Source of the DNA: Chitinophaga pinensis
GTDB taxonomy: Bacteria > Bacteroidota > Bacteroidia > UBA7662
Reading direction: 5' to 3'
Assembly (NCBI GenBank): GCA_945874665.1
Contig: CAMCHJ010000016.1
Coordinates: 1-44,792, forward strand
DNA length: 44,792 bases
Shown here piece after piece: positions 1 through 44,792 of the stretch. A program made the position numbers and the translations under genes. The notes beneath the pieces were generated by a model, which was given only the letters and a program-made list of their open reading frames with translations, was not told the DNA's origin and did no database searches. The number at the start of each line of letters is the position of its first letter. Positions within the stretch are counted from its first letter, which is position 1.

Positions 1-606
1 GGCTTGTTTTTTCATCCTGATTTGATTCGAAATACTTCACTTAATTCCAAAATGAAGGACTATTCTTTCTTTTCATATGAGATGGCAGAAGCACTTCATT
101 TATCTGAAAAAGAAAAGCAGTTGCTTTACGATTGCATTGTAAAAATTCAGTCGGAAGTTAAAGAAAACATTGATGATTATAGTCAGACGATCATTGTTTC
201 AACCATTGAACTTTTATTAAATTATTGCAATCGCTTTTATGGAAGACAGTTCATTACCCGCAAAGCCACAAATAGAGATGTGTTAGAGAAAGTAGAGACG
301 ATATTGAGACAGTATTTTTCTACAGAAACACCCCTTAATGGTTTGCCTACAGTGAAATATCTTGCAGAAACTGTTCATTTGTCTCCAGGCTACCTTGGTG
401 ATTTACTTAAAAAAGAAACTGGCATGAATGCTCAGGAGCACATTCATCATGTTGTTATTGAGCATGCCAAAAACACGTTATTAAATACAGACCAGTCGGT
501 TAGTGAGATTGCCTTTGATTTAGGTTTTGAATACCCACAGTATTTCAGTCGTTTGTTTAAACAGAAAACAGGAACAACTCCGTTGAAATTTAGGAATTTG
601 AATTGA
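1..606 (+). CDS. AraC-family transcriptional regulator, 3' part
   Basis: This is the C-terminal part of a regulator whose reading frame is open from the first base, so the true start lies upstream of the window. The last ~100 residues form an AraC/XylS double helix-turn-helix domain. The second helix-turn-helix carries the family signature VSEIAFDLGF, followed by YFSRLFKQKTGTTPLKFR. The preceding ~100 residues look like the end of a cupin-type effector-binding domain. The protein presumably binds DNA near a target gene to activate it, but neither target nor ligand can be read from this fragment. A hairpin terminator follows about 30 bases after the stop. The domain call is secure; the function is generic. 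Confidence 0.9.
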   Translation, partial: GLFFHPDLIRNTSLNSKMKDYSFFSYEMAEALHLSEKEKQLLYDCIVKIQSEVKENIDDYSQTIIVSTIELLLNYCNRFYGRQFITRKATNRDVLEKVETILRQYFSTETPLNGLPTVKYLAETVHLSPGYLGDLLKKETGMNAQEHIHHVVIEHAKNTLLNTDQSVSEIAFDLGFEYPQYFSRLFKQKTGTTPLKFRNLN

Positions 607-634
607 GATTAAAGAAGCAGTTTAAGAAATGCAA

Positions 635-661
635 AAACCCGAGCCTAATGACTCGGGTTTT
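635..661. terminator. Bidirectional intrinsic terminator
   Basis: A perfect 9-base-pair stem (AAACCCGAG / CTCGGGTTT) with an 8-base loop is followed by T residues on the plus strand and by a run of five T on the minus strand. It can end the AraC-type gene from the left and the minus-strand tRNA from the right. Confidence 0.8.
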
Positions 662-666
662 CCTTG

Positions 667-739
<73 letters not shown>

Positions 740-989
740 TCGTTATCGGACTGCAAAGATAGATAAAATGCAAGAAATGCCAAATAAAAATCGGATAAAA
801 AGGAAAACCAGGTTAAACCCCTCTAAATGAGCTTTTTTGAGGCATGAGGCAGCTATTGCCGCCGTAAAAAAGGCCAAAAGCAGGCACTGCAGTCCGCAAA
901 TAGCCAGTTTAGTTATGCCAACCCAAGCTTATTAATTGGATGGCAATGCATTAGTTCCGTTCTTTGCAGCTTCAAATTTTATTGCAAGC

Positions 990-1877
990 ATGTCACACAA
1001 AGCCGGATTCGTAAACATACTCGGTAAGCCCAACGCCGGTAAGTCCACTTTGATGAACCGCTTGGTGGGCGAAAAACTGTCGATTGTTACGCCCAAGGCG
1101 CAAACCACGCGCCACCGCATTTTGGGCATCGTTACAGAGCCCGATCAATACCAAATCGTTTTTAGCGATACCCCGGGCTACCTCGAGGCCAAGTACGGCT
1201 TGCACAAAGCCATGATGCGCTTCGTGGAAATGGCCATTGAAGATGCCGACGTGATTTTGTACATGATCGACGTTACCGATCCATCGGACGTAGAAAGCTA
1301 CCGCACCGAAATCCTGCAAGCCGAAAGCAAGCTCATTGTGGTGCTCAACAAAGTAGACCAGCTCACCGACGAGTCGCTGCCTGCCCTCATCGAAAGCTGG
1401 AAGGTGCTGGCCCCGAAGTCTGAAGTCATCCCCATTTCGGCCGAAGACGGTCTCAATACCTCCCTCTTAATGGAGCGCATTGTGGCGCTTTTACCTGAGG
1501 GAGAGGCGTATTACGGTCCGGACGAGCTCACCGACAAATCCGAGCGCTTCCTCGCCGCCGAAATCATCCGCGAAAAAATATTCCTCAACTACAAGCAGGA
1601 GATTCCTTACGCTAGCGAGGTTGGGGTAGATGCTTTTAAAGATGAAGGCAAATTATTGCGCATTGAAGCCACCATTTATGTGGAGCGTGCCACGCAAAAA
1701 GGCATCCTCATTGGCCATCAAGGCAAAGAATTGAAAAAAGTGGGCACCGCTGCCCGTTTAGATATGGAGAAGTTTTGGGACAAAAAAGTGTACCTCGGCC
1801 TCTTCGTAAAAGTGAAAGACAACTGGAGGAACGACGATCGTCTCCTCAAATATTTTGGATATAAATTAGGATCATGA
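990..1877 (+). CDS. era: GTPase Era, 30S ribosome assembly factor
   Basis: Era is a GTP-binding protein that binds the 3' end of 16S rRNA and aids 30S subunit maturation. The protein has 295 residues, normal for the family. The P-loop GKPNAGKS lies at residues ~12-19, the DTPG switch motif at ~59 and the base-specificity motif NKVD at ~120. A C-terminal KH RNA-binding domain contains [13 protein letters not shown]. The ATG at 990 is chosen because [10 protein letters not shown] matches the usual Era N-terminus; the frame stays open to an ATG at 936 but that would add a non-family extension. The stop overlaps the der start in an ATGA, indicating translational coupling. Confidence 0.97.
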
Positions 1878-3178
1878 GCCGGATTGTTGCCATCGTAGGC
1901 CGCCCCAATGTGGGCAAATCGACATTATTTAACAGACTCACCGAGAGTCGCAAGGCCATTGTTGACGACTTTTCGGGCGTAACCCGCGACCGCCATTATG
2001 GCAAAGCCGAGTGGGTGGGCGAGGAGTTCACAGTTATCGACACCGGCGGTTATGTATCGGGCTCGGAAGATATTTTTGAAGAAGCCATCCGCCGCCAAGT
2101 ACACATAGCGGTAGAAGAAGCCGACGTATTGCTGTTTATGGTGGACGTAACCACCGGTATCACCGACCTCGACGCCACCTTGGCTGACGTACTCCGCCGC
2201 ACCAAAAAACCGGTGCTCGTGGTTTCTAACAAAGTCGATTACGGCGATCGAGAGCCAGCCTCCGCCGAATTTTACAGCTTTGGTCTGGGCGAGGTGTACA
2301 GCATCTCCTCCCAAACGGGCACCGGCACCGGCGAATTGCTCGACGTATTGGTAAAAGCCTTGCCTGAGCAAGTACCCCAAAGCGACGATGCGCTGCCCAA
2401 GGTAACCCTTGTGGGTCGTCCGAATGTGGGCAAATCAACGCTGCTCAATGCCCTGCTCGGCTATGAGCGCACCATCGTAACGCCTATCGCCGGCACCACC
2501 CGCGACACCATCCATACCGAGTACAAAGGCTTCGGTCACCATTTTACCCTCATCGACACGGCGGGTTTGCGTCGCAAGGCCAAGGTGCACGAAGACATTG
2601 AGTTTTACTCCGTGCTCCGCACCGTGCGCACCATCGAAGATTGCGACGTGGTTGTGCTCATGATCGATGCACAAGAAGGCATTCAGGCGCAAGACCTGAG
2701 CATTTTTCACTTGGCCGAAAAGAACAAAAAAGGACTCGTGGTGCTCGTTAACAAATGGGATTTGATCGAAAAAGACCATACCAGCACCAAGAAGTTTGAA
2801 GCCGCCATCAAAGAACGCATCGCACCTTTCACCGATGTGCCCATTGTGTTCATCTCGGCCATCGACAAGCAGCGCATCCTCAAAGCGGTAGAAACCGCCA
2901 TGGAAGTGTACCAGGCGCGCCAGCAACACATCAAAACCAACAAGCTCAACGAAGTAATGCTCGAAATCATCGAAAATTACCCGCCGCCAGCTTGGAAAGG
3001 CAAATACATCCGCATCAAATACGTTACCCAGCTCAAGCAAGTGCCGCCAACCTTCGTGTTTTTCTGCAATTTACCGCAGTACATTCGCGAGTCGTACAAG
3101 CGCTATCTGGAGAATCAAATCCGTGAAAAATTCAACTTTACAGGGGTGCCATTCAATTTGTTTTTTAGGGAGAAGTAA
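1874..3178 (+). CDS. der: GTPase Der (EngA), ribosome biogenesis
   Basis: Der is a double-GTPase needed for 50S subunit assembly. Two tandem G domains are evident: GRPNVGKS at residues ~8-15 with NKVD at ~118, and a second GRPNVGKS near residue 181 with DTAG and NKWD. A C-terminal KH-like domain follows. The 434-residue length is typical. The start codon overlaps the era stop, so both assembly GTPases are expressed as one unit, an arrangement also seen in other Bacteroidota. Confidence 0.97.
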
Positions 3179-3295
3179 GTGGTGCCCTCGTAGTAGGCTC
3201 ATGCAAGACGAAAAAAAAAGTCTATGACTTTGCTTAGCATGCATAAGGCTTTTATAATGAGGGGCTAAAAATATTTTTAGGATATAAAAATAAAA

Positions 3296-3326
3296 TTTGC
3301 AGGAATCAAAAAGCTGTTTACCTTTG
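3296..3326 (+). promoter_or_regulatory. Bacteroidota-type promoter of the small lipoprotein gene
   Basis: TTTG at 3296-3299 and TACCTTTG at 3319-3326 are separated by 19 bases. This is a perfect match to the -33 TTTG / -7 TAnnTTTG consensus of the primary Bacteroidota sigma factor. The expected transcription start is about 15 bases before the ATG at 3349, giving a very short leader. Confidence 0.75.
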
Positions 3327-3348
3327 CATTGTTAAAAAACACAATCTC

Positions 3349-3549
3349 ATGAAAAAATTATTTGCACTCCTGATGGTAAGCGCTACCTTGTTTGTAGTAG
3401 CTTGTAACAACGCTGCTGAAGAAACTGCAGTTGAAGAGACAACAACTGAAGAAGTTGTTGCTGAAGAAGAAGTAGTAACTGAAGAAGTTGCTGCTGACAC
3501 TACTATGGCTACTGAAGAAGTTGCTACAGAAGCAACTCCTGCTCAGTAA
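3349..3549 (+). CDS. Small highly acidic lipoprotein
   Basis: This 66-residue protein begins with a lipoprotein signal peptide: MKK, a hydrophobic core, then VVAC with the lipidation cysteine at residue 19. The mature part is a low-complexity stretch of Glu, Thr, Val and Ala with repeated TEEV/AEE units and no Lys or Arg, so it is strongly negative and probably unstructured. It has its own consensus-like promoter and a strong terminator, suggesting a single, abundantly made transcript. It would sit in a membrane facing the periplasm. No family function is known to me; such small acidic lipoproteins are common in Bacteroidota but poorly characterised. Confidence 0.75.
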   Translation: MKKLFALLMVSATLFVVACNNAAEETAVEETTTEEVVAEEEVVTEEVAADTTMATEEVATEATPAQ

Positions 3550-3570
3550 TCTGACCAGCTCAAAAAACGA

Positions 3571-3600
3571 AGCCCCGAAAGCAATTTCGGGGCTTTTTTT
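3571..3600 (+). terminator. Intrinsic terminator after the acidic lipoprotein
   Basis: A 10-base-pair stem AGCCCCGAAA / TTTCGGGGCT with a GCAA tetraloop is followed by a run of eight T. The stretch from here to the ctpA stop at 3719 holds nothing else I can identify. Confidence 0.9.
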
Positions 3601-3718
3601 GTGCCATTTTTTTTGAGGACATACGGCAGGCTGAGCTGTTGGTTGCTGCGGCACACACAGCTATTGACCAATAATGGGCATCTGTGCAGCGCATGGGCTG
3701 CCGCACCTCAGCCCTCCG

Positions 3719-5338
3719 CTACTTGGCGCGCAGTACCTCTAATGCTTTTATCAAGGTTTTATCGCGCTGCTGAATCACAGGAAAAAAGGCTTCGTTGCTA
3801 AACAGCTGCCGACCAATGTTGGCTTTGAGGTACAGCCGAATGGTGTCTAAGTCTTTTTTATAGGCTTCCCCCTTGTTTTCAATGCCCTCGCTTTTGGCGT
3901 AGGCAATCAAGGCTTGCACCAGGGCTGCGTCTACCTGAAAGCCTTTTACGAAGGCCTCAGCGGTTTTGAAACGCTCCAGTTGCTCCCGCTGCTGGTCGGC
4001 ATACACATAGCTAAATTGAATGAGCGTGCCTGTGTTGTTGATGGCGTTAAAATAATCGGAGAATTTATTGCTGTCGGCCGGCACAAAAACATCGGGCATG
4101 ATGCCGCCGCCGCCAAACACGAGCCTACCGCTGGCGGTACGAAACTGCAGACTGTCGTTTTGATGTATGCTATCTGCGCTAAAGAGCTCTCCGCGCTCGA
4201 GCCGCTCTAAAAAGTCGTCGCTGCTTTTGCCGCTTTCATAAGGCTTTTGAATGGAGCGGCCAGAGGGGGTGTAGTAACGCGAAACGGTTAAGCGCACCGC
4301 CGAACCGTCGCGCATATCGAACTGCTCTTGCACCAGGCCTTTGCCAAACGAGCGGCGCCCAATCACTTCACCGCGGTCCCAATCCTGAATGGCCCCACTC
4401 ACAATTTCACTGGCCGAGGCCGAGCCTTCATCTATCAACACAACCAATTTACCCGTTTCAAACAAGCCGCTGCTGCTGGAATTGAAATCGCGCCGCGGTT
4501 GCGTACGCCCTTCGGTATAGGTGATGAGCTTTCCATCGGGTAAAAATTCGTCGGCCAGGCGGATGGCGGCATCGAGGTAGCCACCGGGATTGCCCCGCAA
4601 ATCGAGTACCAAGCCTTTGAGGGGTGTGCTGCTGCTAAGCTTAACAAAGGCTTGGCGGAATTCGTCGGCGGTGGTGGCGCTGAACTTGTTGATTTTGATG
4701 TAGCCCACTGCTGGCGCTACCAGGTAGGCGATGTCGACACTGTAAATCGGAATGCGGTCGCGGGTGATGGTAAAGCTCATGAGCTCTTTTTGTCCGTTGC
4801 GCTTGATGCCCACCCGCACCTTGCTGCCTTTTTTACCACGTAGCTTTTTGATGATGGCTTCGTTGCTGAGGTTTTGTCCTGCCACCAGCACACTGTCTAC
4901 CGTCACTATCTTATCACCTCCGCGCAGACCTACTTGCTCAGAAGGCCCGCCAGAAAGCGCGCTTACCACCAAGATGGTGTCGTTGAGCTTGTAAAATTCG
5001 ATGCCGATGCCTTCAAAATTACCTTCTAAGGGCTGGTTCGCTTCTTCGTAATTGGCAGCGGGTATGTAGGCCGAGTAAGGGTCTAACTGCGTAAGGAGCT
5101 CCGCAATCGTTTTGTCGGTCAAATCTTCGGTGTCCACCGAGTCTACATAACGGTTTTCAACGAGCTTCAAAATCTGGTCGAGTTTGTTGCCGCCGTTGCG
5201 CAGTACAATGCTTGGACCGTTGGCTGTTTCGGTTTGCAACTTGCTGCCCAGATACATGCCGAGTGCTAAAACCAAGGCAAAAAGTAAGGGCAACCAAACG
5301 TTCAGGCGCTTTTTACCGGGATCGATAGTAGAATTCAT
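3719..5338 (-). CDS. S41-family C-terminal processing peptidase
   Basis: This is a membrane-anchored periplasmic serine protease of the CtpA/Prc family that trims or degrades proteins from exposed C-termini. Residues ~13-30 form one N-terminal membrane segment. A PDZ domain follows at ~100-185 (EGIGIEFYKLND, GLRGGDKIVTVDS), then the S41 catalytic domain. The catalytic Ser is expected at 308 within GSASASEI and the Lys at 333 within SFGKG; their spacing of 25 residues matches the family. DLRGNPGG precedes them. At 539 residues it is standard for the Bacteroidota form, including the C-terminal helical extension. It is divergent from murQ with 96 bases between them. Confidence 0.95.
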   Translation of the reverse strand: MNSTIDPGKKRLNVWLPLLFALVLALGMYLGSKLQTETANGPSIVLRNGGNKLDQILKLVENRYVDSVDTEDLTDKTIAELLTQLDPYSAYIPAANYEEANQPLEGNFEGIGIEFYKLNDTILVVSALSGGPSEQVGLRGGDKIVTVDSVLVAGQNLSNEAIIKKLRGKKGSKVRVGIKRNGQKELMSFTITRDRIPIYSVDIAYLVAPAVGYIKINKFSATTADEFRQAFVKLSSSTPLKGLVLDLRGNPGGYLDAAIRLADEFLPDGKLITYTEGRTQPRRDFNSSSSGLFETGKLVVLIDEGSASASEIVSGAIQDWDRGEVIGRRSFGKGLVQEQFDMRDGSAVRLTVSRYYTPSGRSIQKPYESGKSSDDFLERLERGELFSADSIHQNDSLQFRTASGRLVFGGGGIMPDVFVPADSNKFSDYFNAINNTGTLIQFSYVYADQQREQLERFKTAEAFVKGFQVDAALVQALIAYAKSEGIENKGEAYKKDLDTIRLYLKANIGRQLFSNEAFFPVIQQRDKTLIKALEVLRAK

Positions 5339-5434
5339 GGAGATTTAACTGATGCGAGGCTAAATTAGTTTGAATGCTTGCAAGAAGCTGTGCAAATTTG
5401 CAAGTAATTTCGAACGCATCCTAAACTTATCCGC

Positions 5435-6268
5435 TTGTCACAGCAATTCACCCGCATCACGGAGCAGCCTTCGGCGCATGCCCAACTCGACAGCTATACC
5501 ATCCGGCAGCTGCTCGAAGCCATCAACGAAGCCGATCAGTCGGTGCCCCTGGCCGTTGCTAAAGTCCTCCCCCAAATCGAAGCGCTGGTAGCGGCGGTGG
5601 TGGCCAGGATGCAGCAAGGCGGGCGGCTCTTTTACCTCGGTGCCGGCACGAGCGGCAGGTTGGGTGTTGTAGATGCGAGCGAGTGTCCTCCTACCTATGG
5701 CGTGCCTTTCGATAAGGTCATTGGCCTCATTGCTGGGGGAGATGCCGCCATTCGCAAGGCGGTGGAGTTTGCCGAGGATGATGTGGCGCAGGGCTGGCAG
5801 GACCTCCAAGCTAGGCAGGTAACCAGCAACGACCTCGTGGTAGGCATCGCTGCCTCCGGTACCACGCCCTATGTACTCGGTGCCCTGCAGGCTTGTCGCG
5901 CTGCTGGCATCTCCACTGGCTGCATCGTTTGCAATCCCGGCGCCCCCATAGCCCTTGCGGCCGATTTTCCGGTAGAAGTGGCTGTAGGGCCCGAAGTGGT
6001 CACCGGCTCCACCCGCATGAAAAGCGGTACTGCCCAAAAACTGGTTCTCAACATGCTCAGCACCGCCGTTATGGTGAAGCTCGGCTACGTAAAAGGCAGC
6101 AAAATGGTACAAATGCAACTCAGCAACCACAAATTGGTAGATCGGGGAACCCGGATGCTCATGGAAGAGTTAAACATACCTTACGACACCGCCTCGGCGC
6201 TGCTGGCCGAACACAAACAAGTGAAAGCTGCCGCCGACGCCTACCGAAAGCAACAGCCAGATGCATAA
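5435..6268 (+). CDS. murQ: N-acetylmuramic acid 6-phosphate etherase MurQ
   Basis: MurQ cleaves the lactyl ether of MurNAc-6-phosphate to give GlcNAc-6-phosphate and lactate in cytoplasmic recycling of cell-wall sugars. The SIS (sugar isomerase) domain is clear. The phosphosugar loop reads YLGAGTSGRLG, followed by ASECPPTYG and STRMKSGTAQK near the C-terminus. The N-terminal ITEQPS block is family-typical and starts right after a TTG codon at 5435; no in-frame ATG or GTG precedes it, so a TTG start is the best choice. The 277-residue length is normal. It overlaps the next gene by 8 bases. A CTTGCAA/TTGCAAG inverted repeat in front of it (5377-5404) could be an operator. Confidence 0.94.
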   Translation: MSQQFTRITEQPSAHAQLDSYTIRQLLEAINEADQSVPLAVAKVLPQIEALVAAVVARMQQGGRLFYLGAGTSGRLGVVDASECPPTYGVPFDKVIGLIAGGDAAIRKAVEFAEDDVAQGWQDLQARQVTSNDLVVGIAASGTTPYVLGALQACRAAGISTGCIVCNPGAPIALAADFPVEVAVGPEVVTGSTRMKSGTAQKLVLNMLSTAVMVKLGYVKGSKMVQMQLSNHKLVDRGTRMLMEELNIPYDTASALLAEHKQVKAAADAYRKQQPDA

Positions 6269-6830
6269 CATTGAGCCTTTTTATTTGTGGCAGGACGATT
6301 ACAGTGCGGAGGACGATGAATTGTCGCCTTTTTACGGACAAGAACACTCGCAGTTTAAGTACGAGCACAGCATTTACGACCACCTCATTCATCCCCAGTG
6401 GGAGTTTTTTGGCTCCGAAACGTTGTTCACCAAGCTGCTGTACGTCGATTACCACCGGCAGTGCGCCATCCTCGAGTTCATCGGCGAGTGGAACGATGCC
6501 ATCAACAACGATGTGATGACCCTTAAAACCGAGGTCATCGACATCCTCATCAGCAACGGTATCGATAAATTTGTGCTCATTGGCGAAAACATCCTTAATT
6601 TCCACACCTCCGACGACTGTTACTACGAGGAGTGGTTTTCGGAAATCGACGCGGGTTGGATTGCCGCCGTCAACTTCCGGGAGCATGTGCTGGAGGAAAT
6701 GCGCAACAGCAACCTCGATTATTATGTGAACGTTGGTGGCGAACTCGACGAGCTCCACTGGCGCAAATACCACCCAAGGCAACTTTTTGCCATCATCGAT
6801 GGTTTGATTACTAAACGACTCAACGCCTAA
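6261..6830 (+). CDS. Conserved hypothetical protein, coupled to murQ and an ABC exporter
   Basis: This is a soluble 189-residue acidic, aromatic-rich protein without signal peptide or membrane segment. I do not recognise a named domain. The sequence is well ordered in composition, and its G+C content matches the neighbours, so it is a real core gene. It overlaps the murQ end by 8 bases and its stop codon directly abuts the ATG of the ABC transporter gene, so all three are very likely co-translated. A role connected with envelope or cell-wall turnover is suggested only by this context. Confidence 0.85.
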   Translation: MHNIEPFYLWQDDYSAEDDELSPFYGQEHSQFKYEHSIYDHLIHPQWEFFGSETLFTKLLYVDYHRQCAILEFIGEWNDAINNDVMTLKTEVIDILISNGIDKFVLIGENILNFHTSDDCYYEEWFSEIDAGWIAAVNFREHVLEEMRNSNLDYYVNVGGELDELHWRKYHPRQLFAIIDGLITKRLNA

Positions 6831-8663
6831 ATGGCCAGACCCAGATTCAACTCCAACAACAAGGCCGACGCCAACGATTTGCCAAAGGCGAAATTCAACC
6901 GCGAAACCCTCCAAAAAGCAAGTTTTTTACTCAGCTACCTGCGACCCTACCGCGCCCTGTTCATCACCGGCATGGTGTTGCTGGTGCTCGGCAGTTTGCT
7001 GTCACTGGCCTTCCCTTTTTTGATGGGCAAGCTCATCGACGCCTCACTACGACCCGAGCTAACGGGCTTTTGGGCCAATATCAATTACATCGCGGGCTCG
7101 CTGTTGGCCATTTTGCTGGTGCAGGCCACCATCAGCTTTTTCCGTATTTACACCTTTGTGCAAGTGGGTGAGCGCTCGCTGGCCGATTTGCGCAACGATA
7201 GTTTTGGTCGCATTGTGCGCATGCCCATGGAGTTTTTTGCCCGCCGCAGGGTGGGGGAGCTCAACAGTCGCATTGCCGCCGATCTTTCGCAAATACAAGA
7301 CACCATGACCACCACGTTGGCCGAGCTCATTCGGCAAGTGGTAACGTTGGTGGGTGGCATCGCGCTGCTGGCCTTTACTTCGGGTAAACTCACGGTGATG
7401 ATGCTGTCGGTGTTCCCCGTTTTGGTAGTGCTGGCCGTTATTTTCGGCAAAGCCATCCGCAAAGTGGCGCGCGATGCGCAAGACGAGCTCGCCGAGTCGA
7501 ATACCGTGGTGGAAGAAACCTTGCAGGCCATTGCCAGCGTAAAGGCCTACACCAATGAGTGGTACGAGGCGCAGCGCTACAAGGCACGCATTGGCGGGGT
7601 GGTGAAATTGGCCCTCAAAGGAGCGGTTTACCGCGGTGCCTTTGCCAGTTTTATCATTTTTGCCTTGTTGGGAAGCATTGTGGCGGTGATTTGGTACGGT
7701 TCTACCTTGGTTAGTGAAGGCGAGTTGACCATCGGCTCACTCACCAGCTTTATTCTTTACAGCACCTTTGTGGGTGCAGCCATGGGTAGTTTTGCAGAGT
7801 TGTACGCGCAAGTGCAGAAGGCCTTGGGCGCTACCGAGCGGGTGTTCGAAATACTCAATGAAACCACCGAGGAAGTGGCCATGGAGCGACTGAAGGCACC
7901 ATTGACCTTAAAAGGCGACATCGAATTTAAGTCGGTGCAGTTTCGTTATGCCAGCAGGCCCGAAATTACGGTGCTCCGTGACCTCTCTTTCCGCATTTTG
8001 CCGGGGGAGAAGATGGCGGTGGTAGGACCGTCGGGCGCTGGAAAATCTACCTTGGTGAGTTTGGTGCAAGCCTTTTACCAAGCCGAAGCAGGCGAGTTGC
8101 TGATAGACGGTGAACCGTTAAGCAGCTATGATTTGAGTGCTTACCGAGCCAATTTGGCGGTGGTGCCGCAAGATGTGGTGCTTTTTGGTGGTACCATCTA
8201 CGAAAATATCGCCTATGGCAAACCGGGCGCTAGCGAGGAAGAAGTGCAGCTGGCGGCGGAAAAGGCCAACGCCTGGTCGTTTATCAGCGATTTCCCCGAA
8301 AAATTACAAACCCTGGTGGGTGAACGCGGGGTGAAACTGAGTGGTGGACAACGGCAGCGTATTGCCATTGCCCGCGCGGTGCTGCGGAACCCGGCTATTC
8401 TCATTTTAGACGAGGCTACGAGTTCGCTCGACAGCGAATCGGAGCGGTTGGTACAAGAAGCCCTCCATGCCCTCATGGTGGGCCGTACAAGCATTGTGAT
8501 TGCCCACCGCTTGAGCACCATTCGCGATGCCGATAAAATTTTGGTGCTCGATAAAGGCGCCGCCGTGGAGTTTGGTACGCACGAGGAGTTGATGCAACTC
8601 GAAGGAGGTCTTTACCGAAATCTGAAGCTGCTGCAACACGATTTGCTCGAATCGGAACGCTGA
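6831..8663 (+). CDS. ABC exporter, fused permease and ATPase (MsbA/half-transporter type)
   Basis: This 610-residue half-transporter works as a homodimer or heterodimer to export a hydrophobic substrate across the inner membrane. The N-terminal ~330 residues hold six membrane helices of the ABC type I exporter fold. The ATPase domain has Walker A GPSGAGKST, the signature LSGGQRQRIAIARA, Walker B ILILDEATSSLDSES and an H-loop in IAHRLSTI. The family includes lipid A flippases and multidrug exporters, and the substrate cannot be decided from sequence. It follows the preceding gene with no gap. The ~280 bases behind it carry the act operon promoter region. Confidence 0.93.
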   Translation: MARPRFNSNNKADANDLPKAKFNRETLQKASFLLSYLRPYRALFITGMVLLVLGSLLSLAFPFLMGKLIDASLRPELTGFWANINYIAGSLLAILLVQATISFFRIYTFVQVGERSLADLRNDSFGRIVRMPMEFFARRRVGELNSRIAADLSQIQDTMTTTLAELIRQVVTLVGGIALLAFTSGKLTVMMLSVFPVLVVLAVIFGKAIRKVARDAQDELAESNTVVEETLQAIASVKAYTNEWYEAQRYKARIGGVVKLALKGAVYRGAFASFIIFALLGSIVAVIWYGSTLVSEGELTIGSLTSFILYSTFVGAAMGSFAELYAQVQKALGATERVFEILNETTEEVAMERLKAPLTLKGDIEFKSVQFRYASRPEITVLRDLSFRILPGEKMAVVGPSGAGKSTLVSLVQAFYQAEAGELLIDGEPLSSYDLSAYRANLAVVPQDVVLFGGTIYENIAYGKPGASEEEVQLAAEKANAWSFISDFPEKLQTLVGERGVKLSGGQRQRIAIARAVLRNPAILILDEATSSLDSESERLVQEALHALMVGRTSIVIAHRLSTIRDADKILVLDKGAAVEFGTHEELMQLEGGLYRNLKLLQHDLLESER

Positions 8664-8894
8664 TTTGGATTTTTGGTCAAGCACTTTAAAAATCGGCGCT
8701 TTACCAAACCATTTGATTCTGAATGCGTTGGTTTTCGATATTGCAATTTTAGCAAATTTTAAGACATTCAATGGCTGCATGCTGCTTTTCTCCTGAAAAG
8801 TACCGCTGCGGCCTTTCGTTATTTAGACAGATTTTAAATTGAGTGTGCATTTTGAATTTTTTGTGACATATGGTGCGCTATTCGTCTTTACGAC

Positions 8895-8902
8895 TAATTT
8901 TG
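8895..8902 (+). promoter_or_regulatory. Candidate -7 element of the act operon promoter
   Basis: TAATTTTG is a perfect TAnnTTTG element 46 bases before the actA start. No good TTTG is found at the usual -33 distance; the nearest is at 8860-8863, which is too far. The promoter may therefore need an activator or be misassigned. Confidence 0.4.
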
Positions 8903-8947
8903 TGACTGGAAAATTTAAGGCATTTCAGCCCTAAAAAAATAGCGCAA

Positions 8948-10156
8948 ATGAACCAAAATCGAGGATTTAACCTTAGCAGGATCCTTTTATCTGCTGCCAC
9001 TTTACTCACGCTCAGTAGTCCCTTCAACAAACTTCAGGCCCAGCCTGACGGTGCTGCGTTGTATAACAACAACTGCGCTGCCTGTCACCGCATCGACCAA
9101 GACTTGGTTGGCCCGGCATTGGGGGGTGTTACAGAGCGTTTAGAAGAGGCGTATTTAATCAGTTGGATCCGGAATTCCCAAGCGGTGATTGCCTCAGGCG
9201 ATCAGTATGCAGTGGATGTTTTCAACAAGTGGAACAAAGTGGCCATGCCGGCTTACGACTGGACCGACGAGGAGATCAAATCGGTACTGGCTTACGTGAA
9301 GGAGCAGTCGGCCGCCGCCGCTACAGCCGCCGCAGTACCTGCAGCAGGTGATGCAGCCGTAGCCGAAGACGACAGCTTCCCAATTTCACAAATCCTTTGG
9401 GTGGTGATTTTCTTGTTTGCCGCGGTCATTTATTTCTTTGTTCAGCAGCGCAACAAACTCGAGGAGAAATTTGAAGAGCAGGTAGCCAGCGGTAACATCG
9501 ACCCAAGCAAGCTCAAAGAAATCAAGCCTTCTTTCAAAGTAAAGCCGATCCATGCCATTGGTGGTGGTTTAACGGTATTTTTACTCGCAGCCATTGGTTG
9601 GGGAGTAGATGTAGCCAACCACGTAGGCATCCAACAAGGCTATCAGCCATCACAACCCATTGCCTTTAGCCACGAATTGCATGCTGGAACGCATGAAATT
9701 GCTTGTAGCTACTGTCACGTGGGTGTTGAGCGCGGCAAAAGTGCCACCATTCCTGCAGTAAACATCTGTATGAACTGTCACAACCAAATCAAGAAGGACG
9801 CGCCAGAGATCAAAAAAATCGCAGCGGCTTGGGAAAACAACCAGCCTATCGAATGGATTCGCATTCACAACCTGCCCGATTTTGCACAATTCAATCACAT
9901 GCAGCACTACAAAATTGCGGGTATCGAGTGTCAAACCTGTCACGGCGAAATCCAAGAAATGGCAGAAGTTGCGCAGCACAGTACCCTTACCATGGGCTGG
10001 TGTATTAACTGTCACCGCGAAACCAAAGTCGACCTCGACAATGGCTACTACCAGGCAGTACACGGCAACAAGGAGTCGTTCCAAGTTGCGCTCAAGGAAA
10101 AAGGCCTGACCATCGCCAATTTAGGTGGTCTCGAGTGCTCAAAGTGTCACTATTAA
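8948..10156 (+). CDS. actA: Alternative complex III subunit ActA, multiheme cytochrome c
   Basis: ActA is the multiheme electron-transfer subunit of alternative complex III, a quinol:cytochrome c oxidoreductase. The 402-residue protein has an N-terminal signal segment, a mono-heme cytochrome c domain (CAACH at ~43), a membrane helix at ~143-162, a second one at ~200-220, and a C-terminal multiheme domain. CXXCH motifs seen in order are CAACH, CSYCH, CMNCH, CQTCH, CINCH and CSKCH, six in all. The best-known ActA is called pentaheme, so the extra one comes from the fused N-terminal cytochrome domain. It is the first of six act genes in the order actABCDEF. Confidence 0.93.
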   Translation: MNQNRGFNLSRILLSAATLLTLSSPFNKLQAQPDGAALYNNNCAACHRIDQDLVGPALGGVTERLEEAYLISWIRNSQAVIASGDQYAVDVFNKWNKVAMPAYDWTDEEIKSVLAYVKEQSAAAATAAAVPAAGDAAVAEDDSFPISQILWVVIFLFAAVIYFFVQQRNKLEEKFEEQVASGNIDPSKLKEIKPSFKVKPIHAIGGGLTVFLLAAIGWGVDVANHVGIQQGYQPSQPIAFSHELHAGTHEIACSYCHVGVERGKSATIPAVNICMNCHNQIKKDAPEIKKIAAAWENNQPIEWIRIHNLPDFAQFNHMQHYKIAGIECQTCHGEIQEMAEVAQHSTLTMGWCINCHRETKVDLDNGYYQAVHGNKESFQVALKEKGLTIANLGGLECSKCHY

Positions 10157-10180
10157 TCTTCATCAATAACCACCTTATAC

Positions 10181-13100
10181 ATGGATATTGCACAAAAAAA
10201 GTATTGGAGAAGCATCGATGAACTCAACCAAACCCCTGAGTTCACGGCCGAGGCCTCCAAAGAATTTGCGGAAGAAATTCCGGTTGACGAGCTGTTGAGC
10301 TCAGACAGCTTAGGCTTAGAAGCCAACCGCCGCGACTTCCTTAAAATATTCGGATTCAGCTTAACGGCTGCTACGTTGGCAGCTTGTAACAGGGCACCGG
10401 TTAAAAAAGCCGTTCCTTTTGTAGCTCATCCCGAAGAAATGTCGCCAACCATTGCCACCTGGTATGCCACCACTTTTAGTGATGGTTACGACTATGCGAG
10501 CTTGATGGTAAAAACCCGCGAAGGTCGTCCAATCAAAATCGAAGGCAACACCTTTTCAGGTGTGTCGCAAGGCGGTGTAAACGCCCGTGTACATGCCTCG
10601 GTATTGAGTTTGTACGACGCCAACCGCCTGCAGCAGCCTATGATTGCTGGTAAAAGCGTAAGCTGGAGCGATTTTGATGCGCAACTCATTACCAAATTAG
10701 AAGGATTGGCAGGCAAGCCGATTGTGTTGTTAACCAACAGCATCATCAGTCCTACCACCCGCCGCATCCTCGACGGTTTCAAAGCCAAATATCCCACTAC
10801 CCGCCACGTAACCTACGACGCCATTTCGGCTTCAGGCATGTTGGAAGCCAACCAAAGCAGTTTTGGTGTATCGGCTTTGCCAACGTATCACTTCGACAAA
10901 GCCGAGGTGATTTTGGGTGTGGGTGCTGATTTCTTGGGCAACTGGATTTCGCCGGTTGAATTTACCCGCGACTACAGCAAAAACCGCAAAATAAGCAAGG
11001 GCAATCCTAAAATGTCGCGCCACATCCAGTTTGAGTCGATTTTGACCGTAACTGGCGCCAACGCCGACATGCGTGTAACGCACCAAGCTTCGAAAGAAGG
11101 TTTGGTAGTGGCCAACTTATACAACGCCATCGCCAAATTGGCCGGTGCAGCTACGGTGAGCACAACGGCACACGACTTGGCCGGCAACGCCATCGCCGCT
11201 ACCGCAGCAGAGTTGTGGGCAGCCAAGGGCAAGGCGCTTGTGGTATGTGGCTCCAACGATGCCAACGTACAAATGCTTGTTAACGCCACCAACAATTTAT
11301 TGGGCAGCTACGGCAACACCATCGACATGGCCGCGCCGGTGTACACCCGCCAGGGCAAAGACAGCGATATGGAAACCCTACTAGCCGATATGGAAGCCGG
11401 TAAAATTGGCGCCCTCATCACCAGCGGTGTAAATCCAAGCTACGATTATTACAAAGCTGCGGCCTTCACCAAGGCTTTAGGCAAGGTAGAAGTAAGTGTA
11501 GCGGTATCGGAGCAAAACGACGAAACCGTACAAAAAGCTAAGTTTGTGGCAGCGGCCAACAACTTCCTCGAAAATTGGGGAGATGCCATGCCAGCAGCCG
11601 GCAAATACAGCATTTCGCAGCCTACCATCAGCAAATTATACGACACACGCTCACTCGATGAGGTGTTGTTAGCCCTTACAGGCAGTCAAGATACCGCTTA
11701 CGATGCCTTCAAGAACACTTGGAAAGGCATATTCAGCGGCTCTGACGCTACCGATTTCAGCAGCTTCTGGCGCACCACCCTGCACAACGGGGTATTCGAA
11801 ATAGCGGTTATTGCTTCACAGCCAGCCTTCAAGGGCAATGTGGGTGCAGCTGCTGCGGCCATCAAAAGTGAAGGTGCTGAGGTAGAGCTTGTAGTGTACG
11901 AAAAACTTGGCATAGGAAATGGTTCATTCGCTGGCAACCCCTGGTTGCAGGAGATGCCGGATCCGATTTCAAAAACTACCTGGGACAACTATTTGGCCGT
12001 GAGCGTGAAGTTTGCGCGCGAAAATGGCTTGGCCGATGGCGACATCGTAAAAGTAGCTGCCAATGGGTATGAAGTAGAAGTGCCTGTGCTGATTCAGGCA
12101 GGTACTTATACAGGTACGGTAGCCCTTGCTTTGGGTTATGGTCGTTTGAATGTGAGCAAGGCGGGACTCGGCATTGGTGCCAACGCCTATCCATTCATGA
12201 GCTTTAATGGCAGCCGCTCGCATGTGGCTGGCGCGGTTACGGTAAGCAAAACAGGCATGAAAACGGCCTTGGCGCAAACCCAAACCCACCACACCATCGA
12301 AGGTCGTAACATCGTAAAAGAAACTACGCTTGATAAATATGCAGTGAACCCGGCCGACGGCAACGTTCGTCCGTATGTGCAAATGAAGCAAGCTGATGGT
12401 ACTTTCAAAAAAGTATATCCTGGTATTAGTCGCGATGCGATCACCCTTTGGGACAAGCGCGATTACGAAGGTCACCACTGGGCCATGGCCGTTGACCTCA
12501 ACGCTTGTACCGGTTGCGGTGCTTGTATTGTAAGCTGTCAGGTCGAAAACAACGTGCCCGTAGTAGGCAAGCAAGAAGTAATCAACCGCCGCGAAATGCA
12601 CTGGATCCGCATCGACCGTTATTATGCCTTCAACGAAGACGGCATGAAGATCGATGAGGAGAAGGAGTATGGCATGATCCAAAACGGTGATAACGTACAA
12701 GTGGCTTTCCAGCCGGTGATGTGTATGCAGTGCGACAATGCACCATGCGAAACCGTTTGTCCAGTTTTGGCTACCGTGCACTCCGACGAAGGTTTGAACC
12801 AAATGGTGTACAACCGTTGTGTGGGTACCCGCTATTGCGCCAACAACTGTCCATACAAAGTACGTCGCTTCAACTGGTTCAGCTACACCGACAATCCGAA
12901 GTTCTACACCAACCCATCGCAGAGCGACCTAGGTAAAATGGTACTCAATCCTGACGTAACCGTTCGTGCCCGTGGTGTGATGGAGAAATGTACATTCTGC
13001 GTGCAGCGTATCCAAGCCGGTAAACTCGACGCCAAGCGTCAGAGCCGCGGGGTGAATGACGGTGAGATCAAGACCGCTTGTCAGCAGTCTTGCCCATCAG

Positions 13101-13255
13101 GCGCCATCATTTTCGGTGACCTCAACGATCCGAACAGTGAAGTATCGCAGTTGTTCCTCAACGAGCGTGCGTACGGCATCATCGAAGAACTCAACGTATT
13201 GCCATCGGTGAATTACCTCACCAAGGTGCGCAATACCAATTCAATCAAGGCTTAA
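10181..13255 (+). CDS. actB: Alternative complex III subunit ActB, molybdopterin-oxidoreductase-like and iron-sulfur protein
   Basis: This 1024-residue fusion has an N-terminal part related to molybdopterin oxidoreductases (ActB1) and a C-terminal four-cluster ferredoxin part (ActB2). Residues ~49-57 show a twin-arginine export motif, [10 protein letters not shown], with a following hydrophobic stretch ending in AAC. The ferredoxin part carries four cysteine groups: [35 protein letters not shown] and CTFC...CQQSC. These match the Fe-S-binding subunit that relays electrons from quinol to ActA. In known complexes the molybdopterin domain has no cofactor. The N-terminal ~45 residues before the twin-arginine motif are normal for ActB. 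Confidence 0.95.
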
Positions 13256-13277
13256 TAGTAAATCGAACAGTAACGAT

Positions 13278-14690
13278 ATGTACGAATCTCCAATACGGCG
13301 TCCGTTAATCACAGGAAAAACTTCCTACGCCCAAATCACGGATGACATCGCCACAGCGGTAGAAGCAAAGCCAACCAAATGGTGGTACATCGGTTTCATC
13401 GTATCCCTGGCTGGTTTAGGCTTGTGGTTGCTCACAGTTACTTACCTGTTGGTAACGGGTGTAGGGGTGTGGGGCTTGAACAAGACGGTAGACTGGGGTT
13501 GGGACATCACCAACTTCGTATGGTGGGTAGGTATTGGTCACGCCGGTACCCTCATCTCAGCCATCCTTTTGTTATTCCGTCAGAAGTGGCGGACGGCGGT
13601 GAACCGCTCGGCGGAGGCCATGACCATCTTCGCGGTAATTTGTGCGGGTACTTATCCGCTTTTACACGCCGGTCGTCCTTGGGTAATTTACTGGGTATTC
13701 CCGTTGCCAAACACCTACGGTTCGTTGTGGGCCAACTTTAACTCACCTTTGTTGTGGGACGTATTTGCCATCTCTACCTACTTCACCGTATCCTTGGTGT
13801 TCTGGTACGTAGGCTTGATACCCGATTTGGCTACCATCCGCGACCGTGCAGAAGGCGTTCGCAAAAAGATTTACGGCTTACTCGCTTTCGGTTGGAACGG
13901 TTCGGCCAAAGCATGGCAGCGTTTTGAGAGCGTATCGCTCATCTTGGCGGGTTTGGCCACGCCACTCGTACTTTCGGTACACACCATTGTATCGATGGAC
14001 TTTGCCACTTCGGTAATTCCTGGCTGGCACACCACCATCTTCCCTCCCTACTTTGTGGCGGGTGCGGTGTTCTCAGGTTTTGCGATGGTATTAACCCTCT
14101 TAATCATCATGCGCAAAGTAATGCGCCTCGAGGCTTACATCACCCTCAACCACATCGATGTGATGAACAAAATCATCCTCGTAACGGGTTCGATTGTAGG
14201 ATCGGCTTACATCACCGAGTTTTTCATTGCCTGGTATTCAGCCGTGCCTTACGAGCGTTATGCGTTTGTTAACCGCGCCTTTGGACCGTATTGGTGGGCA
14301 TATTGGGCCATGATGACCTGTAACGTAATCACCCCGCAGCTGTTCTGGTCGCGCAAACTGCGTCGCAACATCACCGCCGTATTCATCATCTCCATCTTTG
14401 TAAACATCGGTATGTGGTTTGAGCGCTTTGTAATTATCGTTACCTCGTTGCACCGCGACTACCTGCCATCGAGCTGGGCCATGTATTCACCTACTTGGGT
14501 GGAGATCGGCATGTTCATTGGTTCCCTCGGCTTGTTCTTCACCTTGTTCTTCCTCTTCGCCAAGTTTTTACCAGTAATTGCCATTGCTGAGGTGAAATCG
14601 ATAGTGAAGACTTCAGCGGAAGAGCACATCAAGAAGACCGCCGAAAAAGAAGGCATCGACATCAAAGAAGTGAATCCTCAAATCGCCTAA
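13278..14690 (+). CDS. actC: Alternative complex III subunit ActC, NrfD/PsrC-like membrane protein
   Basis: ActC is an integral membrane subunit of 470 residues with about ten hydrophobic helices, of the NrfD/PsrC polysulfide-reductase family. In alternative complex III this subunit is thought to host a quinol-binding site. The loop [17 protein letters not shown] is typical of the family. It lies 22 bases downstream of actB and 4 bases upstream of actD in one operon. ActF further along is its paralogue. Confidence 0.95.
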
Positions 14691-14694
14691 GCAT

Positions 14695-15216
14695 ATGAGT
14701 ACTCAAAAATATATCATTGGAACTTTCAACGACGAAGAGCCTTTGCTCGAAGCGGTGAAAGAGGTACGTGCTGCTGGCACCCCGATCCACGAGTGTTACA
14801 CTCCCTTTCCGGTACACGGACTCGACGAAGCCTTGGGCTATCGCCGCAGCCGCCTGCCACGCGCCGCCTTTATGTTTGGTGTGCTTGGTTTCAGCTTGGC
14901 TTTGTTTATGCAAGCTTGGATGTTGGGTTTCGACTGGCCGATGAACATCGGTGGTAAGCCAGCATTGGCATGGCCCGATTTTGTGCCAGTTACTTTCGAA
15001 TTAACAGTACTCATTACCGCCTTGGGCATGGTGGGTACTTACTTGGTTGCGTCAGGTTTTTTACCAGGGGCGGAGGCTAAGATGCCAGACATTCGTTGTA
15101 CGAGCCACGTTTTTTGCATCGCTATTCCTAGCAACACAGCAGATTACGATAAAATGCATGCCTTGTTGATGCGCCACGGTGCCGACGAAGTAGCAGAAAG
15201 GGAGATTGAACTATGA
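14695..15216 (+). CDS. actD: Alternative complex III subunit ActD (DUF3341)
   Basis: ActD is a small membrane subunit of 173 residues. A soluble N-terminal part (IIGTFNDEEPLLEAV, HECYTPFPVHGLDEALG) is followed by two membrane helices at ~63-82 and ~104-126. This is the DUF3341 layout. The start is 4 bases after the actC stop, and the end overlaps actE in an ATGA, indicating translational coupling. Its exact role in the complex is structural as far as is known. Confidence 0.93.
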   Translation: MSTQKYIIGTFNDEEPLLEAVKEVRAAGTPIHECYTPFPVHGLDEALGYRRSRLPRAAFMFGVLGFSLALFMQAWMLGFDWPMNIGGKPALAWPDFVPVTFELTVLITALGMVGTYLVASGFLPGAEAKMPDIRCTSHVFCIAIPSNTADYDKMHALLMRHGADEVAEREIEL

Positions 15217-15806
15217 AAAACATCCTCATAATAGGTCTAGCGAGCATGAGTTTGCTCAGCAGCTGTGGTTTAATTGCTGATAAAAAGGATCCAGGTTGGG
15301 AGTATGCACCACAGATGTATGTTTCGCATCCTTACGAGCCGTATACGCAAGTAGGCGACAACAATGTAAATGCCGATGGTAAAAACATGCGTGCGCCTGT
15401 AGAAGGCACCATATCGCGTTCAGGCATAGGTTTCGACAACACCAAGTTGGAATTGATGTACAATTATCCGATCCACAAAGACAGTCTCGAAACAGCAGCG
15501 CGTATGCTCAAAAATCCTTTGGAAGCTACCCCTGCCAACCTCGAGAAAGGCCAGTACTTTTATGGTAAGTATTGCACGCCTTGTCACGGTGCTGAGGGCA
15601 AAGGCAATGGTTCAGTAGGTGAGATTTACGGTGGCGTGCCCAATTACCAGGCCAGCTACATCGTAAACCAGCCATCTGGACACATCTACCACGTAATTAC
15701 CAAGGGTAAAGGACGCATGTGGGCCCATGGCACACAAATCCGCCCAGAAGAGCGCTGGCAGATTGTAATGTATGTGAACAAGTTAAGAGGTTATACAGGA
15801 GAATAA
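15213..15806 (+). CDS. actE: Alternative complex III subunit ActE, mono-heme cytochrome c lipoprotein
   Basis: ActE is a 197-residue periplasmic mono-heme cytochrome c. It has a lipoprotein signal peptide with lipobox LSSC, cysteine near residue 19. One CTPCH heme motif follows in a class I cytochrome domain, with a Met ligand candidate in GRMWAHG. It is taken to receive electrons from ActA. The gene overlaps actD and lies 5 bases before actF. Confidence 0.93.
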   Translation: MKNILIIGLASMSLLSSCGLIADKKDPGWEYAPQMYVSHPYEPYTQVGDNNVNADGKNMRAPVEGTISRSGIGFDNTKLELMYNYPIHKDSLETAARMLKNPLEATPANLEKGQYFYGKYCTPCHGAEGKGNGSVGEIYGGVPNYQASYIVNQPSGHIYHVITKGKGRMWAHGTQIRPEERWQIVMYVNKLRGYTGE

Positions 15807-15811
15807 GCATC

Positions 15812-17029
15812 ATGGGACATCATCACGAAGTAGCGGTACATGAAGAGAAATTTGTTGTACCGGCACGTTTAAGAAACATCACCTTCGGCTTAATGGGCAT
15901 CGGTTTGGTGGCCATTGTGGTTGGTTTGATGACGGATAGTCACCGTTTTTGGGCGAATTTCCTCCTCAACAACTGGTATTTTTTAGGAGTGGCGCTCATG
16001 GGCACGCTCTTTTTAGCCACACAATCGGTAAGTAACGCTGGTTGGTCTGCTGGTTTTAAGCGCATTCCCGAAGCCATGGCGACCTATTTGCCATACGCTT
16101 TTGCAGGTTTCGCCATCATTATTTTTAGCGTATTGATGCATTGGAACCACACCTACCACTGGACGCACGAAGGCATTGCTGATCCAACCTCGCCTGATTT
16201 CGATGAAATCATTGCCGAGAAGGTGGCGTACCTCAACCTGCCATTTATGATTGGTCGCGTGGTGGTGATTTTTACACTTTGGTACTTGTTTAGCCGCACC
16301 ATGCGCCGCAATTCCTTGGCCGAAGACCTCCAGGGCGGTTTCAAAATGCTCAAGCGCAACAAAACCATCTCCGCCATTTTCCTCCCTGTATTTGCAGTAA
16401 GCTGGGCGATGGCATGTTGGGACTTTATCATGAGTATTGATACCCACTGGTATTCTACCATCTTTTGGGTGTATCATTTCGCTGCAGCTTGGGTAACGGC
16501 CATTTCGATCATTGCCCTTACGGTTATTTACTTGCGCCGCGCTGGTTATTTGTCGATTGTGAGCGAGCACCACATGCACGACCTCGGTAAGTTTATGTTT
16601 GCCTTCAGTATTTTCTGGACCTACATCTGGTTGTCGCAGTTCCTCCTCATTTTTTACGCCAACATCCCCGAAGAATCCATTTACTACCAGGAGCGCTTTG
16701 AGCACTTCAAGCTGCTCTTTTGGATCAATTTGGTGATTAACTTCATAGTGCCTTTCCTTTTATTCATGACCCGCGGCTCTAAGCGCAACGAAAACATGAT
16801 GATTTTGGTAGGCGTGCTGTTGATCATTGGTAAGTGGATCGATTTGTACATTGGCATCATGCCAGGTACTGTAGGTTCGCATGCCCACATCGGTTTTGTT
16901 GAAATCGGCATGTTCTTAGGCTTCATGGGCTTGTTTGTGTTCGTGTTTACACGCAGCTTAACCAAAGCCTCTTTGGTGCCAACCAAGCACCCATACATCA
17001 AAGAGTTTGTTACCCACGAGGTTATGTAA
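15812..17029 (+). CDS. actF: Alternative complex III subunit ActF, NrfD-like membrane protein
   Basis: ActF is the second large membrane subunit, a paralogue of ActC, with about ten membrane helices in 405 residues. The ATG at 15812 (MGHHHEVAV) is chosen because it lies just behind the actE stop; the open frame continues upstream but only inside actE. MHWNHTYHWTHEG and the long C-terminal helices fit the ActF family. It is the last act gene: a strong terminator follows, and no cytochrome oxidase genes come after it, although in many Bacteroidota coxAB follow directly. Confidence 0.94.
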   Translation: MGHHHEVAVHEEKFVVPARLRNITFGLMGIGLVAIVVGLMTDSHRFWANFLLNNWYFLGVALMGTLFLATQSVSNAGWSAGFKRIPEAMATYLPYAFAGFAIIIFSVLMHWNHTYHWTHEGIADPTSPDFDEIIAEKVAYLNLPFMIGRVVVIFTLWYLFSRTMRRNSLAEDLQGGFKMLKRNKTISAIFLPVFAVSWAMACWDFIMSIDTHWYSTIFWVYHFAAAWVTAISIIALTVIYLRRAGYLSIVSEHHMHDLGKFMFAFSIFWTYIWLSQFLLIFYANIPEESIYYQERFEHFKLLFWINLVINFIVPFLLFMTRGSKRNENMMILVGVLLIIGKWIDLYIGIMPGTVGSHAHIGFVEIGMFLGFMGLFVFVFTRSLTKASLVPTKHPYIKEFVTHEVM

Positions 17030-17050
17030 ACGCTTTCTGAAAACAAAAAA

Positions 17051-17077
17051 GGGCATCCGAAACGGTGCCCTTTTTTT
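17051..17077 (+). terminator. Intrinsic terminator of the act operon
   Basis: A stem of GGGCA, a one-base bulge and CCG pairs with CGGTGCCC across an AAA loop. Seven T follow. It sits 21 bases after the actF stop. Confidence 0.85.
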
Positions 17078-17151
17078 GTGCTGTTGTTTTTGAAGTCTGT
17101 TGCGGCAACTCCGAAAGCCTCGGTGTACCAGCTTCACGGTTGCCCCTGAAG

Positions 17152-17334
17152 CTATTCGGTAGCTGTGGCGGGCAGCGCTTTTTCGAAACGCATTTTATCG
17201 CGATCTACCTGCTCGCGCTTTTGCTGCTCCATGGCTGCTTCATTGGCGGCGGTCCGCTTGGCGCTGTTGCAGCTGCTAACACCCACTAACAGGGCCATGC
17301 CCAAAGGCAGGAGGTAAGAAATAGGTCGTTTCAT
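17152..17334 (-). CDS. Small lipoprotein
   Basis: This 60-residue product has a lipoprotein signal: MKRPISYLLPLGMALLVGVSSC with cysteine at 22. A short charged tail rich in Ala, Gln, Glu and Lys follows and ends in ALPATATE. The ATG at 17334 is chosen because it starts the signal peptide exactly; the frame is open to 17430 but would hide the signal. It is convergent with the act operon. No function can be given. Confidence 0.65.
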   Translation of the reverse strand: MKRPISYLLPLGMALLVGVSSCNSAKRTAANEAAMEQQKREQVDRDKMRFEKALPATATE

Positions 17335-17456
17335 TGTAAGGCGGTTTATGCCCCAAGATACAAATACCCAGTCAATTCTGCTCAGCGTAATGGGCGGGTT
17401 AAGGGGATGGGGACTTGGTGCAGACGGCACAACCCAGGCGGTGGCTCCCGCGGCTC

Positions 17457-17741
17457 CTAAAGCGCGTACAGCTGCTCGGTGCTCCAGGCCTCAGCAGGGG
17501 CAGCAAAAAGTCGCTTGGTAGTAGGCCATACTTCCTGAAAAAGCTCGGAATGGCGGTAGGCCTCCAAGTCGCTGGCTTGCTCCCAGTGACTGTAGGTGAA
17601 ATATACGTTGCCCGACTTCAGCAACTGCAAATGGGTGCAGCCTGGAAAATGGCGGATGTGCTGGTGGTGCTTTTCAAATAGGGCGTCGAATTCGGCCGTG
17701 GCTTCGGCTCTGAATGTCATTTTAACGAGACGTACAATCAT
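17457..17741 (-). CDS. ABM-domain protein (antibiotic biosynthesis monooxygenase-like)
   Basis: This 94-residue protein has the dimeric alpha-beta-barrel fold of the ABM/YgiN family. It begins MIVRLVKMTFRAE and contains HHQHIRHFPGCTHLQLL and a C-terminal WEQASDLEAYRHSELF block with conserved His and Trp. Family members act as small cofactor-free monooxygenases or bind heme. The start overlaps the end of the next minus-strand gene by 4 bases, so the two are translationally coupled. Confidence 0.85.
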   Translation of the reverse strand: MIVRLVKMTFRAEATAEFDALFEKHHQHIRHFPGCTHLQLLKSGNVYFTYSHWEQASDLEAYRHSELFQEVWPTTKRLFAAPAEAWSTEQLYAL

Positions 17742-18535
17742 GCTTTTTCGATAAAAACGGGGTCACCCACACGCATTCCCAGCAAACTCGCTGCATTGCC
17801 CCCGCGGATGGCAATTTGCAATAGGTTGTTGTGCCCAAAAAAGCAGGCGATGTTACCAGGCGCCACATCCTCATAGCTGGTCACTATTTGTGTTACCCGG
17901 TTTTCGTGGTTGACTTTGCGCTTGAGGTGGATCGTGAAATCGCCGCTGCCTTTCATAAAGCTGTTGAAGTAGGGCAGGTCAATGTTGGTAATCAGGTTTT
18001 CGTAACCGTCGATGTGCAATACTACGCCATTGAGGTTGCTGCCGCTGATGGCCGGCAAAAAAGGCATGAGCATGTGGTATTGGTCGCTGGCGGGGCCGTA
18101 TACATCGTCAACAGGACTGCCGCTTAGGAACGGCTGCAAGGCAGGCAACACATCGTTGAGCATGCTGAAGGAGTGCAGTGCGGTGCGGCCATTGGCGGGA
18201 ACGAGGTAGGTGCGCAGGCTGGCGTTTTGGGTGAGCAATGAGGCCAAACCGTTGTCGGGGAGCACAAAATAATGCCCATCAAAAGCAAACAGTATGTACT
18301 CCGCAGCGTTGATGTTGAAGTTCGAAACGTCGACCAAGTGCAGCGTGCCATCCGGAAAAAAATGATATGCATTTTTTAAAACGTATGCGGCCTGTTGGAG
18401 GTTATATTTGCTAATATTGTGCGAGATATCGAAAAGCTGCGCGGCAGGATGCTGGCGAAGCAATTGCCCTTTCAGAGCCGCAACATAGGCGTCACTCAGT
18501 CCGTAGTCGGTGGTAAGGGTGATGTATTTGATCAC
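17738..18535 (-). CDS. SAM hydroxide adenosyltransferase (DUF62)
   Basis: This family splits S-adenosylmethionine into adenosine and methionine, using water as nucleophile. The protein has 265 residues, typical of the family. The N-terminal LTTDYGLSDAYVAALKG with its conserved Asp, and FDISHNI, are diagnostic. A C-terminal beta-barrel domain follows (AIRGGNAASLLG near the end). The gene overlaps the ABM gene and is divergent from phoH with 45 bases between. Confidence 0.9.
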   Translation of the reverse strand: MIKYITLTTDYGLSDAYVAALKGQLLRQHPAAQLFDISHNISKYNLQQAAYVLKNAYHFFPDGTLHLVDVSNFNINAAEYILFAFDGHYFVLPDNGLASLLTQNASLRTYLVPANGRTALHSFSMLNDVLPALQPFLSGSPVDDVYGPASDQYHMLMPFLPAISGSNLNGVVLHIDGYENLITNIDLPYFNSFMKGSGDFTIHLKRKVNHENRVTQIVTSYEDVAPGNIACFFGHNNLLQIAIRGGNAASLLGMRVGDPVFIEKA

Positions 18536-18580
18536 TGGCGGGGTTTCGATAAGCGCAAATTTAGCTAAAACGAAAAGGTA

Positions 18581-19552
18581 TTGGTAGAATTTACTTTTAA
18601 GTTGGACGATGTAAGTCCACTCGAGTTTTTTGGAGCGAACAACTTGCGGTTAAAAACCCTCAAGTCGGCCTTTCCGGATTTGAAGTTCACGGCGCGCGGC
18701 GACCAGCTGCAGGTGGGGGGAGAGGCGGTGGCGCTCGACAATTTCCAGCTGAAGTTTGAGCGCATCATCAGTCATTATGCGAAGCACGACCGCTTGTCGG
18801 ACGAGGACTTTGCCCTGCTGCTGCTCGACGAGGGCGTGCGCGCTTTCTCGCATTTGAACAGCGAAGAGCCGATTGTATTTGGCCCGAATGGCCTCGTGGT
18901 TAAAGCCCGCTCGCACAACCAGCGGCAAATGGTGGAGCTCATCGGTAAAAACGACATCCTGTTTGCGGTAGGTCCCGCCGGCTCGGGTAAAACCTACACC
19001 GCGGTGGCCTTGGCCGTGCGTGCTTTGCGCAATCGAGAGGTCAAAAAAATCATTTTGACCCGTCCCGCCGTAGAAGCCGGTGAAAACCTCGGTTTTTTAC
19101 CAGGCGATTTAAAAGAGAAAATCGACCCTTACCTGCGGCCGCTCTTTGATGCCTTGGAAGACATGCTGCCAGCCTCGAAGCTCGAAAAATACCTTGAAGA
19201 CAACATCATTGAAATAGCACCACTGGCATTTATGCGTGGTCGAACCCTCGACAAAGCCTTCGTGATCCTCGACGAGGCCCAGAACACCACCGAGATGCAG
19301 ATCAAAATGTTCCTTACGAGGATGGGGCCCACCGCCAAATTCATCATCACCGGCGACCTTACCCAAATCGACCTGCCGCGGCAACAGCGCTCGGGCCTTA
19401 CTCAGGCCTTGCGCCTGCTCAAGGAGGTAGAAGGCATCGGCATGGTGTTCCTCACCGCCAACGATGTGGTGCGCCACCGCTTGGTGAAAGACATCATCAA
19501 GGCCTACGACAAGCACGACGAAACCCAAAAATCCCAACAAAACCCCGCATAA
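18581..19552 (+). CDS. PhoH family ATPase
   Basis: PhoH-like proteins are cytoplasmic ATPases tied to RNA metabolism. The 323-residue protein has an N-terminal domain ([10 protein letters not shown]), then Walker A GPAGSGKT at ~133 and Walker [12 protein letters not shown] at ~228, with [10 protein letters not shown] as a further family motif. The start is a TTG at 18581 preceded by AAAAGG; the frame closes at a TAA 15 bases upstream and contains no ATG or GTG there, so TTG is required. It is followed after one base by purC. Confidence 0.93.
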
Positions 19553-19553
19553 A

Positions 19554-20504
19554 ATGGCTTTAGCAAGCACTTCCTTTCAGTTTCCGGGACAAACCGGCGT
19601 GTACCACGGCAAAGTACGCGATGTATATACCATTGGCAGCCAATATTTGGTGATGGTGGCCAGCGACCGCATTTCGGCCTTCGACGTGATATTGCCGCGC
19701 CCCATTCCCTACAAAGGCCAAGTACTCAACCAAACGGCTGCACATTTTTTAAAGGCCACGGCACAGCTTGTGCCCAATTGGCTACTCAGCACCCCCGACC
19801 CCAATGTGGCCATAGGCTACCGGGCCGAGCCTTTTGCTGTGGAGATGGTGATTCGGGGCTATTTGGCGGGCCATGCCTGGCGCGAGTACAAAGCCGGAAA
19901 GCGGATCTTGTGTGGCGTGGCTTTGCCCGAGGGCTTAAAAGAAAACGACCGCTTGCCGGCGCCCATCATTACCCCCAGCACCAAGGCGCAGGAGGGGCAC
20001 GATTTAGACATCAGCAGGGAAGAAATACTGGCCCAAGGCATCGTTTCGGAAGCCCATTATGTGCAGCTAGAAGATTATACCCGCAAATTATTCCAGCGTG
20101 GCACTGAAATGGCGGCCGAAAAAGGCCTCATTTTGGTGGATACCAAGTACGAATTTGGCTTGATTGGCGATAAAGTGGTACTCATCGACGAGGTACATAC
20201 GCCCGACTCGAGTCGCTATTTTTACGCCCAAGGTTATGCCGAGCGGCAGGCGACTGGCGAAACCCAGAAGCAGCTTTCGAAGGAATTTGTGCGGCAGTGG
20301 CTCATCGAAAACGGCTTTCAAGGCCAGGAGGGACAGCAAATCCCCGACATGAGCGATGCCTGGCTCGAAACCATCAGCGCGCGTTACATTGAGTTGTATG
20401 AGGGCATCACTGGCCAAGCCTTTGTAAAAGCCGACATCAGCGATATGCAGGCGCGGGTGCTGCACAACGTAACCCAGGCCTTGGCTGCTTTACCACAGCC
20501 ATAA
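19554..20504 (+). CDS. purC: Phosphoribosylaminoimidazole-succinocarboxamide synthase PurC
   Basis: PurC (SAICAR synthase) joins aspartate to CAIR in purine synthesis, using ATP. The 316-residue length fits the longer bacterial form. Motifs include [10 protein letters not shown] near the N-terminus, SDRISAFDV, the substrate-binding block [23 protein letters not shown] and LVDTKYEFG with [11 protein letters not shown]. The gene starts one base behind the phoH stop, so they share a transcript. Confidence 0.96.
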
Positions 20505-20585
20505 GGCTAAATTAGCGGAGGGCGGGCGCAAGCAGGGCATCATTCCCTATTTTTGATACATGCCGCAAGGCGTCAACAAGCTTTT

Positions 20586-20924
20586 ATGAAACTTTTACTC
20601 GATAAACAGCCTGGTTTTACCCTGGTAAAGCTAGAAGAAGACAAATTAGATTCTTTGATTGCGCCACAGTTGAAGTCGGAGCTGGTGTTCTTGAACTCAG
20701 AAGGCGTCAAAAACATCATCTTCGATTTATCCTCGGTGAAGTATGTAGATTCGTCGGGTTTAAGCGCAATCTTGGTAGGCAACCGCCTCTGCAATGCCGT
20801 AGAAGGCCGTTTTGTGCTCACCCAAGTCAACCAGTCGATTGCCAAGCTCATAGAAATTTCGCAGCTCGAAAGCATTTTGGCGGTAGCTGCCGATGCGGAT
20901 GCGGCGAAGGCGTTTTTCAACTAG
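20586..20924 (+). CDS. STAS-domain anti-sigma factor antagonist-like protein
   Basis: This 112-residue single STAS domain resembles SpoIIAA/RsbV. The conserved phosphorylation loop reads YVDSSGLSAIL, with the serine after Asp as candidate phosphosite. ATG 20586 is chosen because MKLLLDKQPGFTLVKLEED starts the domain; an upstream in-frame ATA-type start at 20553 is not needed. A perfect TATTTTTG -7 element lies at 20548-20555, though without a clear -33 box. Partner kinase or sigma-factor genes are not in the window. Confidence 0.88.
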   Translation: MKLLLDKQPGFTLVKLEEDKLDSLIAPQLKSELVFLNSEGVKNIIFDLSSVKYVDSSGLSAILVGNRLCNAVEGRFVLTQVNQSIAKLIEISQLESILAVAADADAAKAFFN

Positions 20925-20995
20925 TCCGTTCATACGGTGGGTGAGTGCCCTTTGACCGGCGGGTGAGCCTGTCGAACCCCACGGGCCGCTGTTCT

Positions 20996-22267
20996 CTACC
21001 CCTGGTACAACGGAAACCCAGCCATCAACGCATTTACTTCCTTGCGCACGGCCAGCAGCGTAGCTTCATCTTCAAAATTGCTCAATACCCGGTCGATGTA
21101 GGCCACAATGGTTTCCATATGCTCTTCGCGCATGCCGCGGGTGGTGATGGCGGCGGTGCCTACGCGGAAACCGCTGGTGGTGAAGGGCGACTTATCGTCG
21201 AAAGGCACCATGTTTTTGTTTACGGTGATGTCGGCCTTCACAAGGGCGTTTTCGGCTTGCTTGCCGTTTACGTTTTTATTGCGCAGGTCGATGAGCATCA
21301 AGTGGTTGTTGGTGCCGCCGCTGATGATGTTGTAGCCGCGGTTGGTAAAGGCCTTGGCCATGGCTTGGGCGTTTTTAACCACTTGGCCGCAGTAGGCTTT
21401 GTAGGCAGGACTCAAAGCTTCTCCAAAAGCAATGGCTTTGGCAGCAATGATGTGCTCTAACGGTCCACCCTGGGTGCCTGGGAATACGGCCATGTCGAGC
21501 AAATTCGACATCATCTTAACTTCGCCTTTGGGCGTTATTTGGCCGAAAGGATTCGGGAAATCTTTGCCCATCATGATCAAACCGCCACGTGGACCGCGCA
21601 AGGTTTTGTGGGTAGTAGTGGTGAGGATGTGGCAGTGCGGTGCCGGGTTGTTGAGGTAGCCGGTGGCAATGAGGCCCGATGGATGCGAAATATCGGCCAG
21701 CAAGAGGGCGCCTACTTCGTCGGCCACGGCACGCAGGGCTGCGTAATCCCAGTCGCGACTGTAAGCCGAGGCTCCACAAATGATGAGCTTGGGCTTCACT
21801 TCGCGGGCTTTTTCGGCCACCTTCGCAAAATCAATGAGGCCTGTTTCTTTTTCTACCCCATAAAAATGCGGCTCGTACAATTTGCCGCTGAAGTTTACGG
21901 GTGAGCCGTGGGTGAGGTGACCGCCATGACTGAGGTCGAAGCCCAAAATGCGGTCGCCGGGATTGAGCACCGCCAGCATCACTGCCGCATTGGCTTGCGC
22001 ACCCGAATGGGGCTGCACATTGGCCCATTCAACGCCAAAAAGCTGCTTTACGCGATCAATGGCCAGCTGTTCTACCTGGTCTACAATCTCGCATCCGCCA
22101 TAATAGCGTTTGCCCGGTAAACCCTCGGCGTATTTATTAGTGAGCACGGAGCCAGCGGCTTCCATGACTTGTGGACTTACGAAATTTTCTGAAGCAATGA
22201 GTTCGATGCCGTGCTGTTGACGGGCTTTTTCCTGCTCAATCAGGTCAAAAATAATGGTATCGCGCAT
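20996..22267 (-). CDS. glyA: Serine hydroxymethyltransferase
   Basis: GlyA converts serine and tetrahydrofolate to glycine and methylene-tetrahydrofolate with PLP. The 423-residue protein starts [17 protein letters not shown] and reaches the family hallmark IELIASENF within 30 residues. The PLP lysine lies in [14 protein letters not shown]. The ATG at 22267 is preferred to an open frame running to a TTG at 22318, which would add a non-conserved stretch. It is 74 bases downstream of the DUF5916 gene on the same strand. No terminator is evident in the 70 bases toward the convergent STAS gene. Confidence 0.97.
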
Positions 22268-22341
22268 GGGGTAAAGATAATCGAAAATTTTGGGCTGCAA
22301 AGGGCCTGCGGTCGGCAATTTCTAAGTGCTTTTCCTTCCCC

Positions 22342-24513
22342 TTAAACCACAAAACGCCAAATAAGTTTGCCGAGCACGGTACCGCGTTTGGGGTCGAGTG
22401 CGCCGGTTTGGGTGTCGTACACCTGGTTGACGATGAGGAAGAAGTCGGTGCCGATTTTGGGGATGAATTGCAGCCGGAAGTTGAGGTTGAACTCGTTTTG
22501 GGCCGAGTTCCACTGGCTGAGTAGCGAGCCAAAGAGGTTGGGGTTGATGGCGTAGGCGATGCGCGCGCCCACGAGGTCGGTTTGGAAGCTGCCGGCCGAC
22601 AGTTGTACGTCGTTGCGCTCGTAGCGCAGGCCGAGGTTGAGGTAGCGACTGCTGCGCCACAGGAGCTCGGTTTGGGTTTGGAGCCCGCGGCCGTCGTAAA
22701 ACTCGCCCCAGCTCAGGCGACTGTCGATTGAGAGTTTGCGGCCTTTGAAGGTGCGGAGGCGGGCGTTCGACTGGCGCCACCAGTAAGTGCCGGCGGGCAG
22801 GGTTACATCGCGGGCAATGGTAAAGGGCGCACGCAGTCCTTCGGCCACCAAGGCATGGTTGATGGTGAAACTTTCGCCGCTTTTGGTGTCGAAGCCGAGG
22901 TATTGGAAGTTGTAGTTGAACGACTGTATTTGGCCGTTGTCGTCGTACTGGGTGTTGGTAATTTGCACGGGTTTGAACTCGTATTGCCGAATCCAGGTGA
23001 GGCGCTTTTTGGGGCGGGGTTTGAAGCTGATGTCGGCAAATTGCTCCCTAAAACTGCGGCGGAGCATGATGCCCACTTCGGGTTCAAAGGCATCGTCGCC
23101 GCGCTGGGCGGAAGCAAAAATCTGCAATTTGTCGTTGGGGTAGCTCACAAAAAAGCGGAAAGCGGTGGCTTTTGGGTCGAAACCATCGTCGGTATTGTAG
23201 GTTTGGAGGATGGCGCCGCTCATGTCGAGGTTTTTGTTGCCGAGGAAGCGGGAGGTGCTGAAACGCCCGTTGATGCCGGTGGTGCTGTGCCAGCGGTCGG
23301 CGGTGATGGCGTTGGTGGTCATGGCGCCGATCACGCTTTGGGTACCCACATCTTGTCGCCAACTGGCAGTAGTGTAATTGGTAGAGGCTTGGGTGGCGGT
23401 TGCGGCCGTTTGCAGGGTCATGATGCCGAGGGTGCGGTTGTCTTCCTTGCCCAACAAACGCGCGCCAGCAAGGATGGGTACGGTTTCGCGGTTTTCATCC
23501 AAGCCAATGCGGCGGGTGTAAAAGGGAATGATGCGGTTGCCGCCGAAGCCGAAGTTAAAGAAGTCGTCGCCTTCTAAAAAAAACTCCCGCAATTCGGGGA
23601 AAAACAAAGGGAAGCGGGTAATGTTGACCTGTTGCTGGTCGGCCTCCACCTGGGCAAAATCGGTGTTGAAGGTGAGGTTGAGCCGGTAAGTAGGCGAGAG
23701 GAGGTAGTTGACGTCGCCGCCTAGGTTACCCGTGAGCCGCTCATTGCCGGGGGTGATTTCGCCGCCGCCGATGCCGTAGGGCTTGATTTCTACAAACTGC
23801 TTTTGGGTGAGCTGGTTGAGGCCTACGAGTTTACCGGCGAGGTTTACTTGTTGGAAGCGGTTATCTCTACTCCAGCCCTGCCAGCGGGCTTGCTCGCGTT
23901 TGCGGCGGATGTTGCGCTCGAAATTGATGCCCCAAATTTGTTCTTCGAGGCCTACGCGGTATTTGAGGGTGTAAAAAGGAATTTCGAACTCGGCAAACCA
24001 GCCCTCGGCGGTAACCGTTGTGCGCACGTCCCACACGCCGTTCCAAAAAGCATTGGTGGAGCCGCCGTTGTTAAATACTTGGAGGTCGGCTCGGGCGCCT
24101 ACAGGATTGGTCACAAACATAAAACCATTGCGCTGGTCGTTGTAGGTATCGAGTATGAGCATGAAGTTGTCGTCGAGCTCGTAGTCGAAATCGCGCCGCA
24201 GCTCGCGGGCAATGAGTTTGTCGGGTTCGCGGTCGTAGCACCACACCGCCACATACAACTTTTGGTCGTCGTACAGTATGGCCACCTCGGTGCGTTCGCT
24301 CACGGGGGCGCCCAATGTGAGCTCGCGCTGGGTGAAGTTGCTAATGCGCGGGGCTTGCTGCCAGGCGGCTTCGTCGAGTTTACCGTCGATGGTAGGGGCT
24401 TCGGGGGTGTAAGTGGCGCGCAGACGGTTGTCGGCTTGCTGCCCTTGTGCTGCATCAAAGCCAGCACAAAGCCAAAGCCATCCCCCCAAAACCAAAAAAA
24501 GCGCTTTTTGCAT
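22342..24513 (-). CDS. DUF5916 outer-membrane protein with CBM9-like domain
   Basis: This 723-residue secreted protein has a signal peptide of ~24 residues ending near AQG. A carbohydrate-binding family 9-like domain follows at ~35-200 (PTIDGKLDEAAW, AVWCYDREP, EIPFYTLKY). The remaining ~500 residues are the DUF5916 part, with alternating aromatic beta-strands and a C-terminal phenylalanine-rich motif ending in RFVV, as expected of an outer-membrane beta-barrel. The ligand is unknown, and the family is widespread in Bacteroidota. It lies upstream of glyA, but functional linkage is not implied. Confidence 0.88.
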   Translation of the reverse strand: MQKALFLVLGGWLWLCAGFDAAQGQQADNRLRATYTPEAPTIDGKLDEAAWQQAPRISNFTQRELTLGAPVSERTEVAILYDDQKLYVAVWCYDREPDKLIARELRRDFDYELDDNFMLILDTYNDQRNGFMFVTNPVGARADLQVFNNGGSTNAFWNGVWDVRTTVTAEGWFAEFEIPFYTLKYRVGLEEQIWGINFERNIRRKREQARWQGWSRDNRFQQVNLAGKLVGLNQLTQKQFVEIKPYGIGGGEITPGNERLTGNLGGDVNYLLSPTYRLNLTFNTDFAQVEADQQQVNITRFPLFFPELREFFLEGDDFFNFGFGGNRIIPFYTRRIGLDENRETVPILAGARLLGKEDNRTLGIMTLQTAATATQASTNYTTASWRQDVGTQSVIGAMTTNAITADRWHSTTGINGRFSTSRFLGNKNLDMSGAILQTYNTDDGFDPKATAFRFFVSYPNDKLQIFASAQRGDDAFEPEVGIMLRRSFREQFADISFKPRPKKRLTWIRQYEFKPVQITNTQYDDNGQIQSFNYNFQYLGFDTKSGESFTINHALVAEGLRAPFTIARDVTLPAGTYWWRQSNARLRTFKGRKLSIDSRLSWGEFYDGRGLQTQTELLWRSSRYLNLGLRYERNDVQLSAGSFQTDLVGARIAYAINPNLFGSLLSQWNSAQNEFNLNFRLQFIPKIGTDFFLIVNQVYDTQTGALDPKRGTVLGKLIWRFVV

Positions 24514-24720
24514 GCCGCCACGAAGATACGCAGGGCATTTAAAAAGCGCTCAGCTGCAACAAAAATTCTATCTTTTAATTAGATGAACGCATTTTAAGGA
24601 GGGAAGGGGCTGTGTTTGCTAGGCCAATGATGGGCGAATGCTCAGCCAGAGGAGATTACCAACGGTCGCAAAACAATCGTTGTCTATCACCTCCTTTTTG
24701 CCTTATTTTGCAGTTCAATT

Positions 24721-24792
24721 GGCCCCGTAGTTCAACGGATAGAATAGAAGTTTCCTAAACTTTAGATGTGGTTTCGATTACCGCCGGGGCTA
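24721..24792 (+). tRNA. tRNA-Arg (anticodon CCT)
   Basis: A 72-base cloverleaf. The acceptor GGCCCCG pairs with CGGGGCT (a G:T at the terminal pair), the anticodon stem GAAGT pairs with ACTTT, the loop TTCCTAA gives anticodon CCT, and the T-arm reads GTGGT / ACCGC. Discriminator A; CCA not encoded. It decodes AGG. It sits exactly at the change from G+C-rich core to A+T-rich accessory DNA. Confidence 0.93.
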
Positions 24793-24816
24793 CAAGTGTA
24801 TGTAAATCAATTAGTT

Positions 24817-24854
24817 AAAGGGTATTTTCATCGTTGAAAATACCCTTTGTTTTT
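24817..24854 (+). terminator. Strong intrinsic terminator behind tRNA-Arg
   Basis: A perfect 14-base-pair stem (AAAGGGTATTTTCA / TGAAAATACCCTTT) with a TCGT loop is followed by GTTTTT. It isolates the tRNA from the island behind it. Confidence 0.88.
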
Positions 24855-24863
24855 GGAGGCGTG

Positions 24864-24882
24864 CAGTAAAGTGTGCAGTTGG
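24864..24882. repeat. Short direct repeat GTGCAGT beside the tRNA
   Basis: GTGCAGT occurs twice within 19 bases (GTGCAGTAAAGTGTGCAGT), about 70 bases after the tRNA-Arg. Such paired repeats could be arm-type integrase binding sites at an island end, but this is inference. The rest of 24,855-25,108 shows no gene that I can support. Confidence 0.35.
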
Positions 24883-25108
24883 GGTGGGAAATGGTGATGG
24901 GGAGGGGTGTAATTTGAGGTTTTTTTGAGAGGGTGTTAATTCGGCTTCCAATGATATTATCGGGTTAGTGGAAATAGAGCCTGGCCCATTTTTACTAGGT
25001 AATTACCCTAAGGGTGATTTAATAAAAAGCAGGAGGGTTACGAAGTACAGGAAGAATGTCAAAATGCCAATAATTCTAATTTTAGGCGTCCGAAGTATAG
25101 AGAGGGCT

Positions 25109-26008
25109 TCAACTCTTAAGCATGAAGTTCGCTCCGTTCGAAAAAAGCTGTAACTCCATGTTGTAATCGAGTGAAATGGTATGATTTGTACCACTATATA
25201 AGTTCTTTCGGTTAATCAAAATGGCTTCACTCAAATTTTCACTGTGCTTGAGCTCAGGCATACCGTAATAGCTAGGACGAACCAACATGAAGCAGAAATC
25301 GGCCATTTGGCCGATAAGGTCTGACGCTTCCAAATCACGTAGCTCTGGGAAGCGATTTTTTTTTCGCGTTTCTACCGTACGCTTTACTCCTGTAGTTATG
25401 AGTACGGGTGATTTAAGTGATTTTGCCAGCGATTGCAGGGCTGTCATGTTTTCTTCCCAAGCTTGTTTCGAAGAACTCCCTTTTTGTTTTTTCAGCAAAT
25501 GAAAGTCGTCGATCACGAGCATGCTGATGTTTGTTTGATTGCCTATGGCGAGGAGTTGCTGTTCCAACTCCTGCACAGTGCCTTGATGGCTCAATAAAAT
25601 AAGCTTGTCTTGCGCTAACTTGTTTAGAAAGGGGTGCGAGATAATTTGATTTTCTTCGGCTAGGTCAATTGCAGCTGTTTGGTATAGATGCCCTGGTGTT
25701 TGTGTTGCAATACAAATTAGTCTTTTTAACACAAACGAACTGTCATCATTACAACTAACCAAGATGATTGAGGAATCGACTGGAAGGACGGATACCTGAT
25801 TGTAAACGACGTTTAGTGCGAAAATGGTTTTTCCCATCCCTGGCCTTGCTCCAAGGGTAGTGATGGTGCCCGCTTCAAATCCACCCCCTCCTAAGGCTTT
25901 GTCAAGGGCTGAGTAGCCCGAAGAGTGGGGTTTGGTTTCTTTCCTAAGTCGTTCCCTTAATTGTTGAAGTTCTTGTTTTAAGAGTGCACTTGTTTTTAAG
26001 TTGTCCAT
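25109..26008 (-). CDS. Stand-alone DnaB helicase C-terminal-like (RecA-fold) ATPase
   Basis: This 299-residue protein matches the C-terminal ATPase domain of replicative DnaB helicases but lacks their N-terminal domain; only ~30 residues of charged helix precede the core. SGYSALDKALGGG leads into Walker A GARPGMGKT at ~54-62. Walker B is MLVIDDFHLL, and an arginine-finger-like stretch appears near RDLEASDLIGQMADFCFML. It may be a helicase remnant, a phage or mobile-element loader, or a signal-transducing ATPase. It is the first island gene after the tRNA, on the minus strand, 258 bases downstream of the peptidase-like gene, with a possible small ORF between. Confidence 0.8.
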   Translation of the reverse strand: MDNLKTSALLKQELQQLRERLRKETKPHSSGYSALDKALGGGGFEAGTITTLGARPGMGKTIFALNVVYNQVSVLPVDSSIILVSCNDDSSFVLKRLICIATQTPGHLYQTAAIDLAEENQIISHPFLNKLAQDKLILLSHQGTVQELEQQLLAIGNQTNISMLVIDDFHLLKKQKGSSSKQAWEENMTALQSLAKSLKSPVLITTGVKRTVETRKKNRFPELRDLEASDLIGQMADFCFMLVRPSYYGMPELKHSENLSEAILINRKNLYSGTNHTISLDYNMELQLFSNGANFMLKS

Positions 26009-26135
26009 GGCCGTTCGTTAAAATCAACAGCCACAAAATCTTCATTTCTCTTCACATAGAGAAAATTGAGTTGAGAAATGCTGATTGTTTATGTTCTTTT
26101 GATGTAAGGTGCTGTATGAAAATTAAGGAAGCTGT

Positions 26136-26252
26136 TTAATTGGCGGCATGATGCTCATGAGCCTGGATTGCTGTTTTGAACCCCTCATAAATCAAAGCGT
26201 ATATACTTTGATTTTCGGAAGGAAGCGGTTTAAAGTCCGGATCGTTGAGCAT
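26136..26252 (-). CDS. Possible small protein, 38 residues
   Basis: A short reading frame starts 14 bases behind the stop of the membrane peptidase-like gene on the same strand. It encodes a 38-residue product beginning MLNDPDFKPLPSENQ and ending AHEHHAAN, with a predicted amphipathic helix in IYALIYEGFKTAIQ. The composition looks protein-like and the spacing fits the operon. No known family. It may be a genuine small protein or a chance frame. Confidence 0.45.
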   Translation of the reverse strand: MLNDPDFKPLPSENQSIYALIYEGFKTAIQAHEHHAAN

Positions 26253-26266
26253 TGCTTGGATAAATA

Positions 26267-26770
26267 CTATTTCATTTGCTGGCAGATCCATAACAAACAC
26301 TCTTTTTCATATTTATTAGCGACCTTCCTTGCTTCGATTTCAAAAGGATTGTTTTCGTAGCCAATCTCTCTCTGATACCTTGTATATAAGGAATCAAAAT
26401 CTTTGTTTTTCTGTCGGGCATGCACGTACTCGTGAATTACGGTGTTAGTCACATTCAACACATTTTGGTGGTTGTTGACATAGATTACGCATTCATGACT
26501 TCGTGATGTATAAACGCCACTCCGCTTTTTATGTGGGTAGTAACTCAGTATTACATTTGGTTTTCGAGTGTTTTTGTGAGATATATGTTCGTGGCACCAG
26601 TCAACGACCAACTGGCAAAAGGTGGTTTTCTTAATAGGGAAAGCATCAAGTGGAAGTGCTGCTATTTTGCGTAGCACCCACCATTCACGTACACCCATGA
26701 TTACGCCAATAAGACCGAGTATACCACAGCCAATCATCAGTATTTCGAGGAAGACCTTATTCGCTAACAT
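26267..26770 (-). CDS. Membrane-anchored HExxH metallopeptidase-like protein
   Basis: This 167-residue protein has an N-terminal hydrophobic segment (residues ~5-28) and a soluble domain with a zinc-binding motif HEYVH at 113-117, followed by a possible third ligand in EIEARKVANKYEKE. This is a small gluzincin-like arrangement, as in peptidases of the M48/WLM type, but I cannot name the family. The domain probably faces the cytoplasm or the periplasm next to the membrane. It lies 12 bases downstream of the PH-domain gene in a tight minus-strand operon, which suggests joint action at the membrane. Confidence 0.7.
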   Translation of the reverse strand: MLANKVFLEILMIGCGILGLIGVIMGVREWWVLRKIAALPLDAFPIKKTTFCQLVVDWCHEHISHKNTRKPNVILSYYPHKKRSGVYTSRSHECVIYVNNHQNVLNVTNTVIHEYVHARQKNKDFDSLYTRYQREIGYENNPFEIEARKVANKYEKECLLWICQQMK

Positions 26771-26782
26771 AGTTTAGATAAT

Positions 26783-27250
26783 TTAAAACGAATGAAAAAC
26801 ATCAATATCGCGTATGCCGTTTTCTTTTCTTTTTGACTTGGCTTTATTTTGCAAGTATTCAACGTAGGTGTGCCCATCCGCTACGGCATAGAATTTTATG
26901 AATGGTTTAAATTGTTCTGAGGTAGTTACGGAAATTACGGACAAGCCAAAAAATCTCATCCATAGGGGTCGTTCAATTTTGATGGATTTAATTCTGAAAT
27001 AGTTCACAGATTCTTCTGTTACATTCAAAATGCCCCGCTTTTCAATAACCCTGTCATTGTAGAATTGATACTCCCAAAACAGAACATCTAAAACGCTCCA
27101 GATCAAAAGCAAGAAAAAAAAACCTCCTATAATTGGATGGACAAACAGCCCTCCAATAGAAAGCAAGAGCCAGCCAATATTGAGATATTGAGAGGGCGAT
27201 GTTGTTGAGAGCAGATTGGGATTTTTCATGATTTCTAAATGTTTATCCAT
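26783..27250 (-). CDS. Membrane protein with bacterial PH-like domain
   Basis: This 155-residue protein shows two hydrophobic segments near residues 24-37 and 40-58 and then a bacterial pleckstrin-homology-like domain of the bPH2/YdbS type: FYNDRVIEKRGILNVTEESVNYFRIKSIKIERPLWMRFFG is its core, here recognised by YNDRVIEKRGIL and RIKSIKIE. Such domains are found in small membrane proteins of unclear role. It starts 2 bases behind the preceding gene and ends 12 bases before the peptidase-like gene. Confidence 0.75.
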   Translation of the reverse strand: MDKHLEIMKNPNLLSTTSPSQYLNIGWLLLSIGGLFVHPIIGGFFFLLLIWSVLDVLFWEYQFYNDRVIEKRGILNVTEESVNYFRIKSIKIERPLWMRFFGLSVISVTTSEQFKPFIKFYAVADGHTYVEYLQNKAKSKRKENGIRDIDVFHSF

Positions 27251-27252
27251 AC

Positions 27253-27711
27253 CTATTGTTTTACTACCTCATGAGAAATAAAGGCCATTTCTTTAAGGAA
27301 TAGCGAGCCTCCTTTTGCTTTTTCATCCTCAATTAAATTTTCGAATGCTGACCTGATCAAGCCCAATTGATCAACTAGTTCGCTATCGAAAGCAAAAATT
27401 ATTTGATCGGTTTTAAAGTATTTTTCATTCGCTAATAAAATGTCTTGTGCACACTTTGCCACATTTAAAGTTTCACTAATCGGAATTAAAGTAATGCTGT
27501 GGCTAGGATACAGGCAACCAGCCTCTATTTTAGAATTAACGGCATCACAGAAATGTTTGACATCATAAACATTTCGATTGAGGTAAACTGAAAGGAGTTT
27601 TGAGCATATAGCATTTTTATAGAGTGCTGGGCATACGATGTGTATTTTATTTGTCTTTATGGCCAAGAGCATCTCATTTGAATACAATGCTGATTCACTG
27701 ATTTTTTTCAT
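27253..27711 (-). CDS. Unknown protein in the HsdS-like operon
   Basis: I do not recognise this 152-residue soluble protein. It has no signal or membrane segment, four cysteines and an alternating alpha/beta pattern (IHIVCPALY, SHSITLIPIS, QIIFAFDSEL). Its start overlaps the end of the HsdS-like gene by 4 bases and its end is 2 bases from the PH gene, so it is part of one operon. Confidence 0.7.
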   Translation of the reverse strand: MKKISESALYSNEMLLAIKTNKIHIVCPALYKNAICSKLLSVYLNRNVYDVKHFCDAVNSKIEAGCLYPSHSITLIPISETLNVAKCAQDILLANEKYFKTDQIIFAFDSELVDQLGLIRSAFENLIEDEKAKGGSLFLKEMAFISHEVVKQ

Positions 27712-28559
27712 AATTGATTAAGGTTAATTGCCGACAATTCTAGATTCCACAGATTGAATTTCTCTGCCACGCTGTTTTGGGCTTTTTCAATGTTGTCCAA
27801 AATAGTTTTAACACGTTCTTGGTTTTCTGCACGTTCTGGCACGGCTATTTTTAATTTCATTAGCTGTTCTTTTTGAAGTGCAGGTAGTATGGATGCGGAT
27901 GACCTTGCCTTGTTGGTGGATCTGATTTCATAAATTTTTTCAGCCTGCTGTAATTTTTGGGTTTCATAAATCGAAAACAAATCCGTTTTCACAACATGCT
28001 TGAGTACATACTTCAAAAATTCAAGGTCTATTTGTAAGGCATTCAGCACATTTGTTTTAGGGCTGAGCACAAAAAAGTGAGGCGTTGGTACAAATTGAAT
28101 ATCAAAATCAGTAACACCATCAAATATGTCAATCAACTTGGGAATGCCTTTGTTATTAATCAAAAGATCATTCTTTTGCAAAATATGCTTCTGATTTACC
28201 GGAGGAAGCTCCATTGCCCCGCTGACCATTCTTTCCTGTTCCCTATCGGTTATCTTTCTTATTTCTGCAAGTGATTTTAAAGTGCCGTCTATTTCCCTAA
28301 GCATCGATGGGCGAAGAAACACCACCTCTTTCATGTTCACTCCATGTGGTCTTTCTTTTGAATACCGTAATTCCGGCACACCGTATCTTACCTCAAACAA
28401 ATCTCCTACTTGAAATAACTGCACAGCTGCATATAGCTGTCGAATCCTTTTCTTCATGTCTTCATGTGAGGTGCTAATCAACTCATAGTCTGTTATTTCA
28501 TATTTAGAGTTGTCGAGCGCCTGAGGCATAAAATGAGAATCTATCAATAATAAAAACAT
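27708..28559 (-). CDS. Half-size HsdS-like target-recognition protein
   Basis: This 283-residue protein resembles one half of a type I restriction specificity subunit. The recognition domain shows FQVGDLFEVRYGVPELRYS, then ILQKNDLLINNKGIPK, a long variable region and the closing motif LPALQKEQLMKLKIAVPE (compare L..L..I.IP of HsdS). A coiled-coil-like C-terminal helix follows (ENQERVKTILDNIEKAQ). Full HsdS proteins have two such repeats; this has one. No hsdM or hsdR gene is in the window, so it is not a normal restriction system here. It heads the minus-strand operon and shares an upstream region with the divergent DUF2779 gene. M11 at 28529 is a possible alternative start. Confidence 0.72.
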   Translation of the reverse strand: MFLLLIDSHFMPQALDNSKYEITDYELISTSHEDMKKRIRQLYAAVQLFQVGDLFEVRYGVPELRYSKERPHGVNMKEVVFLRPSMLREIDGTLKSLAEIRKITDREQERMVSGAMELPPVNQKHILQKNDLLINNKGIPKLIDIFDGVTDFDIQFVPTPHFFVLSPKTNVLNALQIDLEFLKYVLKHVVKTDLFSIYETQKLQQAEKIYEIRSTNKARSSASILPALQKEQLMKLKIAVPERAENQERVKTILDNIEKAQNSVAEKFNLWNLELSAINLNQL

Positions 28560-28562
28560 TTT

Positions 28563-28593
28563 TTTGTTCGTTTAGATGATAAATGTATATTTG
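28563..28593 (+). promoter_or_regulatory. Consensus-like Bacteroidota promoter toward the DUF2779 gene
   Basis: TTTG at 28563-28566 and TATATTTG at 28586-28593 are 19 bases apart, a perfect consensus match. The transcript would have a leader of about 230 bases before the ATG at 28830. Confidence 0.65.
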
Positions 28594-28603
28594 TGCGCAA
28601 ATA
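28588..28603. promoter_or_regulatory. Palindrome in the divergent promoter region
   Basis: TATTTG and CAAATA form 6-base arms around TGCG. It overlaps the -7 box of the plus promoter and lies ~30 bases in front of the minus-strand operon. It could be an operator for both, though no regulator gene is adjacent. Confidence 0.35.
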
Positions 28604-28829
28604 CAATAGTTATGACCGCAAACATAATTAATAATTCGGATTCTACAAAGAAAATTCTCTACAGGAGCTTCCGCGCGCACAGGCCATCACGATGCTGCCA
28701 AGTGAAGGCGGTATTTGGCACGGGCAAATTGATATGGACGCAACCCGAGTTAGCTGTTGGTTTAGCCGATTTGGATAAAACAAGTTATTTTACTTTCGTA
28801 TATAGTTCACAAGCTAAAAACTAAAAACC

Positions 28830-30860
28830 ATGAGTCGCTACCTTACCAAATCCAGATTTAAAGAGGCACTAGCGTGTATAACAAAATTATATTATACCAA
28901 AAAGAAGGAGGAGTATGCCGATACACAATTGGCCGACCCGTTTTTGGAGGCACTGGCCAAAGGGGGCTTTCAGGTGGGCGAATTAGCCAAATATTACTTT
29001 ACCGATGATCCTGTTGCCGAAAATATCACCATCAATACCCTAAACTATGAGGCAGCGCTTGCCGAAACCGAGCGTAGGTTAGCCATGCCCGGCAGGGTGG
29101 TAATTGCAGAGGCTGCCTTTAAATTTGAAAACTTATTTATCAGGGCAGATATTGTAGTGAAAGAAAATGACACCCTGTATTTATATGAAGTGAAGGCAAA
29201 ATCGGCCAGTGACGAAAATGAGGATACCAGTACATTCTTGTCGAGCCGTGGTGACAGGGTAAGCTCCGATTGGGCGCCCTATGTGTATGACTTGGCATTT
29301 CAAAAACATGTTATGGCACATTGTGCGTTCAGTTGCAATTACCAGATAAAAGCACATTTAACGCTGGCCAATAAAGATGCTGCAGCGAGCATCGATGGAT
29401 TGAATCAGTTTTTTAAAATAATAAAACAGGATGAAGATGGGTATAAAGTTGTAGCTCCTGCAGGACTTAAGAGAAATCAATTAGGCAACCAAATTCTTAA
29501 AAACATCAATCTGGATGAAGTGATTGAAAAAGTGTGGAATGTCTTTGCCGTACCTACTGATATTGCTGCTAACATGTCGTTTGTTGACTTTGTAAATCAC
29601 GCATCCGGCATTTACCATGGGAATGAAAGGGAGTTTACTGCCATCGGCAAAAAATGTAAAACTTGTCAATACATCAATAAAAACAAGGAGAGCGGATTAA
29701 AAAGCGGATTTCATGAGTGCTGGAAAGAACATACCCAATACAGCGATGAACTTTTACAAAAACCATTAGTTACGGAACTATGGGGTGGTAAAGCCGGTTC
29801 GCAATCGATTACCCAAAAGCTGATTGAAAATAGCATATACTTATTAGAAAACACGAAAGAGGAACTTATTGCTCCCAAAGCTACATCTCAGCCAATAACG
29901 GGTTTGTTGCCTTTAGAAAGAAGAATGACTCAAGTAATTAAAGTGCGCGATAACGATACCTCAAGTTATTTTGAAGCGACAGGGTTAAAGGATGAAATGT
30001 ATAAATGGACTTATCCATTACACTTTATTGACTTTGAAACCAGTATGGTGGCACTCCCTTTTCATAAGGGCCTAAAACCTTATCAAGGCATTGCATTTCA
30101 GTTTTCGCACCATGTGATGCACGAAAACGGAACTGTAGAGCACAAGAGTCAATTTTTGGCAACAGAACCTGGCGTGTATCCTAACTATGATTTTGTAAGG
30201 GCACTAAAGCATGAGCTGGAAAATGACCAAGGTACAATATTCAGATATCACAACCACGAAAACAGCTACCTGAATATGATAGCCACACAATTGGAAACAA
30301 ACCCCGATGCACCCGCAGATGCTGTAGCATTGGTTGAGTTTATTAGAAAAATTACACACAGAAAAATAGGTAAAGACACTGTTTGTGGTGAGCGTAATAT
30401 GGTCGATTTGTATGAATTGGTGCTGCAGTATTATTATTCCCCAAATTCCAAAGGCAGTAATTCATTGAAACAAATTTTGCCGGCTGTAATTAAAGACAGT
30501 GCTTACCTGAGACAAAAATATGGCACTAAGGGTATGTATGGAAAAGAACTAGCCGTGAAAAGTTTAAATTTTGATGACCACGTGTGGATTGACCCAAACA
30601 AAAACCATGACCCATACAAAACGTTACCAGCGGTTTTTGATAATTACAACCGAGAAGTACTGGATGAATTAATAAAAGATTTTGATGAGGTCGGGGACGG
30701 AGGCGCAGCCCTCACCGCTTACAACTATTTACAATTTGCAGAGGTGCCACACGAGCAGCGAGCCCTTATAGCCGATGCCCTGTTACGCTACTGTGAGCTA
30801 GATACCCTCGCTATGGTGATGATTGTTGAGGGGTGGAGAGAGATGATGAATAACCTTTGA
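28830..30860 (+). CDS. DUF2779 protein: Cas4-like nuclease fused to a DEDD exonuclease domain
   Basis: This 676-residue protein combines two nuclease domains. The N-terminal half looks like a PD-(D/E)XK fold of the Cas4/RecB type, with D107, E120 and K122 (RADIVV...LYEVKAK). Cysteines at 16, 276, 279 and 297 sit as in the iron-sulfur cluster of Cas4. The second half is DUF2779, an RNase H-like DEDD domain: D401/E403 in HFIDFET, H474-E477 in YHNHENSYL, and D658 in YCELDTLA. It probably degrades or processes nucleic acid. It starts a plus-strand operon with two unknown genes and is divergent from the HsdS-like operon. No CRISPR array is near. Confidence 0.82.
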   Translation: MSRYLTKSRFKEALACITKLYYTKKKEEYADTQLADPFLEALAKGGFQVGELAKYYFTDDPVAENITINTLNYEAALAETERRLAMPGRVVIAEAAFKFENLFIRADIVVKENDTLYLYEVKAKSASDENEDTSTFLSSRGDRVSSDWAPYVYDLAFQKHVMAHCAFSCNYQIKAHLTLANKDAAASIDGLNQFFKIIKQDEDGYKVVAPAGLKRNQLGNQILKNINLDEVIEKVWNVFAVPTDIAANMSFVDFVNHASGIYHGNEREFTAIGKKCKTCQYINKNKESGLKSGFHECWKEHTQYSDELLQKPLVTELWGGKAGSQSITQKLIENSIYLLENTKEELIAPKATSQPITGLLPLERRMTQVIKVRDNDTSSYFEATGLKDEMYKWTYPLHFIDFETSMVALPFHKGLKPYQGIAFQFSHHVMHENGTVEHKSQFLATEPGVYPNYDFVRALKHELENDQGTIFRYHNHENSYLNMIATQLETNPDAPADAVALVEFIRKITHRKIGKDTVCGERNMVDLYELVLQYYYSPNSKGSNSLKQILPAVIKDSAYLRQKYGTKGMYGKELAVKSLNFDDHVWIDPNKNHDPYKTLPAVFDNYNREVLDELIKDFDEVGDGGAALTAYNYLQFAEVPHEQRALIADALLRYCELDTLAMVMIVEGWREMMNNL

Positions 30861-30882
30861 ATAAAGACTTACAATTATAATA

Positions 30883-31437
30883 ATGCAATTCGACGAATAT
30901 TATCAGAAACAATTTTTGACAGAAATAAAAACACTTTCTTTTGAAAAGCCAAGTAACGTGATAGTTGAAACTCCTGAAAGTTTTGGGGTCGACAGTAGCA
31001 CTGTTTTTTTTGGTGGTAAGGAGTGGGAAAATTGTGCGAACGATTTAAAGTTTATTAGAAATAAAAGCTATTTTTCTCTTTGTCTATTTGGTATGGTGTG
31101 TAATGATTTAAACATGCATTCGAATTTCAAGGATCAATACCCTAAATTTCGAAGCCTCACTCAATACCCAAAGTTTGGTTGGACAGGGTATGGTTGCCAT
31201 TTTGAATCCCCTCATTGGTTACTAGGCAAACCCTTAGAATTAGGGTTAGTTTCTTATGAAGGAAGTACATTAGCTGATTTTGTAAGCTTCTGGAAAAATG
31301 ATGCTTCGGTTTTCTTTACCCAAAGCATGGCTGAAATTGATTTTGATTTATATTTCGATAAATTAGTTAATGACCAGGTTTTTGAAAAAACAGAAGCGCT
31401 ATTAGCTATAAAAAAGCACTTTCTCGAAAGTGTATGA
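30883..31437 (+). CDS. Unknown protein, 184 residues
   Basis: I do not recognise a family. The protein is soluble and aromatic-rich, with a cluster of Gly, Trp, His and Cys (FGWTGYGCHFESPHWLL) in the middle and acidic helices at the end. It starts 22 bases after the DUF2779 gene on the same strand and is 33 bases before the next gene, so the three are likely one operon. Confidence 0.75.
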   Translation: MQFDEYYQKQFLTEIKTLSFEKPSNVIVETPESFGVDSSTVFFGGKEWENCANDLKFIRNKSYFSLCLFGMVCNDLNMHSNFKDQYPKFRSLTQYPKFGWTGYGCHFESPHWLLGKPLELGLVSYEGSTLADFVSFWKNDASVFFTQSMAEIDFDLYFDKLVNDQVFEKTEALLAIKKHFLESV

Positions 31438-31470
31438 TATGTCATTTCCGAAACAAAAAGGATTAATAAT

Positions 31471-32730
31471 ATGGAAAACGAAATATTAGTAAGCGCAATC
31501 ATCCATTTTCCCGATTTGTCATTTAATTCAGACCAGTGGGGGTGGAATGATGCGATTGTAAAATGGGATGAGGAATCCTATGGATACCAGTGGGTGGGGC
31601 TTAAAAAACAAAATGGGTCTGAAATTTATTTTGAAAACACTTACAGCTTAAGTGATGGCAAATGGTTTTTTTTACGGGGACTCACGCTAGCGAAAGTTTA
31701 TCAGCAAAACGAGGAATATCATCTTTTATCTGATGAAGGAATTGTGTTAATAGCTTTTAATAGCTTTCCTTCTGACCCGACTGACTTGCGTGCCGATAAG
31801 ATGGATATTTTTGATGAGGACAAATGGAAAAATGTAACGTATTGTTTTGATTTTTTTGAGCGCGTTTCAACTAGAAGCTTGCAGGAAATCAACTTCGGAT
31901 ATGACAAGGTTTTTGAAGAAGGAATAAATAAATATTTTTTGCGTGATGCGCAAGATTATTGGGCCTCTTGTGAGTTTGACAATCTATGTACTTCATGGAA
32001 TATTTCAGGAGTAGGTGCAAGAAGCCTACCTTATGATCAAATGTTCAACTATCATGATGATAATGGTACATGCTTGGTGAAAAATAATGGAAAGTATGCG
32101 ATAATAAATCGATGGTTTCAAAGAGTAACGCCTTGGTTTGATGATTTTGTTGACAATGAAAAACTTTCTGAAATTATTGATGCCGAAGCCACCATCCCCA
32201 AGCATTTAATTTCTGTGAGAATTAACAATGAAGTGCTCTTTTTGGAACTTTGTGGCAATTTCGTACATGATAAAATCTTCAATCCACTCGCTTTTTTCAG
32301 CGATTTGAATAACGCTAAAAAACTGTATGACCCTTGTATGGTGTTAATTATAGATGAAAATGATAAAGATTCCCACACCTACGCTCCTCAGGAACTAATA
32401 GAAGACGGTATCATACGAATTGCTATTGAAGAGGATTATATGGAACCAGAAGATTCTGCACTCTATCCTTGGATTATCCCCTTTTATATGGGATATATGG
32501 GGTATTTTGCTTTGAAATATAATGTAGGTGTAATGAGAAAATTTGTTGAAGAACATAACGCATGTATGGGAATAACACCTAGCGGATATAGAATAGCACA
32601 AAGATTTCTAATTAAAAAGACTAAGTCAGTTGTATTGGATATGAATATAAAACCTAGAGGGTTGTCCCCCTACAACCCCGGGCCAGGCACAAATCCAAAT
32701 CCTAAATCGTATCTGTTTTTTAAAGAGTAA
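31471..32730 (+). CDS. Unknown protein, 419 residues
   Basis: I do not recognise this acidic, aromatic-rich protein. It lacks a signal peptide. A short hydrophobic segment (YPWIIPFYMGYMGYFALKY) near residue 340 might touch a membrane. The C-terminus is proline- and glycine-rich (PYNPGPGTNPNPK). It is the third gene of the DUF2779 operon. A conflict-system role is suggested only by context. Confidence 0.75.
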   Translation: MENEILVSAIIHFPDLSFNSDQWGWNDAIVKWDEESYGYQWVGLKKQNGSEIYFENTYSLSDGKWFFLRGLTLAKVYQQNEEYHLLSDEGIVLIAFNSFPSDPTDLRADKMDIFDEDKWKNVTYCFDFFERVSTRSLQEINFGYDKVFEEGINKYFLRDAQDYWASCEFDNLCTSWNISGVGARSLPYDQMFNYHDDNGTCLVKNNGKYAIINRWFQRVTPWFDDFVDNEKLSEIIDAEATIPKHLISVRINNEVLFLELCGNFVHDKIFNPLAFFSDLNNAKKLYDPCMVLIIDENDKDSHTYAPQELIEDGIIRIAIEEDYMEPEDSALYPWIIPFYMGYMGYFALKYNVGVMRKFVEEHNACMGITPSGYRIAQRFLIKKTKSVVLDMNIKPRGLSPYNPGPGTNPNPKSYLFFKE

Positions 32731-32775
32731 AATTTTTTAAGGAATGATAGATTCGCTAATGCCAATCATAAGAAG

Positions 32776-32808
32776 AAGCAGTTGCTAAGCAGTCGCTAAG
32801 CAGTCGCT
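32776..32808. repeat. Three tandem copies of an 11-base unit
   Basis: AAGCAGTTGCT, AAGCAGTCGCT and AAGCAGTCGCT follow each other without gaps in the spacer between the 419-residue gene and the DUF262 gene. Nothing else about them is recognised. Confidence 0.5.
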
Positions 32809-32861
32809 TTTTCGTGACTTTAAAGCACCAAACAAAAAAACAGCAAGTTGAATAAACTTAA

Positions 32862-33017
32862 ATGAAATAAATCAAATGCCCACACTGCAACGAGCCTATA
32901 AAATTGACGAAGCAGGCCAGCGTGACAAAATATTTTAACAGATTTCAACGGGCTAACCTCTCCAATCTCTCTATCTTAGTCGAAACCAGAAACCCAATTG
33001 CCAATGTCGTATAAAAA
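32862..33017 (+). pseudogene. Possible broken zinc-ribbon ORF
   Basis: The frame reads ATG AAA TAA and then stays open for ~47 codons: IKCPHCNEPIKL and a basic tail up to VV-stop. CPHC is a typical half of a zinc ribbon. A single base in the third codon would restore an ORF starting MK-x-IKCPHC. It ends 14 bases inside the start of the DUF262 gene. It may be a nonsense-inactivated small gene or chance. Confidence 0.35.
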
Positions 33018-35307
33018 CACGAACCTCCTGGAGATCATCCGTAAAATTGAAAGTCACCAGATTTGCCTGCCCTCCATCCAACGGAAATTCGAATGGAAAC
33101 CAGACCGCATCGAAATGCTGTTCGATTCCATCCTCAACGATTACCCGATAGGCACTTTTCTCATCTGGGAGATCCAGCAGAAAAACGTGAGCAAATTCCG
33201 TTTCTATGAGGTCAACAATGAATACGATTTTGATGAAGGGAAATGGCAGAAACAACGCACCCAGGCCACGGCACTGCCGGAACTATGGGCGCTCCTCGAT
33301 GGACAGCAGCGACTGACCTCCATCAGCATCGGCCTGCAGGGATCCTACACCCATTCATCCCGCGGAAAAAAGATCAAACGAAAACTCTATTTCAGTCTGT
33401 TCGACCGCCCCGGAGAGGAAGACTACCGATCCTTCCGGTTCTTCGCAGATGGCGATCACCTGAAAGATAAAAACAACATTTGGATCCCCGCCAGCCTCTT
33501 CGTTAACGAACTGGAAGTCTTTCATAAAACCTTACCAATGGAAATCGAAGGCTATTCGCAAATCGAAGAACATATAAAACTCTGCATCGATAATAAATCA
33601 GATGACATCAAATCCCGATGGGAAGGATGGACATCCAAAAATGAATACCTGAAGATAGGCACCCGTATCCACCAGTTCGCCAATAAGATCGCCAAGCCCG
33701 ATGCATTCAGCTATTATCTCATCAGCAACAACATAGACCTCGATATCTGCAACGAGATCTTCGTGCGGATCAATAGCGGTGGTGTCAAACTTTCCAAGGC
33801 CGATCTACTTTTCTCTACCGTAGTCTCCGAATGGGAAACCGGCCGGGAAAAAATCGATGAACTCATCAAAGAGGTCAAAAAAATCGGTTTCGAGATCGAC
33901 TCGGATTTCGTGATGCGCACCTGCCTCTACCTCACCTATAGTCCGATCCTCTTCAAAGTGGATACGTTCAACGACAAAACCATTCATAAGATCATCTCAT
34001 TGTTCAACAGCACCGAAGAAAGAATTGGCATCTACGATACCGTTATCCAAACTTTTCAGTTCCTGAAAATGAAGCTGGGCCTGACCGACAAGATGCTGAA
34101 ATCCACCAACGTGGTCATTCCGGTTATCCATCACCTGTTCCACGGAGGAAAACTCGGCGATGAATCTGTGGAAGAGGTACAGAAATTCATCTACATCTCG
34201 CTGCTCCAAAAAACCTTCGGCTCACATGGCGATACGCTGCTCAAAGATCTTAGAGAAGGAGTTTCGGCCGATGAGAGCTTCCAACTCAAAAACGCTGCGT
34301 TTAGCTATGCGAAGATCATCAGCAAAATTGGCGAAGACACCAAACGATATCTCTACAATGTAAATATAGCCTGGGCGGAAAAACTGCTGACCACCAAATA
34401 CGGTGCCGATGCCTGGCTCATCCTCTCGCTTATCTTCGGTAGCCTGCGGTATGAATACCAATCGTACGACCAGGATCATCTGCATCCGAGATCAAAATTC
34501 ACGAAGAAGAATTACCCCGGCGACCTCAAAGCGATCGCGGATAAGATCGATGCCATCCCCAGCCTCACCTTCTCCACTCCGGAGGAAAATCGATTGGATA
34601 AAAAAGCACATTCGCTGAAAGCGTATGTAGACGAGATCCTGCCCGTTCGCAATCCAGAATGGTTAGCACAATACCGGACCTTTAATAAGATCGATGAAAC
34701 CAGTTCGCTGGAGCTCGCGGATTTCCCCGCCTTCTTCGAGACCCGTAGGCAAAAAATGCTGAACATCCTGGTGGATAAACTCCAGCTCAATGCGAATGCA
34801 CCTGAGCCGGAACCGGACCCAGAAGATGTGTACATCGATGAACCGGATGAGGTGTTAGAGGCTATGGAAGAATTCGCTCCTGTGGAGGAGGCTGATCGGC
34901 GAGAGGAGCTGGAAGATGGGATTGCTGATACTACGGAAAACCGGCGGCCACCAGGATACATCGCAGAAACAACTTTAGCAATTCTCAGATGTGCAACGAA
35001 AATCAACGCATCAGTGCCATCCCGCATAGTGGAAGCCGATTTAACTCTATATCAGAGAAAAGGCATCGTGGCATTGCAATTTAATTATGCCAATTACAAC
35101 TATGTTTTTGAAGTCCCATTTACTCGGCCTTATTTAAATAAAGAAGCTGGAACATTTGCCAATTTACTGAACCTAAACCAATCGAGAACGCAAAATAACG
35201 AACAATTTCAAGCCTTAATTGAAAGAATCACTAACCAGTATACCGCAAATCCTGCCATTGAGATAGCGTGTCAAATTCAGTTAGTGAGGAATGAGGAAGT
35301 AAGGTAA
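33004..35307 (+). CDS. DUF262/HNH nuclease protein (GmrSD-like restriction)
   Basis: This 767-residue protein has the DUF262 (ParB/Srx-like) domain at the N-terminus: LPSIQRKFEWKPDRIEMLFDSIL, YPIGTFLIWEI and LLDGQQRLTSI, as in GmrS. A helical middle carries RINSGGVKLSKADLL. An HNH-like motif follows (YDQDHLHPRSKF, ~residue 495). The family includes type IV restriction enzymes against modified DNA. ATG 33004 is preferred to the TTG two codons earlier. Most of the gene is richer in G+C and in CTG/ATC codons than its neighbours, while the last ~110 residues, behind an acidic Pro/Glu linker, are A+T richer. This suggests a recent import or fusion. It stands alone as a transcription unit. Confidence 0.82.
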   Translation: MSYKNTNLLEIIRKIESHQICLPSIQRKFEWKPDRIEMLFDSILNDYPIGTFLIWEIQQKNVSKFRFYEVNNEYDFDEGKWQKQRTQATALPELWALLDGQQRLTSISIGLQGSYTHSSRGKKIKRKLYFSLFDRPGEEDYRSFRFFADGDHLKDKNNIWIPASLFVNELEVFHKTLPMEIEGYSQIEEHIKLCIDNKSDDIKSRWEGWTSKNEYLKIGTRIHQFANKIAKPDAFSYYLISNNIDLDICNEIFVRINSGGVKLSKADLLFSTVVSEWETGREKIDELIKEVKKIGFEIDSDFVMRTCLYLTYSPILFKVDTFNDKTIHKIISLFNSTEERIGIYDTVIQTFQFLKMKLGLTDKMLKSTNVVIPVIHHLFHGGKLGDESVEEVQKFIYISLLQKTFGSHGDTLLKDLREGVSADESFQLKNAAFSYAKIISKIGEDTKRYLYNVNIAWAEKLLTTKYGADAWLILSLIFGSLRYEYQSYDQDHLHPRSKFTKKNYPGDLKAIADKIDAIPSLTFSTPEENRLDKKAHSLKAYVDEILPVRNPEWLAQYRTFNKIDETSSLELADFPAFFETRRQKMLNILVDKLQLNANAPEPEPDPEDVYIDEPDEVLEAMEEFAPVEEADRREELEDGIADTTENRRPPGYIAETTLAILRCATKINASVPSRIVEADLTLYQRKGIVALQFNYANYNYVFEVPFTRPYLNKEAGTFANLLNLNQSRTQNNEQFQALIERITNQYTANPAIEIACQIQLVRNEEVR

Positions 35308-35467
35308 AGCGTTTCTATTTCCCGAGAAATTTGGCACAATCCTGCTTTAATGTCCTTCATTACGGAGGTCGTGTTGAGGCAATTACAACTCTTGCCAATG
35401 CTCAAAAGCCTTGACGATCCCCCATCTACCAATCACTTTCTAGGCGTTGAAGCGTAAGGGTTTCGAA

Positions 35468-36406
35468 TTAGTTAGGTTCTTCTGTGACTTGGTTTATTGG
35501 AAGCTGTAATTTTTTAAAATAATCAAGTACAGTCTTAATGTCCATCCGAAGGGCGATTTGGATAATTCTGAATATTTCTTCTCTAGGCATTGCTTCTTTT
35601 TTGCCAATTTTTTGCAGGGCATTTTCAATGTGCTCTTCGTGAAAACCGCCTTCAAAACTGCGCAAGCAATCCAGTATGAGCCATGGACCTAACTCATAGT
35701 AATCATATTGTTTGTAAACCTCTTCCGGAAAAACGCCAGTCTCTTTCATTTTCTTTTTTACATCCATATTTAATTTGAGGAATGCAGTTTTGGCTTGTTC
35801 GATGGAAAGAATCTCGTCAAAATTTCCTAGTAGAAGGTAATAGAGATCAGCAAAACCTTCTTCTCGGAACTTAAGAATAAAGTATTTATAAAGTTCCGAA
35901 GTCTCACCCGATGATTTATAAACAGAAGCTTTTTCAATTAATTGATGGTCAAGCATATGCAAGAGTTCGTGTTCCCACGTAAATAGGACTTTGGGATTTG
36001 CTGATAAATCTTGCCAGTTTTTTGAAAGATAGTGTGCCATTAATCTTTGGTCTGCATTGAATTGATACTCACCGTGTGCTGGTTTAGATTTATCATAATG
36101 ATAGCCAGCTATAGCGTGTTCGTTCCCTGTAATCCCGAACAAATCTATCCATACAAAGAGGCCTTTTATGATGTGATTTTCGAATAAGGGGTACAGGTTA
36201 TTAAAAGCAGTTTTTACAATTTCTGTTGTTTGTTTTTCTATTGATTGATACAACAAAACATTACAATCATTGTAAATAACCCCCATTCCATCAGCATCGT
36301 CATCATGGTTGAAGCCGGGTATCCACGATACCCATTCTACTTCTTTTGCTGAGTCATCGTCTAATGGATGTGGCGATAAATAAGCAACTATATTCACATC
36401 TTGCAT
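35468..36406 (-). CDS. HExxH metallopeptidase-like protein
   Basis: This 312-residue cytoplasmic protein has a zinc motif HELLHMLDH at residues 146-154 and a downstream REEGFADLYY at ~181-190, whose Glu could be the third zinc ligand, as in gluzincins. The surrounding sequence is not a family I can name. An N-terminal ~100 residues of acidic sequence precede it, and a helical C-terminus follows. It is a single gene on the minus strand. No neighbour of known function tells its substrate. Confidence 0.72.
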   Translation of the reverse strand: MQDVNIVAYLSPHPLDDDSAKEVEWVSWIPGFNHDDDADGMGVIYNDCNVLLYQSIEKQTTEIVKTAFNNLYPLFENHIIKGLFVWIDLFGITGNEHAIAGYHYDKSKPAHGEYQFNADQRLMAHYLSKNWQDLSANPKVLFTWEHELLHMLDHQLIEKASVYKSSGETSELYKYFILKFREEGFADLYYLLLGNFDEILSIEQAKTAFLKLNMDVKKKMKETGVFPEEVYKQYDYYELGPWLILDCLRSFEGGFHEEHIENALQKIGKKEAMPREEIFRIIQIALRMDIKTVLDYFKKLQLPINQVTEEPN

Positions 36407-36754
36407 ATAGGTAAAGTTAGCAAACTAAGTATTTAAAGGTGGTTTTTTCGGATTTATATCAGTATGACGATAATGCTAAACGAATAGCATTAGTTCTTGT
36501 GGCTGTGAGGTGATTAAAATCAAAAACGGCTTTAACAAAACCAATCCCATATATTGGGCAGCTTTATTACCTCTTTTTTAAGATTGAATACATCATTTCA
36601 GAACAAAGTATGGTAACATTGTTTCTCGGTTAGTTACTTCTAATGGAGGAGTTAATTAAAACTCACTTACAAATATAATCAGCATATAATACAAAACTCC
36701 AAGTATATTTTAAGCTTGTTGGGTGCTGATTTGATTGTAAATGTGATTAAACAG

Positions 36755-37369
36755 ATGGAATCTTTTGGAGAAATCCAGTTATTTACAAACGATTTCGTTT
36801 TAAGTCATATAAATCACGCAGCCAAAATGCATCATCTAATCATTCACCCTCAAGATCCTTCTACAGATTTTCTGAAAGAAATTTACAAGGATATCCCCGA
36901 CCACAGGGTAATTGATAAAAAAATTAGCTCTAAAAGACTTACTGAAGCTATAAACCAGGCAGAAAGAATCATATTTCTAGGTCATGGCTGCTCAATTGGT
37001 TTACTCGATTTCTATAGTTCTAAGAAAATCCAATTCATGATTAATCACAAACAAGTGCCCTTGATAAAGGACAAAAATGAATGTTTATTCATTTGGTGTC
37101 ATGCCGATGAATTTGTTTGGTATCACAAACTAAGCGGATTTTGCACTGGTATGTTTATATCTGAGCTACAAGAGGCAGTTCAATATGGTTTTAAGGATGC
37201 TACTCAAGCGGAAATAGACCTGAGCAATAAAGAATTCGTGAAATTAGTTGCTAATCATTTGCATCTGCCAACAAAAGAATTATTAACAGCAGTAAAACTA
37301 AATTATGCACAATTGGCAGCGCAAAACACGATTGCTCAATTTAATTTAGATCGTCTTTATGCATTTTAG
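36755..37369 (+). CDS. Protein with caspase-like His-Gly / Cys pattern
   Basis: I do not recognise the family by name. The visible pattern resembles caspase-fold (clan CD) peptidases: strand IIFLGHG with His-Gly, then ~38 residues on CLFIWCHADEF with Cys in a strand end. These would be the catalytic dyad. The frame extends to a TTG at 36716 and further, but no ATG precedes 36755 (MESFGEIQLF). So a start at 36755 or at the TTG is possible, and 5' damage cannot be excluded. GFCTGMFISELQEA after the Cys looks conserved. The gene is convergent with a small secreted protein. Fold assignment is inference. Confidence 0.55.
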   Translation: MESFGEIQLFTNDFVLSHINHAAKMHHLIIHPQDPSTDFLKEIYKDIPDHRVIDKKISSKRLTEAINQAERIIFLGHGCSIGLLDFYSSKKIQFMINHKQVPLIKDKNECLFIWCHADEFVWYHKLSGFCTGMFISELQEAVQYGFKDATQAEIDLSNKEFVKLVANHLHLPTKELLTAVKLNYAQLAAQNTIAQFNLDRLYAF

Positions 37370-37395
37370 TTTTAAATAAAGGCTTAAGTGATTCT

Positions 37396-37839
37396 TTATT
37401 TTAAACGTATATCTAGGTAAATACAGCATATTTTACAACTACACAAGCTATCTCTTTCTTTAAGTCTAAAGAAAGTTCTGTTTTCCATTCGCCTGAAAGT
37501 CCAAGTTCCTGTTTTATTAATCAATCCACAACAATCTTGGAAGGCAAACATATTTATAGTGCCAACAAATTGGAATGAATCGGGAACGTTTTCCTCAATA
37601 TGCCCTTTCATTTGAATGTATCCTGTGCTATCATAACTAATTGAAGAGCCTTCCAAGAAAAGTGAGTCATTACGGGAGATGATTGTAACATACCCCGGTG
37701 TGTCGGAAATAAATTGCACGGTCATGGGGTATGTCCCTTCCTTGATGAGAAAAGGGGTAGCTTGGGTGGTCTGATAAACATATAAAATACCTAGAGCAAA
37801 GAGTATTACTCCGGAAGTGATAATTGCTTTCTTTTTCAT
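37396..37839 (-). CDS. Small secreted or membrane-anchored protein
   Basis: This 147-residue protein begins with a signal-like segment (MKKKAIITSGVILFALGILYVY) and continues with beta-strand-rich sequence, a CCG block and a cysteine-rich C-terminal end (LCSCKICCIY). No family is recognised. It is translationally overlapped (ATGA) by the end of a short membrane-segment frame upstream at 37836-37925. Confidence 0.65.
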   Translation of the reverse strand: MKKKAIITSGVILFALGILYVYQTTQATPFLIKEGTYPMTVQFISDTPGYVTIISRNDSLFLEGSSISYDSTGYIQMKGHIEENVPDSFQFVGTINMFAFQDCCGLINKTGTWTFRRMENRTFFRLKERDSLCSCKICCIYLDIRLK

Positions 37840-37925
37840 AAAGTTCTACGTCTGAAATTTAATAAAAAAAGCAATAGGGGCAATGCCCAGGGAGAGCCGA
37901 GCAGAAAAATTTTAAAAACGGAATA
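37836..37925 (-). pseudogene. Possible remnant of a membrane-protein C-terminus
   Basis: In front of the small secreted gene a minus-strand frame without ATG encodes FKIFLLGSPWALPLLLFLLN followed by FRRRTL and a stop that overlaps the next ATG. It reads as the last membrane helix of a protein whose 5' part is lost, or a very small protein with a non-ATG start. Confidence 0.3.
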
Positions 37926-38019
37926 TCATTCAGTAGCTTTTAAAAACGCAAAACATCCCCTCGACGCCTTTACCGGCTTCTTAAACCATGTACTCGTTTT
38001 TTGGAGCCTACATAGCTGA

Positions 38020-38090
38020 AAATATTTTTTTTAAAAAAAAGTTAATTTGTAAATACCATAGAATCTAGGGCTGTAACCTTGCATCCATGA
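38020..38090 (+). promoter_or_regulatory. Conserved upstream block, copy A
   Basis: A poly-T/poly-A stretch, TTTGTAA, AATCT and TTGCATCCATGA are arranged almost without gaps as in copy B at 44564-44634. TAACCTTG (38074-38081) is a near -7 box. The exact match TTGCATCCATGA (38079-38090) is likely the transcription start region. The block precedes paralogous genes in both places, so it is probably their promoter and leader. An 11-base direct repeat TTTTAAAAACG lies further upstream near 37,909 and 37,950. Confidence 0.6.
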
Positions 38091-38171
38091 ACAAGTAACA
38101 TAAAATCTCCAAACAAATTAATGGTCACCAATCAGGTGTATAATATTTATAATCTAACAAAAGGAGATATT

Positions 38172-38759
38172 ATGTTTAAGCAAAAAAGTAAATTAAAAGA
38201 AAACTTTGTCGGTCGACTGGAACAAACACCTGTAAAAACCAATCGTTTCTTATGGCACATTAAGTACCGTGATTACCAAAGCGATTTGGGCATTGCTGCT
38301 AATGGCTTACTGCGCCCTGAAGAATATGCTGTTTTTGCACATAACAATGCAGTTTACTTTGGCATTACCTATCCATATTTTGTAGATTTGGAATTGGAAA
38401 TGAATAGTATGGGGCCTTTTTATGACTTTTCTAACTACAGTTTTTGGAGAATCGACACTTTGCTGGCGAATGTAGATTGGTATACTGATCCCAATATGGT
38501 GGAGGATTCTGAAATTGTGGGTTCCAAGCCCCATAACTATGTTTGCACACTAAATGATATTCCTAACCATGCGCTCAAACTTTTTAAATACGATTGTGAG
38601 CGTTACCTAACTCAACGCCCCTTTATCACTCGAGGTGATGGTGTGGCATCAGTTCGCCCCTACAGAAACGACTTTGATTCGTTGGTTCCTGACGTCAAAA
38701 TAAACGACTACATAAAATGGCGAAATGAAAATATTACGCCTTGGAGCAACGCGGCTTAG
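38172..38759 (+). CDS. Unknown protein with ADP-ribosyltransferase-like N-terminus, copy A
   Basis: This 195-residue protein has no named family that I can give. RFLWHIKYRD, then ANGLL ~15 residues on, then VFAHNN and VYFGI resemble the start of ADP-ribosyltransferase folds (H..., GL, VYFA-like strand) as in DarT or KptA. His29 would be the first motif. A catalytic Glu cannot be fixed. The ATG at 38172 is chosen because an AAAGGAG ribosome site lies before it and because it aligns without gaps with copy B at 44719; an in-frame ATG at 38121 is rejected. The first 25 residues of both copies share RL-(E/Q)-T-x-VKT-x-R. Confidence 0.6.
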   Translation: MFKQKSKLKENFVGRLEQTPVKTNRFLWHIKYRDYQSDLGIAANGLLRPEEYAVFAHNNAVYFGITYPYFVDLELEMNSMGPFYDFSNYSFWRIDTLLANVDWYTDPNMVEDSEIVGSKPHNYVCTLNDIPNHALKLFKYDCERYLTQRPFITRGDGVASVRPYRNDFDSLVPDVKINDYIKWRNENITPWSNAA

Positions 38760-38829
38760 CCTCACTCCACAGTAAGCAGCACTTGTATTTCAAAAATCAC
38801 GGTTTAGAAACAAACATCAATTTAAAACA

Positions 38830-39270
38830 ATGAAAAAATTAACTTTCTTTTCAATCATTCTCCTTACATCTGGATTTGTAAATGCCCAATCAAACGTTAG
38901 AAGAGGATATAGCTCATCTGGAGACATTCTTTACAATTGGGACGGTAAAAATCTTCGTAAAGGGTACAGCTCTTCTGGTGACATTCTAATAAACTTCGAT
39001 GGGAAAAATATCAGAAAAGGATATAGTTCTTCTGGAGATATTTTATACAACTGGGACGGTAAAAATTTTCGTTCAGGATACAGCTCTTCAGGCGATATCA
39101 TATATAACTGGGACGGGTTGAATATGCGGCAAGGTTATAGTTCATCAGGCAATATTGTGTACAATTATGATGGCAAAAATGTACGCCAGGGATATAGTTC
39201 GTCTGGCGAGATATATTACAATACTGATGGTAAAATCCCTATTGCAGTGTTAATCTATATAATTCACTAG
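38830..39270 (+). CDS. Secreted protein of six 19-residue repeats
   Basis: After a signal peptide (residues 1-19, ending FVNA) the 146-residue protein is built of six tandem 19-residue units at 26-139 starting GYSSSG and carrying YNWDGKN. A short hydrophobic tail (VLIYIIH) follows. The DNA repeats differ at many synonymous sites, so the protein unit is kept by selection and is not a fresh duplication. Such repeats would form a beta-solenoid or beta-hairpin array. I do not know a function. Confidence 0.8.
   Translation: MKKLTFFSIILLTSGFVNAQSNVRRGYSSSGDILYNWDGKNLRKGYSSSGDILINFDGKNIRKGYSSSGDILYNWDGKNFRSGYSSSGDIIYNWDGLNMRQGYSSSGNIVYNYDGKNVRQGYSSSGEIYYNTDGKIPIAVLIYIIH
38905..39246 (+). repeat. 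Six 57-base coding repeats
   Basis: Tandem units within the secreted repeat protein, each coding one 19-residue GYSSSG...DGKN unit. Unit boundaries are 57 bases apart from 38905. The last unit is degenerate at its end. Confidence 0.85.
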
Positions 39271-39458
39271 TGTCAGCATAGAATGGAGGATTTGGAAATT
39301 ATTGGGCAAGGTTGCAATAAGTGACGTATGCCCATTTCTTTCAACCACCTGACTAAGGTGCTTTGGAGTTATAATTTTACTAAGATAAGTGGCTTTGTAT
39401 ATTCGTTACAATCAGTCTCTTTAGGTTTGCTTTCATCTTAAAGAAAAATATAATAAAC

Positions 39459-39752
39459 ATGAACAAAGCAGTCCGCCAACTCATCAAATGGGAATCAAAA
39501 AGCGTTACATTGCCTTTTTACGGGTTAATGACCGGCATTTCAGCCACTTGGTCATTCATACTACTGAGTGATATTTCTGATACAGCTGTATTAATGGCAG
39601 GTTTAGCACTGATTTTCACAGCTATTTTGATAAGCTGGAGAGCGTATATTTTATACCTGAATAAAACAGTATCCTCAAGAAAGGCCATTCATAAAGCACA
39701 GTTGAGGTTGAAAGAACATAATTCTCAGATAAAAAAGAACAGATATCTGTAA
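39459..39752 (+). CDS. Small two-helix membrane protein
   Basis: A 97-residue protein with two membrane helices at ~18-36 and ~43-65, and a basic, probably cytoplasmic C-terminal helix. No family is recognised. The 188 bases before it contain only a weak CACCT/AGGTG hairpin. It could be an anchor or regulator, but nothing in the sequence decides this. Confidence 0.65.
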   Translation: MNKAVRQLIKWESKSVTLPFYGLMTGISATWSFILLSDISDTAVLMAGLALIFTAILISWRAYILYLNKTVSSRKAIHKAQLRLKEHNSQIKKNRYL

Positions 39753-39802
39753 GCCTTGGAATCAATACTAATCTAATGTTCTCTCTTAACTAACCTCAGC
39801 AC

Positions 39803-40318
39803 ATGAAACGATTTATAACTGCGAATATAATTATGGTGTTGTGCACTGCTTTTTCTGTACATGCACAAGTTGATTCTGTGACATACTACATACAGCAACT
39901 GATGCCAAACAGGAATGTTGTTCGCTTTGCACCATTGAACAAGGCTGCTATGATACACGCTAAGTACATGATTGCACACAAAAAAACTTGTCACTTACAA
40001 GACGAAAATCCCAACCATCATTCAGTACGAGAAAGAACAGCATCAGCTGGTGATAAAAGCGATTTTGGTTATAGAGAGGTCGTTTGGGGGGGAGAACCAT
40101 ATCTAGGAAGCAGTATCAAAGAGTCAATATATTATTTCCAAGGAAGCACAAATCATTGGGAAATCTTAACAGATCAAGCGGGCCCTCAATTGAATATTAA
40201 GTTCGGCTACGCTCGTATAACGACTTCTAGATACGATGTGTGTGTGATTGTATTGACTAATTTTTATTATGACGATCCTGACTCGATTATGCCAAAACCC
40301 AGTTATTTGATGGATTAA
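39803..40318 (+). CDS. CAP/SCP-domain secreted protein
   Basis: This 171-residue protein has a signal peptide ending near VHAQ and a CAP-superfamily domain. Recognisable blocks are LNKAAMIHAKYMIAHKK with His, RERTASAG, REVVWGGE with Glu, GSTNHWEIL and IKFGYARI. CAP proteins are secreted or periplasmic with varied roles. It is followed 21 bases later by the AAA+ gene on the same strand, but coupling is not certain. Confidence 0.72.
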   Translation: MKRFITANIIMVLCTAFSVHAQVDSVTYYIQQLMPNRNVVRFAPLNKAAMIHAKYMIAHKKTCHLQDENPNHHSVRERTASAGDKSDFGYREVVWGGEPYLGSSIKESIYYFQGSTNHWEILTDQAGPQLNIKFGYARITTSRYDVCVIVLTNFYYDDPDSIMPKPSYLMD

Positions 40319-40339
40319 GTAAGAGTAGACGCTAAAATC

Positions 40340-42007
40340 ATGAAACCAATGCAAATACCGGAAGAAAATAAGCTTTTAAGAAGCATTACAAGGCTTTACG
40401 AGCACAAGGAAAAAATGATGCAGTCAGAGGCTGTCCTCTTATCCATGAACCAGGATATTGAAGTGGTAGCCTCTTTTTTAGGCCTAGACAAGAATTATGC
40501 TCCGCTGATAGCCGTAATGATTTGCGAGCAACTTATCGGCGAAAACAGCCCTTACAATCGACTCATGAAACTCATGGGATATAGTGCTTATGATATTGTA
40601 GCTATGGAACGCGTATTAAAGGGATGGGTAAAGAAACGCTGGATAAGGAGCAAACGGCACAAGTATTCTGGAAGGTCTATGAGTACTTATGAGTTTGAAA
40701 AACGCTTCATGGATGCCGTTCATTTTGAAGATGTAAAAAAGCTAGCTGATCCACACATAAATGACCCTTACTTTGCGATGCTTGAGTTAAAAAAGAAAAT
40801 GCAACGCTACCTTGGAGAATTTGAATTTGATGAGTTGACAACAAATATTTGTGAACAAGCAGCCGAATCTTTGGATATAAGATTTATCGCTCATATCCTA
40901 AAAGATGAACAGTTAATTGATCCTGAAAAGGCAGTCATGTTGTGGTTAGGCGTTGAGTGGATCAGTGGAAAGGAAGAGTTTGATTTTGAACAAATCATAG
41001 AAATGTTCACTCAAGACCCCAGTTATGTGTACTGGTTTAAAAAACGCCTAAAGTCTGGGGAGAGTAAATTGCTATCTAATGGCTTAATACAAATGATTAA
41101 GCCTGATTTTAGTGATTTTTCTCTGGTCCGATTAGGTGAAGAACTCGTTGACATGCTACTAGAAGTAAAGGTCGATACGGCATCAAAAACGCCAGCATTA
41201 CGGTACAGTAAGTTGCTAGAACCAGATAATCTGCCGCAGCAGCAATTGTTTTTCAATAAATCTATGGAAGTCGAACGCGACCGCGTTGAAAAGATGCTGA
41301 CCGAACCAGCATTCTCTGACTTGATGCTTAAATTCAAGGAAAATGGGTTTCCAATGGCATTGACAATGCTTTTTCATGGGCAACCTGGAACTGGAAAAAC
41401 GGCATTAGCACATCAATTAGCCAAGTTTAGTAATCGCTACGTATGCCAAGTAGATATTTCGAATATTAGAGACATGTGGGTAGGGGAATCCGAAAAAAAT
41501 CTGAAACGCGTTTTCAAGGAGTATGCCTACTTATCAAAAAAAACCGACAACATTCCGATTTTGCTATTTAATGAAGCGGATGCCATTTTTGGCGTTAGAA
41601 CCAGTGTTGCAACCGCAGTTGATCAAATGAATAACTCTTTGCAGAATATATTGCTACAAGAATTGGAAGATTTTGAAGGCATTTTCATAGCGACAACCAA
41701 TCTAATTAAAAACATCGACGCTGCTTTTGATAGACGATTAGTATATAAGTTGCATTTTGAATTACCCGATTTAACAACCGCATCAAACATCCTAAATAAT
41801 GAGTTTGCTGGATATAATCCAGAATTTTTAGGCTTAATTTCTCAAAAGTATCGATTGTCTGGGGGTCAGATCAGCAATGTTAAGCGTAAACTACTTACAG
41901 AGTCATTGCTTCAGAATTGTGCCACGCATCCAGAAGAGTTGTTAATTGAATTTCTAGCAAAAGAAAGTGGTTTTAGGAACAGAAAAACCAATATAGGGTT
42001 CAATTAA
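40340..42007 (+). CDS. AAA+ ATPase with an N-terminal helical domain
   Basis: This 555-residue protein has ~310 residues of helical N-terminal sequence and a C-terminal AAA+ domain. Walker A is GQPGTGKTALA (~residues 352-362), followed by MWVGESEKNLKRVF. Walker B reads ILLFNEADAIF, with Asn in place of the usual Asp, and sensor 1 is FIATTNLI. An arginine-finger region follows in DAAFDRRL. It is related to the classical AAA clade. Its substrate is unknown. It is 55 bases upstream of a WYL regulator, a pairing that suggests a regulated accessory system. Confidence 0.85.
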   Translation: MKPMQIPEENKLLRSITRLYEHKEKMMQSEAVLLSMNQDIEVVASFLGLDKNYAPLIAVMICEQLIGENSPYNRLMKLMGYSAYDIVAMERVLKGWVKKRWIRSKRHKYSGRSMSTYEFEKRFMDAVHFEDVKKLADPHINDPYFAMLELKKKMQRYLGEFEFDELTTNICEQAAESLDIRFIAHILKDEQLIDPEKAVMLWLGVEWISGKEEFDFEQIIEMFTQDPSYVYWFKKRLKSGESKLLSNGLIQMIKPDFSDFSLVRLGEELVDMLLEVKVDTASKTPALRYSKLLEPDNLPQQQLFFNKSMEVERDRVEKMLTEPAFSDLMLKFKENGFPMALTMLFHGQPGTGKTALAHQLAKFSNRYVCQVDISNIRDMWVGESEKNLKRVFKEYAYLSKKTDNIPILLFNEADAIFGVRTSVATAVDQMNNSLQNILLQELEDFEGIFIATTNLIKNIDAAFDRRLVYKLHFELPDLTTASNILNNEFAGYNPEFLGLISQKYRLSGGQISNVKRKLLTESLLQNCATHPEELLIEFLAKESGFRNRKTNIGFN

Positions 42008-42061
42008 TCGATGATTTCATTAGTTTTGATGAGTAACTTTCCACTAGCAAAAAGGACAAAT

Positions 42062-43051
42062 ATGCCGACAAACAAAAATGCTTATTTGAGATTCCGTATT
42101 ATTGACGAATGTTTAAGGAATAAAAACAAGTACTTTAATCGGCATTCTATCGCAGACAGAATCAGTGATAAACTTGGCTATAATGTCTCTGTAAACGCTA
42201 TCGATAAGGATATACGAGCTTTGAAAGAGGAGTTTGACGCTCCAATAAAGTATGATAAATTTCAAAACCGTTATTATTACGCTCACAGCTTTTCATTAGC
42301 AAGTGTAGAACTAAATCATGATGAAGAGGATGCCCTCAACTTGAGCCTATCTATCCTTGATATACTAAAAGAGACAAAATATGCGAAATCGTACAAGAAT
42401 TTAATCCAAAAACTAGTTACACGAGCAACTAAAGGAGAAAATGATGGCATAATTGAATTCGAACAAACGCCAGTTCAGCTCGATTCTAGCATATTCGATG
42501 CGTTGTACGATGCAATCAAAAGGAAAGAAGCGCTCGTAATCACGTACCAAGTGTATGGAAAGCAAAGGAAAAATCACACCGTTTCTCCATACATGATAAA
42601 GGAGTACCGCAACCGATTTTATTTAGTCGCGAGGGAGCATATGACTGAAAATGACAATGAGTTAATTTTTTGTTTCGGGATGGATAGAATAAAGTCAGTA
42701 GCAAAAGCAAAAGAACCTTTTTTGGTCACCCACGGATTTACTCCAAAAGACTTTTTTAAACACAGCTTTGGTATTTCCAGAGATTTGCAGAAAGAACCAA
42801 TGACATTAGTTTTAAAATTCAACAATCTTATTGCGCCGTATATACTGTCTAAACCATTACATCCTAGTCAGCAAATAGTAGAACAAACAGAAGCTTATTT
42901 AACGGTTATCATTGTGGTTTTTGAATCTTTTGAATTGAACATGGCTATTCTTGGCTATGGTTCTAGGGTAGAGGTTTTGTCGCCAAAGAGCTACATTGAT
43001 TACCTTAAAAATGAAATAAATGGCATGAATCAGATATATAGAAAAAGATAA
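42062..43051 (+). CDS. WYL-domain transcriptional regulator
   Basis: This 329-residue protein has an N-terminal winged helix-turn-helix (YFNRHSIADRIS, VNAIDKDIRALKEEF) and a C-terminal WYL domain with VITYQVYGKQRKNHTVSPYMIKEY and RFYLVAR, and a C-terminal WCX-like part. WYL regulators bind nucleotides or nucleic acid and often control defence genes. The ATG at 42062 (MPTNKNAYLRF) is chosen as the domain start; an upstream ATG at 42011 would add 17 residues. It follows the AAA+ gene. Confidence 0.85.
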   Translation: MPTNKNAYLRFRIIDECLRNKNKYFNRHSIADRISDKLGYNVSVNAIDKDIRALKEEFDAPIKYDKFQNRYYYAHSFSLASVELNHDEEDALNLSLSILDILKETKYAKSYKNLIQKLVTRATKGENDGIIEFEQTPVQLDSSIFDALYDAIKRKEALVITYQVYGKQRKNHTVSPYMIKEYRNRFYLVAREHMTENDNELIFCFGMDRIKSVAKAKEPFLVTHGFTPKDFFKHSFGISRDLQKEPMTLVLKFNNLIAPYILSKPLHPSQQIVEQTEAYLTVIIVVFESFELNMAILGYGSRVEVLSPKSYIDYLKNEINGMNQIYRKR

Positions 43052-43176
43052 AATTTAACTTTTGTGGTTATCCTGGAGTTTAAAATTTAAGCAGTGATAA
43101 GTTTATATTACCTAAAGTGCAGGATTAGAAGTTTCTATAAGAAGATACAAAGATAAAATCGATTGAAACAATTATT

Positions 43177-43725
43177 ATGTTAGAACCATTTGCAAAAGCG
43201 GCCTGGCTGTTAGAAGAAGAGAAACGTGCTATAAAAGCAAATCATAGTTACCTCGAAAATTCTAAAAAAGTGACCAGTTACATCGATCATCTCATTGATC
43301 GCTGTATTAGAACAGCATCAAATCTCCTCATGCCTAATGCCTCAAAAAATGCATTGCGTATGGCGAAAAGGCTAAATATTGATCTTTTTGCCGCAAAAGA
43401 GGGAGATAAGATGAATATGAAAAACTATTGTCTCGCAAATAACGAATCAGATTATTTTTTTTATGAACATAAAGAGACAGTTTCAGAATTGAGAAAGCGA
43501 ATTGCTACATGTGCCTCTTTACAAGAGGTGTTGCTGGTTTTTAATTCTATCGAGGTAGTTTGGGTACTGAATTCTGAAAATATGAAACTAGTATCCAATG
43601 GTCATAATTCAAAAAGAAGCAACGCAACTGCTGCGTATGAGCTTGCTGGCATTGAGGTCGAGCTATCAAGTTACACAGACTACCAACTATGGAAGAAGTC
43701 AAAGTGGAAAGCTAAAGGGCATTAG
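43177..43725 (+). CDS. Unknown protein, 182 residues
   Basis: No family is recognised. The N-terminal half is basic and helical (LLEEEKRAIKANHSYLENSK, RMAKRLNIDLF). The C-terminal half is alpha/beta with VVWVLNSENMKLVSNG. It is separated by 125 bases from the WYL gene and is convergent with the peptidase-like gene; a small AGAG/CTCT hairpin followed by six T lies at the stop. Confidence 0.65.
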   Translation: MLEPFAKAAWLLEEEKRAIKANHSYLENSKKVTSYIDHLIDRCIRTASNLLMPNASKNALRMAKRLNIDLFAAKEGDKMNMKNYCLANNESDYFFYEHKETVSELRKRIATCASLQEVLLVFNSIEVVWVLNSENMKLVSNGHNSKRSNATAAYELAGIEVELSSYTDYQLWKKSKWKAKGH

Positions 43726-43739
43726 AGCCGCTCTTTTTT
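43724..43739 (+). terminator. Weak intrinsic terminator
   Basis: AGAG and CTCT flank a CCG loop, with six T behind. The stem overlaps the stop codon of the 182-residue gene. It is short and may work poorly. Confidence 0.35.
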
Positions 43740-44493
43740 AGCTGGAAGTGCAATTAATGAATCCAACCAAAACGTTTGGATGTTTTTTTTCAAAATCCAG
43801 GATGCAATTTTTTGGAAAGTCATTTTGTCCCAAGTCAAATAGTCTTTCATTTTCTTCTGGACTAAACGCGTCGCCACACCACCAAAATGGATATTCAGCG
43901 TGAAGGTGATTATTTGCAATTTCCTTTATTCGTTCATACAGTTCCGCATCACTTGGATCTTGCTCAATATGTACGAATGCATCGAACAATATGCCCCACG
44001 GTAAGTTGCCAATGGGTTTTCCTAGTTGCTTATCCTCTGTACAATAATCCGTGTAAACTTTTCTTTGACCTTCTTTCATTGTGGAGAACGTTTGGTAATG
44101 CTCATCGGATAGCTCTTGACAGACTTTGTGCGTCAATAGTTGAGCAAATGACTCCAAAAATAATCTGTTCCATGCGCAAAAGAATTTGGCGCCAATGAGG
44201 TGATAGTGAACAAAATGGCTTATTTCATGAATGGCGATAATCTCTGCCACAATAGCTGGATTAAATCGTTTCCGTAATGCTAATTCATTTATTTTGTCAA
44301 CACACAAATATACCCTCTCTGGGGTAATACAATCAAAATAACCTAGCGTGTCAAAGTCGCCTAAGTCATTACCTTTTTCAATACACTTTTCTAAAAATGT
44401 AAATAATGGCCGGTCGAAATGCAGTTGCTTTTTGTTCTGTAACTTCTCCGAAACATACTTGAATAAAACCGATTGTCTGTCGATGGATATCAT
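43738..44493 (-). CDS. HExxH metallopeptidase-like protein
   Basis: This 251-residue cytoplasmic protein has a zinc motif HEISHFVHYH at ~89-98 and a following LFLESFAQLLTHK at ~111-123, whose Glu could be the third ligand. Cysteine and tryptophan are common in the C-terminal half (YPFWWCGDAF). The frame starts at a TTG at 44502 but the ATG at 44493 is the simpler start. I cannot name the family. It lies just before the copy B block, pointing the other way. Confidence 0.7.
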   Translation of the reverse strand: MISIDRQSVLFKYVSEKLQNKKQLHFDRPLFTFLEKCIEKGNDLGDFDTLGYFDCITPERVYLCVDKINELALRKRFNPAIVAEIIAIHEISHFVHYHLIGAKFFCAWNRLFLESFAQLLTHKVCQELSDEHYQTFSTMKEGQRKVYTDYCTEDKQLGKPIGNLPWGILFDAFVHIEQDPSDAELYERIKEIANNHLHAEYPFWWCGDAFSPEENERLFDLGQNDFPKNCILDFEKKHPNVLVGFINCTSS

Positions 44494-44563
44494 AAAAACC
44501 AAATTTGGTAAGTGAAGGATTCATTGCTTAAACGAGTCTCAAAAATGAAAAAAAAATTGACGT

Positions 44564-44634
44564 GAAAATTTTTTTTGACAAAAAATGAAATTGTAATTTG
44601 ACTACAATCTGGTCAGCTAATATTGCATCCATGA
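44564..44634 (+). promoter_or_regulatory. Conserved upstream block, copy B
   Basis: Matches copy A (38020-38090): poly-T/poly-A, ATTGTAA, AATCT and TTGCATCCATGA, with TAATATTG at 44618-44625 as near -7 box. Precedes the paralogous gene at 44719. Confidence 0.6.
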
Positions 44635-44718
44635 GCGTGAATTAATACCTGTATCAAAATTACATGATTCAAGCAAAGTTTTATATAAATAGTAGGTATT
44701 TAAAAACCAGGAATGAGT

Positions 44719-44792
44719 ATGAGAACCAAGTATGAGTGGGAAAGTCGTGATTTTCTAAAGCGTTTAGACAAAACAGCGGTCAAAACGAGCCG
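44719..44792 (+). CDS. Paralogue of the 38172 gene, 5' end only (copy B)
   Basis: Only 24 full codons are inside the window. The translated residues align without gaps with the start of the 38172 protein: both start with Met at the same distance, and RLDKTAVKTSR here matches RLEQTPVKTNR there. About nine of 25 residues are identical, and most others are similar. An in-frame ATG at 44713 is a close alternative start. The rest of the protein is beyond the window. Confidence 0.65.
   Translation, partial: MRTKYEWESRDFLKRLDKTAVKTS

Follow-up and report, generated by a model that had tools for sequence, protein, structure and literature searches.

Gene organization of the locus

The window analysed here, i.e., the whole stretch of DNA of 44,792 nucleotides, carries four open reading frames on its minus strand, named A, B, C and D in the order of reading, between a tRNA-Arg(CCT) gene and a divergently oriented gene of a DUF2779 nuclease (Table 1). 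According to the ORF coordinates, A and B overlap by 4 bases, B and C are separated by 2 bases and C and D by 12 bases, and the tight layout described in an earlier note on this DNA was thereby confirmed. The span of 26136-28559 given in that note holds for the four genes but not for its left end, since the stop codon of D ends at 26267 and positions 26136-26266 are non-coding DNA downstream of D. In codon usage, the own frame of each of the four genes was the best or joint best when compared with the other five frames; the margin, clear for A and for B, was small for D and for C, whose own frame tied with one reverse frame. Genes A to D form a real operon that is probably cotranscribed, as suggested by the spacing of the genes.

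Table 1. Positions of the features discussed in the text (window numbering)
Feature	Position	Strand	Basis
tRNA-Arg(CCT), left edge of the low-GC island	24721..24793	+	ARAGORN
DnaB C-terminal (RecA/KaiC-like) ATPase	25109..26008	-	
D: N-terminal membrane anchor and HExxH...EAR zinc-peptidase-like domain, 167 aa	26267..26770	-	HEYVH
C: membrane PH protein (bPH_2, membrane-flanked domain), 155 aa	26783..27250	-	PF03703
B: 152 aa, without sequence family, putative macrodomain-like fold	27253..27711	-	ORF, AF2 model
A: orphan single-TRD HsdS-like protein, 283 aa	27708..28559	-	ORF
Divergent intergenic region between A and DUF2779, 270 bases	28560..28829	.	inverted repeat TATTTG-N4-CAAATA at about 28590
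DUF2779 nuclease (Cas4-like PD-(D/E)XK and RNase H-like DEDD), divergent neighbour of A	28830..30860	+	PF11074, E=5e-24
HEC-05 homologue	32998..35307	+	
Soluble HExxH protein	35468..36406	-	
Direct repeats within predicted Bflower_3 protein gene	38892..39233		
IetA/TRIP13-like AAA ATPase, then WYL-domain regulator	40340..43051	+	

The HsdS-like protein A

Protein A is best read as a divergent, single-TRD protein resembling half of an HsdS subunit. The Pfam Methylase_S profile (PF01420) matched it below the 22-bit cut-off (E=0.2, 12.3 bits), the PADLOC Specificity_I profile matched with an E value of 5.7e-5, and a PDB sequence search with A, B and D gave no credible match. The AlphaFold2 model of A, built from a two-row alignment, was of low confidence (pLDDT 53, pTM 0.50), and Foldseek found nothing significant for it (best E 0.16). 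In the VIA-align comparison, the first 34 rows were all TRDs of HsdS or adenine methylases (N6-MTase) with Z scores from 7.8 to 4.9, after which Z dropped to 2.7; the model aligned with the HsdS structures 1ydx (Z 7.8, rmsd 3.9, 113 aligned) and 1yf2 (Z 7.0, rmsd 4.0, 112 aligned). The evidence that A has a TRD fold is moderate, since the model is of low confidence. As in the half-size form of HsdS, one TRD-like domain is followed by a long helix in A, whereas type I HsdS proteins have two TRDs and conserved regions, and A has half their length. The weak Methylase_S match, the Specificity_I match and the TRD matches of the low-confidence model together bear out the description of the first gene as half-size HsdS-like in the earlier note. 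For Esub1, a TRD-like protein that the structure comparison of A had matched, nothing relevant was found in the literature.

The HsdM profile PF02384 had no match in the own genome (96% complete, 35 contigs), nor in G007, a 99% complete genome that is home to the relative of A described below, while it matched in 13 of 14 control genomes. PF01420 likewise had no match over the cut-off in either genome, and neither HsdM nor HsdR was found among the annotated window neighbours of A-D. Because a 96%-complete genome has no PF02384 match and no PF01420 match over the cut-off, A is, within the limits of the assembly, a true orphan, and the earlier claim of a target-recognition protein without HsdM stands genome-wide. 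Type I restriction-modification requires an HsdM partner, and no match to one was found in this genome. That A might belong to an ordinary split type I locus, which the earlier note named as an outcome that would overturn its reading, was ruled out by the absence of HsdM and of any other HsdS over the cut-off. Searches with PF02384 and PF01420 found type I genes in some members of the family (G009 and G020), and a profile made from the two A sequences did not match the regular HsdS genes that sister genomes carry. Protein A is a new, divergent HsdS variant in a new gene setting.

Proteins B, C and D

Even with the threshold set at E<=10, Pfam gave no match to protein B, and searches of 395 phylum genomes, of plasmids and of viral contigs yielded no relatives. 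Its low-confidence, single-sequence AF2 model (pLDDT 55) placed macrodomains in the first five rows of Foldseek (best E 2e-4), and VIA-align gave Z up to 9.4 with an rmsd of 3.8 over 134 of the 152 residues aligned to a macrodomain. Macrodomains and N-terminal domains of M17 aminopeptidases made up nearly all of the top 50 structures. Three rows bearing SPX-domain titles aligned to B over residue numbers that match those of macroH2A rows, and are presumably macro-domain fusion partners. The model resembles macrodomains over most of its length, but there is no sequence match, and inspection of the sequence found none of the usual glycine-rich ADP-ribose loops, so that ligand binding by B is doubtful. 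B may have a macrodomain-like fold, as predicted from the model, without the glycine-rich ADP-ribose motifs. No paper combining a macrodomain, a specificity subunit and phage defence was found in the literature search.

Protein C is a member of the bPH_2 'membrane-flanked domain' proteins by both Pfam and PHROG: it matched PF03703 with E=2.6e-10 (40.8 bits against the 22-bit cut-off) and phrog_3707 'membrane-flanked domain' with E=1.3e-16, and a hydrophobic region lies at about residues 23-61. Protein D carries HEYVH at residues 113-117, a downstream EAR as candidate for the third ligand and one N-terminal hydrophobic segment. The matches of D to DUF3920 (PF13058; E=3.1e-5, 24.6 bits, below the 27.3-bit cut-off) and to the phage metallo-protease family phrog_87 (E=0.004) were weaker, and D is, judged from its motifs, a HExxH zinc-peptidase-like protein of putative activity. 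The naming of C as a membrane PH protein and of D as a membrane HExxH protein in the earlier note agrees with these results: the bPH_2 match of C lies above the cut-off and its hydrophobic region is present, and D has both the motif and the N-terminal segment.

The tRNA-linked genomic island

The G+C content falls from about 0.51-0.56 to 0.36-0.42 right after tRNA-Arg(CCT) and remains low over most of the way to the end of the contig. In a genome of the same genus (G010, L126), different DNA follows the tRNA-Arg gene, whose 3' half occurs a second time about 2 kb further on. On contig C19 of the own genome, a degenerate copy of the tRNA-Arg 3' half (L100 10086-9932) abuts a D-like fragment (L100 10082-10237), which is broken by several stops and is 51% identical to D; the fragment still keeps IHEYVH and EAR, and A, B and C are absent beside it. 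The tRNA-Arg gene, the drop of G+C and the repeated tRNA 3' halves indicate that the A-D operon is cargo of a variable island (window 24721-44792) at a tRNA integration hotspot.

Several other genes were found in the island. Its first gene after the tRNA encodes an ATPase that has the DnaB C-terminal (RecA/KaiC-like) domain but not the N-terminal one, on the same strand as D and 258 bases from it. An intact homologue of HEC-05, a PADLOC candidate defence gene (GmrSD/DUF262), is a separate gene on the other strand from A-D, and the shared island is the only link seen between it and A-D. Also present are an IetA/TRIP13-like AAA ATPase and, next after it, a WYL-domain regulator, and a gene of a predicted 6-fold beta-flower (Bflower_3) protein contains five direct repeat copies with a spacing of 57 bases.

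Distribution of the four genes

The set A-B-C-D was found once and did not recur in the 296-395 phylum genomes, plasmids, phages or viral contigs searched. A single relative of A was found among 21 order genomes, in G007; the phylum sample of 395 genomes, the plasmids, the phages and the viral contigs gave no other. A contig profile search with the two-sequence alignment of A returned only the own record of G007, whose relative of A in turn had no relatives in plasmids and is not accompanied by B, C or D. Relatives of C, mostly weak, occurred in 20 of 296 phylum genomes and on plasmids, and the nearest three examined (in G202, on a Klebsiella plasmid and on a Pseudomonas plasmid) have other neighbours. 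In the 296-395 phylum genomes, the only relatives of D were the C19 fragment and one 48-residue N-terminal match. No relatives of C or D were found in viral contigs.

The earlier note had coupled A to the membrane PH protein and the peptidase as one system and had proposed a gene-neighbourhood search. Such a search gave no co-occurrence of the four families: the set was found once, and the relative of A stands without B-D, so that recurrence does not support the proposed coupling. Since A, B and D are very rare, with few relatives to examine, the missing recurrence counts weakly against a four-gene system and does not refute it. The statement that no described system has this set held for the material searched, in which none matched. 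A set seen only once is not enough to establish a new system.

The DUF2779 nuclease as a candidate partner of A

The relative of A in G007, a genome of another genus of the same family as the host, lies on VHAX01000027.1 and is 25% identical to A with no long conserved region. It overlaps a DUF2779 gene by 4 bases, and this DUF2779 gene is 80% identical to that of the window; the orientation differs, being divergent in the window and overlapping in G007. Apart from A and DUF2779, the compared stretches of the two loci have in common only a soluble HExxH protein, which differs from D and lies further off. A is far more diverged than its DUF2779 neighbour, as would be expected if recognition domains change while the nuclease is kept. 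The soluble HExxH protein is 35% identical between the window and G007 (L004 5519-6514, plus strand), carries the zinc-peptidase-like motifs WEHExxHxLD...REEG, and had no family match and no plasmid relatives.

DUF2779 has been grouped with the 3'-5' exonucleases of the RNase H-like superfamily and is fused to a Cas4-like DUF83 nuclease domain (PMC3985635). The window gene is a full-length member of the DUF2779 (PF11074) nucleases, whereas members elsewhere are mostly near WYL or unrelated genes and rarely near an S protein. Of roughly 33 DUF2779 loci, about 31 supplied the 111 flanking proteins that were scanned, of which Methylase_S matched 2 and WYL 10. WYL-domain regulators were the most frequent neighbours of the sampled DUF2779 genes (loci L040-L074). 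Since Methylase_S occurs in just 2 of the 111 neighbours, DUF2779 does not need an S protein; it is a general island gene, and its link to A may be plain island linkage. The A-DUF2779 link is suggestive and comes from two cases only.

In the intergenic region between A and DUF2779, no remnant of a G007-type A gene was found upstream of the window DUF2779 gene. The Bacteroidota-type promoter motif matched near 28584, but its matches in the window were no more than in shuffles, and sigma-70-like promoter matches in the window were fewer than in shuffles.

Interpretation

In the main reading, to which we assign a probability of about one third, A reads DNA without a methylase and has the DUF2779 nuclease as its most likely working partner, and the products of the other three genes are accessory proteins or independent cargo. 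By analogy to half-size specificity subunits, A would dimerise as a half-HsdS and read a palindromic bipartite site; engineered half-HsdS dimers are active with HsdM (PMC6158711). A would then mark or load the DNA, and the DUF2779 nuclease, recruited or directed by A, would degrade it. C and D may sit in the inner membrane, and B may bind a ligand or a protein through its macro-like fold, so that B, C and D could be accessory proteins at the inner membrane or a separate island cargo.

We hold it equally probable that genes of the island came together in the operon by chance, with A as a solitary HsdS remnant and B-D functionally unrelated to it. The set was found once and has no gene set in common with loci elsewhere, the variable island contains unrelated genes, and the D-like and tRNA fragments point to heavy turnover; on the other hand, four intact frames with operon-like spacing and coding-like codon use speak against this, the relative of A is also intact in a genome likewise without HsdM, and the catalytic motif of D is kept in the diverged paralogue on C19. 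A system as envisaged in the earlier note, in which A would recognise foreign DNA by its sequence and set off a response at the membrane by way of B, the PH protein C and the peptidase D, appears unlikely. Its attraction lies in the overlap and short gaps on one strand, the membrane segments of C and D, the HExxH of D, the defence-island setting and the predicted macro-fold of B, which could add a nucleotide-ligand step, but the set is not recurrent, the relative of A is without B-D and the relatives of C are neighboured differently. In a broader form, with or without DUF2779, an orphan half-HsdS together with macro-fold, membrane PH and membrane zinc-peptidase proteins would be a methyltransferase-free defence giving a membrane-sited response to invading DNA, which we consider rather improbable.

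Comparably improbable is that A acts as a mobile specificity subunit or decoy, which would work with or titrate the HsdM of any host that the island enters and so change or block type I restriction. Orphan HsdS genes are reported in several papers, the activity of the engineered dimers with HsdM (PMC6158711) fits this view, the island looks mobile and the family members G009 and G020 have type I genes; yet the current host and G007 lack HsdM matches, A is below the PF01420 cut-off and the two-sequence profile of A misses the HsdS genes of sister genomes. Very improbable is a broken type I locus with M and R genes on unassembled parts of the genome: an assembly of 35 contigs at 96% completeness leaves some room for it, but neither PF02384 nor PF01420 over its cut-off was found here or in the 99%-complete G007, and the immediate neighbours of A are neither M nor R genes.

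Should the operon be no more than cargo of the island, its first gene would still be a clear example of an orphan HsdS-like gene that is intact while HsdM is undetectable in the genome. If A works without a methylase, as the main reading supposes, a type I target-recognition protein would have been given a new use as an independent DNA reader, possibly partnered by a Cas4-like/exonuclease protein, and this would be a new architecture for sequence-specific restriction. A methylase-free A, if true, also raises the question of how self DNA is spared.

Follow-up and report, generated by a model that had tools for sequence, protein, structure and literature searches.

Two genes about 6.5 kb apart begin with matching N-termini and carry matching leaders. 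What is this repeated leader, and what do the genes that it brackets have in common? The original prediction regarded the leader as probably functional, either as a promoter or as an RNA element, and suggested that the repeat may mark either a modular locus that gains cassettes or a family of co-regulated effectors. The stretch of 44,792 nucleotides that we analysed (the window) is the entire contig C16, and the two genes are called copy A and copy B here.

Two paralogous genes with a shared leader

38021..38090, + strand: leader repeat, A side
38172..38759, + strand: copy A, encoding 195 aa; the family is unannotated and its predicted fold is ADP-ribosyltransferase-like (ART-like)
44565..44634, + strand: leader repeat, B side
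44719..44792, + strand: copy B, first 25 residues; the remainder is very probably on the C19 minus strand

We reproduced the alignment of the N-termini of A (38172) and B (44719), which runs over 25 residues without gaps, the match of about 70 bases between the leaders (38021-38090 and 44565-44634, ungapped, 71% identity), and the identical TTGCATCCATGA at 38079-38090 (A) and 44623-44634 (B). When gaps are allowed, the similarity of the two leaders spans about 140 bp with a score of 74, compared with 38 for the best other among 475 upstream regions sampled from the same genome, and none of 500 dinucleotide shuffles reached this score. Nucleotide identities of leader versus coding sequence were discarded because free gaps raise identity in AT-rich DNA, which brought the values too near to those of shuffled sequences for use.

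Copy B is truncated because the window ends where contig C16 ends. The sole other relative of A in a search of the whole genome lies at the extreme end of contig C19 (35941-36372, minus strand, 50% identity over 143 aa) and begins at the copy B break point plus about 31 bp. Judging from this arrangement, the rest of copy B very probably sits at the C19 end on the minus strand, and a 130-aa gene comes next after it. This piece extends the similarity of A and B well past 25 residues, so that the concern that they might be alike in their first 25 residues only no longer holds. By their sequences, A and B are paralogues. We rejected a recent tandem duplication as their origin, since A is more distant from B (46%) than from a homologue in a different genome (66%). 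In the 2.29-Mb genome, TTGCATCCATGA occurs three times, in A, in B and in an nqrE-like coding sequence on C23, the last of which is a chance copy.

The leader as a composite promoter

The shared leader is a promoter and not a transposon end. In it, a 17-bp dyad of the form TTGTA-N7-TACAA is followed, after exactly 10 bp, by a Bacteroidota -7 box. A -33 element is a usual part of Bacteroidota promoters; in the dyad promoters it is absent or displaced, and the dyad occupies its position.

38047..38063, + strand: dyad TTGTAaataccaTAGAA with one mismatch, A promoter, 10 bp ahead of the -7 box
38074..38090, + strand: -7 box TAACCTTG and common initiation region, which contains TTGCATCCATGA (38079-38090)
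39395..39429, + strand: perfect composite TTGTAtattcgtTACAA-N10-TAGGTTTG, head of the operon 97aa-171aa-AAA-WYL
44591..44625, + strand: perfect composite TTGTAatttgacTACAA-N10-TAATATTG, copy B promoter

The composite at 39395 leads into the genes between A and B. The AAA-WYL operon among them, which the original prediction had missed, belongs to the predicted regulon.

39459..39752, + strand: opening gene of the operon, 97-aa protein of no family, with hydrophobic stretches
39803..40318, + strand: 171-aa protein with a signal-peptide-like start, no family
40340..42007, + strand: 555-aa AAA+ ATPase, distantly IetA/CdvC-like
42011..43051, + strand: WYL/WCX-domain regulator, candidate for the three promoters; starts 3 nt past the ATPase gene
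43177..43725, + strand: 182-aa protein, no family
43738..44502, - strand: 254-aa protein, no family

Across the genome, the perfect composite occurs at two sites, B and 39395, and only two further sites carry it with one mismatch, A's among them. The claim of a functional leader is supported, in the form of a promoter with an operator-like dyad, whose composite is essentially absent from the remaining genome. TTGCATCCATGA was dropped as a tag of the family because the common -7 box makes up its first half; what is specific is the dyad with its spacing. A search with relaxed dyad geometry gave 10 matches in 375 kb of ART/AAA loci, nine of which lie in module promoters (three in the window and two each in loci L029, L032 and L033). 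Shuffles gave an expectation of 0.3, and the rest of the sampled genome (893 kb in all, taken as stretches) gave 1 match in 818 kb.

In L029, L032 and L033, the same geometry stands upstream of homologous genes with different arm letters, which match inside each genome; in L033, T[T/A]GTCataatttGACAA occurs both at the ART-like gene and at the WYL-containing operon. The dyad was seen at the WYL-containing operon in the window and in L033, and the WYL promoters of L029 and L032 lie outside the data. The geometry was not found in L034, L028 or the rny-linked clade. L029 also has a larger inverted repeat, TTTGCGTT..AACGCAAA, in a slightly shifted register, of which only the inner TTGC..GCAA matches the common geometry.

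Could the likeness of the leaders reflect common ancestry and an ordinary housekeeping promoter, without a special regulator? TAnnNTTGCA is a normal promoter motif of this genome, in which TTG-N17-25-TAnnNTTGCA is enriched upstream of genes (19 versus 0.7 expected from coding DNA). The 70-bp match is partly A/T tract, and one ancestral gene lies behind A and B. However, the composite also heads the non-homologous AAA-WYL operon, stands at identical spacing upstream of the 130-aa gene of both L032 and L029, and is essentially missing from other parts of the genome. Moreover, the A and B leaders are more alike than those of A and L029, although protein A is closer to its L029 counterpart. Accordingly, we consider an ordinary promoter improbable. 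A riboregulator that masks the ribosome-binding site and controls translation is about equally unlikely, and the RNA element of the original prediction is borne out weakly for A and not for B.

38105..38168, + strand: leader stem (z -2.6) of ATCTCC (38105-38110) and GGAGAT (38163-38168) that covers A's ribosome-binding site

In each of A, L029 and L032, this site is hidden by a closing stem (z about -2.6), and a sister clade has a conserved and clearly structured leader of a distinct kind. On the other hand, the B leader folds otherwise, without such a stem (z -1.0), no consensus structure was found in the leaders downstream of the -7 box, and conservation in the leader is best before the presumed start of transcription. 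None of the Rfam families fitted the leaders.

Far less probable still is a mobile cassette that brought in the 6.5 kb and has the two leader repeats as its ends. The repeats do have the same orientation with accessory genes alongside, and the stretch from A to the AAA gene holds three more genes than in L029 and L032. Yet in four organisms the repeats act as promoters for functional genes, and the true att-like repeats, which rule out the leaders as transposon ends, are elsewhere.

24721..24793, + strand: tRNA-Arg(CCT); the 3' half of this gene, from the anticodon arm (24745) on, recurs on C19 where the island ends on its far side

The 6.5 kb from A to B sits inside a mobile island of about 24 kb, with att-like repeats of tRNA-Arg(CCT) on either side. 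The tRNA-derived copies all begin at the anticodon arm TAGAAGTTTCCTAAACTTT, with the far-side copy placed by the inferred C16-C19 join. No integrase or recombinase was found among the island proteins scanned. The region is a modular one that gains cassettes, as had been proposed, but it does so at tRNA-Arg(CCT) 24745 and C19 and not at the leaders, and the bracketed 6.5 kb is no cassette by itself.

The protein family and its partners

Copy A had no sequence-family match in Pfam, PHROGs, NCBIfam, PADLOC or PDB. Searches with A alone or with a two-row alignment gave no relatives in genome contigs, viral contigs, phages or plasmids, nor in the same order. The family was recovered by a class-level profile search and by a central alignment: A and B are members of an unannotated family, mainly from freshwater Bacteroidota. 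A 2086-aa match (G387) was rejected as a member, being a chance match of only 57 residues. The AlphaFold model of A reached a pLDDT of 88.8; a first model from two sequences only was unusable (32.5). In Foldseek against PDB, the first 34 matches of the model of A all have the ART fold, but with E values of at least 1.3e-3 and TM-scores of 0.3-0.4. Among 19 members, R25, H29, R93, D95 and D106 are invariant, H29 and F/Y55 are conserved, and no Glu is invariant or nearly so; the family thus lacks the [H-Y-E] and [R-S-E] catalytic signatures.

On the basis of the model, A and B look like ADP-ribosyltransferases and would attach ADP-ribose. It is possible, though we consider it less likely, that the ART-like fold serves another role, such as a KptA-like RNA 2'-phosphotransferase, an RNA/NAD sensor or an immunity protein. 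The best fold matches are KptA/Tpt1, which use no catalytic glutamate, and the family has no invariant one either. Against this stand the genes near family members, namely an ADP-ribosylglycohydrolase gene two genes past the member in L025 (ADP_ribosyl_GH, 1e-73) and NADAR genes ahead of the member in L019, as well as a distribution that is patchy, island-borne and duplicated.

In L028, L029 and L032, the gene directly 3' of the ART-like one is an AAA homologue. Four of the five other genomes with an ART-like gene have an AAA homologue, compared with 29 of 394 overall (P=1e-4), and in three of those four both genes are on the same contig, 1.4-8 kb apart. The WYL gene adjoins the AAA gene in 12 loci. 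The AAA-WYL pair is found more often than the ART-like gene, which may therefore be an optional partner of the pair.

A putative WYL-controlled system and its known relatives

The composite promoter common to A, B and the AAA-WYL operon, and found essentially nowhere else, together with its recurrence in L029, L032 and L033, suggests that the three are co-regulated, as had been proposed for A and B. The protein encoded at 42011-43051 has an HTH-WYL-WCX architecture (WYL 1.3e-11, WCX 3.1e-7, weak HTH_11 0.015), and it is the most likely candidate for a regulator that would bind the three promoters. We favour, with a probability of roughly 0.6, ART-like paralogues and the AAA-WYL operon forming one WYL-controlled, dyad-based system. 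A dimeric regulator, most likely the WYL protein, would bind the dyads and jointly control three units: A, 97aa-171aa-AAA-WYL, which would be autoregulated, and B-130aa. If it acts like BrxR/CapW, it would keep them repressed at rest and release them upon a signal such as infection. The released ART-like proteins may stop growth by modifying a target, either nucleic acid or protein, and the ATPase may help or gate them. The system would probably have an anti-phage role. More tentatively, and at somewhat less than even odds, it may be an NAD-dependent defence system of mainly freshwater Bacteroidota, in which ART-like effectors without the classical glutamate and an AAA+ ATPase are run by a WYL protein as a multi-promoter regulon with a co-evolving operator.

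These results give a handle on a family that curated libraries leave undescribed, and a precise common promoter ties it to the AAA-WYL operon. They also give a testable prediction, namely one regulator, three units and a dyad plus 10 bp. To our knowledge, the regulons of WYL regulators are largely unknown, and operators that vary between organisms yet match within one offer a direct route to their targets. If the proteins ADP-ribosylate nucleic acids, ART-based bacterial defence would gain another lineage.

Among known systems, IetAS resembles the locus in its AAA protein, which matches IetA models weakly (PADLOC 5e-22; NCBIfam IteA 73 bits, far under the cut-off of 510). An ART-like gene here takes the place of IetS, and no IetS protease gene was recognised among the neighbours scanned, so that the locus falls outside IetAS, defined by an IetA over the cut-off together with IetS. 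KptA/Tpt1 are the best fold matches of A (E 1.3e-3, probability 1.0), but TM is about 0.35, identity is 14%, the sequence profile has no match and the genomic context is different. DarT-DarG and DarT-NADAR (PMC11543638) are alike in the predicted ART-like fold of A (Foldseek matches 7omx and 7omy) and in the NADAR or ADP-ribosylglycohydrolase genes that adjoin family relatives (L019, L025). In contrast to DarT, A matches no DarT model in Pfam, NCBIfam, PADLOC or PHROGs, and its family has no invariant glutamate. The partner here is an AAA ATPase, and the window and island proteins scanned include no macrodomain, NADAR or ARH protein. BrxR, which represses a defence island and binds inverted repeats, has an operator of 11-bp repeats with a 5-bp spacer downstream of the -10 (PMC9122601), whereas the putative operator here is TTGTA-N7-TACAA at a constant distance of 10 bp from the Bacteroidota -7 box. 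What the locus shares with BrxR/CapW is a WYL protein encoded within an island of defence-type genes (PMC9122601) and an inverted-repeat putative operator at the WYL protein's own operon and at the promoters of A and B.

Gene copies A and B

The window comprises all of contig C16 from a Bacteroidota genome (2.29 Mb, 35 contigs). This genome carries two copies of the gene, each behind a similar leader:

38172-38759 (+), gene A
44719 to the end of contig C16, gene B, truncated

The repeat described in the original prediction, with matching leaders and aligned N-termini, was confirmed and extended. The leaders match at 71% over 70 bp without gaps, with TTGCATCCATGA at 38079-38090 and 44623-44634, and the similarity extends to ~140 bp when gaps are allowed. 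The pair scored 74 vs 38 for the best among 475 other sampled upstream regions of this genome, a score reached by 0 of 500 shuffles. In a search of the whole genome, A had a single match besides itself, at the very end of contig C19, and a 19-member profile returned the same two matches. The minus strand of C19 opens with the part that a truncated gene of this kind would lack, and the likeness to A continues there beyond the end of C16 (50% identity over 143 residues). Since both contigs are broken within one ~31-bp stretch of gene B, we infer that C16 almost certainly joins C19 inside this gene.

Protein A is 66% identical to its relative at locus L029 vs 46% to B, whereas the A leader is closer to the B leader than to that of L029. 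Accordingly, A and B are old paralogues whose promoters have remained similar within the genome, which fits a single regulator for both.

Predicted fold of the protein family

Protein A was recognised by no sequence model in Pfam, PHROGs, NCBIfam, PADLOC or PDB. About 20 relatives, all but one (labelled Sphingomonadales) from Bacteroidota genomes, were recovered by searching the class with a profile and by scanning genome contigs; in the class sample, 7 of 395 genomes matched, one being a likely false match. The Sphingomonadales contig (L036, VHBA01000058.1) is probably mislabelled or mis-binned, because its gene and rny neighbourhood cluster within a Flavobacteriales clade. The conserved core comprises R25, H29, G45, [FY]55-A56, P68, Y89-x-FWRIDT, W103, D106, T126 and A134, where the invariance of FWRIDT is partly due to selection, since members from the contig scan were picked by this motif.

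An AlphaFold2 model from 19 sequences (pLDDT 88.8, pTM 0.84) was compared with the PDB by Foldseek, and each of the first 34 matches had the ADP-ribosyltransferase (ART) fold, including KptA/Tpt1, pertussis S1, DarT and cholera/LT A. E-values began at 1.3e-3 and TM-scores lay at 0.3-0.4, so the matches hint strongly at the ART fold without proving it, and we regard it as a good prediction. Genomic context agrees: downstream of the ART-like gene at L025, and on its strand, come genes for a phosphatase and an ADP-ribosylglycohydrolase (1e-73), and at L019 a fused double copy is preceded by two NADAR genes. However, no glutamate is invariant in the family, so classical ART catalysis is putative, not established; an anti-phage role is also putative. 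In lake metagenome genomes (L019 6001-7215, L020 6001-7203), a single protein of 400 aa unites two fused ART-like domains, and several NADAR genes precede its gene.

Island borders and the AAA-WYL operon

24721-24793, tRNA-Arg(CCT)
24745-24900, att-like repeat of the tRNA 3' half plus terminator
C19 31931-32085 (L006 15544-15698), att-like repeat
C24 (L117 3-141), att-like repeat
L116 1168-1317 and 3211-3365 (same-genus genome), att-like repeats
38830-39270, 6-fold beta flower protein
L006 9119-9637 and 10280-10765 (C19), 6-fold beta flower proteins

The leaders had been proposed as cassette borders, which we correct: repeats of the tRNA-Arg(CCT) 3' half were found instead, at 24745 and on C19, and the 6.5 kb between the leaders is not a unit of insertion. 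C19 (32085 to 31931) and C24 carry copies of this half, taken from the anticodon arm (24745) and with ~130 bp of following sequence; in the same-genus genome a copy lies 1.9 kb past that genome's own tRNA-Arg, separated from it by one gene. All copies begin at one same letter. These repeats mark a hotspot of accretion whose cassettes are small (1-2 genes in the shortest), and given the C16-C19 join the island would span ~24.4 kb. A second repeat block (24929-25112) recurs on C19 and C24. Also encoded in the island are a DnaB-like ATPase, DUF2779 and a GmrSD_N protein, which makes its content defence-type; the island proteins scanned included no integrase. Both C16 and C19 encode secreted 6-fold beta flower proteins built from tandem repeats of 19 residues.

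Between A and B, an operon (39459-43051) encodes a 97-aa protein, a 171-aa protein, an AAA ATPase and a WYL regulator, with gaps of 50, 21 and 3 nt. At L028, L029 and L032 a homologous ATPase (27-47% identity) directly follows the ART-like gene; at the latter two a 130-aa gene comes next, and its homologue stands right after copy B on C19 (gap 77 nt). ATPase homologues occur in 29 of 394 other genomes of the class sample (E below 1e-45) and in 4 of 5 other genomes with an ART-like gene (P = 1e-4), three sharing its contig. Because the WYL regulator is the commonest direct neighbour of the ATPase (12 loci in the class sample), AAA-WYL is a broader pair, of which the ART-like gene is one partner. 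The pair recurs across the class (L078-L098) beside varying neighbours (DUF2779, exonuclease-like and GmrSD-like genes), and may by itself be a defence module not yet described.

Promoter dyads and their candidate regulator

Regions upstream of genes in this genome hold TTG-N17-25-TAnnNTTGCA far more often than coding DNA would predict (19 vs 0.7), and likewise TAnnTTTG (161 vs 40), in line with the Bacteroidota promoter consensus, TAnnTTTG (PMC10309648). The TTGCA part of the originally noted motif is ordinary, since TAACCTTGCA (A) and TAATATTGCA (B) are -7 boxes of this kind. The distinctive element is a composite of TTGTA-N7-TACAA, exactly 10 bp, and TAnnnTTG. Only two sites in the genome match all of its 16 letters, 39395 at the head of the AAA-WYL operon and 44591 at B; the site at A (38047) and one further site differ by a single letter. 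Dyad, 10-bp spacing and -7 box at all three units support the predicted co-regulation.

At L032 the composite is perfect at both the ART-like and 130-aa genes, and at L029 these genes carry TTGCT-N7-CGCAA and TTGTG-N7-CGCAA with the same 10-bp spacing. L033, whose WYL protein is only 21% identical to that of the window, has TTGTCataatttGACAA at the WYL-containing operon and TAGTCataatttGACAA at the ART-like gene, both at 10 bp. A relaxed scan of 375 kb of such ART/AAA loci gave ten matches, nine in promoters of the module, vs 0.3 in shuffles, and one match in 818 kb elsewhere in the window's genome. The leader is thus best read as a promoter with a putative operator.

Secondarily, the leader may act on translation: past the start site, a stem that covers the ribosome-binding site can fold in A, L029 and L032 (z about -2.6 each), but the B leader cannot form one. 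A different leader, strongly conserved and structured, precedes the ART-like gene in its rny-linked sister clade:

L026 5790-5945
L027 5776-5933
L035 5780-5936
L036 1036-1188
L023 4515-4671

It combines a CTCCC/GGGAG stem, a pseudoknot (TGTCGGAA/TTCCGGCA) and two hairpins, and had no match in Rfam. Of its cells 93.6% are paired, against no more than 53% in slid controls, and three of the pairs are compensatory.

Returning to the operator, dyads alike within an organism and different between organisms would be the trace of a co-evolving dimeric regulator. The obvious candidate is the WYL protein, because its own gene belongs to one of these units and because binding to inverted repeats and repression of defence islands are properties of WYL proteins such as BrxR (PMC9122601). 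Its putative control of these promoters is a good prediction.
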